From Actinomycetota bacterium (lineage in GTDB: Bacteria > Actinomycetota > CADDZG01 > WHSQ01), in contig JAUJNI010000001.1 of assembly GCA_030446465.1 (NCBI GenBank), positions 729,473-778,694 on the forward strand: a DNA stretch of 49,222 nt, given 5' to 3'. Made by a program: the position numbers and the translations under genes. The notes under the pieces were generated by a model. That model was not told the DNA's origin. It saw only the letters and a list, made by a program, of their open reading frames with translations, and searched no databases. Shown here piece by piece: positions 1 through 49,222 of the stretch; positions within the stretch are counted from its first letter, which is position 1, and each line of letters begins with the position of its first letter.

Positions 1-741
1 GGTTCCGACTCGGGCATCGGTCAGGCGACCGCTATCGAATTTGCCAAGGAGGGCGCCGACGTCGTCGTCAACTACTTGGAGGACCAAGATGGGGCGGAGC
101 ACACCCGACGACAAGTGGAAGCAGCCGGTCGCCGCGCGATCGTGGTGCAGGCCGACGTGAGTCAAGAGAGCGAAGTCGAGAAGCTCTTCGACCAGGCGAT
201 CGAGGCTTTCGGAACGGTCGACATCCTCATGAACAATGCGGGGGTTGACGCCTCGGGCAAGGAAGTTGCCGAGCTGTCAACCGATGTCTGGGACAAGGCG
301 ATCAAGACCAACGTCTACGGGCCCTTTTTCTCGGCGCGCAGGTTCGTCAACCTTCGGAAGAAGGCAGGTGGTGGCGGGAAGATCATCAACGTCACGTCGA
401 TTCACGAAGAGGTGGCTCGAGCCGGTGCCGCCGATTACGACTGCTCCAAGGGAGCGGTGCGAAACCTCACTCGTACCTTGGCGCTCGAGCTTGCTCCCCA
501 CAAGATCAATGTGAACAACATCGCTCCGGGGATGGTCCTGACTCCCTTCAACCAGGAGGCCGTCGACGACCCCAAGGTCAGGGAGGAGCAGGTCCAGAGC
601 ATCCCGTGGAAGCGGGCAGCCGAGCCGGAAGAGATCGGGAAGGTGGCCGTTTTCCTTGCGTCGGAGGACGCCGACTACGTCACGGGTTCCAGCTACGTGA
701 TGGATGGAGGGTTAATGCAGAACTCGGGACAGGGGGCCTGA
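1..741 (+). CDS. SDR-family NAD(P)-dependent oxidoreductase (5' partial)
   Basis: This is a classical short-chain dehydrogenase of the glucose 1-dehydrogenase/3-oxoacyl-ACP reductase type, cut by the window's left edge so that only about the first 10-15 residues are missing. The frame is open from base 1 and begins inside the dinucleotide-binding loop (GSDSGIG). It continues with NNAG, the catalytic Ser in NVTS, the YxxxK pair (Y-D-C-S-K) and the C-terminal DYVTGSSYVMDGG cofactor/substrate lid. The stop TGA at 739-741 touches the ATG of the next gene at 742. Family membership is secure. The substrate cannot be told from sequence, and no neighbour identifies a pathway. Confidence 0.93.
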   Translation, partial: GSDSGIGQATAIEFAKEGADVVVNYLEDQDGAEHTRRQVEAAGRRAIVVQADVSQESEVEKLFDQAIEAFGTVDILMNNAGVDASGKEVAELSTDVWDKAIKTNVYGPFFSARRFVNLRKKAGGGGKIINVTSIHEEVARAGAADYDCSKGAVRNLTRTLALELAPHKINVNNIAPGMVLTPFNQEAVDDPKVREEQVQSIPWKRAAEPEEIGKVAVFLASEDADYVTGSSYVMDGGLMQNSGQGA

Positions 742-1193
742 ATGGGCGGAGCAATAGAAGCACTCGGTTGGGGCTGGTCGCCGGTCTAGCAGGAACTGCT
801 GCCCAGACGGGGATCACAATTCGTCGAGCAGAAGTTCAGCCACAGAGAAGACAGCACGGTTACCACGCCCAAGTGGGTGCGCTGGTGTTCCGGCCGCCGC
901 TCAAGACCGGCGCCCAGGCGGAGCGCTTGGGGCTGGCCGTTCATTGGGGTCACGGGATCGCCATGGGGGCGGTCCGAGGATTGCTGGGGCTGACGCCTCT
1001 GGGGGCGCTCACAGCATCGGCTCTTCACTTCGTGATTGTGTGGGGTGGCGACGTGATGCTGTACCGGGCCCTCGACATCGCTCCCATGCCGTGGAAGTGG
1101 GGAGGGACCGCGCTCGCCACCGACCTGTTTCACAAGCTGGTGCTGTCTGCGGTGACGAGTGCAGTATTCGTTGCCCTTTACTCGGAAGTCTGA
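742..1193 (+). CDS. small integral membrane protein, copy 1 of a tandem pair (frameshifted)
   Basis: Read from the ATG at 742, the frame stops at codon 16 (MGGAIEALG...). One base earlier in phase, a long open frame continues with GLVAGLAGTAAQT and then hydrophobic segments to the TGA at 1191-1193. Adding one G to the GGGG run at 770-773 joins the two parts into a normal N-terminus. The downstream neighbour (1245-1693) has the same landmarks: GLVAG.AGTA near the start, HWG.G.A.GA.RGL in the middle, then ALHF..VWG..... and AL D.AP. I therefore see a tandem duplication of a small membrane protein with about three or four helices, resembling the DUF1440/YagU-like type. Function is unknown. The break looks like a homopolymer contraction, but a true pseudogene is not excluded. 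Confidence 0.55.
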
Positions 1194-1244
1194 GGGGCGA
1201 CACTGTGGAGCTATCGACCAACCGTCTGTAGAGAAGGAGGCGAG

Positions 1245-1693
1245 ATGGGGCTCGGCAAGATCGCTTCTTCGGTCGGGAAAGGGCTCGTGGCCGGAGCCGC
1301 AGGAACCGCGTTCATGACCCTTTCGAGCACCTTGGAGATGAAGATAAGGCATCGGGAAGGTAGCTCTGCCCCCGCGGACGCCGCAGGCAAGGTCCTTGGT
1401 GTCGAGCCGCGCAGCGAAGAGGGCAAGAAGCGGTTCTCCAACATCACCCACTGGGGATATGGCACCGGGTGGGGTGCCTTTCGGGGCCTCATCGGCGCAG
1501 CGGGCTAAGTGGAGCAGCCGCGACAGCGCTTCACTTCGGAGCGGTGTGGGGTACTGAATTGGTGATGCTTCCGGCCCTCGACGTCGCTCCTCCGGCGACT
1601 CAGCAAGCACCCAAAGAGACCGGGATCGATGCGTGGCATCACCTGGTCTATGCAAGCGCGACGAATGTGGTTTACGAGCTGTTGGATCGCTAA
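1245..1693 (+). CDS. small integral membrane protein, copy 2 of a tandem pair (frameshifted)
   Basis: The gene starts at ATG 1245 behind a strong ribosome site (AGAAGGAGG). It reads MGLGKIASSVGKGLVAGAAG, continues to HWGYGTGWGAFRGLIGAAG and then hits TAA at 1506-1508. The frame one base away continues with LSGAAATALHFGAVWG to LLDR and TAA at 1691-1693. One extra G in the GGG run at 1502-1504 restores a continuous protein of about 149 residues. The restored protein parallels copy 1 along its whole length. It has hydrophobic, probably membrane-spanning segments. Function is unknown. The peroxiredoxin-like gene starts 3 bases after its stop. Confidence 0.6.
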
Positions 1694-1695
1694 CC

Positions 1696-2198
1696 ATGCG
1701 CGCCGGTCTCGAGCCAGGCAACTTCCCGACTTTGAGCTGCCCGACCACTCGGGCGCGATCAGGCGCCTGTCACAGCTGACCGCCGACCACGCCACGCTGT
1801 TGCACTTCTATCGCGGGTGGTGGTGACCCAAGGAGCAGCGCTTCATGCGCAACCTCGTGCAGTTGCAGGAGGAGTTGGAGGCCGCCTACAGCCGCATAGT
1901 CTCCGTCACGGTCGACGCACCTGTTGCGATTGCTGCCTTTCGGGCCGGGCTCGGCGCACGTTGGACCTTTCTGTCCGACGAAGGTCGGGATGTCCAGAAG
2001 GCACTCGATCTTGAAGAGAAACAGGATCCACTGCATCGTCCGTTCCTGCCCTACAGTTTTGCGCTTGACCCCGATCTGGTGATCCATTCCGTTTACAACG
2101 GCTACTGGTTCTGGGGGCGCCCGAGTGCGGAGGAGATCCGGCAAGACCTCCGAGCAATCACGCGCCGAGTGCGAGCCGACTGGGACCCGAGGGCCTAA
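1696..2198 (+). CDS. peroxiredoxin-like thioredoxin-fold protein with in-frame UGA (probable selenoprotein)
   Basis: This is an AhpC/TSA-type redox protein. The sequence shows PDFELPDHSG, then LLHFYRGWW-(TGA)-PKEQRFMRNL and a continuous open frame with ARWTFLSDEGRDVQ, SFALDPDLVIHSVYNGYWFWGR and the stop TAA. In this family the strand-end motif FYRG.WC carries the peroxidatic Cys. Here that position, about residue 44, is TGA (1824-1826), so selenocysteine is the natural reading. A hairpin follows it. The likely start is ATG 1696 (MRAGLEPGN), but the frame must shift by one base near the CCC run at 1725-1727, probably another homopolymer contraction. The alternative is an inactivated Cys version (TGC to TGA). 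Sec is preferred because three other UGA-at-Cys cases occur in the window. Confidence 0.68.
1833..1856 (+). promoter_or_regulatory. candidate SECIS hairpin after the peroxiredoxin UGA
   Basis: Within the coding sequence, 11 bases after the UGA, GCGC (1838-1841) pairs with GCGC (1847-1850) around the loop UUCAU. An outer GAG (1833-1835) can pair with CUC (1854-1856). The distance and size suit a bacterial SECIS element, which lies just 3' of the UGA. It is the weakest of the four hairpins: it has only 7 pairs and no G in the loop. Confidence 0.35.
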
Positions 2199-2203
2199 CA
2201 GGA

Positions 2204-2863
2204 GTGGGTAAGACGGCATGCCTGCTGATCCACTTGGGCGCCCCAGGGCCACTCGAGTCGCCTGAGGAAGAGACGGAACAGCACCTCTTGATGGCACGGG
2301 AGCTGGTGGGCGACGCCCTGTTGCACGCGGTTGCGCTTGGTGACGTGGATGGTTTCGGGGCCGGCGCACTGGTGGTGGCCGAAAAGCAGGCGGCGAAAGA
2401 CCTCCAATCGCTGATTGATCGCTCACCTCTTGCCTCTCTGTGCCGGTGGTGGCGCGCCGGGGTCGATCGTTCGCTCTTTTGTGACCCCCGCACCGACCAA
2501 GGAGGCGTGGAAGGGTTCCTGGAGCTTGTTCTCGATCCAGCGGATCCACCGGTGCCCTTCGACGATCCAACCGTCGTGGGAATCATGCAAGATCAACATG
2601 CCTGGTACCTGTCCTTGGTGGGGCCACGCCACATCACGTGCGGCGCCTTCATCGCCGACGCAGTGAGGGCAGCAGGGTCCTTCATCGCGTTCTCGGCGTC
2701 GTCGACGCAAGAAGCCCGGTGGCTCGCGGCTCTCGATCCCTGGAGAAGGGTGGCGCCCGGACGCCTGATGCGGCTCCCCGCCGGCGTCTTTTCCAGGCAG
2801 GCGCCTCCGGCCGGCCCCGGCACGCAGCGCATGGGCTCCGGCATCTGTGGTCTCCCCGGGTAG
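2204..2863 (+). CDS. YCII-like small protein, C-terminal part uncertain
   Basis: An open frame begins at GTG 2204, just after the peroxiredoxin stop. The first 80 or so codons read like a YCII/YciI-type dimeric alpha/beta barrel: LLIHLGAPGPLESPEEETEQH, then HLLMARELVG, GALVV and LIDRSPLASL. In that superfamily the fold is often catalytic or redox-related, but no activity can be assigned here. After about 2460 the residues stop resembling the family (220 aa against the usual 90-120). The true gene may end or shift frame there. The AGGAG lies directly against the GTG, so the start is also unsure. Confidence 0.35.
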   Translation: MGKTACLLIHLGAPGPLESPEEETEQHLLMARELVGDALLHAVALGDVDGFGAGALVVAEKQAAKDLQSLIDRSPLASLCRWWRAGVDRSLFCDPRTDQGGVEGFLELVLDPADPPVPFDDPTVVGIMQDQHAWYLSLVGPRHITCGAFIADAVRAAGSFIAFSASSTQEARWLAALDPWRRVAPGRLMRLPAGVFSRQAPPAGPGTQRMGSGICGLPG

Positions 2864-2936
2864 CCGTGCGGCCCCCACACGCGCCCAGTGCTTGCCTTGC
2901 TCAACAAGTCGCGCCGGGAGGTCGACCCTTCCAGGA

Positions 2937-4625
2937 ATGAGCATTTCCACGTCCACCCAGGAAGTCACATCACCTGGCGAGGCTGAGCTTCGCCGGGGAG
3001 CTTCCGCGGCCCTGGCGGCCGTCTGGGAGCAGAGAAAGGAAGCCGTCCTCGGGAGCATCCGGCTGCTCGAGGAGGGTATCCACCTCGTGAAGGAACGCCA
3101 GGATGACGAGGTACGAGCAAAGGCCAGACGGGAAGCACACAAGCTCGCCGGCTCCCTTGGGACCTTTGGATACGACAAGGGGAGCGCTCTCGCCTCCGAG
3201 ATCCAGGAAATCCTCGCCTCGGAAGCTCAGCTTGATGAGATTCAGGCCCTTCGACTGGCCTACCTTGCACGCGAGCTGGGCCGGGAGGTCGGGCGACCAT
3301 CGGTCCCTGTGGAGCCAATTGGTGCTTCCCCCGAGTCGCCTTCTGAGTCGGGGGACCGCAAGTTGCTACTCGTCGAAAGCGACGCCGGTCTCATGGAGGA
3401 GCTGTGTGACGAGGCGTCCGGACACGGGATCCGGGTCATCCCGGCAACCGAACTCGATGAGGCAGAGGGCGCGCTCGAGCGTGAGCAACCGGACATCGTC
3501 TTGCTGGGCCTCGGCTTCCCGCAAGCGGCGGACGACACGATGGCCTTTCTTCGCCGGGTCTCCGAACGGCTGCCGGAGCTACCCGTCGTCGTCCTCACAG
3601 AGAGCGACGCGCTCACCGATCGAATTGAGGTGGCGCGTCTCGGCGGGAGGGGCTTCCTCAACAAGTCGCTGTCTCCCTCGAAGGTGATGGCCGCAGTCGC
3701 CGAGTTCTTCCCGCGGATCAAGACGAGTAGCGCAAAGATCATGGCCGTGGACGATGACCCTAGTGTCCTCGCAGCTCTCAGGGCGGTTCTCGAGCCAGAA
3801 GGAATGGAGCTGACCCCCCTCCAGGATCCTTTGAGGTTCTGGGAAGCACTGCATGAAGTGGCCCCCGACCTCTTGGTTCTCGACGTCGACATGCCGGGTG
3901 TGGAAGGTGTCGAGCTCTGTCGCGTGGTCCGCAACGATCCTCTGTGGAAAGAGCTGCCGATCCTCTTCCTTACCGGTTCGGTGACTCGGGAATCCGTCAG
4001 CCGGGTCTTCGCCGCGGGCGCCGACGACTTCGTTCGGAAGCCGTTCGTCGGCCCCGAGCTTGTTTCACGGATCCAGAATCGACTCGAGCGTGTCCAGCTG
4101 TTTCGAACGATGGCGGAGACGGACGTGCTCACCGGAGTGGGGAGCCGGCGCAAGTCGAGCCAGTCGATCGAGCAGCTCATCAGGCTGGCCCACCGCTCTG
4201 GGGCACAGATGTGCCTTGCCGCCATCGACCTCGATCACTTCAAGTCAATCAACGACCGCCACGGTCACGCGGCGGGGGACAAGGTGCTGCGGCGAACCGG
4301 TGAGCTCATGCAGGATTGGTTTCGGGGAGAAGACGTCATCGGCCGCTGGGGTGGCGAGGAGTTCGTCCTTGCGATGTACGGGCTGGGCCGAGAAGACGCC
4401 ATGAAGAGAGTCACTTCGCTGCTCAACGCGGTGAGGGAGCAAAGCTTCGCGTCGGCCGACAGCGGGGAGCGCTTCAGCATCACCTTCAGCGCCGGAGTTG
4501 CCCAGTACCCCCAAGACGGGTTGGATCTGGCGACCCTCTACAAGGTCGCCGACGGTGCTCTCTACGCCGCGAAGGCCCGGGGCCGGAATCGAGTGCTACC
4601 GGCCGGTGTAGTGGTCGACGCGTAG
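2937..4625 (+). CDS. Hpt-REC-REC-GGDEF diguanylate cyclase
   Basis: This is a multidomain signalling protein that should make cyclic di-GMP from two GTP. From ATG 2937 (preceded by CCAGGA) it has an Hpt-like helical domain (residues ~15-115, with the phospho-acceptor motif EAHKLAGSLGTFG). A first receiver domain follows (~135-255), lacking a clear acidic acceptor in its LLGLGFP strand. A second receiver (~260-380) has VDDDPS and LVLDVDMPG with the acceptor Asp, and Lys in RKPF. A C-terminal GGDEF domain (~395-555) carries the active site R-W-G-G-E-E-F. An RxxD inhibitory site (R-G-E-D) lies five residues before GGEEF, so product inhibition is expected. No partner histidine kinase is adjacent. 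Confidence 0.93.
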   Translation: MSISTSTQEVTSPGEAELRRGASAALAAVWEQRKEAVLGSIRLLEEGIHLVKERQDDEVRAKARREAHKLAGSLGTFGYDKGSALASEIQEILASEAQLDEIQALRLAYLARELGREVGRPSVPVEPIGASPESPSESGDRKLLLVESDAGLMEELCDEASGHGIRVIPATELDEAEGALEREQPDIVLLGLGFPQAADDTMAFLRRVSERLPELPVVVLTESDALTDRIEVARLGGRGFLNKSLSPSKVMAAVAEFFPRIKTSSAKIMAVDDDPSVLAALRAVLEPEGMELTPLQDPLRFWEALHEVAPDLLVLDVDMPGVEGVELCRVVRNDPLWKELPILFLTGSVTRESVSRVFAAGADDFVRKPFVGPELVSRIQNRLERVQLFRTMAETDVLTGVGSRRKSSQSIEQLIRLAHRSGAQMCLAAIDLDHFKSINDRHGHAAGDKVLRRTGELMQDWFRGEDVIGRWGGEEFVLAMYGLGREDAMKRVTSLLNAVREQSFASADSGERFSITFSAGVAQYPQDGLDLATLYKVADGALYAAKARGRNRVLPAGVVVDA

Positions 4626-4709
4626 CACAAGCGTGCCCGGGGCACTTTCCACCAACCCGATCCCCTCCGATGGAGTGATCGTGGTTCCGTAAATCGAACC
4701 GGTGCGACT

Positions 4710-6995
4710 ATGGCCCCCATGAGGGACGTGAGGGTGATGCGCAAGCGGATCCACGTGTCGGGGATCGTTCAGGGTGTCGGCTTTCGTCCCTTTGTCTACA
4801 GCTTGGCAAACGGCCTGGATCTCAGCGGCATTGTTTTCAACGACACAGCCGGCGTGGTGGTGGAAATAGAAGGCGACGCGCACAAGCTAAGGGCCTTCAG
4901 TGAAGCCCTGGTCCGCGACGCTCCGCCCCTTGCGTCCATCGAGCACATCAGTGAGGAAGAGGTTACGCCTCAGGGCTCCGTCGGTTTTGAGATCAAGAAG
5001 AGTGATAGGACCGGTGCTCGTCGAACGCCCATTTCTGCTGATGTGGCGACCTGCGCTGCGTGTCTGAAAGAGATTTTGGATCCGGGGGACCGGCGCTTTC
5101 GTTATCCCTTCACCAACTGCACCAACTGCGGGCCTCGGTTCACGATCACGACGGCGGTCCCCTATGACCGGCCCAATACGACCATGTCCGAGTTCGCCAT
5201 GTGCTCGCGATGCAAAGCCGAGTACGAGGACGCCCGTGATCGGCGCTTTCACGCACAACCGATCGCTTGTCCTGCATGTGGTCCCTCACTGCGACTCCTT
5301 GGGTCAGACGGGAGCCGGGTCGCTGGGGACCCACTGTCTCGCTCGGTCGAGCTGATCCGCGGCGGCGCCATCGTGGCCGTCAAGGGCCTTGGCGGCTACC
5401 ACCTGGCGTGCGACGCCACTAACGACAGCGCGGTTGCTGCGCTGAGAAGGAGGAAGGGCCGTGACGAGAAGCCTTTTGCGGTAATGGTCCCGACCCTGGA
5501 GTGGACGTGTCGCATCGCGCATACGACTCCAGAGGAGACCTCGCTGATCGCATCGCGGCGCAGACCGATCGTGCTCGTTGCCAAACGAGACGGCAACGGC
5601 GTCGCGGACGCCGTTGCGCCGGGGAACCGCTCCCTCGGCCTAATGCTTCCCTACACGCCCCTTCACTACCTGCTGCTCGCGGAGCTGGGCTCTCCTGTGG
5701 TTCTTACGTCCGGCAATCTGTCAGAAGAACCAATCGCCTACCGGGACGACGAGGCATTAAGGGAGCTCACGGGCGTTGCCGACGCATTCCTGATCCACGA
5801 CCGGCGCATACACATGCGGTGCGACGATTCTGTGGTGAGGGTGGTCGGTGGTCGTGACTACCCACTCCGGCGGGCCCGCGGCTATGCCCCGGAGCCCCTC
5901 GTCGTTGACAGGCCGTTCACCCGGCCGGTTCTGGCCTCGGGCGCCGAGCTAAAGCACACCTTTTGTCTGGGCGCCGATGACAGGGCCATTCTCTCGCATC
6001 ACATCGGCGACCTCGAGAACTGGGAGACGATGTCGTCCTTCGTGGAGGCGGTAGAGCACTTCACTCGTACCTTCGACGTTCGTCCCGAAGTGGTAGCTCA
6101 CGACCTGCACCCCGAGTACCTGTCGACGAAATGGGCCGTGGACCTCGAGGGAGTGGAGCGGATTGGGGTTCAGCATCATCACGCGCACATCGCATCGTGT
6201 CTTGCGGACAACTGGCGCAGCGACCGGGTGATCGGGCTCGCGCTCGACGGCACCGGTTATGGGGACGACGGTGCTTTGTGGGGGTGTGAGGTCCTCGCCG
6301 GCGACCTGCAGGGCTACCGGCGAGCGTTTCACCTGCACTATGTGCCTCTTCCCGGAGGCGCCGAGGCGATCAAGGAGCCCTGGAGGATGGCCGCCGTCTA
6401 CCTGAACGCAGCCTTTGGTGCCGAGGCTGGGAGGCTGGAGACGCACTTCACGAAGCGAAACTGGGAACGCGCTCAACCGATCCTGCACATGGCCGAAAGA
6501 GGGCTTAACTCGCCGCCCACCTCGAGCGCGGGCAGGCTGTTCGATGCGGTAGCGGCGCTGTGTGGGCTTCGAGATCGGGTGGCCTACGAGGGTCAGGCGG
6601 CGGTGGAGCTCGAGCAGGCCGCCGACCCCTCGATCACTCGGACGTATCCGTGCTCGGTCGCAGACGGCGTGATCGACGGCGTGGAGCTGGTTGCCGCGGT
6701 GGTGGACGACCTTTCAACGGGAACGCCGGTGCCTGAGGTCGCTGCCGCCTTTCACGCAAGCCTCGCGCGCAGCCTGGTAACGGCGTGCGAGCTGACCAGG
6801 GAAGAGGAAGGCCTGAACACGGTCGCGTTGTCCGGCGGGACCTTCCAGAACGCTCTGCTACTGCGCTGGGTGCGCGAACACCTCGAGCGCACAGGCTTCG
6901 AAGTGCTCACGCATCACAGGGTTCCTCCCAACGACGGCGGCATCTCGCTGGGCCAGGCAGTCATCGCCAACGCACGTCTTGCCGTTAGTTCATGA
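4710..6995 (+). CDS. hypF: carbamoyltransferase HypF
   Basis: HypF makes the thiocarbamate on HypE that becomes the CN ligands of the [NiFe] centre. All four parts are visible: an acylphosphatase domain (VQGVGFRPFVY, residues ~20-95), two C4 zinc fingers (Cys115/118/137/140 and Cys165/168/187/190), a YrdC-like nucleotide domain (~205-390) and a Kae1-like carbamoyltransferase domain (~405-760) with the metal-binding HHHAH at 489-493. The length, 761 aa, is normal. In-frame ATGs at 4719 and 4737 are alternative starts, and 4737 has GAGGG just upstream. It opens the hydrogenase island and converges on the CooC-type gene, overlapping it by about 11 bases. Confidence 0.97.
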   Translation: MAPMRDVRVMRKRIHVSGIVQGVGFRPFVYSLANGLDLSGIVFNDTAGVVVEIEGDAHKLRAFSEALVRDAPPLASIEHISEEEVTPQGSVGFEIKKSDRTGARRTPISADVATCAACLKEILDPGDRRFRYPFTNCTNCGPRFTITTAVPYDRPNTTMSEFAMCSRCKAEYEDARDRRFHAQPIACPACGPSLRLLGSDGSRVAGDPLSRSVELIRGGAIVAVKGLGGYHLACDATNDSAVAALRRRKGRDEKPFAVMVPTLEWTCRIAHTTPEETSLIASRRRPIVLVAKRDGNGVADAVAPGNRSLGLMLPYTPLHYLLLAELGSPVVLTSGNLSEEPIAYRDDEALRELTGVADAFLIHDRRIHMRCDDSVVRVVGGRDYPLRRARGYAPEPLVVDRPFTRPVLASGAELKHTFCLGADDRAILSHHIGDLENWETMSSFVEAVEHFTRTFDVRPEVVAHDLHPEYLSTKWAVDLEGVERIGVQHHHAHIASCLADNWRSDRVIGLALDGTGYGDDGALWGCEVLAGDLQGYRRAFHLHYVPLPGGAEAIKEPWRMAAVYLNAAFGAEAGRLETHFTKRNWERAQPILHMAERGLNSPPTSSAGRLFDAVAALCGLRDRVAYEGQAAVELEQAADPSITRTYPCSVADGVIDGVELVAAVVDDLSTGTPVPEVAAAFHASLARSLVTACELTREEEGLNTVALSGGTFQNALLLRWVREHLERTGFEVLTHHRVPPNDGGISLGQAVIANARLAVSS

Positions 6996-7707
6996 GCCTT
7001 CGGCCAAGCTCCACTATTGCCAGGACTCCTGGTGCCTGCGGGTCGACGTCGATTGGTGCCAGGCCCTGCCGGTCTGCGCTGACGATCGCCGGCTCCTCTG
7101 GGACCAAAACCAGGTCGTAGTGCGGCAGCGCAGATTTGATAATGCTCTCGTCCTCTTCACTTCGAATTCGATTGGCGACCACGGTGACCGTCGAGCGTTC
7201 ACTCGCTATGGAAGCCGCGCGCCGGGCCACCTCTATCGATTTCGAGGTTGGCTCCGTGACTACGAGGACACGATCTGCTTGATCGGGTTGAAGTCGCAGT
7301 AGCGTCCCAACTCCCGCCTCGAGATCGCATATCAGCAGATCCCGCTTCCCTCTAAGCTCCCCGAGCAACTGCTCGGGCGAAACTCCACATCAGGGTCAGC
7401 CAGGATCGATTTGATCGATCCTGGAACAAACGACGAGCCGGATGCCCTCGGGGGCGTTGGCTCCGAAGGTCTGGATTAGCCCGTCTGTCGTGGGCTGATG
7501 CTCTACTTCACCGGTGTCCAGCCCCTGGCGGACCGTCACCAGGATGTCGGTTTCTTCGGGACCGAGACCCAGAGAGACGCCAAGCATGGGGTTTGTGTCG
7601 GCGTCGAGGGCGAGGACATGGCGCCCCGATCTGGCGAGCGCGCGTGCAAGCGTCCCGGCAATGGTGGTCTTGCCCGAGCCGCCCTTTCCGGCGACGACGA
7701 TATTCAT
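6985..7707 (-). CDS. CooC-type P-loop ATPase with Sec-Pro-Sec in place of Cys-X-Cys (probable selenoprotein)
   Basis: This is a MinD/CooC-family nickel-insertion-type ATPase. It has the deviant Walker A KGGSGKT (residues 7-13), switch region ALDADTNPMLGVSLGLG, Walker B-like LLICDLEAGV, and C-terminal VLVVTEPTSKSIEVARR and VVANRIRSEED. The frame is open from ATG 7707 to TGA 6985 except for two TGA codons three bases apart (7398-7396 and 7392-7390). These give G-U-P-U-C-G at residues 104-107. CooC proteins have a Cys-X-Cys at about residues 112-114 that binds metal at the dimer interface, and the two UGAs fall on those Cys. No frameshift is needed. A perfect 6-bp hairpin follows. The start overlaps the upstream gene's stop (ATGA). 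I infer a selenocysteine Ni chaperone for the hydrogenase. Confidence 0.75.
7360..7377 (-). promoter_or_regulatory. candidate SECIS hairpin after the double UGA
   Basis: In the mRNA sense, CCCGAG (7377-7372), loop CAGUUG and CUCGGG (7365-7360) form a perfect 6-bp stem. It starts 12 bases after the second UGA, so the GU of the loop lies 21-22 bases past that UGA. This is close to the GU in the apical loop of the E. coli fdhF SECIS. It lies inside the coding region, as bacterial SECIS elements do. Function is inferred from position and shape. Confidence 0.5.
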
Positions 7708-8555
7708 CTCTTCCCCGCGCCCGCCCTGAGAACGAGGCGGCGCAGCCTCAGCCCGTCCCAGTGACCGAACTCATGCTCGGCGTCCCACTGCATCATCCAT
7801 GTGACGGTTCCGTAGTTTTCGACCAGTCGACGCGCGGACCGCGAGAAGGCAGCGCTTGGATCTTCTTTGCCGAAGACACCCAGCGCATATACCTCTCGAG
7901 AATTCGCTACGCCGAAGGTGATTCCCAGCACATCTTCATTATCTACAATGTCGTCTTGAAGCCGTCGAAGACTTCGCAAGACTCTTATCAAATCGGTCAT
8001 GCGATCGACTTCCATCCGGACCATGACTCCCGTCCCCCCCGTCAGTCGCGTGCGGGCGCGTCGCGTCAGGGGTGCGTGGTCTAGCGAGGGCATGCCTCCA
8101 GGTCCGATCGCACCCAGTAAGTCCGGAATCCCTCCCAAAGCGGTACGACACAGAGGGTCGGAGGCCCGTTCTGCCGAGGCCCCGATCTGACTACTGTCGT
8201 CTGCAAGACTCACTCCGCTCCAGTCACCCGCTTCTTGGTTGGTCGGGGCCCAGCGCATCAGCCAGAAGGACTCGAACCAGTGAGAGAAGTTCCACATGAG
8301 GGCCTGGTGGGCTCCGGATCTCATGAACTCCTGCATCTGGTGTCTGCTGCTCCAGATGCTTATGGTCCAAAACTCGCGCGGAGCGGTGACGATGCTCGCA
8401 AATCGTACGCAGCCTTCGGTGTCTTCAAGTTGCCGTTGGATCCTGAGCGAAGCCTGCATCATCGAGGGGAAGAATCGGATACTTTTCAGGCGGGCTCGGG
8501 TCGTAACCGCCAGCTTTACCTTCGTCGGAGACGTCGTTCGTGCAGGGCCGACCAC
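7704..8555 (-). CDS. protein with a CrtA/DUF3291-like alpha+beta barrel domain
   Basis: The N-terminal ~95 residues (VKLAVTTRARLKSIRFFPSM, EGCVRFASIVTAPREFWTISIW, AHQALMWNFSHWFESFWLMRW) resemble the spheroidene-monooxygenase/DUF3291 branch of the dimeric alpha+beta barrel superfamily, some members of which bind heme or act as monooxygenases. The remaining ~185 residues (MVRMEVDRMTDLIRVL, YALGVFGKEDPSAAFSRS, TVTWMMQWDAEHEFGHWDG) may be a second similar module but are not recognised. The gene lies between two P-loop ATPase genes in a three-gene minus-strand operon, 9 bases after one and overlapping the next by 4. This suggests a role in cofactor or metal handling for the hydrogenase. Confidence 0.7.
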   Translation of the reverse strand: MVGPARTTSPTKVKLAVTTRARLKSIRFFPSMMQASLRIQRQLEDTEGCVRFASIVTAPREFWTISIWSSRHQMQEFMRSGAHQALMWNFSHWFESFWLMRWAPTNQEAGDWSGVSLADDSSQIGASAERASDPLCRTALGGIPDLLGAIGPGGMPSLDHAPLTRRARTRLTGGTGVMVRMEVDRMTDLIRVLRSLRRLQDDIVDNEDVLGITFGVANSREVYALGVFGKEDPSAAFSRSARRLVENYGTVTWMMQWDAEHEFGHWDGLRLRRLVLRAGAGKR

Positions 8556-8564
8556 GAAGTCACT

Positions 8565-9317
8565 CTACGCCCGCATGAGTTGGTCGACCAATCGGGCGAT
8601 GGCAGTCACCGCGGGGCAAGCGGGTGTCTCATCTATCACCGCTGCGCCCCGGCGATCGGCTTCGATCACCGCGGGGTCCGCTGGAACGGCACCGAAGGCT
8701 GCTGTCCCGAGCCGGTCTTCGATCAACTTCACATCAGAGGAGCCGTGCACCTTGTTTGCTACAAAGAGGGCAACGGTGCCGGCTCGAGACGTCGCTATGC
8801 GTGCGATTCTTCTCGCCGACAAGATGGACTTCCAGGTCGGCTCCACCACCACCAGAAAGGTGTCGGCGTAAGGTGCCCAGTCGAACGCCGCCTGCCGGGG
8901 GCCGGCGGGCAGATCGCCGACCACATTCCACTCTCGAAGTACCCCTGTCGTGGCCAGGCGGTGGGTTACCTGAAAGAAGGCGTTGAGCGAGCCCATGATG
9001 GGCCCCAGCCCCTCCGGGGTCGCCTTGCCGAATTGAAGCAGTCGGACCCCATCCGGCCCTACCTTTGCGAAACGCTGAACCGCCCGCGCTGCTCCAATGC
9101 CCTTCCTCAGTCGCCAGCGCCCGTCGTCGGATTGTTCCGCCGCACCTTCGAGAAAGGGTTCGGTAAGAGGGCCAAGCCCCAGGCTGATCGCAAGGCCGGG
9201 CATGGGATCTGAGTCGAGAGCCAGCACCTTTCCGCCGCGCCTTGCGAGGAGGCGAGCCGCGGTTCCGGAGATCACAGACTTGCCGGCGCCTCCCTTTCCC
9301 ACGATGGCGATCCGCAC
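8565..9317 (-). CDS. MinD/CooC-like P-loop ATPase without the Cys-X-Cys motif
   Basis: This is a deviant Walker A ATPase (RIAIVGKGGAGKS), with LALDSDPMPGLAISLGLGPL, then WNVVGDLPAGPRQAAFDWAPYADTFLVVVEPTWKS and VALFVANKV. It belongs to the same family as the two UGA-containing ATPases of this window. At the equivalent metal-site position, however, it reads GKATPEGLG, with neither Cys nor UGA, so it should not bind metal in the same way. It could be a partner subunit or a regulator. I chose GTG 9317, which puts the P-loop near residue 10 as in relatives. ATG 9377 (20 residues longer) is possible. It is the first gene of the three-gene minus operon and diverges from hypC. Confidence 0.85.
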   Translation of the reverse strand: MRIAIVGKGGAGKSVISGTAARLLARRGGKVLALDSDPMPGLAISLGLGPLTEPFLEGAAEQSDDGRWRLRKGIGAARAVQRFAKVGPDGVRLLQFGKATPEGLGPIMGSLNAFFQVTHRLATTGVLREWNVVGDLPAGPRQAAFDWAPYADTFLVVVEPTWKSILSARRIARIATSRAGTVALFVANKVHGSSDVKLIEDRLGTAAFGAVPADPAVIEADRRGAAVIDETPACPAVTAIARLVDQLMRA

Positions 9318-9400
9318 GGGACCAACCCTAAGGGCCGCCGATCGCACCGGATGCGCGATGATGAGTGTTCCAGACATATACCGGCCGAAGGGAAGCGCTC

Positions 9401-9679
9401 ATGTGCCTTGGCATCCCGGGGCAAGTGGTTGAGATCATGGACGAGGCAGCTCACATTGCGAAGGTGGATGTCGGCGGAGTGAGGCGAAACGTCAACATCG
9501 GTCTGCTGGCGGGAACCAGTGACGCGGTCGACCTTGGTGACTGGGTCCTCATCCACGTGGGATTTGCCCTCTCGAAGATCGACGAGGAAGAGGCGGCCTC
9601 AACGATCAAGTTCCTCGAGGGCCTTGGTGAGGCTTACGAGGACGAGCTCGAGCAACTGAAGGGCAGCGACATCGCATGA
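9401..9679 (+). CDS. hypC: hydrogenase assembly chaperone HypC
   Basis: HypC forms a complex with HypD to carry Fe(CN)2CO and delivers it to the hydrogenase large subunit. The start at 9401 gives the obligatory M-C-L-G-I-P-G N-terminus, with Cys2 as the functional ligand, followed by VDVGGVRRNVNIGLL and GDWVLIHVGFALSKIDEEEA. GAAGGGA lies 6 bases upstream. It has 92 residues. Its stop overlaps the next start (ATGA). It opens the hypC-hypC2-hypD-hypE run. Confidence 0.96.
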   Translation: MCLGIPGQVVEIMDEAAHIAKVDVGGVRRNVNIGLLAGTSDAVDLGDWVLIHVGFALSKIDEEEAASTIKFLEGLGEAYEDELEQLKGSDIA

Positions 9680-9924
9680 ACCACGCTTGGGTGGGTCCCC
9701 CTCCTCACGAGGGGTCGTGCGCGGTTGTCGATGGGTGCCTTACCTGCGGGGATGTCGCGGTTCCCGTCAAGGTGCTGGAGGCGGCAGAGCCGGATGCGGT
9801 CTGCGAAGACGAGCACGGCCGGCGGGGCACCGTCGGGGTTGAGCTGGTGTCCCCGGTGAGGGCCGGCGATCGCTTGCTCGTCCACGGAGGAGTCGCTATC
9901 TCACGACTGGAGCGATCCGCATGA
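9676..9924 (+). CDS. second HypC/HupF-like chaperone (variant)
   Basis: This 82-residue protein has the small beta-barrel pattern of HypC (VPVKVLEAAEPDAVCEDEHGRRGTV, then VRAGDRLLVHGGVAISRL). It lacks the Met-Cys N-terminus and instead carries a C-L-T-C pair at about residues 21-24 (CLTCGDVAVPV). Such HupF-like partners often stand beside hypC in actinobacterial hydrogenase clusters. A role as a specialised chaperone, or as a redox-sensitive partner of HypD, is inference. It overlaps hypC by 4 bases and hypD by 4 bases, so translation is likely coupled. Confidence 0.88.
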   Translation: MNHAWVGPPPHEGSCAVVDGCLTCGDVAVPVKVLEAAEPDAVCEDEHGRRGTVGVELVSPVRAGDRLLVHGGVAISRLERSA

Positions 9925-11042
9925 GGTACGTCGATGAGTTTCGGGACGCCAACCTGGCGCGAACGTTGTCAACCCAGATTGCTGCGGTTGCGGAACCGGG
10001 TCGCCACTACAAGGTCATGGAAGTGTGCGGTGGGCACACGCACACCATCTACAAGCACGGGATCGAGGACCACCTGCCCGAGACGATCGAGTTGGTCCAC
10101 GGGCCGGGATGTCCGGTCTGCGTCATCCCTATGGGCCGCGTCGACGACGGCATCTCCATAGCCAGGCGTCCGGGCGTCATCTTCACTTGCTTCGGGGACA
10201 TGATGCGTGTGCCCGGCGGTGACGGCAGCCTCCTCGACGCCAAGGCGCAGGGTGCCGACGTTCGGTTCGTCTATTCACCGCTCGACGCCCTGAAGGTCGC
10301 TCGGTTGAACCCCGAGCGCGAGGTCGTCTTCTATGCCATCGGCTTCGAGACCACCGCCCCTTCCACGGCGTTGACGTTGATGCGAGCAAAAGCCGAGGGA
10401 CTAACCAACTTCTCGGTCATGTGCAATCACGTGACGATCGTCCCGCCGCTGAAGGCACTGCTCGAATCGCCGGACCTACGACTGGACGCGTTCATCGGTC
10501 CGGGCCACGTCTCGACTGTGATTGGTTGCCGCCCCTACGAGTTCATCCCGGCCGACTACGGCCAGCCGGTGGTCGTCGCAGGCTTCGAGCCGCTCGACCT
10601 CTTGCAGGCCGTCTACATGATCATGCTGCAGTTGGCGGAGGGACGGAGCGAGATCGAAAACCAATACGGGCGAGTGGTCCCCTGGGAAGGGAACCTCAGG
10701 GCGCTCGAGGTCCTTCAGGAGGTCTTCGAGCTTCGGCCTTATTTCGAATGGAGGGGCCTGGGCTTCATTTCGCAGAGCGCCCTCAAGCTGTCCGACGCCT
10801 ACCGTGACTTCGACGCCGAGCTTCGCTTCGACGTCCCCGGTGTGCGTGTCGCCGATCCCAAGGCGTGTCAGTGCGGTGAGGTTCTAAAGGGCGTCATCAA
10901 ACCGTGGGAATGCAAAGTGTTCGGGACGGCGTGCACTCCGGAGACACCCATCGGTACCTGCATGGTGTCCTCCGAGGGGGCCTGCGCGGCCTACTACAAC
11001 TTCGGACGGTTTGCCAGGTCGACAGCCCGCGCCGGCAGCTAG
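9921..11042 (+). CDS. hypD: hydrogenase formation protein HypD
   Basis: HypD is the [4Fe-4S] scaffold on which the Fe(CN)2CO unit is assembled together with HypC and HypE. The diagnostic Cys motifs are present: EVCGGHTH, HGPGCPVCV, and the C-terminal cluster ligands around ACQCGEVLKG, KPWECKVFGTACTPETPIGTCMVSSEGACAAYY. The length of 373 aa is normal. It starts at ATG 9921, overlapping the previous stop, and is followed 17 bases later by hypE. Confidence 0.97.
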   Translation: MRYVDEFRDANLARTLSTQIAAVAEPGRHYKVMEVCGGHTHTIYKHGIEDHLPETIELVHGPGCPVCVIPMGRVDDGISIARRPGVIFTCFGDMMRVPGGDGSLLDAKAQGADVRFVYSPLDALKVARLNPEREVVFYAIGFETTAPSTALTLMRAKAEGLTNFSVMCNHVTIVPPLKALLESPDLRLDAFIGPGHVSTVIGCRPYEFIPADYGQPVVVAGFEPLDLLQAVYMIMLQLAEGRSEIENQYGRVVPWEGNLRALEVLQEVFELRPYFEWRGLGFISQSALKLSDAYRDFDAELRFDVPGVRVADPKACQCGEVLKGVIKPWECKVFGTACTPETPIGTCMVSSEGACAAYYNFGRFARSTARAGS

Positions 11043-11059
11043 TCCCAGGTGAGGGACCG

Positions 11060-12136
11060 ATGGCGGATCTAGAGGACGAGGTCCTCGCGCGCATCGAACG
11101 GCAGCGCAAGCTTCGTCCCCGCTGGCGTGACGACCGCATCACGATGACGCATGGAGCTGGAGGCAAGGCGACGCATACCCTCGTCGCAGGCCTTTTTGAG
11201 CCCGCCTTCTCCAACCAAGCCCTAGCCCAACTAACCGATGCGGCATTCCTTGACATCGATGGCGCTCGCATGGCCATGACGACCGACGCGTTCGTCGTCA
11301 AGCCTCTGCGCTTCCCGGGGGGTTCCATCGGTGAGCTCGCCGTCAACGGGACCGTCAATGACCTGTCTGTGTCTGGAGCGCGGCCGGTTGCTTTATCTGC
11401 CGCGTTCATCATTGAAGAGGGCCTGGATGGGGACGTCTTGAGGGCCGAGGTCGACGCGATGGCGGAAGCAGCGTCGAGGGCCGATGTCTCGATCGTGACC
11501 GGTGACACCAAGGTCGTCGAGCGAGGGAAGGCCGACGGCATGTACATAGTGACTGCCGGAATGGGACTGAGGGTTCATCAGGAGCCGCTGTCCGGCGCCT
11601 CGATCATGCCGGGCGACCGAATCTTGTGCTCCGGTCCAATAGGCGACCACGGGACGGCCATCATGCTGGCGCGCGGGGAGCTCGAGCTGGACGCCGACGT
11701 CCAGTCCGATACCGCTCCCCTGTGGCCGCTCGCTCGGGCCCTCATGGCGGCGGTCGGTTCATCGCTACGTGTCATGCGGGATCCGACGCGAGGGGGTGTC
11801 GCCACCGTTCTCAACGAGCTGGCGTCTGATGCGAACGTCGGAGTGGTGCTCGACGAAGCTGCGGTCCCAGTGCGCCCGCCGGTTAAGGGGGCCTGCGAGA
11901 TCCTCGGCATAGATCCAATGTACGTAGCCAATGAGGGAAGGCTCCTCGCAGTGGTAGCCCCAGAGGCCGCCGCACATGCCCTCGAGGCCATGCGCAACGT
12001 TCCGGGAGGTGACGGGGCCGCGCTGGTAGGCGAGGTCGCAGCTCAACCGGCGGGCATGGTCCTGGTCAGGACCGGTTTCGGAGGCACGAGGATCATGGAC
12101 ATGCTCATCGGCGATCCGCTGCCCCGTATCTGCTAG
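11060..12136 (+). CDS. hypE: hydrogenase maturation protein HypE
   Basis: HypE uses ATP to dehydrate the carbamoyl group, received from HypF on its C-terminal Cys, into a thiocyanate that donates CN to HypD. The protein has the PurM/SelD fold with MTHGAGGKATH, MTTDAFVVKPLRFPGG, VNGTVNDLSVSGA, GDTKVVERG and RDPTRGGVATVLNE. It ends in the mandatory P-R-I-C, with the acceptor Cys as last residue. It has 358 aa from ATG 11060 (upstream GAGGGA). It resembles SelD in fold, but the PRIC tail makes it HypE and not a selenophosphate synthetase. Confidence 0.97.
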   Translation: MADLEDEVLARIERQRKLRPRWRDDRITMTHGAGGKATHTLVAGLFEPAFSNQALAQLTDAAFLDIDGARMAMTTDAFVVKPLRFPGGSIGELAVNGTVNDLSVSGARPVALSAAFIIEEGLDGDVLRAEVDAMAEAASRADVSIVTGDTKVVERGKADGMYIVTAGMGLRVHQEPLSGASIMPGDRILCSGPIGDHGTAIMLARGELELDADVQSDTAPLWPLARALMAAVGSSLRVMRDPTRGGVATVLNELASDANVGVVLDEAAVPVRPPVKGACEILGIDPMYVANEGRLLAVVAPEAAAHALEAMRNVPGGDGAALVGEVAAQPAGMVLVRTGFGGTRIMDMLIGDPLPRIC

Positions 12137-12143
12137 CGACTCC

Positions 12144-13382
12144 ATGAGCGCGCCGGCCGACCCAGTTGCAGCGGGCTATCGATTACGAGAGATGGTCGTT
12201 CGCGACTTCTTCACGGCGGAGGCCCCCAGGGTGTCGCGGCTTTGCCACGCCATGGCGCAGAGATTCTTCAGCGGCGGAAGATTGATCGCGTTTGGCGCCG
12301 GAGCGGCGGTGACGGACGCCCAACACGTCTCCGTGGAGTTCGTCCACCCGGTGATCGTGGGGAAGCGAGCGCTCCCTGCCGTCGCTCTCGTCAACGACGT
12401 CGCTTCTACGCTCGGGCTGGCATACAGACACGGTGCTGATCACTTTGCGCGCCAACTCGAAGTGATGGGACGTCCGGACGACATCGCACTGGGAATGTTG
12501 CACGGCCCCCAAGATGCAGTCGAATCTGTGGCGGCGGGGCTCAAGCAGGCGGCTTCCAGCGGAATGCTTCCGATTTGGCTGGGGACGGTGGGCGGGCGTG
12601 ACGACGGGGGAGCGGAGTACCGCTTCGAGGTGGATTGCGAGGATCCCTTTGTCGTTCAGGAGGTGCACGAAACCCTCTATCACGTTCTGTGGGAGCTAGT
12701 GCATGTCTTCTTCGAACACAAAGGGCTGCTTTCCAACCGCCGCCCTCAGGCTCGGACGCACGACAGCGGCCGGTCGAGCTTTCTCTATCCGTTTCTGGCC
12801 CAGTCGGAAGCGGACCTCGACGGTGTCCTTGCGGAAGTCAACGGTTCCGTGCTCCAGAAAGCCGAGGACGTCATTGCCATGCGCCGGGCTTCCATGGACC
12901 CGAGCGGTCTTGCTGAGACGGCTCGACTGATCTCGCAGCGGGTGCACAGAGGAGGTCAGGTGCTTGTGTTCGGAAACGGGGGTTCTGCCACCGACGCACA
13001 AGATCTCGTTGCCGACCTGGTGGCTCCGGCTGAAGACATGAGGCCGGTGCCCGCGCTCTCGCTCACAAACGACGCGGCGGTCATGACCGCGATCGGCAAC
13101 GACGTGGGCTTCGAGAACGTCTTCGCCCGCCAGGTGATTGCTCACGGTACCAACGCCGACGTGGCGATCGCCATTTCAACGAGCGGCGGGTCCCGCAACG
13201 TCGTGGCCGCGCTCCAGGAGGCAAAGAGACGCGACATGCTAACCGTCGGGTTTGGAGGCTACGGAGGAGGTCGCCTGTCGACCGTATGTGACAGGGTCCA
13301 TGTGGTTCAAGGGGACTACATCCCTCGCATCCAGGAGGCCCAGGCCACGCAATACCACCTGCTGCGCAGCCTCATTCGCTAG
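12144..13382 (+). CDS. tandem double-SIS-domain protein (phosphoheptose-isomerase-like)
   Basis: Two sugar-isomerase (SIS) domains are joined in one chain. The first is at residues ~30-190, with GGRLIAFGAGAAVTDAQHVSVEFVHP. The second is at ~240-410, with GGQVLVFGNGGSATDAQDLVADLV, PALSLTNDAAVMTAIGNDVGFENVF and AISTSGGSRNVVAAL. The second keeps the GmhA-like G-N-G-G-S-A-x-D-A loop and the STSG phosphosugar-binding loop. In the first these are altered, so it may be structural. GmhA isomerises sedoheptulose 7-phosphate. Here the gene sits 8 bases after hypE, and I infer an accessory role, possibly in hydrogenase ligand supply, that the sequence alone does not prove. Confidence 0.85.
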   Translation: MSAPADPVAAGYRLREMVVRDFFTAEAPRVSRLCHAMAQRFFSGGRLIAFGAGAAVTDAQHVSVEFVHPVIVGKRALPAVALVNDVASTLGLAYRHGADHFARQLEVMGRPDDIALGMLHGPQDAVESVAAGLKQAASSGMLPIWLGTVGGRDDGGAEYRFEVDCEDPFVVQEVHETLYHVLWELVHVFFEHKGLLSNRRPQARTHDSGRSSFLYPFLAQSEADLDGVLAEVNGSVLQKAEDVIAMRRASMDPSGLAETARLISQRVHRGGQVLVFGNGGSATDAQDLVADLVAPAEDMRPVPALSLTNDAAVMTAIGNDVGFENVFARQVIAHGTNADVAIAISTSGGSRNVVAALQEAKRRDMLTVGFGGYGGGRLSTVCDRVHVVQGDYIPRIQEAQATQYHLLRSLIR

Positions 13383-13480
13383 CGAGCCAGTCGCGAGCGA
13401 GGAGGGGGCGCACCGGGAGCGAAGGCTGAAAAGGTGGGGTGCCTGAGCGAAGGAGCGCCGCCCCGCAGCGAAGCCTGTTT
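13383..13480 (+). repeat. intergenic stretch with repeated GAGCGA motifs
   Basis: This 98-base gap separates the convergent double-SIS gene and the small zinc protein. The hexamer GAGCGA occurs three times (near 13394, 13417 and 13444), with AGCGAAG a fourth time near 13468. GCACC can pair with GGTGC across about 25 bases. It may act as a bidirectional terminator, but it lacks the U-run of a classic one. Confidence 0.3.
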
Positions 13481-13723
13481 CTAGTGAGAGCTGGAGGCCT
13501 CGTGGCCGATCACGTGGCTTATCCGCCTGCACCCCGCACATCCGGTGACGTAGGCGTCGGTGTGGAGGGCGTCCTCGATCGTCTCAGGAGCCCGAGTGCC
13601 CTTCTCGGCTGCGAGTCGCTCCCACGGCGGGGTGTGCTCCTCCCGACGATAGGGGCTGGGCGCCCCGCACCAGGGGCAGAACTGGGGGTCCCTGATCTCC
13701 GCTAGCGACGGTGGTTGGTCCAT
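13481..13723 (-). CDS. small two-CxxC zinc-ribbon protein
   Basis: An 80-residue protein with C-P-W-C-G (residues ~16-20) and C-A-G-C (~62-65) forms a probable single zinc ribbon or rubredoxin-like metal knuckle. It ends in a His-containing tail (HVIGHEASSSH). It converges on the hyp operon and is followed by three membrane protein genes on the same strand. Its place in the island and the pair of CxxC motifs suggest metal or Fe-S related work. No family name is recognised. Confidence 0.7.
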   Translation of the reverse strand: MDQPPSLAEIRDPQFCPWCGAPSPYRREEHTPPWERLAAEKGTRAPETIEDALHTDAYVTGCAGCRRISHVIGHEASSSH

Positions 13724-13769
13724 TGCCTCTCTCCCCCGATACGCCTGCGCGGGATGCTCCGCCAGGTGT

Positions 13770-14033
13770 CTACCGATCGGCGGCGGCCCTTTGCGCTTTT
13801 TCTGCGATGGGACCTAAGGCGGCTTCTATCTCCCTGAGCGTTTGGTTGATCCTCAATACCGAGGGCCCGATGACGCCCGTCTGTGTCTCCACTGCTCGAA
13901 CGCCGAAGGCGATCTTCCCGAGATACTTCGACACATTCGCCAGCCTCTTGGTGAGCAGGATGAGGTAGGTCGCAAGCACAGCGACTACCACGAGGACTTC
14001 GAACACGGTCAGGACGACCAGAGCCGTCGTCAC
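13770..14033 (-). CDS. single-TM protein, hydrogenase-island type A
   Basis: This 87-residue protein starts with a strong membrane helix (ALVVLTVFEVLVVVAVLATYLI, with a few charged residues after it). An amphipathic helical tail follows: LGKIAFGVRAVETQTGVIGPSVLRINQTLREIEAAL. The tail matches that of the protein at 21603-21857 (LGTINVGLRSIAQRVEPLEPILAEINGDL) in spacing and residues, so the two are paralogs. Its stop lies 46 bases from the zinc-ribbon start, and it overlaps the upstream gene by 4 bases. The topology fits a membrane anchor or scaffold for a cytoplasmic-face enzyme; this role is inference. Confidence 0.75.
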   Translation of the reverse strand: MTTALVVLTVFEVLVVVAVLATYLILLTKRLANVSKYLGKIAFGVRAVETQTGVIGPSVLRINQTLREIEAALGPIAEKAQRAAADR

Positions 14034-14311
14034 GAGCTCTCCCCTTTAGAGAGCAGCTCGTCGTGCTTGAGGGCTTCGGCCTTGATGGTCTCGAGCGCCT
14101 CCGCAGTGTTTCCGAGCAGCCACGTGGTGGCGGTGTTGCGAGCGACCGTGGTTGCCGTCTCCCACAGCTCCATGACGTTGCGCTCGACATCTTTGACCGC
14201 CTTCAGCAAGGTGTGTAGCAAGAACACGACGACCGCGGCCACGACGAGACCGACCGCTAGTGTGATCCACCAGATCGTCTGGACCTCGGCTTCCAGCGCG
14301 GCGAGGGTCAC
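14030..14311 (-). CDS. single-TM protein, hydrogenase-island type B
   Basis: A 93-residue protein opens with a short N-terminus ending in I-W-W. It has one membrane helix (ITLAVGLVVAAVVVFLLHTLL) and a charged, probably helical tail (KAVKDVERNVMELWETATTVARNTATTWLLGNTAEALETI). The pattern of aromatic pair, helix, LL and a charged V..I/V.R heptad tail is shared with the protein at 21866-22138. It sits between a type A protein and a larger membrane protein with gene overlaps of 4 and 0 bases, so all three are probably made together. Confidence 0.73.
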   Translation of the reverse strand: MTLAALEAEVQTIWWITLAVGLVVAAVVVFLLHTLLKAVKDVERNVMELWETATTVARNTATTWLLGNTAEALETIKAEALKHDELLSKGESS

Positions 14312-14701
14312 TCAGGCCTCCGAACCGTCATGGGGTTCCGTCGGCAGCCCTGCCGGCTGGCTCGAGGCGGGGCCGCCGAGTCCCTTTCTGTTCGGGGTCT
14401 GGGGCGCGCCTCCTCCGTCGGCACCTGCACTGTCAGGCTCTCCCCCTCCAAGGGCTCGACGTGCCTCCGTGGCCCCCGCCAGGAGGTCCCCCGCCACTTG
14501 GTTCGTAGTGCCCACCTGCCACAGCACCTCGGTTCGCTCCTGGGTTCGCCTGAGCGATGAGGTCCCGTCCTCGGCCACCGATGCGATCCTTCTGGCGGTC
14601 GCCGTAATGGCGAGGAGGAGGGCTGCTACGACTACGACGATGGCGGCGCCGATCCCGTAGCCGATCCACCAGCCAGTCAGGTTCGCTGCGGCGACGATCA
14701 T
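14312..14701 (-). CDS. single-TM protein with a disordered Gly/Pro-rich tail
   Basis: The 129-residue protein has an N-terminal helix (WWIGYGIGAAIVVVVAALLLAITATARRI), a helical segment (SLRRTQERTEVLWQVGTTNQVAGDLLAG) and an unstructured tail rich in Gly, Pro and Ser. It is the first gene of the minus-strand membrane-protein operon and diverges from the hydrogenase small-subunit gene across a 155-base control region. This makes co-regulation with the hydrogenase likely. The aromatic W-W before the helix is shared with the type B proteins. Confidence 0.72.
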   Translation of the reverse strand: MIVAAANLTGWWIGYGIGAAIVVVVAALLLAITATARRIASVAEDGTSSLRRTQERTEVLWQVGTTNQVAGDLLAGATEARRALGGGEPDSAGADGGGAPQTPNRKGLGGPASSQPAGLPTEPHDGSEA

Positions 14702-14733
14702 TTGAGTTTCGTCCTCTCCAAGAGGGTCGGTCT

Positions 14734-14845
14734 GCTATGTGTTCCGAGCATACACAGGCCGCGCTCCCCGAGGAAGGCGCGGCCCTCGTAACTGGAACGC
14801 GGAACAGCCCGGCAGGGAGTAACGTAGGTGCACAACTCACATAGC
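14734..14845. promoter_or_regulatory. symmetric 8-bp inverted repeat in the divergent hydrogenase control region
   Basis: GCTATGTG (14734-14741) and CACATAGC (14838-14845) are perfect reverse complements. One lies about 33 bases from the start of the leftward gene. The other lies 11 bases upstream of the small-subunit ATG. This placement fits two half-sites, or two copies of a site in opposite orientation, controlling divergent promoters. No regulator family is recognised. Confidence 0.4.
14757..14784. repeat. perfect 8-bp GC-rich inverted repeat (hairpin)
   Basis: GGCCGCGC (14757-14764) and GCGCGGCC (14777-14784) form a perfect stem with a 12-base loop, nested near the centre of the flanking GCTATGTG/CACATAGC pair. 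It could be an operator or a leader hairpin of either divergent transcript. No U-run follows, so it is not a standard terminator. Confidence 0.45.
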
Positions 14846-14856
14846 CGGAGGTAGGG

Positions 14857-16271
14857 ATGGCAACCAGCGTTGCGCAGAAGACGCCGGCCCAGCGTCTTCT
14901 CGATGTTCTCGGCCCCGTGGATCGGTGGCACGACCACGAGGAGATCGGGGACTTCGGGATGCCCACTCGAGCCTTCATGGAAGACATGGTCGAGCCCCTC
15001 GCCAAGGCGGGTCTCGGCAGTCGCCTCGGACCGCTCGAGAAGGTCCACGCCTTTTGGTTCGCCGGGATGAGCTGCGACGGCTGCTCGGTCGCGGTCACCG
15101 GTGCTCAAGCCCCGTCCGTCGAAAGCCTCTTGATGGGAGCGCACCCCGGGCTTCCGCGGGTGGTTCTTCATCACCCGGTTTTGAACGTCGAGTCGGGTCC
15201 TAACTATCTGCGCGCCCACGAGAACGCCCTGAAGGGTGAGCTTGGAGCGCCCTACGTCATCATCCTCGAGGGATCGATCAGCGATGAGACGATGGCGATG
15301 GCCGGGACCGAGCGCGACAACTACGGCTACTGGTCCGCCCAGGGCGAAGAGCCGTGGGGCCGCAACGGCGAGAACCGCATCGTGTCGACCGACGAATGGA
15401 TCGCTCGGCTCGCCCCCAATGCGGCGGCTTCCATAGCGATCGGCACCTGCGCCACGTGGGGCGGCATACCCTCGGCGGACGGCAACCCCACCGGCGCCAT
15501 GAGTCTGATGGACTTTCTCGGAAAGGACTACAGGAGCGTCTTCGGCGTCCCGGTGGTGAACGTCCCCGGCTGCCCGCCCATCGGCGACAACTTCAACGAG
15601 ACCGTTGCGGCGATCCTCTACTTCCTGCAGGGCTTCGGCCCTCTGCCTGAGTTCGACGAGCTCGGCAGACCCGCGTGGCTGTTCGGAGAGACGGTGCATC
15701 GACACTGCGTGCGCGGCGCCTATTACGAGGAGGGGACGTACGCGGAGACGTTCGGCGACCCAGAGTGCCTCGTCGAGATCGGATGCTGGGGGCCCGTCGT
15801 CAACTGCAACATCACCTCGCGCGGCGCAATCAACCACGTCGGAGGCTGCATGAACTCCGGGGGCGCTTGCATCGGATGCACGATGCCCGGCTTCCCCGAC
15901 AAGTTCACGCCGTTCTACAAGAGGCCGCCGGGATCCTTGGTCTCGACTGCTGCAGCTCGCCTTCTCGGGAGCTTCGTCAAGCCGCTGCGTCGGTACACAA
16001 GCGCTCACCTGAACCGAGAGGTGCGCTGGGATCTCCACAACGAGGTTCCTAGTGGATGGGCTCGCGAGCAGTCAGAGCCCAGCATGGTTCAGGGGCGGGG
16101 CACAAGTTCTACGACATGATGCGGCGCTCGACCGACACGGGCAAGGGCAAGGGCGGAGTCTGGGGCAAGCGCGACGAATGGACCTATGAGCGAGAGCCCG
16201 CAATGGAAGAGGAGCTGGAGGCCACAGCCAGTGAAGGCGAGGTCTTCGAACAAAGCAATAGGGAGGCCTGA
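14857..16271 (+). CDS. [NiFe]-hydrogenase small (electron-transfer) subunit, group-1h-like, frameshifted near its C-terminus
   Basis: This subunit carries three Fe-S clusters. Visible ligand motifs include SCDGCSV (proximal cluster, residues ~70), GTCATWGG, NVPGCPPIGDN, ETVHRHCVRG, EIGCWGPVVNC, GGCMNSGGACIGCTMPGFPD. In the best-known group 1h enzymes the proximal motif is CDGD, with Asp as ligand; here it is CDGC. GGAGG precedes ATG 14857. As read, the frame ends at 16119. Adding one G to the GGGG run at 16097-16100 joins it to GHKFYDMMRRSTDTGKGKGG and the rest, ending at TGA 16269-16271, 2 bases before the large subunit. I take that as the real C-terminus (~471 aa). No Tat signal or TM anchor is seen, so the enzyme is probably cytoplasm-facing. 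Confidence 0.93.
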
Positions 16272-16273
16272 GC

Positions 16274-18175
16274 ATGTGCTTCAAGAATCTGCCCGTCGAC
16301 TTCGATGAGGCGGGCGGCGCGCGCCTGAGAGAAGGCATCCCTGATCCTTACTCCGTAGCCACTGCGATACCTCAGGTCGAGCAAACCGAAGAGGAGCGCG
16401 AGGCCCAGATCCAAAGGCTCATGGCCCAGAACGGTCACATCAAGGACCTGAACATGGATCCCGTGACCAGAGTCGCCGGCGCGCTCGCGGTGCATGTGAC
16501 GGCGGATCTCAAAGAGGGCGTCTATCTCGACGCCCACTCGCAGGCGACGCTGTTTCGCGGCTACGAGGTCATCCTCATGGGGCGGGACCCTCGCGATGCA
16601 ATCTTCGTCTCTTCCCGTGCGTGTGGAGTGTGCGGCGGTGTCCACTCTCATGCCTCCGCCTATGCGACCGAGATGGCGATGGGCCTCGCTCCTCCACCGT
16701 TCGGCACCGTCGTCCGCAACATGGGTGAGGCCGCCGAGATGGGTTACGACAACCCGCTCCACCTCTATCTTCTGGCAGGACCGGATTACTCCGAAGCAGT
16801 CGTAAGAGCGGTCAATCCCGAGCTCTGGCCCAAGGCCGAGAAGTGGAGCTGTGCGGGTCAGGAACACCACGGTTTCAAGACCATGGCCGACCTCATGACT
16901 GCGCTCAACCCACTGACCGGTGCTCTCTACAGGGAAGGGCTGGAGTTCACCCGGCTATCGCGCGAGATGTGCGTGATCCTGTGGGGGAAGTACCCCCACC
17001 CTCAGACGGTCATCCCCGGCGGCATGTCGACCACGGTGACGCCGCAGACCCTGAACGAGTACCACTCGAAGCTGGGGAGGATCTTCGACTACGCCCAGCG
17101 GTTGATGGCCGTGTGGGACGACATCACCGAGTTCTTCTATGACGCCGACGAGCGCTACAAGGAGGTCGGTGCTCGGCCGCTCAGCGTCATCGAATCCGGT
17201 TACTGGGACGACCCGTACGCGTACGACGCGACCTACGAGAACTCGGACGAGTGGGGCCAACGCAGATGGTCGACCCCGGGCGTGGTCATTGACGGTGAGC
17301 TCGTGACCACGCGGCCCACGCAGATCAACATGGGATGGGAGGAGTTCGTGGAGCATTCCTTCTACGAGGAATGGTCTGGGGATCGCTACGCGACCGATCC
17401 TCTCGGGAACCCCATCAGCCCCTATCACTCGTGGAACAAGCGGACGCTTCCCAAGCCCGAGGGCCGCAACTGGAAAGAGAAGTACACCTGGGCCACCGCG
17501 CCGAGATGGGACCGTCAAGTTGTGGAGGCGGGAGCTTACGCACGTCTGTTGACGACGGCGCTCGCGCAGAAGCAGCCCCCCAACGACTTCATCGAAGCGA
17601 CTGGCCACAGCATCAAGATGCGGATTCCCAAAGGCCTGACGCCGGAGGCCGAGGTCGAGTGGCATATCCCCGAGCAGTGGAACTGCTTCGAACGCAACCG
17701 GGGGCGCGCCTATCACTACGTGATGTCACAGCTGGTCGGGCTCGCCAGCCTCCTGGAGGCCTACAAGCTGACCAAGCAAGGCGACACGCGCATTGCCGCA
17801 ATGAGCCCCTCCGAGCTCGAGCGAAACATCCCCAAGGACGAGCGACGGGGCCTCGGGTGGTGGGGCGCGGGTCGCGGGTGGCTGACCCACTACCTCGTCA
17901 TGGACCGGGGCAAGATCGTGAACTATCAGATCACCACCCCCTCGACAATCAATGCGTCACCACGCGATCCGTGGGGCCAGCCGGGCCCTTACGAGCAGGC
18001 GGTCATGAGGACGCCGATCATCGAGGATGTGTCGGACCCGTCGAAGTTCACCGGCATAGACATGCTGAGGGCGATTCGGAGCTTCGACCCCTGCATGCCG
18101 TGCACGACCCACATCCACACGGGCAAGGGGACCGTGGTGCGGGAGGTCAACACCTGCTCCTGCGGGGTCGACTGA
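16274..18175 (+). CDS. [NiFe]-hydrogenase large (catalytic) subunit, group-1h-like
   Basis: This subunit binds the Ni-Fe(CN)2CO centre through four Cys. The N-terminal pair is in R-A-C-G-V-C-G-G-V-H (Cys117/120) and the C-terminal pair in D-P-C-M-P-C-T-T-H (Cys607/610). Neither pair contains a UGA. DPVTRVAGAL and FRGYEVILMGRDPRDAIFVSSR match the high-affinity atmospheric-type (group 1h) enzymes. After His613, about 20 residues (IHTGKGTVVREVNTCSCGVD) form the extension removed by a maturation protease, and two proteases are nearby. It has 633 aa from ATG 16274, 2 bases after the small-subunit gene. Precise subgroup assignment would need a tree. Confidence 0.95.
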   Translation: MCFKNLPVDFDEAGGARLREGIPDPYSVATAIPQVEQTEEEREAQIQRLMAQNGHIKDLNMDPVTRVAGALAVHVTADLKEGVYLDAHSQATLFRGYEVILMGRDPRDAIFVSSRACGVCGGVHSHASAYATEMAMGLAPPPFGTVVRNMGEAAEMGYDNPLHLYLLAGPDYSEAVVRAVNPELWPKAEKWSCAGQEHHGFKTMADLMTALNPLTGALYREGLEFTRLSREMCVILWGKYPHPQTVIPGGMSTTVTPQTLNEYHSKLGRIFDYAQRLMAVWDDITEFFYDADERYKEVGARPLSVIESGYWDDPYAYDATYENSDEWGQRRWSTPGVVIDGELVTTRPTQINMGWEEFVEHSFYEEWSGDRYATDPLGNPISPYHSWNKRTLPKPEGRNWKEKYTWATAPRWDRQVVEAGAYARLLTTALAQKQPPNDFIEATGHSIKMRIPKGLTPEAEVEWHIPEQWNCFERNRGRAYHYVMSQLVGLASLLEAYKLTKQGDTRIAAMSPSELERNIPKDERRGLGWWGAGRGWLTHYLVMDRGKIVNYQITTPSTINASPRDPWGQPGPYEQAVMRTPIIEDVSDPSKFTGIDMLRAIRSFDPCMPCTTHIHTGKGTVVREVNTCSCGVD

Positions 18176-18191
18176 GCAAGAGGTACGAACG

Positions 18192-18947
18192 GTGGCCGTC
18201 CTGGTTGGAGGGATAGGGCAGCTTTATCAGGGCGACTTCGATCTCGGGCGTCTGGTGGCTGAGCGGCTCTCGAAAGAGGACCTCGGGCATGATGTCCTCG
18301 TAGAAGACTTTCATTACGGAGCGGTCGCCGTCGCGCAACGGCTCGAGGAGGTCCGCCCACAGACGCTCGTACTGGTGGGGGCCGCGGCACGAGGACGAGC
18401 CCCCGGAACGGTCGAACGGCGGCTGATCGAGGATCCAGAGCTTCCGGTAACGGAGATCCAGAAGTCGATCGGGGATGCAATCGTCGGCTACGTCACCATG
18501 GACCTCGTTGTAGAGGTTGGCTTCGGCTTTCGCGTGCTTCCGAGCAGGACCGTGGCGGTCGAGGTCGAGCCCGCGACTACCGAGTCGTCCGAGACGATCT
18601 CTCCTGAGGCCGCCGTCGCGCTGGATCAGGCTCTGGAGTTGGTTCGCGCTGAGGTGCGACGGGCACCCCTTTTCGAGCTGGCGGATCGCATACGAGGGAT
18701 CCTGGGGGATGGCCGCCTGGAAGCCTCACCCGCCCTCGAGGCGCTCGAGGGCCTGCTCGCCGAGCTCCACGTTCTCGATGAGGAAGGTCGGTGGGGAGCG
18801 GCCTTTGCGCTGAAGGACAGGCTCAAGCTGAAGATCTCGGCGGGGGAGACGGGCTACGGCATGGACCATCTCGACTGGGGACTGTGGTGGGCTCTGATCG
18901 AGGAGCTCGAGCGCCTTCAACCTCTCGAAGCTTCATCGGGGCTTTGA
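18192..18947 (+). CDS. hydrogenase maturation protease-like protein with helical C-terminal extension
   Basis: The first ~115 residues resemble the HupD/HyaD endopeptidase fold: VLVGGIGQLYQGDFDLGRLVAERL, then VLVEDFHYGAVAVAQRLEEVRPQTLVLVGAAARGRAPGTVERR. The classic GN..R.DDG start is altered to GIGQLYQGDFDLG. One acidic residue of the nickel-sensing site is kept at that position. The ~130-residue C-terminal part is charged and helical (LELVRAEVRRAPLFELADRIRGILGDGRLE, GYGMDHLDWGLWWALIEELERL) and is not part of standard proteases. It begins at GTG 18192, 16 bases after the large subunit. Because an orthodox protease exists at 20904, this one may be a non-proteolytic chaperone or may have another substrate. 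Confidence 0.75.
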   Translation: MAVLVGGIGQLYQGDFDLGRLVAERLSKEDLGHDVLVEDFHYGAVAVAQRLEEVRPQTLVLVGAAARGRAPGTVERRLIEDPELPVTEIQKSIGDAIVGYVTMDLVVEVGFGFRVLPSRTVAVEVEPATTESSETISPEAAVALDQALELVRAEVRRAPLFELADRIRGILGDGRLEASPALEALEGLLAELHVLDEEGRWGAAFALKDRLKLKISAGETGYGMDHLDWGLWWALIEELERLQPLEASSGL

Positions 18948-19663
18948 GGCGCGTCTTCGAGCAACCCTAGGTTCTGTGGTCGGACCGCGACGCGGCTGCC
19001 TTTGGCGGTGACGAGAAGCAGCGCTCCGTCCATTAGCGAACCCACCGCCTCGCCGGTCACCTGAGGGCCGCTGGGTCCAACGGGGATCATGCGAGCGCGG
19101 ACGCGCCTTCCGATCGTGGTGCAGCGCGGAAGGTAATCCGCCAACACGGCGTCGGCCGGACTGCGGTAGCGAGCTTCGATTGCCTCGATAACCTCCTTGA
19201 GCAGACGGGTGCGCGGCTGAGGTGCCCTGGACACGAGAACGTTCACCACGGCCCAATTGCAGCCCTGCGGGCCGAGCTCCACGTCGACTCCAGCCGCCGC
19301 CTCCCGTCGACCGTCTTTCAGGACTTGGTCGGGCCACTCGATCGAGGTCCCATCACCAACCACGTCTGCGAGGGCAGTCGTGGCAACTGTGTAGAGCCAC
19401 CCCTCGCGCTCGGCCGAAAGCCGTGGACGAAGAACGATCGATAGCCCCAGCGTGGTGCCGGGTTCCACAGGCCACTCCAAGCCGGCCCGGCCCCGGGCCG
19501 ATGCCTGATAATCGGCGACCACGACGGAGCCCTCCTTCGCTCCCGCGCGCGCCCACGCCAGCGCGTCCGCTTGGGTCGAGAGCAGGGCCGGATAAAAGCG
19601 AACTTCCCGGCCCGGAAGAGCGGCCTTCACGGCATCCAAGGAGAGATCTGCGCTCACATCCAC
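18917..19663 (-). CDS. biotin/lipoate ligase-like protein (BPL_LplA_LipB fold)
   Basis: The protein shows VRFYPALLSTQADALAWARAGAKEGSVVVADYQASARGRAGLEWPVEPGTTLGLSIVLRP, then IEWPDQVLKDGRREAAAGVDVELGPQGCNWAVVNVLV and a C-terminal SH3-like part (GRRVRARMIPVGPSGPQVTGEAVGSLMDGALLLVT). This is the order of BirA-type biotin protein ligases. The GRGR.GR.W motif appears as ARGRAGLEW and KWPND as EWPDQ, so activity may be altered. I chose GTG 19663 (or 19657), overlapping the TPR gene's stop. Its 3' end converges on and overlaps the 18192 gene by about 31 bases. Why it sits here is unclear. Confidence 0.72.
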   Translation of the reverse strand: MDVSADLSLDAVKAALPGREVRFYPALLSTQADALAWARAGAKEGSVVVADYQASARGRAGLEWPVEPGTTLGLSIVLRPRLSAEREGWLYTVATTALADVVGDGTSIEWPDQVLKDGRREAAAGVDVELGPQGCNWAVVNVLVSRAPQPRTRLLKEVIEAIEARYRSPADAVLADYLPRCTTIGRRVRARMIPVGPSGPQVTGEAVGSLMDGALLLVTAKGSRVAVRPQNLGLLEDAPQSPDEASRG

Positions 19664-20883
19664 GCGGAACCCTCTCCAAGGTCGCCGGCGATGCGGTTGA
19701 AGGCATCTCGCAGCCTCATCCATTGCGGGAGGTGGAAGCGGGCCATAGCGCTCGAGACATCCGACCGGAAGCGGTCCTGGTCGCTTGGCTCCATCGTCAT
19801 CAGGGCCTCGATGGTGCTGCGGATCAGCGAGTCGGCCCCCTCGGGCGGCAGCTCCAGAAGTGCGCCGACCCAGGCCTCGGCGCGGTCCTCGCCCTGGTCG
19901 AAGCGCTCGAGCGCTCCCTCGATCCAGGCCTTCGCCTCGGCCCTCTGCTCGTCCGATCCCGCATCCACCCACCGGACCACCTCTTCACGAACGATCGCCG
20001 GCCACTGCGCGGGTTGTTGTTGATCGAGCACGTAGTGGAGGTCCCCCGGTTCGTCGCCAAGTCTTTCGAGGACCCCGGCGGCCTGCTCCACCACCGGATC
20101 GGCGGCAGCCCGGATTGCGAGAGCCTGGCGAGCCGCGCTGCGGGCGGGCGCCAGTTCGCCGGCGCGCTCGTGAGCCAGCGCGAGATTCGACTTGGCCATG
20201 GCGAAGGCCTCCGGCCGAACGCTCATAGGGCTGGCCCCTGCGGCGGCCGTAAAAGCCTCGATCGCCAGTTCCAACCGAGCTGCCGCCAGGTGAGTGAGGC
20301 CAAGCGTGTTCCAGGCTGCGCCCAGCCCGATGAAGTCGTTGGTTTCATCCGCGATGTCCACAGCTTGTCGCAGGACGGCCGTGGCCTCGTCAAGGCGTCC
20401 GAGCAGCAGAAGGGTCGCCCCGAGCTCCCGCTGAACTGCCGCAGCTTGCGCCGGCGCCACTTTCCGTTGCAGCAAGTCACGGGCCCGTTCAAACGAACCA
20501 ATGGCGCCCTCGTAGTCGCCGAGGTCCCTCTGCACCAGGCCCAGGTTGAAGCGGCTGGCGCCGTGCTCTAGCCGTAGTGCCGATCGCTCGAGCGCCTCCG
20601 CCGCCGTCGTGAAGGCCTCTTCCGCTTCTTGGAGCCGTCCGGTAAGGCGCAGAACGGCCCCGAGCGCGTTGTTTGCCTTTCCGTGGTCGACCTCGTGGTC
20701 GTGTGAATGGAACAGGAGCGCGGCTCGGGTCAGCGCGCGCTCGGCGTCGTCCAGTCGACCAGCGTCGGCAAGCGCGACGCCGAAGTGAAACTGCGCTCGA
20801 GCATGGAGCACCGGATAGCGGCTCTTCGGGTATCTCGTCACCCGATCTTCGAGCTCATCGACTGCTTTGCTGCTGTCCTCCAC
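19654..20883 (-). CDS. tetratricopeptide-repeat (TPR) protein
   Basis: A 409-residue soluble protein has about six TPR-like helix pairs between residues ~20 and 265 (for example ARAQFHFGVALADAGRLDDAERAL, ASRFNLGLVQRDLGDYEGAIGSFERA, AWNTLGLTHLAAARLELAIEAF, AKSNLALAHERAGELAPARSAA). A C-terminal helical region of ~140 residues follows, rich in Trp and acidic residues. TPR proteins mediate protein-protein contacts; here it may assemble or stabilise the hydrogenase or its accessory proteins. It diverges from the protease gene at 20904 with only 20 bases between them and is followed by the ligase-like gene with a 10-base overlap. Confidence 0.85.
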   Translation of the reverse strand: MEDSSKAVDELEDRVTRYPKSRYPVLHARAQFHFGVALADAGRLDDAERALTRAALLFHSHDHEVDHGKANNALGAVLRLTGRLQEAEEAFTTAAEALERSALRLEHGASRFNLGLVQRDLGDYEGAIGSFERARDLLQRKVAPAQAAAVQRELGATLLLLGRLDEATAVLRQAVDIADETNDFIGLGAAWNTLGLTHLAAARLELAIEAFTAAAGASPMSVRPEAFAMAKSNLALAHERAGELAPARSAARQALAIRAAADPVVEQAAGVLERLGDEPGDLHYVLDQQQPAQWPAIVREEVVRWVDAGSDEQRAEAKAWIEGALERFDQGEDRAEAWVGALLELPPEGADSLIRSTIEALMTMEPSDQDRFRSDVSSAMARFHLPQWMRLRDAFNRIAGDLGEGSAWM

Positions 20884-20903
20884 CGCGTGCCTATCCTACG
20901 AGC

Positions 20904-21407
20904 GTGAAGGTGCTGGTAGCAGGCGTGGGCAACCTCCTGCGCGGCGACGACGGGTTCGGCGTGGTGGTGGCGAACCGCCTGATGGAAGAGACACTGCCCG
21001 CCGGGGTCGGGGTGATGGATGTAGGCATAGGAGGGATCCACCTGGTCCAGCAGCTCCTCGATCCTATCGACGCGCTCGTCGTCATCGACGCGGTCGACCT
21101 CGGCCGCCCGCCGGGAACGGTCCTTGTGATTCGACCAGAGGTTCTGGACGTCGCGGGGATGTCATCCGACGAACGCCGGGACGTGTTGGCCGACATGCAC
21201 TACTCGACCCCCGAGCGCGCCTTCATGCTGGCCCGCGCTCTCGATGCGCTTCCAGGCTCCCTGTGGATCGTCGGATGCCAGCCCGAGGATGCAGAGCGGC
21301 TGGGTGAGGGACTGTCCCCTCGGGTTGCCGGCGCGATCGACCCCGCGATCAGGGAGGTGCGGCGAACCGTGTCGGAGCTCGGCGTCGCCTGGGATGGCGG
21401 AAGCTAA
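20904..21407 (+). CDS. hydrogenase maturation protease (HyaD/HupD family)
   Basis: This nickel-dependent endopeptidase trims the C-terminal extension of the large subunit after the metal centre is complete. The N-terminus V-L-V-A-G-V-G-N-L-L-R-G-D-D-G-F-G carries the conserved GN.L.GDDGFG motif with the first acidic metal ligand. ALVVIDAVDLGRPPG holds the second (Asp), and MHYSTPERAFMLARAL the His region. It has 167 aa from GTG 20904. A -10-like TATCCT (20892-20897) lies 6 bases before the start, so the mRNA may be leaderless. It is the orthodox protease of the island. Confidence 0.93.
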   Translation: MKVLVAGVGNLLRGDDGFGVVVANRLMEETLPAGVGVMDVGIGGIHLVQQLLDPIDALVVIDAVDLGRPPGTVLVIRPEVLDVAGMSSDERRDVLADMHYSTPERAFMLARALDALPGSLWIVGCQPEDAERLGEGLSPRVAGAIDPAIREVRRTVSELGVAWDGGS

Positions 21408-21411
21408 GGAC

Positions 21412-21606
21412 TCAGGCGCCGGCCTTACCCTCTTCCCGCCGAGCACTCATGAGGTAGGCCATCAGCGTGTCGTTTGGTGTGTCGACGCCGTGCTTGGCCT
21501 TGAGGTGCTCGACGACCTTTTGCTTGAACTCCTCCTCGGTCTCGGCCTTGACGTGCCCGCCGCAGGAGACCGCTCCAGCGTCCTTGCAATAGACCTCGTA
21601 AGTCAT
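21412..21606 (-). CDS. DUF1059-like small protein
   Basis: A 64-residue protein, MTYEVYCKDAGAVSCGGHVKA then TEEEFKQKVVEHLKAKHGV, matches the DUF1059 pattern: Cys at position 7, a second Cys-Gly-Gly, and a C-terminal helix with His residues. The fold resembles a small zinc-finger domain with Cys and His ligands, so metal binding is plausible. It overlaps the upstream gene by 4 bases and converges on the protease gene with a gap of 4 bases. It is the last gene of a three-gene minus operon with two membrane proteins. Confidence 0.82.
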   Translation of the reverse strand: MTYEVYCKDAGAVSCGGHVKAETEEEFKQKVVEHLKAKHGVDTPNDTLMAYLMSARREEGKAGA

Positions 21607-21857
21607 CCGACCTTCACTCCCTTCCTCGAGAGGATCTCGACCAATGCGTTCCGTACGCCACTGAGGTCGCCGTTGATCTCAGCGAGTATTGGCTCGAGTG
21701 GCTCCACTCGCTGAGCGATGGAGCGCAACCCGACATTGATGGTGCCCAGCGTAAACAGCGTCTTTCTCAGCAGCACGGCGATCGTAATCAGGTAAACCGC
21801 CAGGGCGGCCACGATGAGGCCGACGGCCACGAGAGTGAGGATGCTGAGTATGTGCAC
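21603..21857 (-). CDS. single-TM protein, hydrogenase-island type A (second copy)
   Basis: 84 residues: an N-terminal helix (ILSILTLVAVGLIVAALAVYLITIAVLL) and a tail, LGTINVGLRSIAQRVEPLEPILAEINGDL then RNALVEILSRKGVKVG. Both parts align without gaps to the 13770-14033 protein (YLI, LG.I..G.R.I, P......IN..L). It lies between a type B membrane protein and the DUF1059-like gene. The repeated type A plus type B pairing on both sides of the hydrogenase genes suggests they work as a pair at the membrane. Confidence 0.75.
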   Translation of the reverse strand: MHILSILTLVAVGLIVAALAVYLITIAVLLRKTLFTLGTINVGLRSIAQRVEPLEPILAEINGDLSGVRNALVEILSRKGVKVG

Positions 21858-21865
21858 CGGCCCCC

Positions 21866-22138
21866 CTAGAGCATCCGGTCGAGTGCCAGGGCATAGGTCG
21901 TCAGACCGCCACCAACCCGCTTTACGAGGTCCCTTGTTTCGATGAGTGCCGGCACGGGGGCGAGGTTCGCCGTGATTCCAACTCCGTGGGTGAGGACGTC
22001 ATTGGCGTAGCGCCTGATCTCGAGCACTTCACGCAGCAGACGCTGCGCCAGCATGAGCACGAGGGGTATGACGAGCAGGAACAACGCCGCCACCGCCAGC
22101 CACCACCAAACTCCTGCAGCACCAGCCGCAGCGTCCAT
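21866..22138 (-). CDS. single-TM protein, hydrogenase-island type B (second copy)
   Basis: 90 residues: a short N-terminus ending W-W-W, a strong membrane helix (LAVAALFLLVIPLVLMLAQRLL) and an amphipathic tail (REVLEIRRYANDVLTHGVGITANLAPVPALIETRDLVKRV). The organisation mirrors the 14030-14311 protein. It is the first gene of its minus-strand operon and is followed 8 bases later by the type A copy. The DVLTHGVGITANL segment resembles a coiled or membrane-lying helix. A role as hydrogenase anchor or quinone-side scaffold is inference. Confidence 0.72.
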   Translation of the reverse strand: MDAAAGAAGVWWWLAVAALFLLVIPLVLMLAQRLLREVLEIRRYANDVLTHGVGITANLAPVPALIETRDLVKRVGGGLTTYALALDRML

Positions 22139-22192
22139 GCGCCCTCCTAGAGCTCGATGGTTGGAATGGTATATGAACCGCGCACCTAGCGG

Positions 22193-22708
22193 CTAGCGAG
22201 GTGGCCGCTCGATTTGCAGGAGCGTCTGTCCCGGCGGGGGATGCGCGGGTGCGTCGTCCTCTTCGACCTCGATCGCGACGAAGGCCGGAAAGTTGTCGCG
22301 CAGCGCTTCCTCGATGCCCTCTCTCAACGTCACCGCCGAGGCGGTGCAGCCCGAGCATGCGCCGGACATCTTGAGTCGGACCATCCCTCCCTCGGCGTTC
22401 AGGACCTCCACGCTTCCGCCGTGTGAGTGGATGTAGGGGCGGATGCTTTCGAGCGCTGCGTCGGCAGCGGCCTTCTCGTCCACGCCGACGCCATAGGCGT
22501 CCAGCATCCAAGCAATCGCGGGATCGTCGCGAAGTCTCGAGAGCATCTCGGGGCCAACCGCTTGGCCTAGACGGGTGAGCGCAAGCCGGTGAGTGGCGTC
22601 GATCCCGTCGAGCAGCTCGAAGACGCGCTCTTTCACCGGATCGTCGAGCGCTTCTATATCCTCGAGGACCTCCTCGAGCCTGGCGAGGATCTCTTCCAAA
22701 CTCCGCAT
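22193..22708 (-). CDS. NifU C-terminal-domain Fe-S scaffold protein
   Basis: The C-terminal half (residues ~75-155) is the NifU/Nfu domain that carries Fe-S clusters: ALESIRPYIHSHGGSVEVLNAEGGMVRLKMSGACSGCTAS, with the C-S-G-C ligand pair, then REGIEEALRDNFPAFVAIEVEE. The N-terminal ~70 residues are helical and not recognised. NifU-type genes recur in group 1h hydrogenase clusters, where the small subunit needs three clusters. It diverges from the 22762 ATPase gene across 53 bases. Confidence 0.92.
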   Translation of the reverse strand: MRSLEEILARLEEVLEDIEALDDPVKERVFELLDGIDATHRLALTRLGQAVGPEMLSRLRDDPAIAWMLDAYGVGVDEKAAADAALESIRPYIHSHGGSVEVLNAEGGMVRLKMSGACSGCTASAVTLREGIEEALRDNFPAFVAIEVEEDDAPAHPPPGQTLLQIERPPR

Positions 22709-22749
22709 CGATCAATGGTAAGCGCGTAGGTGCTTAGGACACTGAGCGG

Positions 22750-22761
22750 TAGGATGCCCAC
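22750..22761 (+). promoter_or_regulatory. -10 element of a possibly leaderless promoter
   Basis: TAGGAT (22750-22755) is a good actinobacterial -10 hexamer placed 6 bases before the ATG of the UGA-containing ATPase. Transcription would then begin at or next to the start codon. No ribosome site is present in the short gap, which supports leaderless translation. Confidence 0.45.
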
Positions 22762-23544
22762 ATGAAGCTCTCGGTTTCTGGAAAAGGCGGCTCGGGCAAG
22801 ACGACGATCTCGGGGACCCTCGCTCGACTCGCGGGCAGGCAGGGGCGTCAAGTAATCGCCATCGACGCCGACACGAACCCCAACTTGGCGCTGACTCTGG
22901 GGCTCGGTGCCGCGCAATTCGAAGACACGCCGCCGCTTCCTCACGGACTCATGCAGCACAAGCAGGTTGATGGCGAGACGGTTCTCAGCCTGTCCAGGCC
23001 CGTGGCCGAAGTGACCGCCCAGTTCGGCAAGCAGTGTCCCGACGACGTGCGTCTCATCATGGTGGGAAGCGTCAGGGGGGCGGCCAGCGGCTGAATGTGC
23101 TCCTCTCACGCCACGGTCCGTGGCCTGCTGCACGAGCTACCAGCCGACGATTCGGTAGTCATAGTGGACGCCGAGGCGTCACCGGAGCATCTGAGCCGAG
23201 CCACCATCGAGGCCGTCGACCTGCAGCTCGTGGTCGCGGAGCCATACTTCAAGTCGCTTGAGACTGCCCGTCGGTATTCGAAGCTTGGTAGGGATCTCGG
23301 CATCCCAAAGGTCGTGATCGTGGCCAACAAGGTCCGAAACGAGGAAGATCAGGCTGCCATTGAAGGGTTTTGTGAATCGCACGACATGCAGCTCTTTGCG
23401 GTGATCCCCTTCGACAGCATGCTCGCCGGCGCCGAGCGGGCCGGCGTTGCTCCGCTCGACTATGACCCCCAGGCAGCGTCGATGGCCGCCATAGTGGCGA
23501 TGTACGACCGTATCGTTCACGAGCCGATTGCCTCGAGGGCCTGA
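22762..23544 (+). CDS. CooC-type P-loop ATPase with Sec-Met-Cys in place of Cys-X-Cys (probable selenoprotein)
   Basis: This is a CooC/MinD-family ATPase. It has SGKGGSGKTT (residues 6-15), IAIDADTNPNLALTLGLG, Walker B VVIVDAEASPEHLSR, LVVAEPYFKSLETARRY and VVIVANKVRNEED. The frame runs from ATG 22762 to TGA 23542-23544 with a single internal TGA at 23092-23094. It reads A-S-G-U-M-C-S-S-H-A-T-V-R-G-L-L. In CooC relatives this segment is G-C-x-C with metal-binding Cys at residues ~112 and 114; here U111 and C113. The frame and homology continue unchanged on both sides, and a GCCAC-GGUCC-GUGGC hairpin follows. The other reading, two separate proteins, would split the fold between P-loop and Walker B. 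The gene is followed 1 base later by a Cys/His-rich regulator gene. Nickel delivery to the hydrogenase is inferred. Confidence 0.8.
23110..23124 (+). promoter_or_regulatory. candidate SECIS hairpin after the UGA of the 22762 ATPase
   Basis: GCCAC (23110-23114), loop GGUCC and GUGGC (23120-23124) form a perfect 5-bp stem. The loop starts 21 bases after the UGA. The apical GGUC closely resembles the AGGUCU loop of the E. coli fdhF SECIS, which lies about 19 bases after its UGA. This is the most SECIS-like of the four hairpins. Confidence 0.55.
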
Positions 23545-23545
23545 C

Positions 23546-23941
23546 ATGGAGAAGCTGCATGCTCCCAAGTCGGAGGCCTTGCGAGCTCTCTTCTGGCGTG
23601 ACGAGATCCTGCAGGTGATGTTCTGGATCGAGGGTGAGGGATTCGGCGACGCCGCCAGTCCTGAGCTGTTGGAGCGTTTCCTCGGGGTAGAGGCAAGCGT
23701 CGGTCTCCGTTATCTCGACCGGCTCGTTGACGAGGAGCTTCTTCGAAAGACGGGCGGCTGCCTCTACGAGCTCACGGACGAAGGGCGCCGGCAGGGCGGC
23801 CGCGTCTTTGCCGACGAGTTCGCGGATCTAACCAAGCCAGGGCACGGTGAATGCGGGCCGGACTGCTGGTGTCACGCTTCTCCTGAGGAAGCCGAGGCCT
23901 GTGCCGAGGAGCGGTTCGGCCACCAGCACCACAACCACTGA
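23546..23941 (+). CDS. winged-helix regulator with a Cys/His-rich C-terminus
   Basis: Residues ~5-90 form a winged helix (LRALFWRDEILQVMFWIEGEGFG, PELLERFLGVEASVGLRYLDRLVDEELLRK, YELTDEGRRQGG). The last ~33 residues hold C-G-P-D-C-W-C-H, another Cys and a terminal H-Q-H-H-N-H, nine or more potential metal ligands. A nickel- or zinc-sensing repressor, or a metal-storage tail, is therefore likely. The gene begins one base after the CooC-type ATPase stop and precedes a PadR-type gene by 3 bases, forming a three-gene unit. Start ATG 23546 was chosen because it leaves no overlap. Confidence 0.82.
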   Translation: MEKLHAPKSEALRALFWRDEILQVMFWIEGEGFGDAASPELLERFLGVEASVGLRYLDRLVDEELLRKTGGCLYELTDEGRRQGGRVFADEFADLTKPGHGECGPDCWCHASPEEAEACAEERFGHQHHNH

Positions 23942-23944
23942 GCC

Positions 23945-24325
23945 ATGACACCTCTTCGCGACGCAGACGAGCCACAGGGGGGCCTTCCCAAGAACTTCAT
24001 GCGAGCCTGCCTGTTATTGCTCGTGCGAGAGCGGCCTGCTCACGGCTACGACTTGCTCGAGCAACTGTACGAGCTTGGGTTCGGGGGCAACGATCCAGGC
24101 GGGCTCTACAGAACGCTGCGAGCCATGGAGCAGGAGGGACTCCTGTTGTCCAGCTGGGAGCCCTCGGGTATGGGCCCTCCCCGTCGGACCTACGAGCTGA
24201 CCGATGAGGGTCTCGACTGGATGCACGCCTGGGCCGGAACCTTGCGCGAAACCAGGCGCATCGTCGGTCACTTCCTGAGTCGCTACGAGGCCCTCGTCGA
24301 GGGCGTGTCGTCCCGGAACGACTAG
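23945..24325 (+). CDS. PadR-family transcriptional regulator
   Basis: The 126-residue protein has the PadR winged helix: FMRACLLLLVRERPAHGYDLLEQLYELGF, GGLYRTLRAMEQEGLLLSSWEPSGMGPPRRTYELTDEGLDWMHAWAGTL. It follows the Cys/His-rich regulator by 3 bases and is probably co-transcribed with the UGA-containing ATPase. PadR proteins usually repress nearby genes in response to small molecules. The target here could be its own operon. It converges on the solute-binding protein gene with a gap of 3 bases. Confidence 0.92.
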   Translation: MTPLRDADEPQGGLPKNFMRACLLLLVRERPAHGYDLLEQLYELGFGGNDPGGLYRTLRAMEQEGLLLSSWEPSGMGPPRRTYELTDEGLDWMHAWAGTLRETRRIVGHFLSRYEALVEGVSSRND

Positions 24326-24328
24326 GGG

Positions 24329-25285
24329 CTAGCTGCTCACAACCTCTGGTCGCACGAACAAGGGGTCGTATGCCTCCTCGACAGGGATGGTCCTCATACC
24401 GTGGACGCTTGCATGGTGGTCGATGGTTCTTGCCCAACCCTCCTCGTCCATCATTCCCAGAGTGGCTTCTGGGGGACCGTCGCCGAAGATCAACTGCGTA
24501 CCCACGCTCCAGCCTTTCAGCGCCCGGTCCTGGTCGACTCCCATGAGCTTGAAACGCATTGCGGTAAGGGCAGACTCCGGGTCCGCTCGAGTCACGAGGA
24601 GAGCCTCTTCTATCGAGGCGATTAGCTTCGCCACGAGATGCGGCTTCGATTCAATGAGGTCGGTACCGACGACCAGACCGCTGCCGTAGACCTCGAGGCC
24701 CGCTTGGTAGAACGGAAGGGCGCGCACTTCTTGGTTCTGTTTGCTTGCGGAGGCAAAGGCCGGAGCAAGGTCGACGTAGTCGGCTGCAACATCACCTTTA
24801 CCCGCCGCGAGTCCGTCCATCACTTGCGAGTAGGGAAGATCGGCGATCGGACCCGGCTCGATGCCCAAGCGGCCCATCAGAGCGAGGTACTCGCGTCCGA
24901 AGGCGTCGTCAGGGGAGCCCACATAGGCGGCACCCGCCAGATCTTGAAAGGACTCGATCGGTCGTCCGTGGGTAGCCTCCCGCCCGCTGATCACAAACGC
25001 TGCCATGTGAGGACGCCGGGCAACCATGAAGACGAACTTGGCGCGAACCTGAGGGTCTTGGTCTTTGGCTCGCATGAAGTGAGCCACGCTGGTGAGGCAA
25101 CCGTCATAGCGACGGGCGGCAACCGCTCGGACGTTGTCGGGGCCGGGCTCCGGGTCGACGATGTCCACCTTCAGCCCATGCTTGGCGAAGATCCCTGCAG
25201 CGTCTGCCGCAAAATACGGCAGGTGATAGCCGGGCATTCAACCAGGGCAGTACAGACCCAGGCTCAGTTGGTCGAGCGTCGCCAT
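24329..25285 (-). CDS. NMT1/SsuA-like solute-binding protein with N-terminal C-P-G-(UGA) motif
   Basis: This is a periplasmic-binding-fold protein of the NMT1/THI5/SsuA group: PYFAADAAGIFAKHGLKVDIV, then VRAVAARRYDGCLTSVAHFMRA, GAAYVGSPDDAFGREYLALMGRLGIE and SALTAMRFKLMG. The ATG at 25285 has an excellent ribosome site (AAGGAG, 5-base spacing). From it the protein begins MATLDQLSLGLYCPG, then TGA (25240-25238), then MPGYHLPYFAADAAGIF in the same frame. The first beta strand of the fold (LSLGLY) lies before the TGA, so the ATG after it cannot be the real start. C13-P-G-U16 would be a CxxU redox or metal pair. No signal peptide is visible. The ligand is unknown. Confidence 0.7.
25204..25222 (-). 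promoter_or_regulatory. candidate SECIS hairpin after the UGA of the solute-binding protein
   Basis: In mRNA sense, CUGCCG (25222-25217), a 7-base loop (UAUUUUG) and CGGCAG (25209-25204) make a perfect 6-bp stem. The stem begins 16 bases after the UGA, slightly farther than in the CooC-type genes. It lies inside the coding region. Confidence 0.42.
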
Positions 25286-25452
25286 TGCTCTCCTTGCTCT
25301 CTTTGCGTGCGTGGGCACTAGTCATACACCAGCATCATGCGGCCCCTATATGCGACGAACACCTACCCGTGTGTGCCGCAGCCACCTACGATGCCCGTAG
25401 TCGGCGAAGGCCATTCCTTGTCGTGTCGGTCGTTGATCAGCGGAGGGGCGAA

Positions 25453-27057
25453 TTGAACGTCAATCGGTTGGGATCTGCCTTGCTTACTCGTCCACTGACT
25501 CTGGTGGTGTTGGTGTTTCTCCTCGCAGCTTCTTGTGGAGGAGACGGCGACGACAGCGGGGGTGGGGAGCAGGCGGCCGTCCAGCGGCTGGTCGTGGGGG
25601 CCGGCGAGGATGCGTACGAAACGGAGGGTGCCGAAGCCAACGTTGGCGCTTATCCCGTAAACGTCAACATCTTCGAGGGACTCGTGCGGATGGACGCCGA
25701 TTACGGCATTGTTCCGGCGCTCGCCACCGAGTGGCAGTTCGAGGCTCCCAACACCTGGAGGTTCACTCTGCGGGAGGGGGTCACCTTTCACGACGGAACC
25801 CCGTTCGATGCAGAAGCCGTCAAGTACAGCTTCGACCGGATTGCGAAGGCAGGTGGCGGAACACCCGGATTCGACAAGAACTCCACGAAGATCATCGACG
25901 ACTTCACGGTTGAGGTCACCCCGAGCTTCGAGAACCGCCGGATGGTCGAACAGCTCGTGCACCCCGAGAACAGCATCATCGCCCCCGGCTCAAATCCCGG
26001 CGAGGAGCCCATTGGAACGGGCCCCTTCAAGTTCTCTAGCTACGACCGGCAGGAGCAGATCGTCGTCGAGCGCAACGATGACTATTGGGGTGAGCCACCG
26101 ACGCTCGAGCAGATCACCTTCCGCTTCCTACCCGAGCCCAACGCAAGACGGCTTGCGCTCGAGGCCGGTGAGGTCGACTTGATCCTCGACGTCCCACGCG
26201 AGGCGGTCGCCGATCTCGAGGCGAAGGGATTCGTGACCGAGACGTCGGACGTCGGCGCCTATGAAGCGATCTACAACAACATCAGCGGCCAGAACGGCTA
26301 CACCATTCTGCAAGATCCTGCCGTCAGACAAGCGATCGGCTATGCGATCGACCGCGACGCGTTGGTGGAAGGAGTTTTCGAGGGGCTGGCTGCCCCCGAG
26401 CAGACGATGATTCCGTCGCGGCTGCTCGACGAGGAGAACGCCGGCAAGATCGAGGGCTATGCGTTCGATCCCGAGCAGGCGCAACAGCTCCTCGACGACG
26501 CGGGGTGGACCGTCGGAGAGGACGGCATCCGGGTCAAGGACGGCCAAAGGCTCACTCTGGAGCTCATCAATGGCTTCCCTTCGGCGCAGGTCCATGGCGC
26601 CGTTCCGGAGTTCGTGCAAGACCAGTTGAAGGACGTTGGGATCGAAGTGGAGATCGTGAAGACCCCGGATTCCGCCGCCTACGAAGAGCGCCTCAACTCA
26701 GGTGAGGGCGATATGTGGCTCGAGCAGGGAAGCCAGAACGACGCGAACCCCGCCTTCCTGCCGGCGCTGCTCTTTTGGTCGGAGGGGTTGTTCGGCGACA
26801 TCGGATACCAGCCTCTGTTTGCCCCCGGCGGTGAGTTCGACCCCTTGATCGTGGACGCGCTTGCGAGTCCTGACAGCGGCGAGGTGAAGAGCCTCGTGGC
26901 CGATGCGATGCACGTGCTCATCGACGAAGAGGCGGTAGTGCTGCCGCTCGCGGGTATCTACCGGATCAACGTCATGTCGGACAAGGTGCAGGGCTTCGAG
27001 GCGCAGCCGTCCGGCCTGCAGGTGCGCTACGACGAGGTCTCTATCACGGGCGAGTAG
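25453..27057 (+). CDS. ABC importer substrate-binding lipoprotein (SBP_bac_5: Dpp/Opp/Nik type)
   Basis: This extracellular solute-binding lipoprotein belongs to the peptide/nickel family. A TTG start at 25453 follows GGAGGGG and gives a signal peptide (LLTRPLTLVVLVFLLAASC) with lipobox L-A-A-S-C, then a Gly/Asp linker. Family landmarks follow: VNIFEGLVRMDADYGIVPALATEWQ, WRFTLREGVTFHDGTPFDAEAVKYSFDRI, GTGPFKFSSYD, VRQAIGYAIDRDALV. It is the first gene of a complete five-gene importer operon, and the gap of 12 bases to the permease is short. Nickel is attractive because of the nearby hydrogenase; peptides are equally supported because an M24 peptidase ends the operon. Confidence 0.94.
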   Translation: MNVNRLGSALLTRPLTLVVLVFLLAASCGGDGDDSGGGEQAAVQRLVVGAGEDAYETEGAEANVGAYPVNVNIFEGLVRMDADYGIVPALATEWQFEAPNTWRFTLREGVTFHDGTPFDAEAVKYSFDRIAKAGGGTPGFDKNSTKIIDDFTVEVTPSFENRRMVEQLVHPENSIIAPGSNPGEEPIGTGPFKFSSYDRQEQIVVERNDDYWGEPPTLEQITFRFLPEPNARRLALEAGEVDLILDVPREAVADLEAKGFVTETSDVGAYEAIYNNISGQNGYTILQDPAVRQAIGYAIDRDALVEGVFEGLAAPEQTMIPSRLLDEENAGKIEGYAFDPEQAQQLLDDAGWTVGEDGIRVKDGQRLTLELINGFPSAQVHGAVPEFVQDQLKDVGIEVEIVKTPDSAAYEERLNSGEGDMWLEQGSQNDANPAFLPALLFWSEGLFGDIGYQPLFAPGGEFDPLIVDALASPDSGEVKSLVADAMHVLIDEEAVVLPLAGIYRINVMSDKVQGFEAQPSGLQVRYDEVSITGE

Positions 27058-27069
27058 TCGGCCTCCCCA

Positions 27070-28026
27070 GTGATCGGTTACATCGCACGTCGGATCGCCT
27101 ACCTGATCCCCATCTGGCTGGGGATCACGCTTCTCGCGTTTGCTCTGGCAACCTTTGCGCCCGGCGACCCGGCTCGCAACTATTTCCAGCGAACTCACGG
27201 CCGCCAGCCCAACCCCACAGAGCTCGCTCAGGTTCGTGCCAGGTTCGAACTCGACGAGCCGATACCGCAGCGGTACTTGGGCTGGGTCGGCGGCGCAGTA
27301 CAGGGCGATCTAGGGCTGTCCTTCTCGAGCGGCAGGCCGGTGGCCGATGAGCTGCTCAACCGTTTCCCCGCGACGCTGCAACTGGCCGCCGCAGCGACGT
27401 TGATCGCCGTAGCAGTGGCCGTTCCGATCGGCGTTCTCGCCGCCCTGAAACGCAACAGCTGGGTCGATCAGCTGACTAGAGGGGTCGCGATGCTGGGCGC
27501 GTCCATACCGAGCTTTTGGCTGGCTCTTTTGTTGATCATCTTTTTCTCCGTGAAGCTGCAACTCTTGCCTTCCTCCGGACGGGGAGGTTTCGACCACTTG
27601 ATTTTGCCGGCGCTCGCTCTGGGGCTTGGGGATGCTGCGATTATCGCCAGGCTTACCAGATCCAGCCTCCTCGAAGTGCTGGGCGAGGACTACGTGACTA
27701 CCGCGCGCGCTAAGGGCATCTCCGAGGGGCGGGTGGTGGTGAGGCATGTGCTGAGGAACTCGCTTGCCGCGATCGTCACTCAAGTGGGCCTGGCCTTCGG
27801 TTTCCTTCTTGCGTATTCGGCCATCGTCGAAGTGATCTTTGTATGGCCGGGGATAGGGCTGTTGGCCGTTGAAGCGATAGGACAACGCGACTACAACATG
27901 ATTCAGGGGTTCGTCGTCTTCGCAGGGACCATCTTCGTTGTGATCAATTTGGTGGTCGACCTTCTGTATCTCTGGCTCGACCCGCGAGTAACGCTCGGAC
28001 CACAGGAACGCGCGGCGGTGGCTTGA
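27070..28026 (+). CDS. ABC importer permease 1 (DppB/NikB type)
   Basis: An inner-membrane permease of 318 residues has about six helices. It shows the family N-terminus (YIARRIAYLIPIWLGITLLAFALATFAPGDPAR) and the cytoplasmic coupling (EAA) loop: SSLLEVLGEDYVTTARAKGISEGRVVVRHVLRNSLAAIV. The helix-rich end (YSAIVEVIFVWPGIGLLAVEAI) is typical of DppB/NikB. It starts at GTG 27070. Its stop overlaps the ATG of the next permease gene (28024-28026), so translation is coupled. Confidence 0.94.
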   Translation: MIGYIARRIAYLIPIWLGITLLAFALATFAPGDPARNYFQRTHGRQPNPTELAQVRARFELDEPIPQRYLGWVGGAVQGDLGLSFSSGRPVADELLNRFPATLQLAAAATLIAVAVAVPIGVLAALKRNSWVDQLTRGVAMLGASIPSFWLALLLIIFFSVKLQLLPSSGRGGFDHLILPALALGLGDAAIIARLTRSSLLEVLGEDYVTTARAKGISEGRVVVRHVLRNSLAAIVTQVGLAFGFLLAYSAIVEVIFVWPGIGLLAVEAIGQRDYNMIQGFVVFAGTIFVVINLVVDLLYLWLDPRVTLGPQERAAVA

Positions 28027-28925
28027 TGGCGGTCGAGGCTGCGTCCACCTTTGCTCCGGATGCAGACCGTCTTGGGTCGCCGACGGTCTTGCTTCCAAAG
28101 AAGTCGCTGCTCCGGCAACTGATCCGGGATAGGACGGCTCTGGTTGGCCTCATCATCCTGGTGGTCATGTTCGGACTGGCGCTGGCTGCTCCGCTCGTTG
28201 CCCCGTTCGACCCCAATGACGCAGACGTCGTCAACCGCTACGCACCACCAAGTGCAGAGCACTGGCTGGGAACGGACAACCTTGGAAGAGACGAGTTCTC
28301 GCGGCTCTTGTTCGGAGCAAGGATCTCGTTGTTCGCGGCCCTCGCCGTTGGCATCGCAATTCTCGCTATAGGGATCGTTGTAGGCATGATCTCAGGCTTC
28401 GCCGGCGGGCTTGTGGACGGGATCCTGATGCGGATCGTCGATGTGCTGCTTGCCTTTCCGAGCCTTCTGCTCGCCCTCACCATTACGGGAATGCTCGGTC
28501 CCGGGCTGTTCCACTTGTTGGTCGGCATGGCGGTGGTGTGGTGGACCGACTACGCGCGTCTCATGCGGGGCCTCGTTCTGACCGTGAAGGAACGCCCCTT
28601 TATCGAGTCTGCGAAGGCCCTGGGCTTACCTCGCCGGCTCATCGCGAGGCGGCACATTCTTCCCAACATCGTGTCACCGGTCATCGTCCTGGGCACCCTT
28701 CAGACCGGTCGTTTGCTGCTGGCACTGTCTGCCTTGTCCTTTCTGGGTCTAGGGGTCCAACCGCCCACTGCCGAGTGGGGGGCCATGCTGAGCGAGGGTC
28801 GGAACTATCTGGCAAGCGCGCCTCAGCTGATGCTCTATCCGGGATTGGCGATCACCATCGCGGCTTTGGGGTTCAATCTGCTGGGCGACGGTCTCCGCGA
28901 CATCCTCGATCCGACGCTTCGATGA
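28026..28925 (+). CDS. ABC importer permease 2 (DppC/NikC type)
   Basis: This is the partner permease of 299 residues. It has an N-terminal cytoplasmic segment and helix (RTALVGLIILVVMFGLALAAPLVAPFDPND), then HWLGTDNLGRDEFSRLLFGARISL, the standard DppC entry motif. The coupling loop ERPFIESAKALGLPRRLIARRHILPNIVSPVIV follows, with LSALSFLGLGVQPPTAEWGAML near the end. ATG 28026 was chosen because it shares bases with the preceding stop. Its own stop overlaps the ATPase gene start at 28922. Confidence 0.94.
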   Translation: MAVEAASTFAPDADRLGSPTVLLPKKSLLRQLIRDRTALVGLIILVVMFGLALAAPLVAPFDPNDADVVNRYAPPSAEHWLGTDNLGRDEFSRLLFGARISLFAALAVGIAILAIGIVVGMISGFAGGLVDGILMRIVDVLLAFPSLLLALTITGMLGPGLFHLLVGMAVVWWTDYARLMRGLVLTVKERPFIESAKALGLPRRLIARRHILPNIVSPVIVLGTLQTGRLLLALSALSFLGLGVQPPTAEWGAMLSEGRNYLASAPQLMLYPGLAITIAALGFNLLGDGLRDILDPTLR

Positions 28926-29938
28926 CTGTGGGCGTCTCCCTCTTAGAGATCAACGACCTGAAGACGGTTTTTCCCAGCGACATCGGTCCCTTGCGAGCGG
29001 TCGACGGAGCGTCCTTCAGCGTTGCCGCCGGCGAGAGAGTCGGCATCGTTGGTGAATCGGGCTCCGGTAAGAGCGTGACCGCCTTGAGCATCATGGGCCT
29101 CATCCGTACGCCCCCGGCGTCCGTGAGTGGGAAGGTCGTCTTCAAGGGCGTGGATCTTTTGAAGGTCGGCTCCAAGCAGAGGCAGCGAGTACGCGGTGGA
29201 CAGATCGGGATGATCTTTCAAAACCCGCTGAACTGCCTCAACCCAGTTATGACGATTGGGCACCAGATCGTAGAAACGATCCTCGCTCACGAAGAGATTC
29301 CCAAGGCAGAAGCCCGGGACCGGGCTATCAGCCTCTTGCAAAGGGTCGGCATCCCCGATCCCAGCCGGAGTGTCGACGAGTACCCTCACAAGTTCTCGGG
29401 AGGAATGAGGCAGCGCGTCATGATCGCCATGGCGCTTTCGTGTCAACCGGATCTACTCATTGCCGACGAACCAACCACTGCGCTCGATGTCACCATCCAG
29501 GCTCAAATCGTCGATTTGCTCATGTCGATCTGTGAAGAAGAGAACACTGCGGTGGTTTTCATCACTCACGACCTGGCGATTCTCGCCGGCTTTGCGGAAC
29601 GAGTCCTTGTGATGTACTCGGGAAGAATCGTCGAAGAGGGACCCGTCGATACCATCTACTACGGTGCAACTCATCCCTACACGTGGGGATTGATGACCTC
29701 CATCACGCGACTCGACGAGAGCCGCCAAGATCGCCTCTCAACCATTTCAGGTAATCCCCCCTCAGCGGTGTTCCAACCATCGGGCTGTCCCTTTCACCCT
29801 CGATGTCGGTATGCAGAGGAGATCTGCCCCAGAGAGATACCCGCTCTCGTCGTGCATAAGGAGGACGACCATCCTTCTGCATGTCACTTTGCAGGAGCGC
29901 TCGTTCCGCCGGCGCGCCTGAGGCAAGTGCAACAGTGA
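28922..29938 (+). CDS. ABC importer ATPase 1 (DppD/NikD type)
   Basis: A 338-residue ABC ATPase has Walker [10 protein letters not shown]-loop [10 protein letters not shown], signature F-S-G-G-M-R-Q-R, Walker [13 protein letters not shown] and the H-loop His in ITHDLAI. The C-terminal oligopeptide/nickel-type extension contains HPRC.YA...C ([17 protein letters not shown] and a final C-H). In relatives this Cys-rich tail binds an Fe-S cluster. It overlaps its neighbours by 4 bases on each side. Confidence 0.95.
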
Positions 29939-30933
29939 CTGCCGGTCTGCTGGAGGTCCAGGACCTCGTCAAGCACTACCCGGTGACCAGGGGAGCGATC
30001 ATGAGGCGCACCGTTGCCGTCTCCCGTGCTGTGGACGGCGTCTCGTTTTCCGTTGGGGAGGGCGAGACCCTTGGTTTGGTCGGAGAGTCGGGCTGTGGGA
30101 AGTCCACTGTAGCTCGCTGCATTGTCCGGCTCATCGACCCGACCTCCGGGCGCATCCTGTTCGACGGTCAGGACATCGCCTCTTGCGGGCAAAATGATTT
30201 GCGGAACTTGCGGCGGAAGATACAGATCGTCTTCCAAGATCCGTATGGCTCTCTGAACCCCCGAATGTCCGTTGGAGAGCTGGTCATGGAACCGTTGCTC
30301 TTCCATCACACGGTGAAGGATCGGCGGGATGGTTCCCGGCGCGTGGGCGAGCTGTTGGAGATGGTCGGGCTTTCTGCGGAGCATGCCCGCCGCTATCCAC
30401 ATGAGTTCAGCGGTGGACAGAGACAGCGAATCGGGATCGCTCGTGCCCTTGCATCGCAGCCTCAAATGCTGGTTCTTGACGAGCCGGTCTCCGCGCTCGA
30501 CGTGTCGATTCAAGCGCAGATACTCAACCTGCTGCAGGACCTTCAGTCCGAGCTTCGGCTCTCTTATTTGTTCATAGCCCACGATCTCTCGTTGGTACGC
30601 CACGTTTGCCACCGGGTGGCGGTCATGTACTTGGGCAAGATCGTGGAGATCACCGGTCGCGAGCAGTTGTTCCAAGCGCCACAGCATCCGTACACACAAG
30701 CCTTGTTGTCCGCCGTGCCGGTACCCGACCCAAGAAAAGAGCGCTTGCGTCGCCGTATCGCTCTTCAGGGCACCGTTCCCAGCGCCGTGGATCCGCCGGC
30801 CGCGTGCCGCTTTCACACCCGGTGCTTCAAAGCCCAACCGGTGTGCTCGGAGGAGGCGCCGCCCCTTGCTCCCGTGGCGGGGCAGGAACACCTCGCCGCC
30901 TGCCACTTCGCCGAGCCGCTCGAGGTCGTGTAA
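29935..30933 (+). CDS. ABC importer ATPase 2 (DppF/NikE type)
   Basis: This is the second ATPase of the importer, 332 residues from GTG 29935, which overlaps the previous stop (GTGA). It has Walker [24 protein letters not shown], signature F-S-G-G-Q-R-Q-R, Walker [15 protein letters not shown] and H-loop [25 protein letters not shown]. The C-terminal tail, with [17 protein letters not shown] and a final ACHF, repeats the Cys pattern of ATPase 1. An upstream in-frame ATG at 29881 lies within the neighbouring gene and is unlikely. Confidence 0.95.
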
Positions 30934-30983
30934 GCATCTAAGTCGTCTGGGGGTAGGGAGCCTTCATTGCAGTCGAGCAACGG

Positions 30984-32087
30984 GTGAATCGGCGCGAAGA
31001 AGTCGAAAGCAAACTGCAACTGGTTCGTGGCTGGCTCGAACGAACCGGTGGAGCCGCAGTGCTGCTCGGCTCTCAGTCCAACTTCGCGTGGATCACGGCA
31101 GGGGGCCACAGTCACATAGCGCTCGGCGAAGAAAGCGGCGTGGCTCTTGTTCTAGTGACGACTAGCGACGCTTATCTGCTCACTACGAACATCGAGCTCC
31201 AACGCCTCCTCGACGAGGAGGTGCCCGACGAGTCCTTTACCACGGTGGAGTACCCGTGGCACGACCAACAGGCCCCCGAGCGCCTCGTCACAGAGCTGTG
31301 CGACACCTCGCAAGCCATATCGGACCTCGGAGCCATGGGGTTACCCCGAGCCCCGGAAGACATAGTCGAGCTGCGCAGGGTGCTGCTCGAACCGGAGCTC
31401 GATCGCTATCGGGCCCTCGGCCGCGCGGCAGGCAAAGCCCTCGAGACCGCGTGTCGAGAGGCCGCCCTCGGGGACACGGAGCTTGACGTGGCGGCGAGGC
31501 TGTCCTTCGAATGCCTGAAGGAGGGCGTTCTCCCTCTGGTCAACCTCGTTGCAGCAGACGATCGCATCGCGCGCTACCGGCACCCGCTGCCGACGCGCAA
31601 CGCGCTGTCGGGCACCTTGCTGGCGGCCGTGACCGGGCGCCGCCATGGGCTGCACGCTTCCGCAACGAGGATGGTCACCTTTGGAGCCGTCGACGACGAT
31701 CTCGAGGCCAGACGCAGGTCGGTGGCACGGGTCGATGCCCGCTTCATCCTCGCCAGCACGCCCGGCAGATCTCTCGGGGAGGTCCTGGACGATGGGATAA
31801 GGGAGTACGCCTCGGAGGCGTTCCAGGATGACTGGAAGTTGCACCATCAGGGGGGCCTCACCGGATACGCGGGCCGCGAGGTCCTCGCCACTCCCGGCTC
31901 CACCTACGGACTAAAGGCCAACCAGGCGCTGGCGTGGAACCCATCGATCACTCGAGTGAAGTCCGAGGACACCATCCTCGTGACCGACGACGATCACGAG
32001 GTCATAACACGCACCGGCGAGTGGCCGGAGGAGGAGGTCGAGATCGACAACCGGACCGTCGTTCGCCCGGCCTTCTTGAAGCGGTGA
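30984..32087 (+). CDS. M24-family peptidase-like protein (Xaa-Pro aminopeptidase/creatinase fold)
   Basis: A 367-residue protein has an N-terminal creatinase-type domain (LERTGGAAVLLGSQSNFAWITAGGHSHI, then VLVTTSDAYLLTTNIELQRLLDEE). Its C-terminal pita-bread-like domain is ALGRAAGKALETACREAALGDTELDVAARL, ending with KLHHQGGLTGYAGREVLATPG, LKANQALAWNPSITRVKSEDTILV. The usual five metal ligands of M24 enzymes are not all obvious: the first Asp pair is not clear. It could therefore be a degenerate or non-peptidase member. GTG 30984 comes 50 bases after the importer ATPase. Adjacency suggests processing of imported peptides. Confidence 0.82.
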   Translation: MNRREEVESKLQLVRGWLERTGGAAVLLGSQSNFAWITAGGHSHIALGEESGVALVLVTTSDAYLLTTNIELQRLLDEEVPDESFTTVEYPWHDQQAPERLVTELCDTSQAISDLGAMGLPRAPEDIVELRRVLLEPELDRYRALGRAAGKALETACREAALGDTELDVAARLSFECLKEGVLPLVNLVAADDRIARYRHPLPTRNALSGTLLAAVTGRRHGLHASATRMVTFGAVDDDLEARRRSVARVDARFILASTPGRSLGEVLDDGIREYASEAFQDDWKLHHQGGLTGYAGREVLATPGSTYGLKANQALAWNPSITRVKSEDTILVTDDDHEVITRTGEWPEEEVEIDNRTVVRPAFLKR

Positions 32088-32089
32088 GC

Positions 32090-33025
32090 TCAGCTTGCGC
32101 CGATAAGGCTTGACGCGATCTCGAGGGCCGATCGAAGCAGAGACCTCTCAGAGGGCCCAAACTCACCCTCCGCCAAGGCCGGTCCCACCAGGTTCAGGGC
32201 GATGATGGCGGCCGCGAGCAGGTTGGCCCTCGTGCTCCGTGCGCGGGCGCGGTCTCGCTGGGCGACGCCGGGCGCCGCCTCCTCGACTTCTCGGACGGTT
32301 AGCGTGCCGAGCAAACCATGCTCCTCGAAGGCGCGCTTCGCTTTCTCGGAATCGCGGACCCGCAGAAGCAGCCCTCGAGTCTCTTGTCGAGGTCGCACTA
32401 CATGCACCGGCCCCTTTACCGGAAAGACCTTGGTGGTTCTGCGAGCCTGATAGGTGCTTATCGGATCGTTGAAGAGAAGAGCGACATTGGGCGGATCGGT
32501 CACGTGACTGAGCAAGGGAAAGGGAGAACCGCTGGTTCGGGAATAGAGCCATTCCGGGAGTCGGTGGCTGTCCTCTGAAGTGGCGTGCAGGTTGAATCGT
32601 TTGGTGTCGCGGAACCCAAAACGGCGTCTTGGTGTCTCCGTCTCCACCGCGGCAAGCTTGATCGTCGGCTTGCCTATCACCAGCGGAAGCCGAAGCATCC
32701 CCTTGTGCTCCAGCCTTACGCCTTCGTCGCCGATTACCAGTTGTGCTCTCCGCACGACGGCGGTGCGCATCATCAGCCAGCCCAACACGAGGCCCAGCCC
32801 ACCTGCGTGCCATCCAATCAACGCCACTATCGTCCGCGTCTCGAGTGGTTCTTCGGTGCTGGTTAGGGCGAATTCGAAGGCGCTCACGATGGCTAACGTT
32901 CCGAATGCCAGGGGAAAGAGCGCCCTGAAGAATGCGATGAACCTGCTGTAGAGCGAGACCCGCAATCGCACGATCGAGGAGGTTTGCATGGGGGCCGGTT
33001 GAACGGCCTGTTGAGTCAACGCCAC
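32090..33025 (-). CDS. membrane protein of unknown function
   Basis: A 311-residue protein has two clear N-terminal membrane helices (FIAFFRALFPLAFGTLAIVSAFEFAL and TIVALIGWHAGGLGLVLGWLMM), a soluble PH-like region (LVIGDEGVRLEHKGMLRLPLVIGKPTIKLAAVETETPRRRFGFRD) and a C-terminal helix (LLAAAIIALNLVGPALA). The middle part, with beta-rich sequence, resembles bacterial PH-domain membrane proteins, but I do not recognise the family. It converges on the M24 gene with 2 bases between. No partner is evident. Confidence 0.75.
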   Translation of the reverse strand: MALTQQAVQPAPMQTSSIVRLRVSLYSRFIAFFRALFPLAFGTLAIVSAFEFALTSTEEPLETRTIVALIGWHAGGLGLVLGWLMMRTAVVRRAQLVIGDEGVRLEHKGMLRLPLVIGKPTIKLAAVETETPRRRFGFRDTKRFNLHATSEDSHRLPEWLYSRTSGSPFPLLSHVTDPPNVALLFNDPISTYQARRTTKVFPVKGPVHVVRPRQETRGLLLRVRDSEKAKRAFEEHGLLGTLTVREVEEAAPGVAQRDRARARSTRANLLAAAIIALNLVGPALAEGEFGPSERSLLRSALEIASSLIGAS

Positions 33026-33041
33026 GAGGTCGCTTCAGCTC

Positions 33042-33410
33042 CTACTCGGCAGCGCCTCGTTCGGCCCCCGTATCCTCATCGGTGCGGTGCGCATGGTCGG
33101 AGGCGTCGCCGCCATCGCCCTCGCCGTCCCCTTCTTCCATGAAAGAGGTGTCTTCCACAGAGAACTCGTCGGGCTCCGGGTCAGTGGTGTAGTCGTCCTT
33201 CGTGTACTCGTGACCGCAGTTGGGGCACGAAACGCGCTTCTCGTGAACCGGCTCCTCGCACTTGGGGCACTTGTTCGCCGAGACGTCGTCCTGCGTATGG
33301 TCGACGCGCTCTTCGGGGGCGCTCCCCGGGAGGTCGCGTTTGCTTTCATCCGACGCTCGCTGGCCGCCGTCCCTCTGATTGTCCTCTTCGGTCAATGTCC
33401 CCCCTAACAA
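33042..33410 (-). CDS. acidic zinc-ribbon protein
   Basis: A 122-residue, highly charged protein has one zinc ribbon in its middle, C-P-K-C and C-P-N-C-G-H-E-Y about 15 residues apart (residues ~48-66). It is flanked by acidic, low-complexity, probably disordered segments (PEPDEFSVEDTSFMEEGDGEGDGGD). Function is unknown. It lies between the unknown membrane protein and a divergent universal-stress gene. The 52-base gap to the UspA gene holds that gene's promoter region. Confidence 0.7.
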   Translation of the reverse strand: MLGGTLTEEDNQRDGGQRASDESKRDLPGSAPEERVDHTQDDVSANKCPKCEEPVHEKRVSCPNCGHEYTKDDYTTDPEPDEFSVEDTSFMEEGDGEGDGGDASDHAHRTDEDTGAERGAAE

Positions 33411-33462
33411 CGACGGCCCACACTAGCAAGTAGCATCGCAGGACATGACAGGAGGACTGTGA

Positions 33463-34326
33463 ATGGCGTACAAGCGGATCGTTGCGGGCACCGACCTGTC
33501 GAGGACCGCCAACTTTGCGACCGACCGCGCTGCGGCTCTCGCGAGCAAGACGGGGGCCGAGCTGTACCTCGTACACGCCGGGGGCGATGCTGCAAAGCTT
33601 CAGCAGCTCGCGGACGAGTATGGAGCAGCCGCGGCCCTAACGCCCCGTGGCAACCCTGCGGATGCCCTTGTCGACGTGACCCAGGAGGTCGATGCCGACC
33701 TGCTGGTCGTGGGCAGCGTCGGGATGAGCGGCGCGAGGAGGTTCCTGCTGGGGAGCGTCCCCAACAAGGTCTCCCATCACGGCATCACCGACTTGTTGAT
33801 AGTCAAGACCGATCCGCCGCCTGCGAGTGTGAGCGACTACACCAGCATCCTCGTGGGCACCGACGGCTCGGACACCGCCATGCGCGCGGTCGACATGGCA
33901 GCCGACTTGAGCAAGGCCCTCGGTACGCGATTGCTTGCCGTCTGTGCATACGAACCGCCGACCGAGCAGGAGCTCAATGCCTATAGGGCCTCCTCGGGAG
34001 ACGTCATGGCCCAGTGGGGGGCGAGCAGAGAGTTGAGAGATGTCCCTGACGAGTTCCGATGGCGAATCGCCGGCGCGTCCCAAGCCGAAGACGTTCTAGA
34101 GCGAGCGGTCGACCATGCCGCGCTGCGCGGAGCGGTCGCCGAGGCGAAGGCCATGGAAGGAAATCCAGCCGAGATACTCATCTATATGGCGCAAGTGGAG
34201 GACTGTGACCTCATGGTCGTCGGAAACGTAGGGATGAGCGGCGCGAAACGGTTCACCTTGGGCAACGTGCCGCACCGCATCTCGCACCACGCTCCGACCG
34301 ATGTGCTGATACTTCGGACGACGTGA
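33463..34326 (+). CDS. tandem UspA universal stress protein
   Basis: Two UspA domains occur in one 287-residue chain. The first (residues ~3-122) has RIVAGTDLSRTANFATDRAA and ends VVGSVGMSGARRFLLGSVPNKVSHHGITDLLIV. The second (~128-287) has ILVGTDGSDTAMRAVDMAADL and ends VVGNVGMSGAKRFTLGNVPHRISHHAPTDVLIL. Both keep the G..G.....LGSV/NV.....HH ATP-binding loop. Such proteins respond to hypoxia and starvation, which fits hydrogen-scavenging persistence. GACAGGAGG lies ahead of ATG 33463, and TAGCAT (~33431) is a possible -10. Confidence 0.95.
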   Translation: MAYKRIVAGTDLSRTANFATDRAAALASKTGAELYLVHAGGDAAKLQQLADEYGAAAALTPRGNPADALVDVTQEVDADLLVVGSVGMSGARRFLLGSVPNKVSHHGITDLLIVKTDPPPASVSDYTSILVGTDGSDTAMRAVDMAADLSKALGTRLLAVCAYEPPTEQELNAYRASSGDVMAQWGASRELRDVPDEFRWRIAGASQAEDVLERAVDHAALRGAVAEAKAMEGNPAEILIYMAQVEDCDLMVVGNVGMSGAKRFTLGNVPHRISHHAPTDVLILRTT

Positions 34327-35156
34327 CGAGCGGTTCCGCCGCCCGTCCAGGTCTCAGGGTGCTCAGCGTCTCCGCTCACCCAGATGATGCGGAGTTCGGT
34401 TGCGCCGGCACCCTCGCCCGCTGGATCGACGAGGGCGCCACGGTCACCATGTGCATCGTCACCGACGGCTCAACCGGAACGCAGGACCGTTCGCTCATGG
34501 GGACCAATCTCTCTCAGGTCAGAAGAGAGGAGTCGCAGCGGGCGGCCGAGATCATCGGTGCGAAGGAAATAGTCTGGTTGGACTACCGGGACGGTTACGT
34601 CGAGTACTCACTCGATCTTCGTCGCGACATAGCGCGTGTCTTTCGTCGTACCAGGCCGCACCGCTACCTCGTCATGGACCCCACCCCGACGATCGATGAC
34701 ACCTTCGTAAACCACCCCGATCACAGGGCAGTCGGCCAGGCGTCGCTCGACGTGACGCTGACGGCGGGCACGACTCCCGGCCACTTCCCCGAGCTTCTCG
34801 ACGAGGGACTCGAGCCCTGGAGAGGCTTGCGGGAGCTCTGGATCATGGGGCCGGGGACCAAGCCGGTGGTGTCGGACATCTCGACAACGATCGATCGAAA
34901 GATCGAGGCCCTCATGTGCCACAAGAGCCAGGTCGGGGACGATGCCGACCGTATCGGGCAGTGGATAAGAGAGCGCAATGCTCAACTGGGCAGGGCCCAC
35001 GGCTACTCGTTCGCCGAGTCCTTCCAGGTCATTCGTCAGGGACCCGGCTTCCACGCCGGCCAGGACGTCGACGAAGGCGACCTCGCCCTCGCAGAGCCGC
35101 CGCTCGACCCCGCCTCGGCACTCGTCTCCCGCCTGGAGGGCTCGGGGCCGGAATAG
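34323..35156 (+). CDS. PIG-L/LmbE-family deacetylase (MshB/BshB-like)
   Basis: This zinc-dependent N-acetyl-sugar deacetylase has VSAHPDDAEFGCAGTLARWI, with the AHPDD metal and base residues. It continues TMCIVTDGSTGTQD, RREESQRAAEIIGAKEIVWLDYRDGYVEY and the second metal-binding His in NHPDHRAVGQASLD. It has 277 aa. Family members make mycothiol or bacillithiol or act on other GlcNAc conjugates. In an actinobacterium mycothiol (MshB or mycothiol-conjugate amidase) is the likeliest pathway, but this is not proven. It starts at GTG 34323, overlapping the UspA stop. Confidence 0.92.
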   Translation: MTSGSAARPGLRVLSVSAHPDDAEFGCAGTLARWIDEGATVTMCIVTDGSTGTQDRSLMGTNLSQVRREESQRAAEIIGAKEIVWLDYRDGYVEYSLDLRRDIARVFRRTRPHRYLVMDPTPTIDDTFVNHPDHRAVGQASLDVTLTAGTTPGHFPELLDEGLEPWRGLRELWIMGPGTKPVVSDISTTIDRKIEALMCHKSQVGDDADRIGQWIRERNAQLGRAHGYSFAESFQVIRQGPGFHAGQDVDEGDLALAEPPLDPASALVSRLEGSGPE

Positions 35157-35214
35157 CGGCATCCAGGTCTCGGTTATGGCCTGTGACCAGGGAAAACGCG
35201 TCTTGGACTATGGA

Positions 35215-35239
35215 GTTAGGGTCACCTAACTGCTAGACT
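35215..35239 (+). promoter_or_regulatory. sufB operator palindrome plus -10 element
   Basis: GTTAGG-GTCA-CCTAAC (35215-35230) is a palindrome with 6-bp arms. TGC follows, then TAGACT (35234-35239), a plausible -10. The same arrangement, with identical spacing, occurs before sufD at 44054-44078. The TTAGG/CCTAA half-sites resemble those of the DtxR/IdeR iron repressors but with a shorter centre. Binding would cover the promoter, so repression is expected. Confidence 0.6.
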
Positions 35240-35273
35240 CACCGAGACACCTACCAACGAGGGGATTCCGTCA

Positions 35274-38200
35274 GTGGCAACCGAAGCCGAGGACGTCAAG
35301 GTCCAGGAGGAAAACGAGCAGGTAAGGGCCATAAAGGGCGATTACAAGCTCGGCTGGCACGACGCCGTGAGCTACGACGTCAAGCCAGAAAAGGGCGTCT
35401 CGCACGCCGTCATCGACATGATGAGCGACCGCAAGAACGAGCCCGACTGGATGCGCAAGTTCAGGCACAAGTCGCTCGACATCTTCGAGCGCAAGCCCAT
35501 GCCGAAGTGGGGCGCCGATCTAAGCGGCATCGACTTCGAGGACATCTACTACTACATCAAGCCGATGAGCCAGGTGAAGTCGTGGGACGACATGCCCGAG
35601 GACATCAAGGCAACCTGGGACAAGCTCGGCATCCCCGAGGCCGAGAAGAATTACCTCGGCGGCGTCACCGCCCAATATGAGTGCCTGCGCGGCTCCACTC
35701 AGGTGTGGACGACTTCAGGAATGCGTGCAATAAAGGAGCTTCAGCCGGGCGACGAGGTCTTCTCTCTCGACGAATCCACTCGCCAGATCGTGCCCGCTGC
35801 AGTGGTGGGGGCCAAGCAATCGGGTGAGAAGGAAGTCTTCGAGATTCGGGCTCGGGGGGCGGTGATCGGTGCTTCCGACAACCATCCCTTCCTGGTGCTT
35901 AGGGACGAGCGTAAGGACGGTCGTCTACGTGCTCGTTACCACGCTCGATGGGTGCCTGTGGCGGACCTGCGGATTGGTGACCTGGTTGCCATAGCGACAG
36001 ACATTCCGGAGTTCGGTGAATCTGCTCAACTGCTCGTGCCAGATCGTGCAGAAGCGCGCAACTTCCCGCAGGTCACGACAGATGACTTGTGTTGGTGGGC
36101 TGGTCTCTACATTGGTGACGGTTACATCAAGCACAATGGCTCGTACCTGTCGATCGAGATTGCAATCGACCAACATGACACCGAACTGATCTCGGAGATC
36201 CAGCGCGTAACTCAGGAGCTGTTTGCCATCGAGCTGAAGGTTGCCAGTGACGGGCTGCGCTTGAGGGGTCGCGGGACGGCAGCGCTCGCCGAGTTCATCC
36301 AGCTAAACGGCCTCGGCGGGAAGGCACTCACGAAGCGGATTCCGGAGTGGATGTTTGGCCTTCCTCGATCCCAGCGCCTCGCTTTTCTCGCCGGGTACCT
36401 CGATGCAGATGGGTACGTGCGGAATCATCCTCTTAACAAGGACATAGCGCTGTCCAGCGCCAACCCGAGTCTTCTAGAGGACACCAAGGAACTAGCCGCA
36501 CTTTGCGGAATCCATACGAGCGACGGGACCGCCAAGGGAACCGATCTGAGGGCCCACACGAGTGACATGGTCGGCTATGTCCGCATCGAAAGCATCGACA
36601 GCAAGGGAGTGGAACCCGTATACGACATTGAAGTCGCCGGGCACCACAACTTCGTGGCCGAAGGTTTCATCGTCCATAACTCCGAAGTCGTTTACCACAA
36701 GACTCAGGAGGAGCTCGAGCGCCGCGGAATCCTCTTCATGGATATGGATACCGCGCTGCGCGAGCATCCCGACATCGTCAAGCAGTACTTCGGCACCGTT
36801 ATCCCGCCGGCGGACAACAAGTTCTCCGCGCTGAACTCAGCGGTGTGGTCGGGGGGCTCGTTCATTTATGTGCCGCCCGGCATCGAGGTTGAGATCCCGC
36901 TGCAGGCCTACTTCCGCATCAACCAAGAGAACATGGGCCAGTTCGAGCGGACCCTGATCATCGTTGACGAGAACAGCTACGTGCATTACGTCGAGGGGTG
37001 CTCGGCCCCCGTGTACACGAGTGACTCGCTGCACTCCGCGGTCGTCGAGATCATCGTCAAGGACCACGGGCGAGCCCGGTACACGACCATCCAGAACTGG
37101 TCGAACAACGTCTACAACTTAGTAACCAAGCGTGCGACCGCCGGCAAGGGCGCCATCATGGAATGGGTCGACGGAAACCTCGGCTGCCTTGCTCAGGGCT
37201 CTCGCGTCACGACCCGTGGCGGCACCAAGCCGATCGAGCTCGTCGCTTCCGGCGACGAGGTGCTGTCGTTCGACGAGGGCAAAGGGGCGCTGTCCTGGCG
37301 TCGTGTCGTCGGTCAGCGGTTCTCGGGCTACCAGAAGGTTCGTGAGGTCCATCTCGGTTCCCGGCGCCTGCTCGTCACCGACAACCATCCCTTCCTCTCC
37401 TACAGCTACGACGCCGAAGCCGCGAAGAAGAGCGGTAGGTATGCGCTTGCCTACGTGCGAGCGGACCAGCTTGCGGAGGCCATCGTCCCTGTGACGAGCA
37501 TCGATTACGGGACCCCTTACAAGCTAGAGATGCCTCAGCTCATCACCACGTTCCGGGGCTCTAATCAGTACTCCGATCAGTTCGAGTCCGTACGCGGCAG
37601 GCCTTCCCGCATGAGCCCCTATGAGGAGACCACCGACGACCTGATGTGGCTATTCGGCATGTTCGTGGGAGACGGCTCGATCGAGCGGGCTCAGGCGGGC
37701 AACGGTGGCACCCGCTGGGCAAAAGTGGTGTTCTCGGTCCCCGGCGACGACCGGGCCCGCGGCCGCCTCGTTGATGTCATGGGCCATGTGCTCCCCGGAG
37801 TGAACCCCACCGAGCGGCGCGACGGCGTAACCGTCACCTACAACAGCGTGGAGCTTGCCGACTTCTTCGAGATCAACGGGTTCGTCACTGGCGCCCGCAG
37901 CAAGCGCCTGCCGGAGTGGGTTATGGACCTTCCCGAGAGCCAGCGCCTGAGCTTCATAGCCGGGTACCTCGACTCCGACGGTTGTGCGCCAGCGGGACGG
38001 CGAGGGCTGTCCATAAAGTCGGTCAATCGAGACCTTCTCGAAGACGTTGCCGACGTGCTCACCTCACTGGGGATCAGGGCCCGCTTGTCGACCGAGTTCG
38101 ATGGCGAGCGTGCCACCACGATCGGGGGACGGGCAACCACCGCCCGAGGCGCCCACCGGCTCGAATTTCCCTGCGACTCCAGGCTGGTGCGGCTCGTATC

Positions 38201-38927
38201 CGAGCGGCTGCGTGAAGCTGCGTTGGCGCAGCCGGAGGCAAAGCTGCGGCATTTCCGCCGCGTCGGTCGCTCCTCCATGGAGCTGCCCGAGACGCTCGAA
38301 ATTCACAATGTCGATGTGGGCGACCATGTCGGTACTGTTCCCACCTACGACATCGAGGTCGAAGGGACGGGCAACTTCGTGGCCGAGGGCTTCATCGTCC
38401 ACAACTCAAAGGTCACAATGAAGTACCCGTCGATCTATCTGCTCGGTGATCACGCTCGGGGAGAGGTGCTTTCCATCGCGTATGCCGGCGAGGGGCAGCA
38501 TCAGGACGCGGGCGGCAAGGTGATCCACGTAGCACCGGACACCTCATCCGCGATCACCTCGAAGTCGATCAGCAAGGATGGCGGGCGTGCGGGGTACCGG
38601 GGCCTGGTGCGAATCGACGAAGGCGCTTCCCATGCCAAGAGCCACGTCATCTGCGATGCGCTGATCCTCGATGACAAGTCACGCTCGGACACTTACCCGT
38701 ACATCGAGATAGAAGAGGAGAACTCCTCTGTCAGCCATGAGGCGACGGTCTCGAAGGTGTCCGAAGACCAGCTCTTTTATCTGATGAGCCGGGGACTCGG
38801 CGAGACCGAAGCGATGCAGATGATCGTGCGCGGTTTCATAGAGCCGATCACGAAGGAGCTCCCTATGGAGTACGCGGTCGAGTTGCAGCGCCTGGTCGAG
38901 CTTCAGATGGAGGGTTCCGTCGGCTAA
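35274..38927 (+). CDS. sufB: Fe-S assembly protein SufB interrupted by two inteins
   Basis: SufB, with SufC and SufD, forms the scaffold that builds Fe-S clusters. The exteins are MATEAEDVKV to VTAQYE (1-136), SEVVYHK to EWVDGNLG (470-637) and SKVTMKYP to LQMEGSVG (1045-1217). Together they make 477 residues, a normal SufB. The second extein holds TVIPPADNKFSALNSAVWSGGSF, ENMGQFERTLIIVDENSYVHYVEGC and TTIQNWSNNVYNLVTKR. Both splice sites lie before Ser in conserved stretches. It begins at GTG 35274, 9 bases after GAGGGG. Activity depends on two splicing events. Unlike in most actinobacteria, sufD is not next to it; five or more genes intervene. Confidence 0.97.
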   Translation: MATEAEDVKVQEENEQVRAIKGDYKLGWHDAVSYDVKPEKGVSHAVIDMMSDRKNEPDWMRKFRHKSLDIFERKPMPKWGADLSGIDFEDIYYYIKPMSQVKSWDDMPEDIKATWDKLGIPEAEKNYLGGVTAQYECLRGSTQVWTTSGMRAIKELQPGDEVFSLDESTRQIVPAAVVGAKQSGEKEVFEIRARGAVIGASDNHPFLVLRDERKDGRLRARYHARWVPVADLRIGDLVAIATDIPEFGESAQLLVPDRAEARNFPQVTTDDLCWWAGLYIGDGYIKHNGSYLSIEIAIDQHDTELISEIQRVTQELFAIELKVASDGLRLRGRGTAALAEFIQLNGLGGKALTKRIPEWMFGLPRSQRLAFLAGYLDADGYVRNHPLNKDIALSSANPSLLEDTKELAALCGIHTSDGTAKGTDLRAHTSDMVGYVRIESIDSKGVEPVYDIEVAGHHNFVAEGFIVHNSEVVYHKTQEELERRGILFMDMDTALREHPDIVKQYFGTVIPPADNKFSALNSAVWSGGSFIYVPPGIEVEIPLQAYFRINQENMGQFERTLIIVDENSYVHYVEGCSAPVYTSDSLHSAVVEIIVKDHGRARYTTIQNWSNNVYNLVTKRATAGKGAIMEWVDGNLGCLAQGSRVTTRGGTKPIELVASGDEVLSFDEGKGALSWRRVVGQRFSGYQKVREVHLGSRRLLVTDNHPFLSYSYDAEAAKKSGRYALAYVRADQLAEAIVPVTSIDYGTPYKLEMPQLITTFRGSNQYSDQFESVRGRPSRMSPYEETTDDLMWLFGMFVGDGSIERAQAGNGGTRWAKVVFSVPGDDRARGRLVDVMGHVLPGVNPTERRDGVTVTYNSVELADFFEINGFVTGARSKRLPEWVMDLPESQRLSFIAGYLDSDGCAPAGRRGLSIKSVNRDLLEDVADVLTSLGIRARLSTEFDGERATTIGGRATTARGAHRLEFPCDSRLVRLVSERLREAALAQPEAKLRHFRRVGRSSMELPETLEIHNVDVGDHVGTVPTYDIEVEGTGNFVAEGFIVHNSKVTMKYPSIYLLGDHARGEVLSIAYAGEGQHQDAGGKVIHVAPDTSSAITSKSISKDGGRAGYRGLVRIDEGASHAKSHVICDALILDDKSRSDTYPYIEIEEENSSVSHEATVSKVSEDQLFYLMSRGLGETEAMQMIVRGFIEPITKELPMEYAVELQRLVELQMEGSVG
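35682..36680 (+). other. SufB intein 1 (splicing plus LAGLIDADG endonuclease)
   Basis: A 333-residue intein (SufB residues 137-469) begins C-L-R-G-S-T-Q-V-W and ends F-I-V-H-N, followed by Ser, the +1 nucleophile. Block B is NHPFLVL (with ASDNHPF), and the C-terminal block F is HHNFVAEGFIVHN. Two LAGLIDADG helices lie between (CWWAGLYIGDGYI and LAFLAGYLDADGYV), so a homing endonuclease is present and may still be active. Splicing should be autocatalytic, since all key residues are kept. Confidence 0.93.
37185..38405 (+). other. SufB intein 2 (splicing plus LAGLIDADG endonuclease)
   Basis: A 407-residue intein (SufB residues 638-1044) begins C-L-A-Q-G-S-R-V and ends F-I-V-H-N before Ser. Block B is TDNHPFLSY and block F is GTGNFVAEGFIVHN. 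The LAGLIDADG segments are LMWLFGMFVGDGSI and LSFIAGYLDSDGC. Its ends are closely similar to those of intein 1 (both ..NFVAEGFIVHN), but the middle differs strongly. The two inteins are thus related but long diverged. Confidence 0.93.
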
Positions 38928-38943
38928 GGCACAGGTAAACGCG

Positions 38944-39051
38944 TTGAGATGGCGGTTCGCCCTATGGCTAACCGCCATCCTCATTGTGGTGGTCCTCTAC
39001 ATTGGCCCCCGAACCACGCGACCGGCTCGGGACTCCGTAGCACCCTGGTAA
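38944..39051 (+). CDS. possible 35-residue single-TM small protein
   Basis: After the sufB stop, a short frame reads L-R-W-R-F-A-L-W, then a strong hydrophobic helix (LTAILIVVVLYIG), then a basic tail R-T-T-R-P-A-R, and ends VAPW with TAA. Topology by the positive-inside rule is ambiguous, as both flanks are basic. The likely start is TTG 38944, with weak ribosome-site support. The composition looks protein-like, but at 35 codons this may be chance. The rest of the gap 38928-39110 holds nothing recognisable. Confidence 0.3.
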   Translation: MRWRFALWLTAILIVVVLYIGPRTTRPARDSVAPW

Positions 39052-39110
39052 CTCTCGCTCGAGCGACTCACGGGCATGAATTAGATGAAGAGCTCTGCGA
39101 CGCGTGACGG

Positions 39111-39824
39111 TCAAATCCGCCGAGCGATGGTGATGATCTCTTCGCTGGTATCCGTGAGCGGGCCCCCGTGCCAATCGCCGAACTGCTCCTCGACGACGAA
39201 GCCGGCCTCGTGCAGGAACGCGGTGAGCGCGTCGGGGGCCAGGAATCGCAGCGCCCCTTGCTCGATCTGCGGCCGGTCCCACCACCGCCCGGATAGCGCC
39301 TCCGTTAACCGGACCACGTCGCCCGTCACGTCCTGCACCTCGTAGGTAACCTTAACGACCTCGCCGTCGGGGTTGCGCGCCTCGAAGGAGGTGTTCCACC
39401 CTTCCCATGCCCGCGCTTTCGGATGGCGGGTCTCGAACGAGAAGCGGCCCCCGTCGACGAGCACGGCGCGGATCGCTCGTAGCGACCTGCGCAGTTCGTC
39501 GTCATCGATGAATACCTGGAATGCGTGGCTCGCCATCATCGCGAGATCGAACTCGCGGTCCCAAGCCGCCGAAGCAGCATCCGCCAGCACCCACTCGATG
39601 TCGGTGCGAGCGCGCGCCTGCTCCAACATGGCGCGATCGGGGTCAAGCCCGCACAGCCGCCCGGTGTGCCCCGCCTTACGGGCCCGGTGCAGCAGCGTGC
39701 CGGTGCCGCACCCGACATCGAGTACGGAACCGGCGGACATCACCAGGTCGAGGTAGAAGTCGTCGCTCGGCCCCCATGGGTTGAGCACGTCGTACCAGGC
39801 CGCAGGGTTGCTCCAGTTGGTCAC
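39111..39824 (-). CDS. class I SAM-dependent methyltransferase
   Basis: A 237-residue methyltransferase has motif I SVLDVGCGTGTLLHRAR (SAM-binding Gly loop), the acidic end of strand 2 (GLDPDRAMLEQAR), motif II region VLADAASAAWDREFDLAMM and motif III-like IRAVLVDGGRFSFETR. The N-terminal WYDVLNPWGPSDDFYLDLV and C-terminal FLHEAGFVVEEQFGDWHGG are typical of small-molecule enzymes. The substrate is unknown. It is alone on its strand between sufB and a small membrane protein gene. Confidence 0.92.
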   Translation of the reverse strand: MTNWSNPAAWYDVLNPWGPSDDFYLDLVMSAGSVLDVGCGTGTLLHRARKAGHTGRLCGLDPDRAMLEQARARTDIEWVLADAASAAWDREFDLAMMASHAFQVFIDDDELRRSLRAIRAVLVDGGRFSFETRHPKARAWEGWNTSFEARNPDGEVVKVTYEVQDVTGDVVRLTEALSGRWWDRPQIEQGALRFLAPDALTAFLHEAGFVVEEQFGDWHGGPLTDTSEEIITIARRI

Positions 39825-39917
39825 CAGGGCACGACAAGCGTCGATTCATACTTCATCACTGGGTACGCGTCCGCAAGCAAGGCTTCCGTGCGGTGCTGCT
39901 TAGCTCGACGGACGGAC

Positions 39918-40166
39918 TCACGCACCGCGCTGAGTGTTGGAGGTTTCCCCGCGGCGTTGCGCGAAGTAAGCAAGCGCAAGCACTCCGCCCACCCCGAACG
40001 GAATGGTGCCCAACAGCACTGTGATGAACAAGAGGGGATAGCGCATCGCGTCGCGCCTCCGGTACACGTCGATTGCCGCCCACACAGGAAGCGCAACGAA
40101 AACAAGAGTGGAAAGTGCGCCCGCGACCAATATGAAGAGTCCGCCGGCGAGACCGATGTCATCCAT
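39918..40166 (-). CDS. small two-TM membrane protein
   Basis: An 82-residue protein has two membrane helices (GGLFILVAGALSTLVFVALPVWAAIDVY and YPLLFITVLLGTIPFGVGGVLALAYF) joined by a short basic loop (RRRDAM). The layout resembles PLDc_N/DUF-type superinfection-like small membrane proteins, but no family is certain. About 93 bases separate its stop from the methyltransferase start. The gap between it and the next gene (40167-40271) shows no feature. Confidence 0.65.
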   Translation of the reverse strand: MDDIGLAGGLFILVAGALSTLVFVALPVWAAIDVYRRRDAMRYPLLFITVLLGTIPFGVGGVLALAYFAQRRGETSNTQRGA

Positions 40167-40271
40167 TTAATCGAACCTCCGGGCTGCCTGGAAAGAACTT
40201 GACGCTCATTTGCAACAGGTCGCCTGCGACGACCGCCCCCACCAAAGAATAGAGCTTAAGAGCCGAGCCCT

Positions 40272-41111
40272 TCAGGCGGAAGCCCCCGAGTAGCGGCGCA
40301 GGCCCCTCTTCCAGAACACCCTGGTCACGGCGAACAGCAACGCGGCAAAGGCAACGGCGCCGAGGAGGGTCTGACCATTAAGGCGGGACGTGATCGCTTG
40401 AGCCGGCACCGTCACAGCAAAGGCAAGCGGAATGAGGAAGGTGAGGCCTCCCCGGAGCCACACCGGGTAGATGGTGACCGGCCAGCGGCCTGCCTGGTAG
40501 ACGCCCTCGAACAGCTCGACGATGAACTCCATGCGCACGATCCAAAAGGCGCCGATGGTGAGAATGAGCCAGAAGGAGTAGATCATTACTGCCCCCACTA
40601 AGACGGCGAGGGCGAACGCCAGAGCCTCCCCTATCCCGACGCCGCGCTCGAGCTGTGCTATCGCCACACCCAGCACCACTCCACCCACCACGATGTCGAC
40701 GGCTTGCCAGATGCGGATCTCGCGCACGCTCACGAGGACCTGGGAATCCTCGGGCTTGGTGAGCGGGTAGTCCAACTTTCCTTCGCGGATGTCTTCGATC
40801 AGCCGCTCCATGTTGGGCTGGATGAAGGTGTGAATCACACCCCCCAGCGCGATGTGGACGCCCATGATGGTCAGTAGCTCCGGCGGCGACCAGCCGCCGA
40901 GTCGATCGGTGTACGAAAAGACAAGCGCAAGCACCGCCAGAGCCGTGCCCAATGCAACGAGCGACTGCAACAGCTGCAAGAAAAAATTGGCGCGGTACTG
41001 CAGCTCGTTCATGGCCCCCAAGCGAAAGAAGATCCACGTCAGCTTCAGCGGCCTCAGGGGCTCCCACCTGGGTTCGCGACGGTTCCTCGCACCAGAAGGC
41101 CCGGCGACCAT
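40272..41111 (-). CDS. ABC-2 exporter permease B (COG3694/DUF990 type)
   Basis: A 279-residue membrane protein has about six helices (LQSLVALGTALAVLALVFSYTD, LLTIMGVHIALGGVIHTFI, IVVGGVVLGVAIAQLE, ALAVLVGAVMIYSFWLILTIGAFW, LTFLIPLAFAVTVPA, LLGAVAFAALLFAVTRVFW). The amphipathic elements NELQYRANFF and DIREGKLDYPLTKP match the COG3694 permeases. ATG 41111 overlaps the stop of the permease before it. With the ATPase it forms an ABC-2 exporter of unknown cargo. Confidence 0.92.
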   Translation of the reverse strand: MVAGPSGARNRREPRWEPLRPLKLTWIFFRLGAMNELQYRANFFLQLLQSLVALGTALAVLALVFSYTDRLGGWSPPELLTIMGVHIALGGVIHTFIQPNMERLIEDIREGKLDYPLTKPEDSQVLVSVREIRIWQAVDIVVGGVVLGVAIAQLERGVGIGEALAFALAVLVGAVMIYSFWLILTIGAFWIVRMEFIVELFEGVYQAGRWPVTIYPVWLRGGLTFLIPLAFAVTVPAQAITSRLNGQTLLGAVAFAALLFAVTRVFWKRGLRRYSGASA

Positions 41112-41944
41112 CAGTTGCCCACCGCCGAGTAGCGCTTTATGCCCACTCGCCATACGAGAGCAACCAAGATTGTCCCGAAGATGATCCAGAAGGCTTGCAT
41201 GGCAAGACCGAACACCAGCTCTTTCGGCGACAGCTCGCCGACGAGCGCTTCGATGGGGAAGCCGAACGTCCATTTGAAAGGCAGGAATCCGGCGAGGGTT
41301 CGCGTCCAGGCCGGCATGAGAGCCAGGGGCACGAGCCGCCCGGATAGAAGTAATTCGGCCGTGAAGTACAGCTCGTATAGAGCGGTCACGCGCGTCGTCC
41401 AGAAGGTGATCATCCCAAGGACCCAGAGGAACATCGAGCGGATGAGGTAGGCGCCCCAGATGGCGACGACAAACACAACAGCTTCAAGCGGGGTGACGGT
41501 GAGCGTGGGCCGGAACGCCACCGACAGAATCGCAGCGATCGGCAACCACATAACGATGACGACGAGCTTCCACCCTGCGAAGTAGGCAAGGTCGTAGTGA
41601 ATTGGGTGCACCGGGCGAAGCAGCATTCCAGATAGACGCCCTTCCCTGATGCGCCACTCCCACCCATTCGGAGTGAAGACGATGTTCATGTTTCGAACGA
41701 GAGTCCAGACGATGTAATAGGCGGCAAATTGTCCCGGCGTAAAGCCTTGAACCTCACCGCCTTGGGCTCGAGCGACACTCGACCACACCACGAGGTAGAT
41801 GATCGGCTCCGCCACCATCCCCACCATGTAGGCGTAGTTCGCGGCCCGATATTGAAACTGTTCTTGAACGGCGGTCCGCATAACCGTCAGGTAGAAATCA
41901 ATCATTCCCCTGGTACGGCTCTCAGGCCGGTAGGCGAGCGCCAT
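41111..41944 (-). CDS. ABC-2 exporter permease A (COG4587 type)
   Basis: A 277-residue membrane protein starts with a basic cytoplasmic segment (TAVQEQFQYRAANYAYMVGMV) followed by helices such as AEPIIYLVVWSSV, KLVVIVMWLPIAAILSV, AVVFVVAIWGAYLIRSMFLWVLGMITFW and AFWIIFGTILVALVW. The motif GWEWRIREGRLSGMLLRPVHPIHYD matches the interhelix loop of COG4587 permeases (EGRL...LLRP). It overlaps both neighbours, so the three exporter genes form one transcription unit. Confidence 0.92.
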   Translation of the reverse strand: MALAYRPESRTRGMIDFYLTVMRTAVQEQFQYRAANYAYMVGMVAEPIIYLVVWSSVARAQGGEVQGFTPGQFAAYYIVWTLVRNMNIVFTPNGWEWRIREGRLSGMLLRPVHPIHYDLAYFAGWKLVVIVMWLPIAAILSVAFRPTLTVTPLEAVVFVVAIWGAYLIRSMFLWVLGMITFWTTRVTALYELYFTAELLLSGRLVPLALMPAWTRTLAGFLPFKWTFGFPIEALVGELSPKELVFGLAMQAFWIIFGTILVALVWRVGIKRYSAVGN

Positions 41945-42924
41945 CAGAACGTCACTTCTCGGGCGAAGACCCGCTCGATGACGTCCTCTATGGGGGGATC
42001 CTCGATCGTCAGGTCGGTCACGAGGTGTTCGTTTAACAACCTGGCTGCTATGCGGGAGGTATCCGCCTTGTCAACCCTGAGAGTCACTCTCTCGCCGTTC
42101 TTGGAGACGACCTCTCCGTAAGGCCGGAGGTCCTGCGAGGGGTCGTCGAGCACCACGTTGATCGTCTTGTACGCGGCGAACCGGGTGGCAAGGGCGCTCA
42201 AGTCACCGTCGAAGAGGATTTGTCCCTCGTGAATGACGATGACTCGCCGGCACAAGGCTTGGACGTCGGCCATGTAGTGACTGGTCAAGAGCACCGTCGC
42301 CCCTCGTCGTCGGTTGTACTCGGCGATAAAGGTCCGGATGCGCCTTTGCATCGTGACGTCCAGACCAATGGTGGGTTCATCGAGGAAGAGGACCCTAGGG
42401 CTGTGGAGCATTGCGCCGGCAATCTCGGCCTTCATGCGTTCTCCCAGCGACAGATTGCGAACGGGCTTCCGAACCAGGTCCCCGATCTCCAGCAGCTCGA
42501 CTAGCTCATCTCTCGAGCGACGGAAATCCGCCTGGGGGATCCGGTAGATCGCCCGGTTCATCTCGAAGGAATCCACTGCCGGTATGTCCCACTGGAGCTG
42601 GTTGCGGTTGCCCATGACCAACGTGATCTGGCTCAGGAAGTCCTTTTCCCGTCGCCACGCTACGTGACCCAGGACCGACACCTCGCCCGAGGTCGGATAG
42701 AGAAGGCCGGAGAGCATCTTCAGCGTTGTCGTCTTCCCTGCCCCGTTGGCACCGAGGAAGCCGACTACTTCGCCGGGAGCGATGTCGAACGATATGCCGT
42801 CGACCGCTCTCACTTCCCTGTGCTTGCGTCGCACCAGGCTGCGGATGGACGCCCTCAGCCCTGCCTCGCGCTCGGGCACGACGAAGGTCTTTCTAAGGTC
42901 GGCGACATGTATGTCGGTTTGCAC
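41944..42924 (-). CDS. ABC-2 exporter ATPase (COG4586 type)
   Basis: An ABC ATPase has Walker A G-A-N-G-A-G-K-T, signature L-S-L-G-E-R-M-K (variant of LSGGQ, usual in COG4586), Walker B VLFLDEPTIGLD and H-loop LTSHYMADVQ. Between them lie TLKMLSGLLYPTSGEVSVLGHVAWRREKDFLSQITLVMGNRNQLQWDIPAVDSF. I chose GTG 42924, which has GAAGGA 8 bases upstream. The GTG at 42975 has no ribosome site and would nearly abut the divergent gene. The protein is about 326 aa. Confidence 0.93.
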   Translation of the reverse strand: MQTDIHVADLRKTFVVPEREAGLRASIRSLVRRKHREVRAVDGISFDIAPGEVVGFLGANGAGKTTTLKMLSGLLYPTSGEVSVLGHVAWRREKDFLSQITLVMGNRNQLQWDIPAVDSFEMNRAIYRIPQADFRRSRDELVELLEIGDLVRKPVRNLSLGERMKAEIAGAMLHSPRVLFLDEPTIGLDVTMQRRIRTFIAEYNRRRGATVLLTSHYMADVQALCRRVIVIHEGQILFDGDLSALATRFAAYKTINVVLDDPSQDLRPYGEVVSKNGERVTLRVDKADTSRIAARLLNEHLVTDLTIEDPPIEDVIERVFAREVTF

Positions 42925-42992
42925 TAAATCGGTCCTTCCACAGTGTGGAGACGTGACCAAGCCGCTCACTTCCACAATGCGAGACTCTATGT

Positions 42993-44024
42993 GTGATCGA
43001 GTCGGACGTCGTCGTCATCGGGGCGGGAGTCATGGGCGCGGCAACCGCCCGGGAACTTGTCGGGACCGGCGCCTCGGTGACGTTGCTGGAGCAGTTCCGA
43101 GTCGGGCACCACCGCGGATCGAGCCATGGGCGCTCCCGCATCTTTCGGCTGTCCTATCCGGATCCGATGTACGTCGCCATGGCTCAAGAGTCCCTGGCCC
43201 TGTGGTGTCGGGCGGAAGAGCAGACGGGGGCAACTCTGCTGACGGTCACCGGGGGTCTCGACGCGGGGGAGGGGATAGAAGCCAACGCCGAGGCCCTGAG
43301 GCAATGCGGCGTCGACTTCCGGATGATCCGAGGAGGGGAAGCCGCCGATCACTGGCCACAGGTGAATCTAAGAGATCACTCGACTGTCCTGTTCCAGTAC
43401 GACGCGGGGATCATCCACGCCGAGCGCGCGGTCGAGACCTTCGTGGCGTCGGCAGTCGAGGGGGGAGCAAAGCTCTACGAAGAGACCAGGGTAGATGGCA
43501 TGGAGCAGGACGAAAACGGGGTTGTCGTAAGCGCGGGTGGCCACGCCTTTCGGGCAGCCGTAGCGGTCGTTACTGCGGGCGCGTGGAGCAGGCCTTTGCT
43601 TGCCCGTGCCGGCATAGAGCTCGACGTGGTTCCGACGCGCGAGACCGTGGCTTACTTCTCGCTCCACGAGCCGTCGCCGCCGACGCTGGTGGAGTGGGGC
43701 GCCCCCGCGGTGTACGCCCTGCCGAGCCCCGGGCACGGGATCAAGGCAGGCGAGCACGTTGCCGGACCGGCTGCCGATCCCGAGCTTGATGGCGAGGTCG
43801 ATCAAGGGGCTGTCGAGCGCCTTTCCTTCTGGGTTCGTGATCGCTTTCCGAGCGCGAATCCGTTCCCGATCGACGCGGAGACGTGCCTTTACACCAACAC
43901 GCACGACCAGCATTTCGTTCTCGAGCGCCACGGCAACATCGTGGTTGGCTCGCCCTGCAGCGGTCATGGCTTCAAGTTCGCGCCGTTGATCGGCCGGCGC
44001 CTTGCGGCCCTGGCCGCCGGATAG
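42993..44024 (+). CDS. FAD-dependent amine oxidase (sarcosine oxidase/N-methyltryptophan oxidase type)
   Basis: A flavoprotein with an N-terminal Rossmann fold (VVVIGAGVMGAATARELVGTGASVTLLEQ) and then GHHRGSSHGRSRIFRLSYPDPMYVAMA, the substrate-entry loop of monomeric sarcosine oxidases. The C-terminal C-S-G-H-G-F-K-F-A-P motif is present; its Cys covalently binds FAD in that family. It has 343 aa from GTG 42993. Such enzymes oxidise N-methyl amino acids to give aldehyde and H2O2. It stands alone between divergent exporter genes and sufD, and the substrate is not determined. Confidence 0.93.
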   Translation: MIESDVVVIGAGVMGAATARELVGTGASVTLLEQFRVGHHRGSSHGRSRIFRLSYPDPMYVAMAQESLALWCRAEEQTGATLLTVTGGLDAGEGIEANAEALRQCGVDFRMIRGGEAADHWPQVNLRDHSTVLFQYDAGIIHAERAVETFVASAVEGGAKLYEETRVDGMEQDENGVVVSAGGHAFRAAVAVVTAGAWSRPLLARAGIELDVVPTRETVAYFSLHEPSPPTLVEWGAPAVYALPSPGHGIKAGEHVAGPAADPELDGEVDQGAVERLSFWVRDRFPSANPFPIDAETCLYTNTHDQHFVLERHGNIVVGSPCSGHGFKFAPLIGRRLAALAAG

Positions 44025-44053
44025 CAGCGGTGCAAACGTTCAGGCAGGCTTGG

Positions 44054-44078
44054 GTTAGGGGACCCTAACTGGTAGCAT
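44054..44078 (+). promoter_or_regulatory. sufD operator palindrome plus -10 element
   Basis: GTTAGGG-GA-CCCTAAC (44054-44069) is a perfect 7-bp-arm palindrome. TGG follows, then TAGCAT (44073-44078), a plausible -10. The half-sites and their 3-base distance to the -10 match the sufB site (35215-35239). The gene start is 46 bases after the -10. A shared repressor of the suf genes is inferred. Confidence 0.62.
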
Positions 44079-44123
44079 GGGCACCACTTTCACGGGTCGG
44101 TCCGGCCCCCGACAGGACGGTAG

Positions 44124-45392
44124 ATGCGCAACTTTCTCGAGCAAGTAAAAGACCAATTCACCGCGGACAAGCTGACGAGAGAATCCGTCGTCAAGCTGTC
44201 CGATCAACTCGATGAGCCCGGATGGCTGGTGGAGAGGCGGCTCGGAGCCTTCGATCTCTTCGACAAGCTCGATCTGCCGGACCCCAAGGGTGAGGAGTGG
44301 CGCTACACCGATGTCCGGCGCTTCGACTTCGACCGTTTCGAGGCTCCCGTCCCCACCAGCAGCACGCCTGCGCTGACCGACGATCTCGTCGCAAAGGGCG
44401 TCGTAGTCGCCGACTTCAATAGTGCTGCCAGGCAGCACCAGGATCTCCTGAGAGAACATTTTTTCACCGAGGTGCCGGTCGACGAGCACAAGTTCACCGC
44501 GCTGCACGGGGCCTTTTTGTCCGACGGCATCCTGCTCTACGTCCCGCCGGGCGTCGAGATCGACGTTCCCCTCGAGGTGTGGCGCAACGTGGAAGGTGGT
44601 GGATCGACCTTTCCTCACACCACGGTCGTGGTCGACGAGCAAGCCGTCGTTACCTTTGTGGATCGCTTCAAGTCGGACGACTACGCCGCTGCTTCGCTGT
44701 GCGCGAGCGTCGTCGAGATCGAGGCCCGTCGGGGTGCGACGGTGAACTACATCTCCCTCCAGGAGTGGGGACGCAACGTTCATCACTTCCAGACTCAACG
44801 CTTTACCGGCTATCGCGACTCGACGGTGCGGAGCCTCGCAGTGAACCTTGGATCCGCGTTCTCGAGAGCCCAGGTGGAATCCGTGCTGAAGGGCGAGGGG
44901 TCGTTCTCTGAGATGCTGGGCCTCTATTTTGCAGACTCCAACCAGCACTTTGCCCAACGGACGCTACAGAGTCACGATGCCGAGCACACCACCTCCGACC
45001 TTCTTTATAAAGGCGCACTGAAGGAGCGGTCTCGTTCGGAATACTCGGGGCTCATCAAGGTTTCCAAGGGGGCGCAGGGGACCGACGCGTATCAAGCCAA
45101 CCGCAACATCGTGTTGAGCGAAGACGCGGTTGCCCGTTCGATCCCGCAGCTGGAGATCGAGGCTAACGAGGTCCGCTGCACCCATGGGGCGACCGTCGCG
45201 CCCGTCGAGGAGGAGCACATCTTTTACCTGATGAGCCGCGGCATTGACAGGGTCACCGCGCAGAAGTTGGTGGTGTTCGGTTTCTTCGGCGACGTCCTCG
45301 ACCGGATTCGGCTTGGGAATGTGCGCGATGAGCTGGCGCAAGCCATCGCACTGAAGGTCGAAGGGGAACAGAGCCTCGAGGTCGCCTCCTGA
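44124..45392 (+). CDS. sufD: Fe-S assembly protein SufD
   Basis: This is the SufBC2D complex subunit that pairs with SufB on the beta-helix side. Landmarks are GEEWRYTDVRRFDFDRF, the conserved core EEEHIFYLMSRGIDRVTAQKLVVFGFF, and DAEHTTSDLLYKGALKERSRSEYSGLIKVSKGAQGTDAYQANRNIVLSEDA, with Ser-Glu-Tyr-Ser-Gly. It has 422 aa and no intein. It starts at ATG 44124 (GACGGTAG before it) and begins the unit sufD-rieske-sufC-sufS-sufU. The stop of sufD overlaps the next start (TGATG). Confidence 0.96.
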   Translation: MRNFLEQVKDQFTADKLTRESVVKLSDQLDEPGWLVERRLGAFDLFDKLDLPDPKGEEWRYTDVRRFDFDRFEAPVPTSSTPALTDDLVAKGVVVADFNSAARQHQDLLREHFFTEVPVDEHKFTALHGAFLSDGILLYVPPGVEIDVPLEVWRNVEGGGSTFPHTTVVVDEQAVVTFVDRFKSDDYAAASLCASVVEIEARRGATVNYISLQEWGRNVHHFQTQRFTGYRDSTVRSLAVNLGSAFSRAQVESVLKGEGSFSEMLGLYFADSNQHFAQRTLQSHDAEHTTSDLLYKGALKERSRSEYSGLIKVSKGAQGTDAYQANRNIVLSEDAVARSIPQLEIEANEVRCTHGATVAPVEEEHIFYLMSRGIDRVTAQKLVVFGFFGDVLDRIRLGNVRDELAQAIALKVEGEQSLEVAS

Positions 45393-45718
45393 TGGCCGAC
45401 TTTGAGACCGTCGCAAGGGTCGATGAGATTCCTGATGGCGGGATGAAGCAGGTCGTCTACAAGGGGGAGTTGGTAGGCCTCTATCGGGTCGGGGACGACA
45501 TCTATGCGCTGGGTGACCTCTGCACGCATGAAGAGGCCTACCTCACCGAGGGTGACTTCGACCCCGATGACCTCGAGGTCGAGTGTCCACTCCACGGCTC
45601 CCGTTTCAACGTCGTCGACGGAAGCGTTCGGATCCTTCCGGCGACCAAGCCGGAGCCAACCTACTCAGTGAAGGTCGAGGGCGACCTAGTTCTGGTGGGC
45701 CCTCGCAGACAGCCATAG
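45392..45718 (+). CDS. Rieske [2Fe-2S] ferredoxin (NirD/BphF type)
   Basis: A 108-residue soluble Rieske ferredoxin has the two ligand pairs C-T-H (LCTHEEAYL) and C-P-L-H (VECPLHGSRFNVVDG), about 21 residues apart. It lacks the third disulfide Cys pair of membrane Rieske proteins. In actinobacteria it is a standard gene between sufD and sufC and probably supplies electrons for cluster assembly or repair. It overlaps sufD by one base and precedes sufC by 16 bases. Confidence 0.96.
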   Translation: MADFETVARVDEIPDGGMKQVVYKGELVGLYRVGDDIYALGDLCTHEEAYLTEGDFDPDDLEVECPLHGSRFNVVDGSVRILPATKPEPTYSVKVEGDLVLVGPRRQP

Positions 45719-45734
45719 AAGGAGTGACGCAGGT

Positions 45735-46538
45735 ATGACGGACGCCATGCTTCAGATCGAGGACCTGCATGTGGAAGTCGAGGGACGCGAGATCCTCAGG
45801 GGTGTCAACCTCACCATCAACAAGGGCGAGATTCACGCAATCATGGGTCCGAACGGGTCGGGGAAGTCGACGCTCGCCTATGTGTTGACCGGGCGGCCCG
45901 GTTACGAGGTCACGCAGGGCAGGGTGCTGTATCAGGGAGACGACATCCTTGATCTCGCGCCCGACGAGCGGGCCAAGAAGGGGATTTTCCTAGCCTTTCA
46001 GTATCCGACTGAAGTGCCCGGCGTGTCCGTTGTGAACTTCCTTCGCACCGCCTACAACGCGGTTCATCCAGACGAGCAGAAATCCGCTATGGCCTTTCGC
46101 ATGTACCTGCAGGAGAAGATCGACTTGCTCGAGATCCCGACCGAGCTGGTCGACCGCTACGTCAACCAGGGTTTTTCAGGCGGCGAGAAGAAGCGCAACG
46201 AGATCCTTCAGATGGCCGTGCTGGGGCCCCAGCTTGCAGTGATGGACGAGACGGACTCGGGGCTTGACATCGACGCGCTCAAGCATGTCTCCGCAGGAGT
46301 CAACAAGCTCGCCGGCCCCGATGTCGGAATCGTGCTCATAACGCACTACCAGCGCCTGTTGAACTACATCAGACCCCACTACGTTCATGTTCTGATGGCT
46401 GGACGCATCGTCAAATCGGGGGGCTTCGAATTGGCCGAGCGCCTGGAGGCCGAAGGATACGCTGGCATAGGCAAGGAGATGGGTCTGTCGGAGGAGGATC
46501 TCGCGGAGGTCCAAGACAAGGAAGGCGCAAAGGTCTGA
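45735..46538 (+). CDS. sufC: Fe-S assembly ATPase SufC
   Basis: This ABC-type ATPase powers the SufBC2D scaffold. It has Walker A G-P-N-G-S-G-K-S, the SufC-specific FLAFQYPTEVPGVSVVNFLR, signature F-S-G-G-E-K-K-R, Walker B LAVMDETDSGLD and H-loop VLITHYQRLLNYI. GAAGGAG lies upstream of ATG 45735. It has 267 aa. sufS begins 3 bases after its stop. Confidence 0.97.
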   Translation: MTDAMLQIEDLHVEVEGREILRGVNLTINKGEIHAIMGPNGSGKSTLAYVLTGRPGYEVTQGRVLYQGDDILDLAPDERAKKGIFLAFQYPTEVPGVSVVNFLRTAYNAVHPDEQKSAMAFRMYLQEKIDLLEIPTELVDRYVNQGFSGGEKKRNEILQMAVLGPQLAVMDETDSGLDIDALKHVSAGVNKLAGPDVGIVLITHYQRLLNYIRPHYVHVLMAGRIVKSGGFELAERLEAEGYAGIGKEMGLSEEDLAEVQDKEGAKV

Positions 46539-46541
46539 CCC

Positions 46542-47762
46542 GTGCTGGACGTCGAAACAATCCGTAAGGACTTCCCGATACTCGACACCCTGATGCACGG
46601 TCGGCCGCTGGTGTGGCTCGACTCGGCGTCGACGTCGCAGAAACCCCGGCAGGTCGTCGATCGAATGGTGCGGTTCTACGAATCCGAGAACTCAAACGTT
46701 CACCGCGGTGTCTACGAGCTGAGCGAAAAGGCCACGGCGGCATACGAGGGGGCCAGGGCGGCTTGCGGTCGCTTCATCGGCGCCCGTAACGCCCGCTCGA
46801 TCATCTTTACCAGGGGCACTACCGAGTCGATCAACCTCGTTCGTTACACGTGGGGACGCGCCAACGTAAGAGAAGGCGACGAGATCCTCGTGACCGAGAT
46901 GGAGCATCACTCCAATCTCATTCCGTGGCAGTTGCTGGCGCAAGAGACGGGGGCAACACTGCGCCACTTGCCTATCGACGACGAGGGACGGCTGCGAATG
47001 GATCTCCTCGATCAGCACATGACCGAGAGGACCAAGCTCGTGGCAGTGGGGTTGATGTCGAACGTTCTCGGGACCATCAACCCGGTGCGCCGGCTTGCAG
47101 ACGCAGCGCATGCGGTGGGGGCCCGGATCCTGGTGGATGCTGCCCAAGCTGCTCCGCACCTCCCCTTCGACGTCAACGAGCTCGACGCAGACTTCCTCGC
47201 CTATTCGTCGCACAAGATGTGTGGCCCTACGGGGGCGGGGGTCCTTTACGGGCGCGAGGACCTGCTCGAAGCCATGCCTCCCTTCCACGGCGGCGGCGAG
47301 ATGATCCGGGAGGTGTGGGCCGACAGGGCCACGTGGAACGAGATCCCGTACAAGTTCGAGGCCGGAACGCCCAACGTAGCCCAGGCGGTCGGGATGGGAG
47401 CCGCGGTCGAGTATCTCGAAGATGTCGGCCGCGACGACATCCGCGAGCACGAGAAAGAGATGGTCGCTTATGCGATCGAGCGCCTGGAGGCTGCCGGGGC
47501 AGTTGTCTACGGCCCTAGGGATGTGGAGGAACGGGGGGGCGTGGCGTCTTTCAACCTCGACGAGGTCCATCCGCACGACATGGCAACCATCCTCGACCAA
47601 GAGGGGATCTGCATCCGCGCCGGCCACCACTGCGCGCAACCTCTGATGCGCAGGCTCGATGTTGCGGCGACTGCTAGGGCGTCGTTCTACCTCTACAACA
47701 GTCCCCAGGACATAGACGCTCTCGTCGACGCCCTCGCCAAGGCCAAGGGCTGGTTCGCGTGA
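46542..47762 (+). CDS. sufS: cysteine desulfurase SufS
   Basis: This PLP enzyme takes sulfur from cysteine for cluster assembly. The Schiff-base Lys lies in AYSSHKMCGPTGAG, and the active-site Cys is C364 in R-A-G-H-H-C-A-Q-P-L. Further motifs are VWLDSASTSQKP, FTRGTTESINLV, TEMEHHSNLIPWQ and LVDAAQAAPHLP. It has 406 aa from GTG 46542. The type II desulfurase family can also act as selenocysteine lyase. This is notable given the in-frame UGA genes, but desulfurase work for SUF is the safe call. Confidence 0.96.
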   Translation: MLDVETIRKDFPILDTLMHGRPLVWLDSASTSQKPRQVVDRMVRFYESENSNVHRGVYELSEKATAAYEGARAACGRFIGARNARSIIFTRGTTESINLVRYTWGRANVREGDEILVTEMEHHSNLIPWQLLAQETGATLRHLPIDDEGRLRMDLLDQHMTERTKLVAVGLMSNVLGTINPVRRLADAAHAVGARILVDAAQAAPHLPFDVNELDADFLAYSSHKMCGPTGAGVLYGREDLLEAMPPFHGGGEMIREVWADRATWNEIPYKFEAGTPNVAQAVGMGAAVEYLEDVGRDDIREHEKEMVAYAIERLEAAGAVVYGPRDVEERGGVASFNLDEVHPHDMATILDQEGICIRAGHHCAQPLMRRLDVAATARASFYLYNSPQDIDALVDALAKAKGWFA

Positions 47763-48187
47763 GCCTCGAGGAGCTCTACAAAGAGGTCATCCTCGATCAC
47801 TACCGGACCCCCAGGAACAAGGGCCGGGTCGACCCTCATGACGTCGCCCTCGAGCGCAATAACCCGTTGTGCGGAGACGAGATAGAGCTGTTCTTGAAGT
47901 TCGACGGCGAGACCATCCAAGGCATCGGTTTCGAGGGCAAGGGGTGCTCCATCTCGCAGGCAAGCGCATCGATGATGACCGAGAAGATCAAGGGGCTCAC
48001 GGTCAAGAACGCAGGCGAGCTGTCCGAGAGCATCAAGCGCATGATGGCCGGCGAAGAGGAAGGCGACCTGAACGCGCTGGGCGACCTCGTGTCGCTGAAG
48101 GGCGTCGTCAAGTATCCGGTTCGGATCAAGTGCGCGTTGCTCGGTTGGAACACGCTGGCGGAGGCGCTCCAAGAGAGCTCGTCCTAG
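47759..48187 (+). CDS. sufU: SufU-type sulfurtransferase for SufS
   Basis: SufU accepts sulfur from SufS through a zinc-bound Cys. The ligands N-P-L-C-G-D, GKGCSISQASASMM and R-I-K-C-A-L-L-G-W are present, with the zinc Asp in CGD. It has 142 aa. It begins at GTG 47759, overlapping the sufS stop by 4 bases. It has the 18-residue insertion and SMM motif typical of SufU and not of IscU, so it is a sulfur carrier and not a scaffold. Confidence 0.96.
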   Translation: MSLEELYKEVILDHYRTPRNKGRVDPHDVALERNNPLCGDEIELFLKFDGETIQGIGFEGKGCSISQASASMMTEKIKGLTVKNAGELSESIKRMMAGEEEGDLNALGDLVSLKGVVKYPVRIKCALLGWNTLAEALQESSS

Positions 48188-48211
48188 GGCGCTCGGGCGG
48201 CGACATCACCC

Positions 48212-48708
48212 ATGCGAGGCAAGCCATAGCCATCCCCAGATGCCTGATCGTTGCTGCGGTGGCAGCGTCGATCCTGGTGACGGGCTGTGGGACTCCCGAT
48301 GGGCACTCGGGTCGGGTGGGGTCTCGGCCGAGCGCCGGTGGGTCAACGGTTCAGAATCCCGAATCACCAGTCTCTTCGAGCCCTGGCACCGGCTCGTCCG
48401 GCAGGGGAAGCGACGACATCTCTCCGTCGAAGGGGCTCGTGGACGTCCGCAGGCAGCCGTGGGAGAAGGCGCAAGTGGTTGAGAGCGGCAAGGCTCTCGA
48501 GGTCACCTTCTACGGAGGTGTCGAGGAGTGCTACGGGCTGGACCACTCCGAGGTGGACTACGAATCCGACCGCATCGTCGTGACTCTGTTTGCGGGAGCG
48601 AAGCGAGGCGTCGATGTCTGCATCGAGATCGCCGAGAGATTCAAGGTGATGGTGCCGCTTCAAGAGCCGGTGGATGGTCGCAAGATCGTCGACGGTGCCC
48701 GCCGCTAA
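48212..48708 (+). CDS. putative secreted lipoprotein (start and frame uncertain)
   Basis: A frame open to TAA 48706-48708 encodes a signal peptide core (RCLIVAAVAASILVTGCG) with lipobox V-T-G-C. A long Ser/Gly/Pro linker follows, then a ~100-residue acidic-basic domain (VDVRRQPWEKAQVVESGKALEVTFYGGVEECYGLDHSEVDY, RIVVTLFAGAKRGVDVCIEIAERFKVMVPL). The two Cys may form a disulfide. No good start lies in frame. The ATG at 48212 (MRGKP) is one base out of phase and would join if one base is missing between 48217 and 48228, so another contraction is possible. Family is unknown. Confidence 0.5.
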
Positions 48709-48712
48709 GCAA

Positions 48713-48735
48713 TTAGCACTATTTCCACTTGCTAA
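48713..48735. promoter_or_regulatory. inverted repeat upstream of the right-end regulator
   Basis: TTAGCA (48713-48718) and TGCTAA (48730-48735) form a perfect 6-bp inverted repeat with 11 bases between, centred about 40 bases before the regulator's ATG. The region is AT-rich, as a promoter would be. Autoregulation by the downstream winged-helix protein is a reasonable inference. Confidence 0.4.
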
Positions 48736-48763
48736 ACCATAGAAAGTTTGGTAATCAGGGCAG

Positions 48764-49216
48764 ATGACCGAGCTCGGGGGGGACTCCGCTACAAGGACCG
48801 CCAAGGTTCTTTCGCTCCCCACTCGAGCGGCGATCCTCTCGATGCTTCTTCGCAGCGGTCCCAAGACGGTCAAGGAGATCGCCGACAGCTTTCGGATACA
48901 TCCCAACGTGGCGCGGGCGCACCTCGAACTCATGGTCGAGGCGGGATTCTTGATGACGGAGACCCGCCGCCGCAGCAAAGGACGACCGGCAAAAACCTAC
49001 TTCACGTGGGAGGGCGAGGGAGGGTCCCTGGCAGAGGCGGGGGTGGAGGCCCTCGACTCGATCGTTTTCGAGCAGAGGCAGCACAGGGACGAGATCGAGA
49101 TGCAGGTGAGGGTGCTCGAGCGGATGCTTGGTGACGCCCAGGCGCAGGTGGGCCGTATCCGGCAGCTTATGGAGAAGGAAACAGGTTCGGAGCAAACAGG
49201 AGGAGACAATGACTGA
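48764..49216 (+). CDS. winged-helix transcriptional regulator (ArsR/DeoR-like)
   Basis: A 150-residue protein has an N-terminal winged helix (KVLSLPTRAAILSMLLRSGPKTVKEIADSFRIHPNVARAHLELMVEAGFLMTETRRRSKGRPAKTYF) and a C-terminal coiled-coil-like segment (QRQHRDEIEMQVRVLERMLGDAQAQVGRIRQLMEKE). It resembles SufR-type regulators in layout and in lying by suf genes. It contains no Cys, however, so it cannot hold an Fe-S cluster as SufR does. Whether it binds the suf palindromes is untested. It overlaps the start of the next gene by 8 bases. Confidence 0.85.
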   Translation: MTELGGDSATRTAKVLSLPTRAAILSMLLRSGPKTVKEIADSFRIHPNVARAHLELMVEAGFLMTETRRRSKGRPAKTYFTWEGEGGSLAEAGVEALDSIVFEQRQHRDEIEMQVRVLERMLGDAQAQVGRIRQLMEKETGSEQTGGDND

Positions 49217-49222
49217 CTACGC
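49209..49222 (+). CDS. start of a further gene, cut by the window edge
   Basis: AGGAGA (49201-49206) is followed by ATG 49209 and four codons (M-T-D-Y). The overlap with the regulator stop suggests translational coupling. Nothing about function can be said from four residues. Confidence 0.3.

Follow-up and report, generated by a model that had tools for sequence, protein, structure and literature searches.

Genes at the locus

The window, by which we mean the whole 49,222-nucleotide stretch of DNA that was analysed, encodes three paralogous CooC-type proteins (CooC1, CooC2 and CooC3) together with a [NiFe]-hydrogenase and a set of its maturation proteins (Table 1). The solved structure most similar to the hydrogenase large subunit was that of the actinobacterial-type enzyme of R. 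eutropha (473 bits, vs 187 bits for the next structure), which we take to be a group 1h enzyme; the gene of the large subunit contains no in-frame TGA. CooC1, the winged-helix-like protein, HypC, the SIS-domain protein, HypD and HypE were found encoded together across Actinomycetota and partly in Gemmatimonadaceae, and the winged-helix-like gene adjoined CooC1 in all sufficiently long loci except one (L038). NifU-domain proteins of the HhyE type are needed for H2 uptake in Mycobacterium (PMC6883350). The SIS-domain protein consists of two SIS-like halves and is not known to have a role in hydrogenase maturation. It should also be noted that a gene at 7704-8555 (−), between CooC2 and CooC3, encodes a 283-residue protein with weak ABM/DUF3291 similarity, homologs of which lie near hyp genes elsewhere (G011, L049).

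Table 1 Positions of the features of the window; all selenocysteine (Sec, U) residues are predicted.
Feature	Position	Strand	Basis or remark
HypF	4710..6995	+	
CooC2, paralog with two predicted Sec (U104-P-U106)	6985..7707	−	translation; orthologs
CooC2 SECIS-like hairpin CCCGAGC-AGUU-GCUCGGG	7360..7377	−	covariation; bSECIS model
CooC2 second UGA (predicted Sec106)	7390..7392	−	translation
CooC2 first UGA (predicted Sec104)	7396..7398	−	translation
CooC3, third paralog, no Cys-x-Cys	8565..9377	−	translation; synteny (adjoins CooC2 where both seen)
HypC	9401..9679	+	
Second HypC-like protein	9676..9924	+	
HypD	9921..11042	+	
HypE	10904..12136	+	match from residue 78 of the ORF onward
SIS-domain protein	12144..13382	+	near hypD in nearly all loci
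[NiFe]-hydrogenase small subunit	14857..16119	+	
[NiFe]-hydrogenase large subunit	16274..18175	+	nearest solved structure 5aa5 (R. eutropha actinobacterial-type)
HycI-type hydrogenase maturation protease	20673..21407	+	
NifU-domain protein (HhyE-like)	22193..22708	−	
CooC1, CooC-type P-loop ATPase, 260 aa, predicted Sec at residue 111 (U-M-C)	22762..23544	+	translation; 3kje match; Foldseek
CooC1 UGA (predicted Sec111), equivalent to Cys112 of C. hydrogenoformans CooC1	23092..23094	+	translation and alignment
CooC1 Cys113 codon, second member of the metal pair	23098..23100	+	invariant Cys/Sec column
CooC1 SECIS-like hairpin GCCACG-GUC-CGUGGC	23110..23124	+	folding; bSECIS model (PMC13188914)
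Winged-helix-like protein, conserved HGEC..DCxCH..C and His-rich tail	23546..23941	+	next gene after CooC1

A CooC-type ATPase with a UGA at its inferred metal site

The CooC1 reading frame runs from ATG 22762 to TGA 23542-23544 and contains TGA ATG TGC at 23092-23100; its translation begins MKLSVSGKGGSGKTT and is crossed by this single internal TGA. A phmmer search matched it to CooC1 of C. hydrogenoformans (3kje, E 4e−29) with no gaps around the motif, where ASG-U-M-C stands opposite GSQ-C-Y-C and U111/C113 correspond to C112/C114. Both columns of this pair were invariably Cys or Sec in the 16 sequences aligned, and the deviant Walker A motif GKGGxGKTT is present. An AlphaFold model, for which the TGA was entered as Cys, had a mean pLDDT of 88, with values below 50 solely at residues 107-109, and its top PDB match in Foldseek was again CooC1 of C. 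hydrogenoformans. Walker A motif, closest structure and ligand columns agree, and CooC1 belongs to the CooC family by descent and fold. In the C. hydrogenoformans protein, Cys112 and Cys114 bind zinc at the dimer interface and nickel competes there (PMC6006190). The initial annotation, made from the sequence alone, had placed a TGA at the first Cys of the Cys-x-Cys motif and had taken residues 111 and 113 for the metal-binding pair; the former held by translation and alignment and the latter by alignment, metal binding itself being inferred.

Paralogs with one, two or no predicted selenocysteines

In CooC2 the codons TGA CCC TGA (U-P-U) fall on the two metal-pair columns of CooC1. We surveyed 397 genomes sampled from the order of an Acidimicrobiales-type genome (G033), 33 of which had a match, and read 30 orthologs: 24 were U-x-U, 5 were C-x-U and 1 was C-P-C, so that 29/30 were Sec-bearing. 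Within the host's family, CooC2 was U-P-U in one genome (G011) and C-P-U in two (G003 and G008). CooC3 has no Cys-x-Cys yet neighbours CooC2, and could conceivably be a heterodimer partner. A further CooC1-like paralog (L027, in G011) reads U-A-C and has its own hairpin, AUGCCAC-CGUGC-GUGGCAU; its Acidimicrobiia-type counterparts read C-T-C.

Predicted selenocysteine and cysteine interchange under purifying selection

Six CooC1 genes have a TGA at the column of residue 111; they come from three genera of Actinomycetota, and from Gemmatimonadaceae and Verrucomicrobia. Orthologs in three other genomes of the host's order (two genera) share the same-codon TGA at 64-67% identity, and a scan of named genomes found U-M-C in one Gemmatimonadaceae and one Verrucomicrobia genome, and C-L-C in one Gemmatimonadaceae and ten Actinomycetota genomes (mostly Acidimicrobiia). 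TGA and Cys interchange at one column in three phyla and three paralog groups. On a maximum-likelihood tree built from 37 CooC-type proteins, 6 switches between Sec and the other states are required, and well-supported branches force at least 4 of them. It should be noted that the related loci were picked by similarity; since many of them are closely related, locus counts are not counts of independent events.

The middle residue of the motif is always Met (ATG, 23095-23097) in the U-M-C forms and Leu in the C-L-C forms, which remains unexplained.

For three pairs of CooC1 genes, dN/dS before and after the TGA was 0.26 and 0.25, 0.20 and 0.13, and 0.14 and 0.22; purifying selection is similar upstream and downstream of the codon. 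A decayed gene or a sequencing error would be suggested by an in-frame stop within a draft assembly, but this explanation is all but excluded: the TGA recurs in independent assemblies that represent three phyla, 24 CooC2 orthologs share both TGA positions, and the genes are under purifying selection. The initial annotation had argued against sequencing error from the occurrence of a TGA in a diverged paralog, and this argument held, with CooC2 carrying two.

Alternatively, the locus could hold two genes, one for a 110-residue protein that stops at the TGA, the other for a protein beginning at ATG 23095. In favour of this, an ATG directly follows the TGA in all U-M-C forms, for which we have no explanation. 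However, neither the U-A-C form (L027) nor the U-x-U forms carry an ATG behind the TGA, no ribosome site was found at a constant distance before the ATG, dN/dS is similar on either side, and the split would separate the P-loop from the remainder of the ATPase. The Cys homologs of CooC1 are one unbroken ORF, with Leu where the ATG codon stands, which also argues against two genes. We consider this alternative very unlikely; a real stop followed by a separate start with its own conserved ribosome site, which the initial annotation had named as a possible refutation, was not borne out among the relatives examined.

SECIS-like hairpins and selenocysteine machinery

The CooC1 hairpin has 6 bp and the loop GUC, starting 15 nt after the TGA with its loop 21 nt after it, and a folding energy of −8.0 kcal/mol for the core and −9.4 kcal/mol for 27 nt. 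As a yardstick we used the published bacterial SECIS (bSECIS) model (PMC13188914), which was met by 40/40 TGA forms, 2/13 Cys forms and 6.5% of the 1306 TGAs in the window. A hairpin 15 bases after the TGA, with a loop like that of the E. coli fdhF SECIS, had been claimed in the initial annotation; its position held, while the likeness to fdhF is backed only so far as the hairpin meets the general bacterial model. An Rfam search at this site gave no match. Against shuffled sequences the z-scores were −0.9 to −1.9, which is weak alone, and the case for Sec therefore rests on comparison. From codon usage, the chance of the hairpin given the peptide is about 1% per independent lineage; the hairpin sequence GCCACGGTCCGTGGC does not differ between the host lineage and Gemmatimonadaceae, the proteins of which are only about 50% identical, and in Verrucomicrobia an A-U pair is replaced by G-C.

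For CooC2, the hairpin GAGC-AGUU-GCUC was unchanged in 32/32 distinct TGA forms. The underlying EQLL codons (GAG CAG TTG CTC) were invariant in all TGA forms, even though only 8% of the leucines in these genes are encoded by TTG. Covariation was seen at two variable pairs, GC/CG and CG/UA, with 14 double-change cells (0/500 shuffles). The loop lies 19 nt after the single TGA of C-x-U forms and 25 and 19 nt after the two TGAs of U-x-U forms. The sole Cys-only CooC2 ortholog (L078) has the codons CAA CTG, with a hairpin pair broken by a C-A mismatch. The hairpin was retained where TGA stands but had disappeared from most genes with Cys codons, a pattern suggesting that decoding depends on it.

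One Gemmatimonadaceae C-L-C gene (L036, 10001-10786) has a 7-bp hairpin in the same place whose loop does not satisfy the SECIS rule; it may be left over from a recent loss of Sec.

We searched for the Sec machinery in the host genome only and found, on the same contig as the window (C4), tRNA-Sec (C4:59733, 83 bits), SelB (C4:42112, 329 bits) and SelA (C4:45092, 519 bits). The second refutation foreseen by the initial annotation, a genome without Sec genes, was therefore not borne out either. The UGA could instead be read as Cys or another residue, through a changed code or Cys on tRNA-Sec. Homologs have Cys at that column, and a low level of sulfur incorporation through the Sec pathway is possible. 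However, the host has selA, selB and tRNA-Sec, and the hairpin is retained alongside TGA; we regard this reading as very improbable. Sec in a CooC-type ATPase was supported by every comparative test run. We conclude that the UGA at 23092-23094 is almost certainly decoded as Sec, via the hairpin at 23110-23124 and the host SelA, SelB and tRNA-Sec, as shown by comparison and without a selenium measurement.

A hydrogenase maturation cluster without detected HypA and HypB

HypA and HypB normally insert nickel (PMC12134894). Profile searches of the host draft genome (95.7% complete) did not find HypA or HypB (TIGR00073), the only weak match to the latter being MeaB, and gave no match for a Ni-CO dehydrogenase (CooS, TIGR01702). 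With the same profiles, HypA and HypB were both undetected in 15 of 18 cluster-bearing genomes, including the host; the exceptions were G025 and G034, with HypA and HypB, and G026, with HypA. It should be noted that these absences depend on draft genomes and profile cut-offs. As the host lacks a detectable Ni-CO dehydrogenase, "CooC" is the name of a fold and probably not of a client. This absence, the setting in a maturation cluster for a [NiFe]-hydrogenase in which hypA/hypB were not detected, and the two predicted Sec of CooC2 go beyond the initial annotation.

Proposed function

The maturation cluster is present and HypA and HypB were undetected; most simply, the nickel step would be filled by the CooC-type ATPases. 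The seleno-CooC ATPases are likely to load nickel into the adjacent [NiFe]-hydrogenase, replacing HypA/HypB, although both nickel and the client are inferred and there is no nickel measurement. From its fold and alignment we infer that CooC1 is an ATP-dependent dimer whose two chains each contribute Sec111 and Cys113 to a four-ligand metal site at the interface. In our proposed mechanism CooC1 would bind Ni(II) along with the di-Sec CooC2, the Cys-less CooC3 and the Cys/His-rich neighbour, and when ATP binds or is hydrolysed the nickel would pass into the actinobacterial-type [NiFe]-hydrogenase of the same cluster. We can only guess that the selenolates may tune nickel affinity, or let the site recover after oxidation, or both. 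The Cys/His-rich winged-helix-like protein is a possible nickel-binding partner, for which there are no binding data. Against a nickel role, CooC of R. rubrum showed no tight nickel binding, and a client-folding ATPase has been put forward as an alternative model (PMC6006190).

A rival explanation accepts the selenoprotein but has the Sec/Cys pair do redox chemistry or hold an iron-sulfur cluster, as an ATP-driven reductase or thiol switch in hydrogenase assembly. NifH-type reductases also match the fold, most selenoproteins are believed to be redox proteins (PMC13188914) and a NifU-domain gene is adjacent. However, one C-x-C supplies both ligands here, which is the arrangement of CooC, while in NifH the two Cys lie far apart; the nifH model scored 20.7 bits against a cut-off of 394; and the nickel step is the sole maturation step here without its usual proteins. 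We therefore consider the redox explanation unlikely. Sec decoding, an ATPase dimer and nickel delivery to the hydrogenase are, taken as a whole, likely the best explanation. A bolder reading, for which we see as much reason to doubt as to believe, is that in several bacterial phyla HypA/HypB have given way, for high-affinity hydrogenases, to a selenium-dependent nickel-insertion system in which a His-rich partner works with mono-Sec and di-Sec CooC and a Cys-less ATPase, and selenolates hold nickel in transit.

Significance and comparison with known systems

Neither a CooC/MinD-type ATPase nor a U-x-U motif appears among the 119 prokaryotic selenoprotein families inventoried in May 2026 (PMC13188914), no NCBIfam model scored above cut-off for these seleno-ATPases, and the open-access literature searched contained no Sec-containing CooC, ParA-type or hydrogenase-maturation ATPase; subscription journals, preprints and unlisted candidates from a groundwater survey cited in that inventory were outside the scope of this search. 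Ordinary gene callers truncate proteins at TGA, so that the system is easily missed. If our reading is correct, this would be a new selenoprotein family, with Sec in the metal-transfer site of an ATPase and not in a thioredoxin-like redox site, and a conserved di-selenocysteine U-x-U motif would join the known selenoproteins. It would also tie selenium to hydrogen scavenging by aerobic soil bacteria and account for the way in which many genomes could make a [NiFe]-hydrogenase without HypA and HypB. Sec/Cys variants occur naturally at each ligand, so that the role of selenium can be tested directly.

The recoding and the ATPase family are known parts; their combination is new, and the client is likely new as well. 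CooC1 resembles the CO dehydrogenase nickel-insertion ATPase of C. hydrogenoformans (3kje/3kji) in fold, Walker A motif and C-x-C ligand columns, but differs in the predicted Sec at one or both ligands, the three paralogs, the [NiFe]-hydrogenase neighbour and a host without detected Ni-CO dehydrogenase. As with HypB (with HypA), NTP-driven nickel insertion is proposed beside hypCDEF, and the His-rich partner recalls the His-rich nickel domains of some HypB; however, the seleno-ATPases belong to the MinD/CooC NTPase family and not to CobW/HypB. The CobW-related selenoprotein of cobalamin synthesis (NF041053, PMC13188914) is likewise a metal-related NTPase and predicted selenoprotein, but of a different family, with U-x-x-C and one Sec. 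While the large subunit has its closest solved relative in the group 1h [NiFe]-hydrogenase of R. eutropha, the maturation genes here are of CooC types, without detected hypAB. Finally, Sec and nickel meet in hydrogen metabolism here as they do in the [NiFeSe]-hydrogenases, with the difference that those carry Sec in the enzyme itself, whereas here it is predicted in the presumed maturation ATPases.
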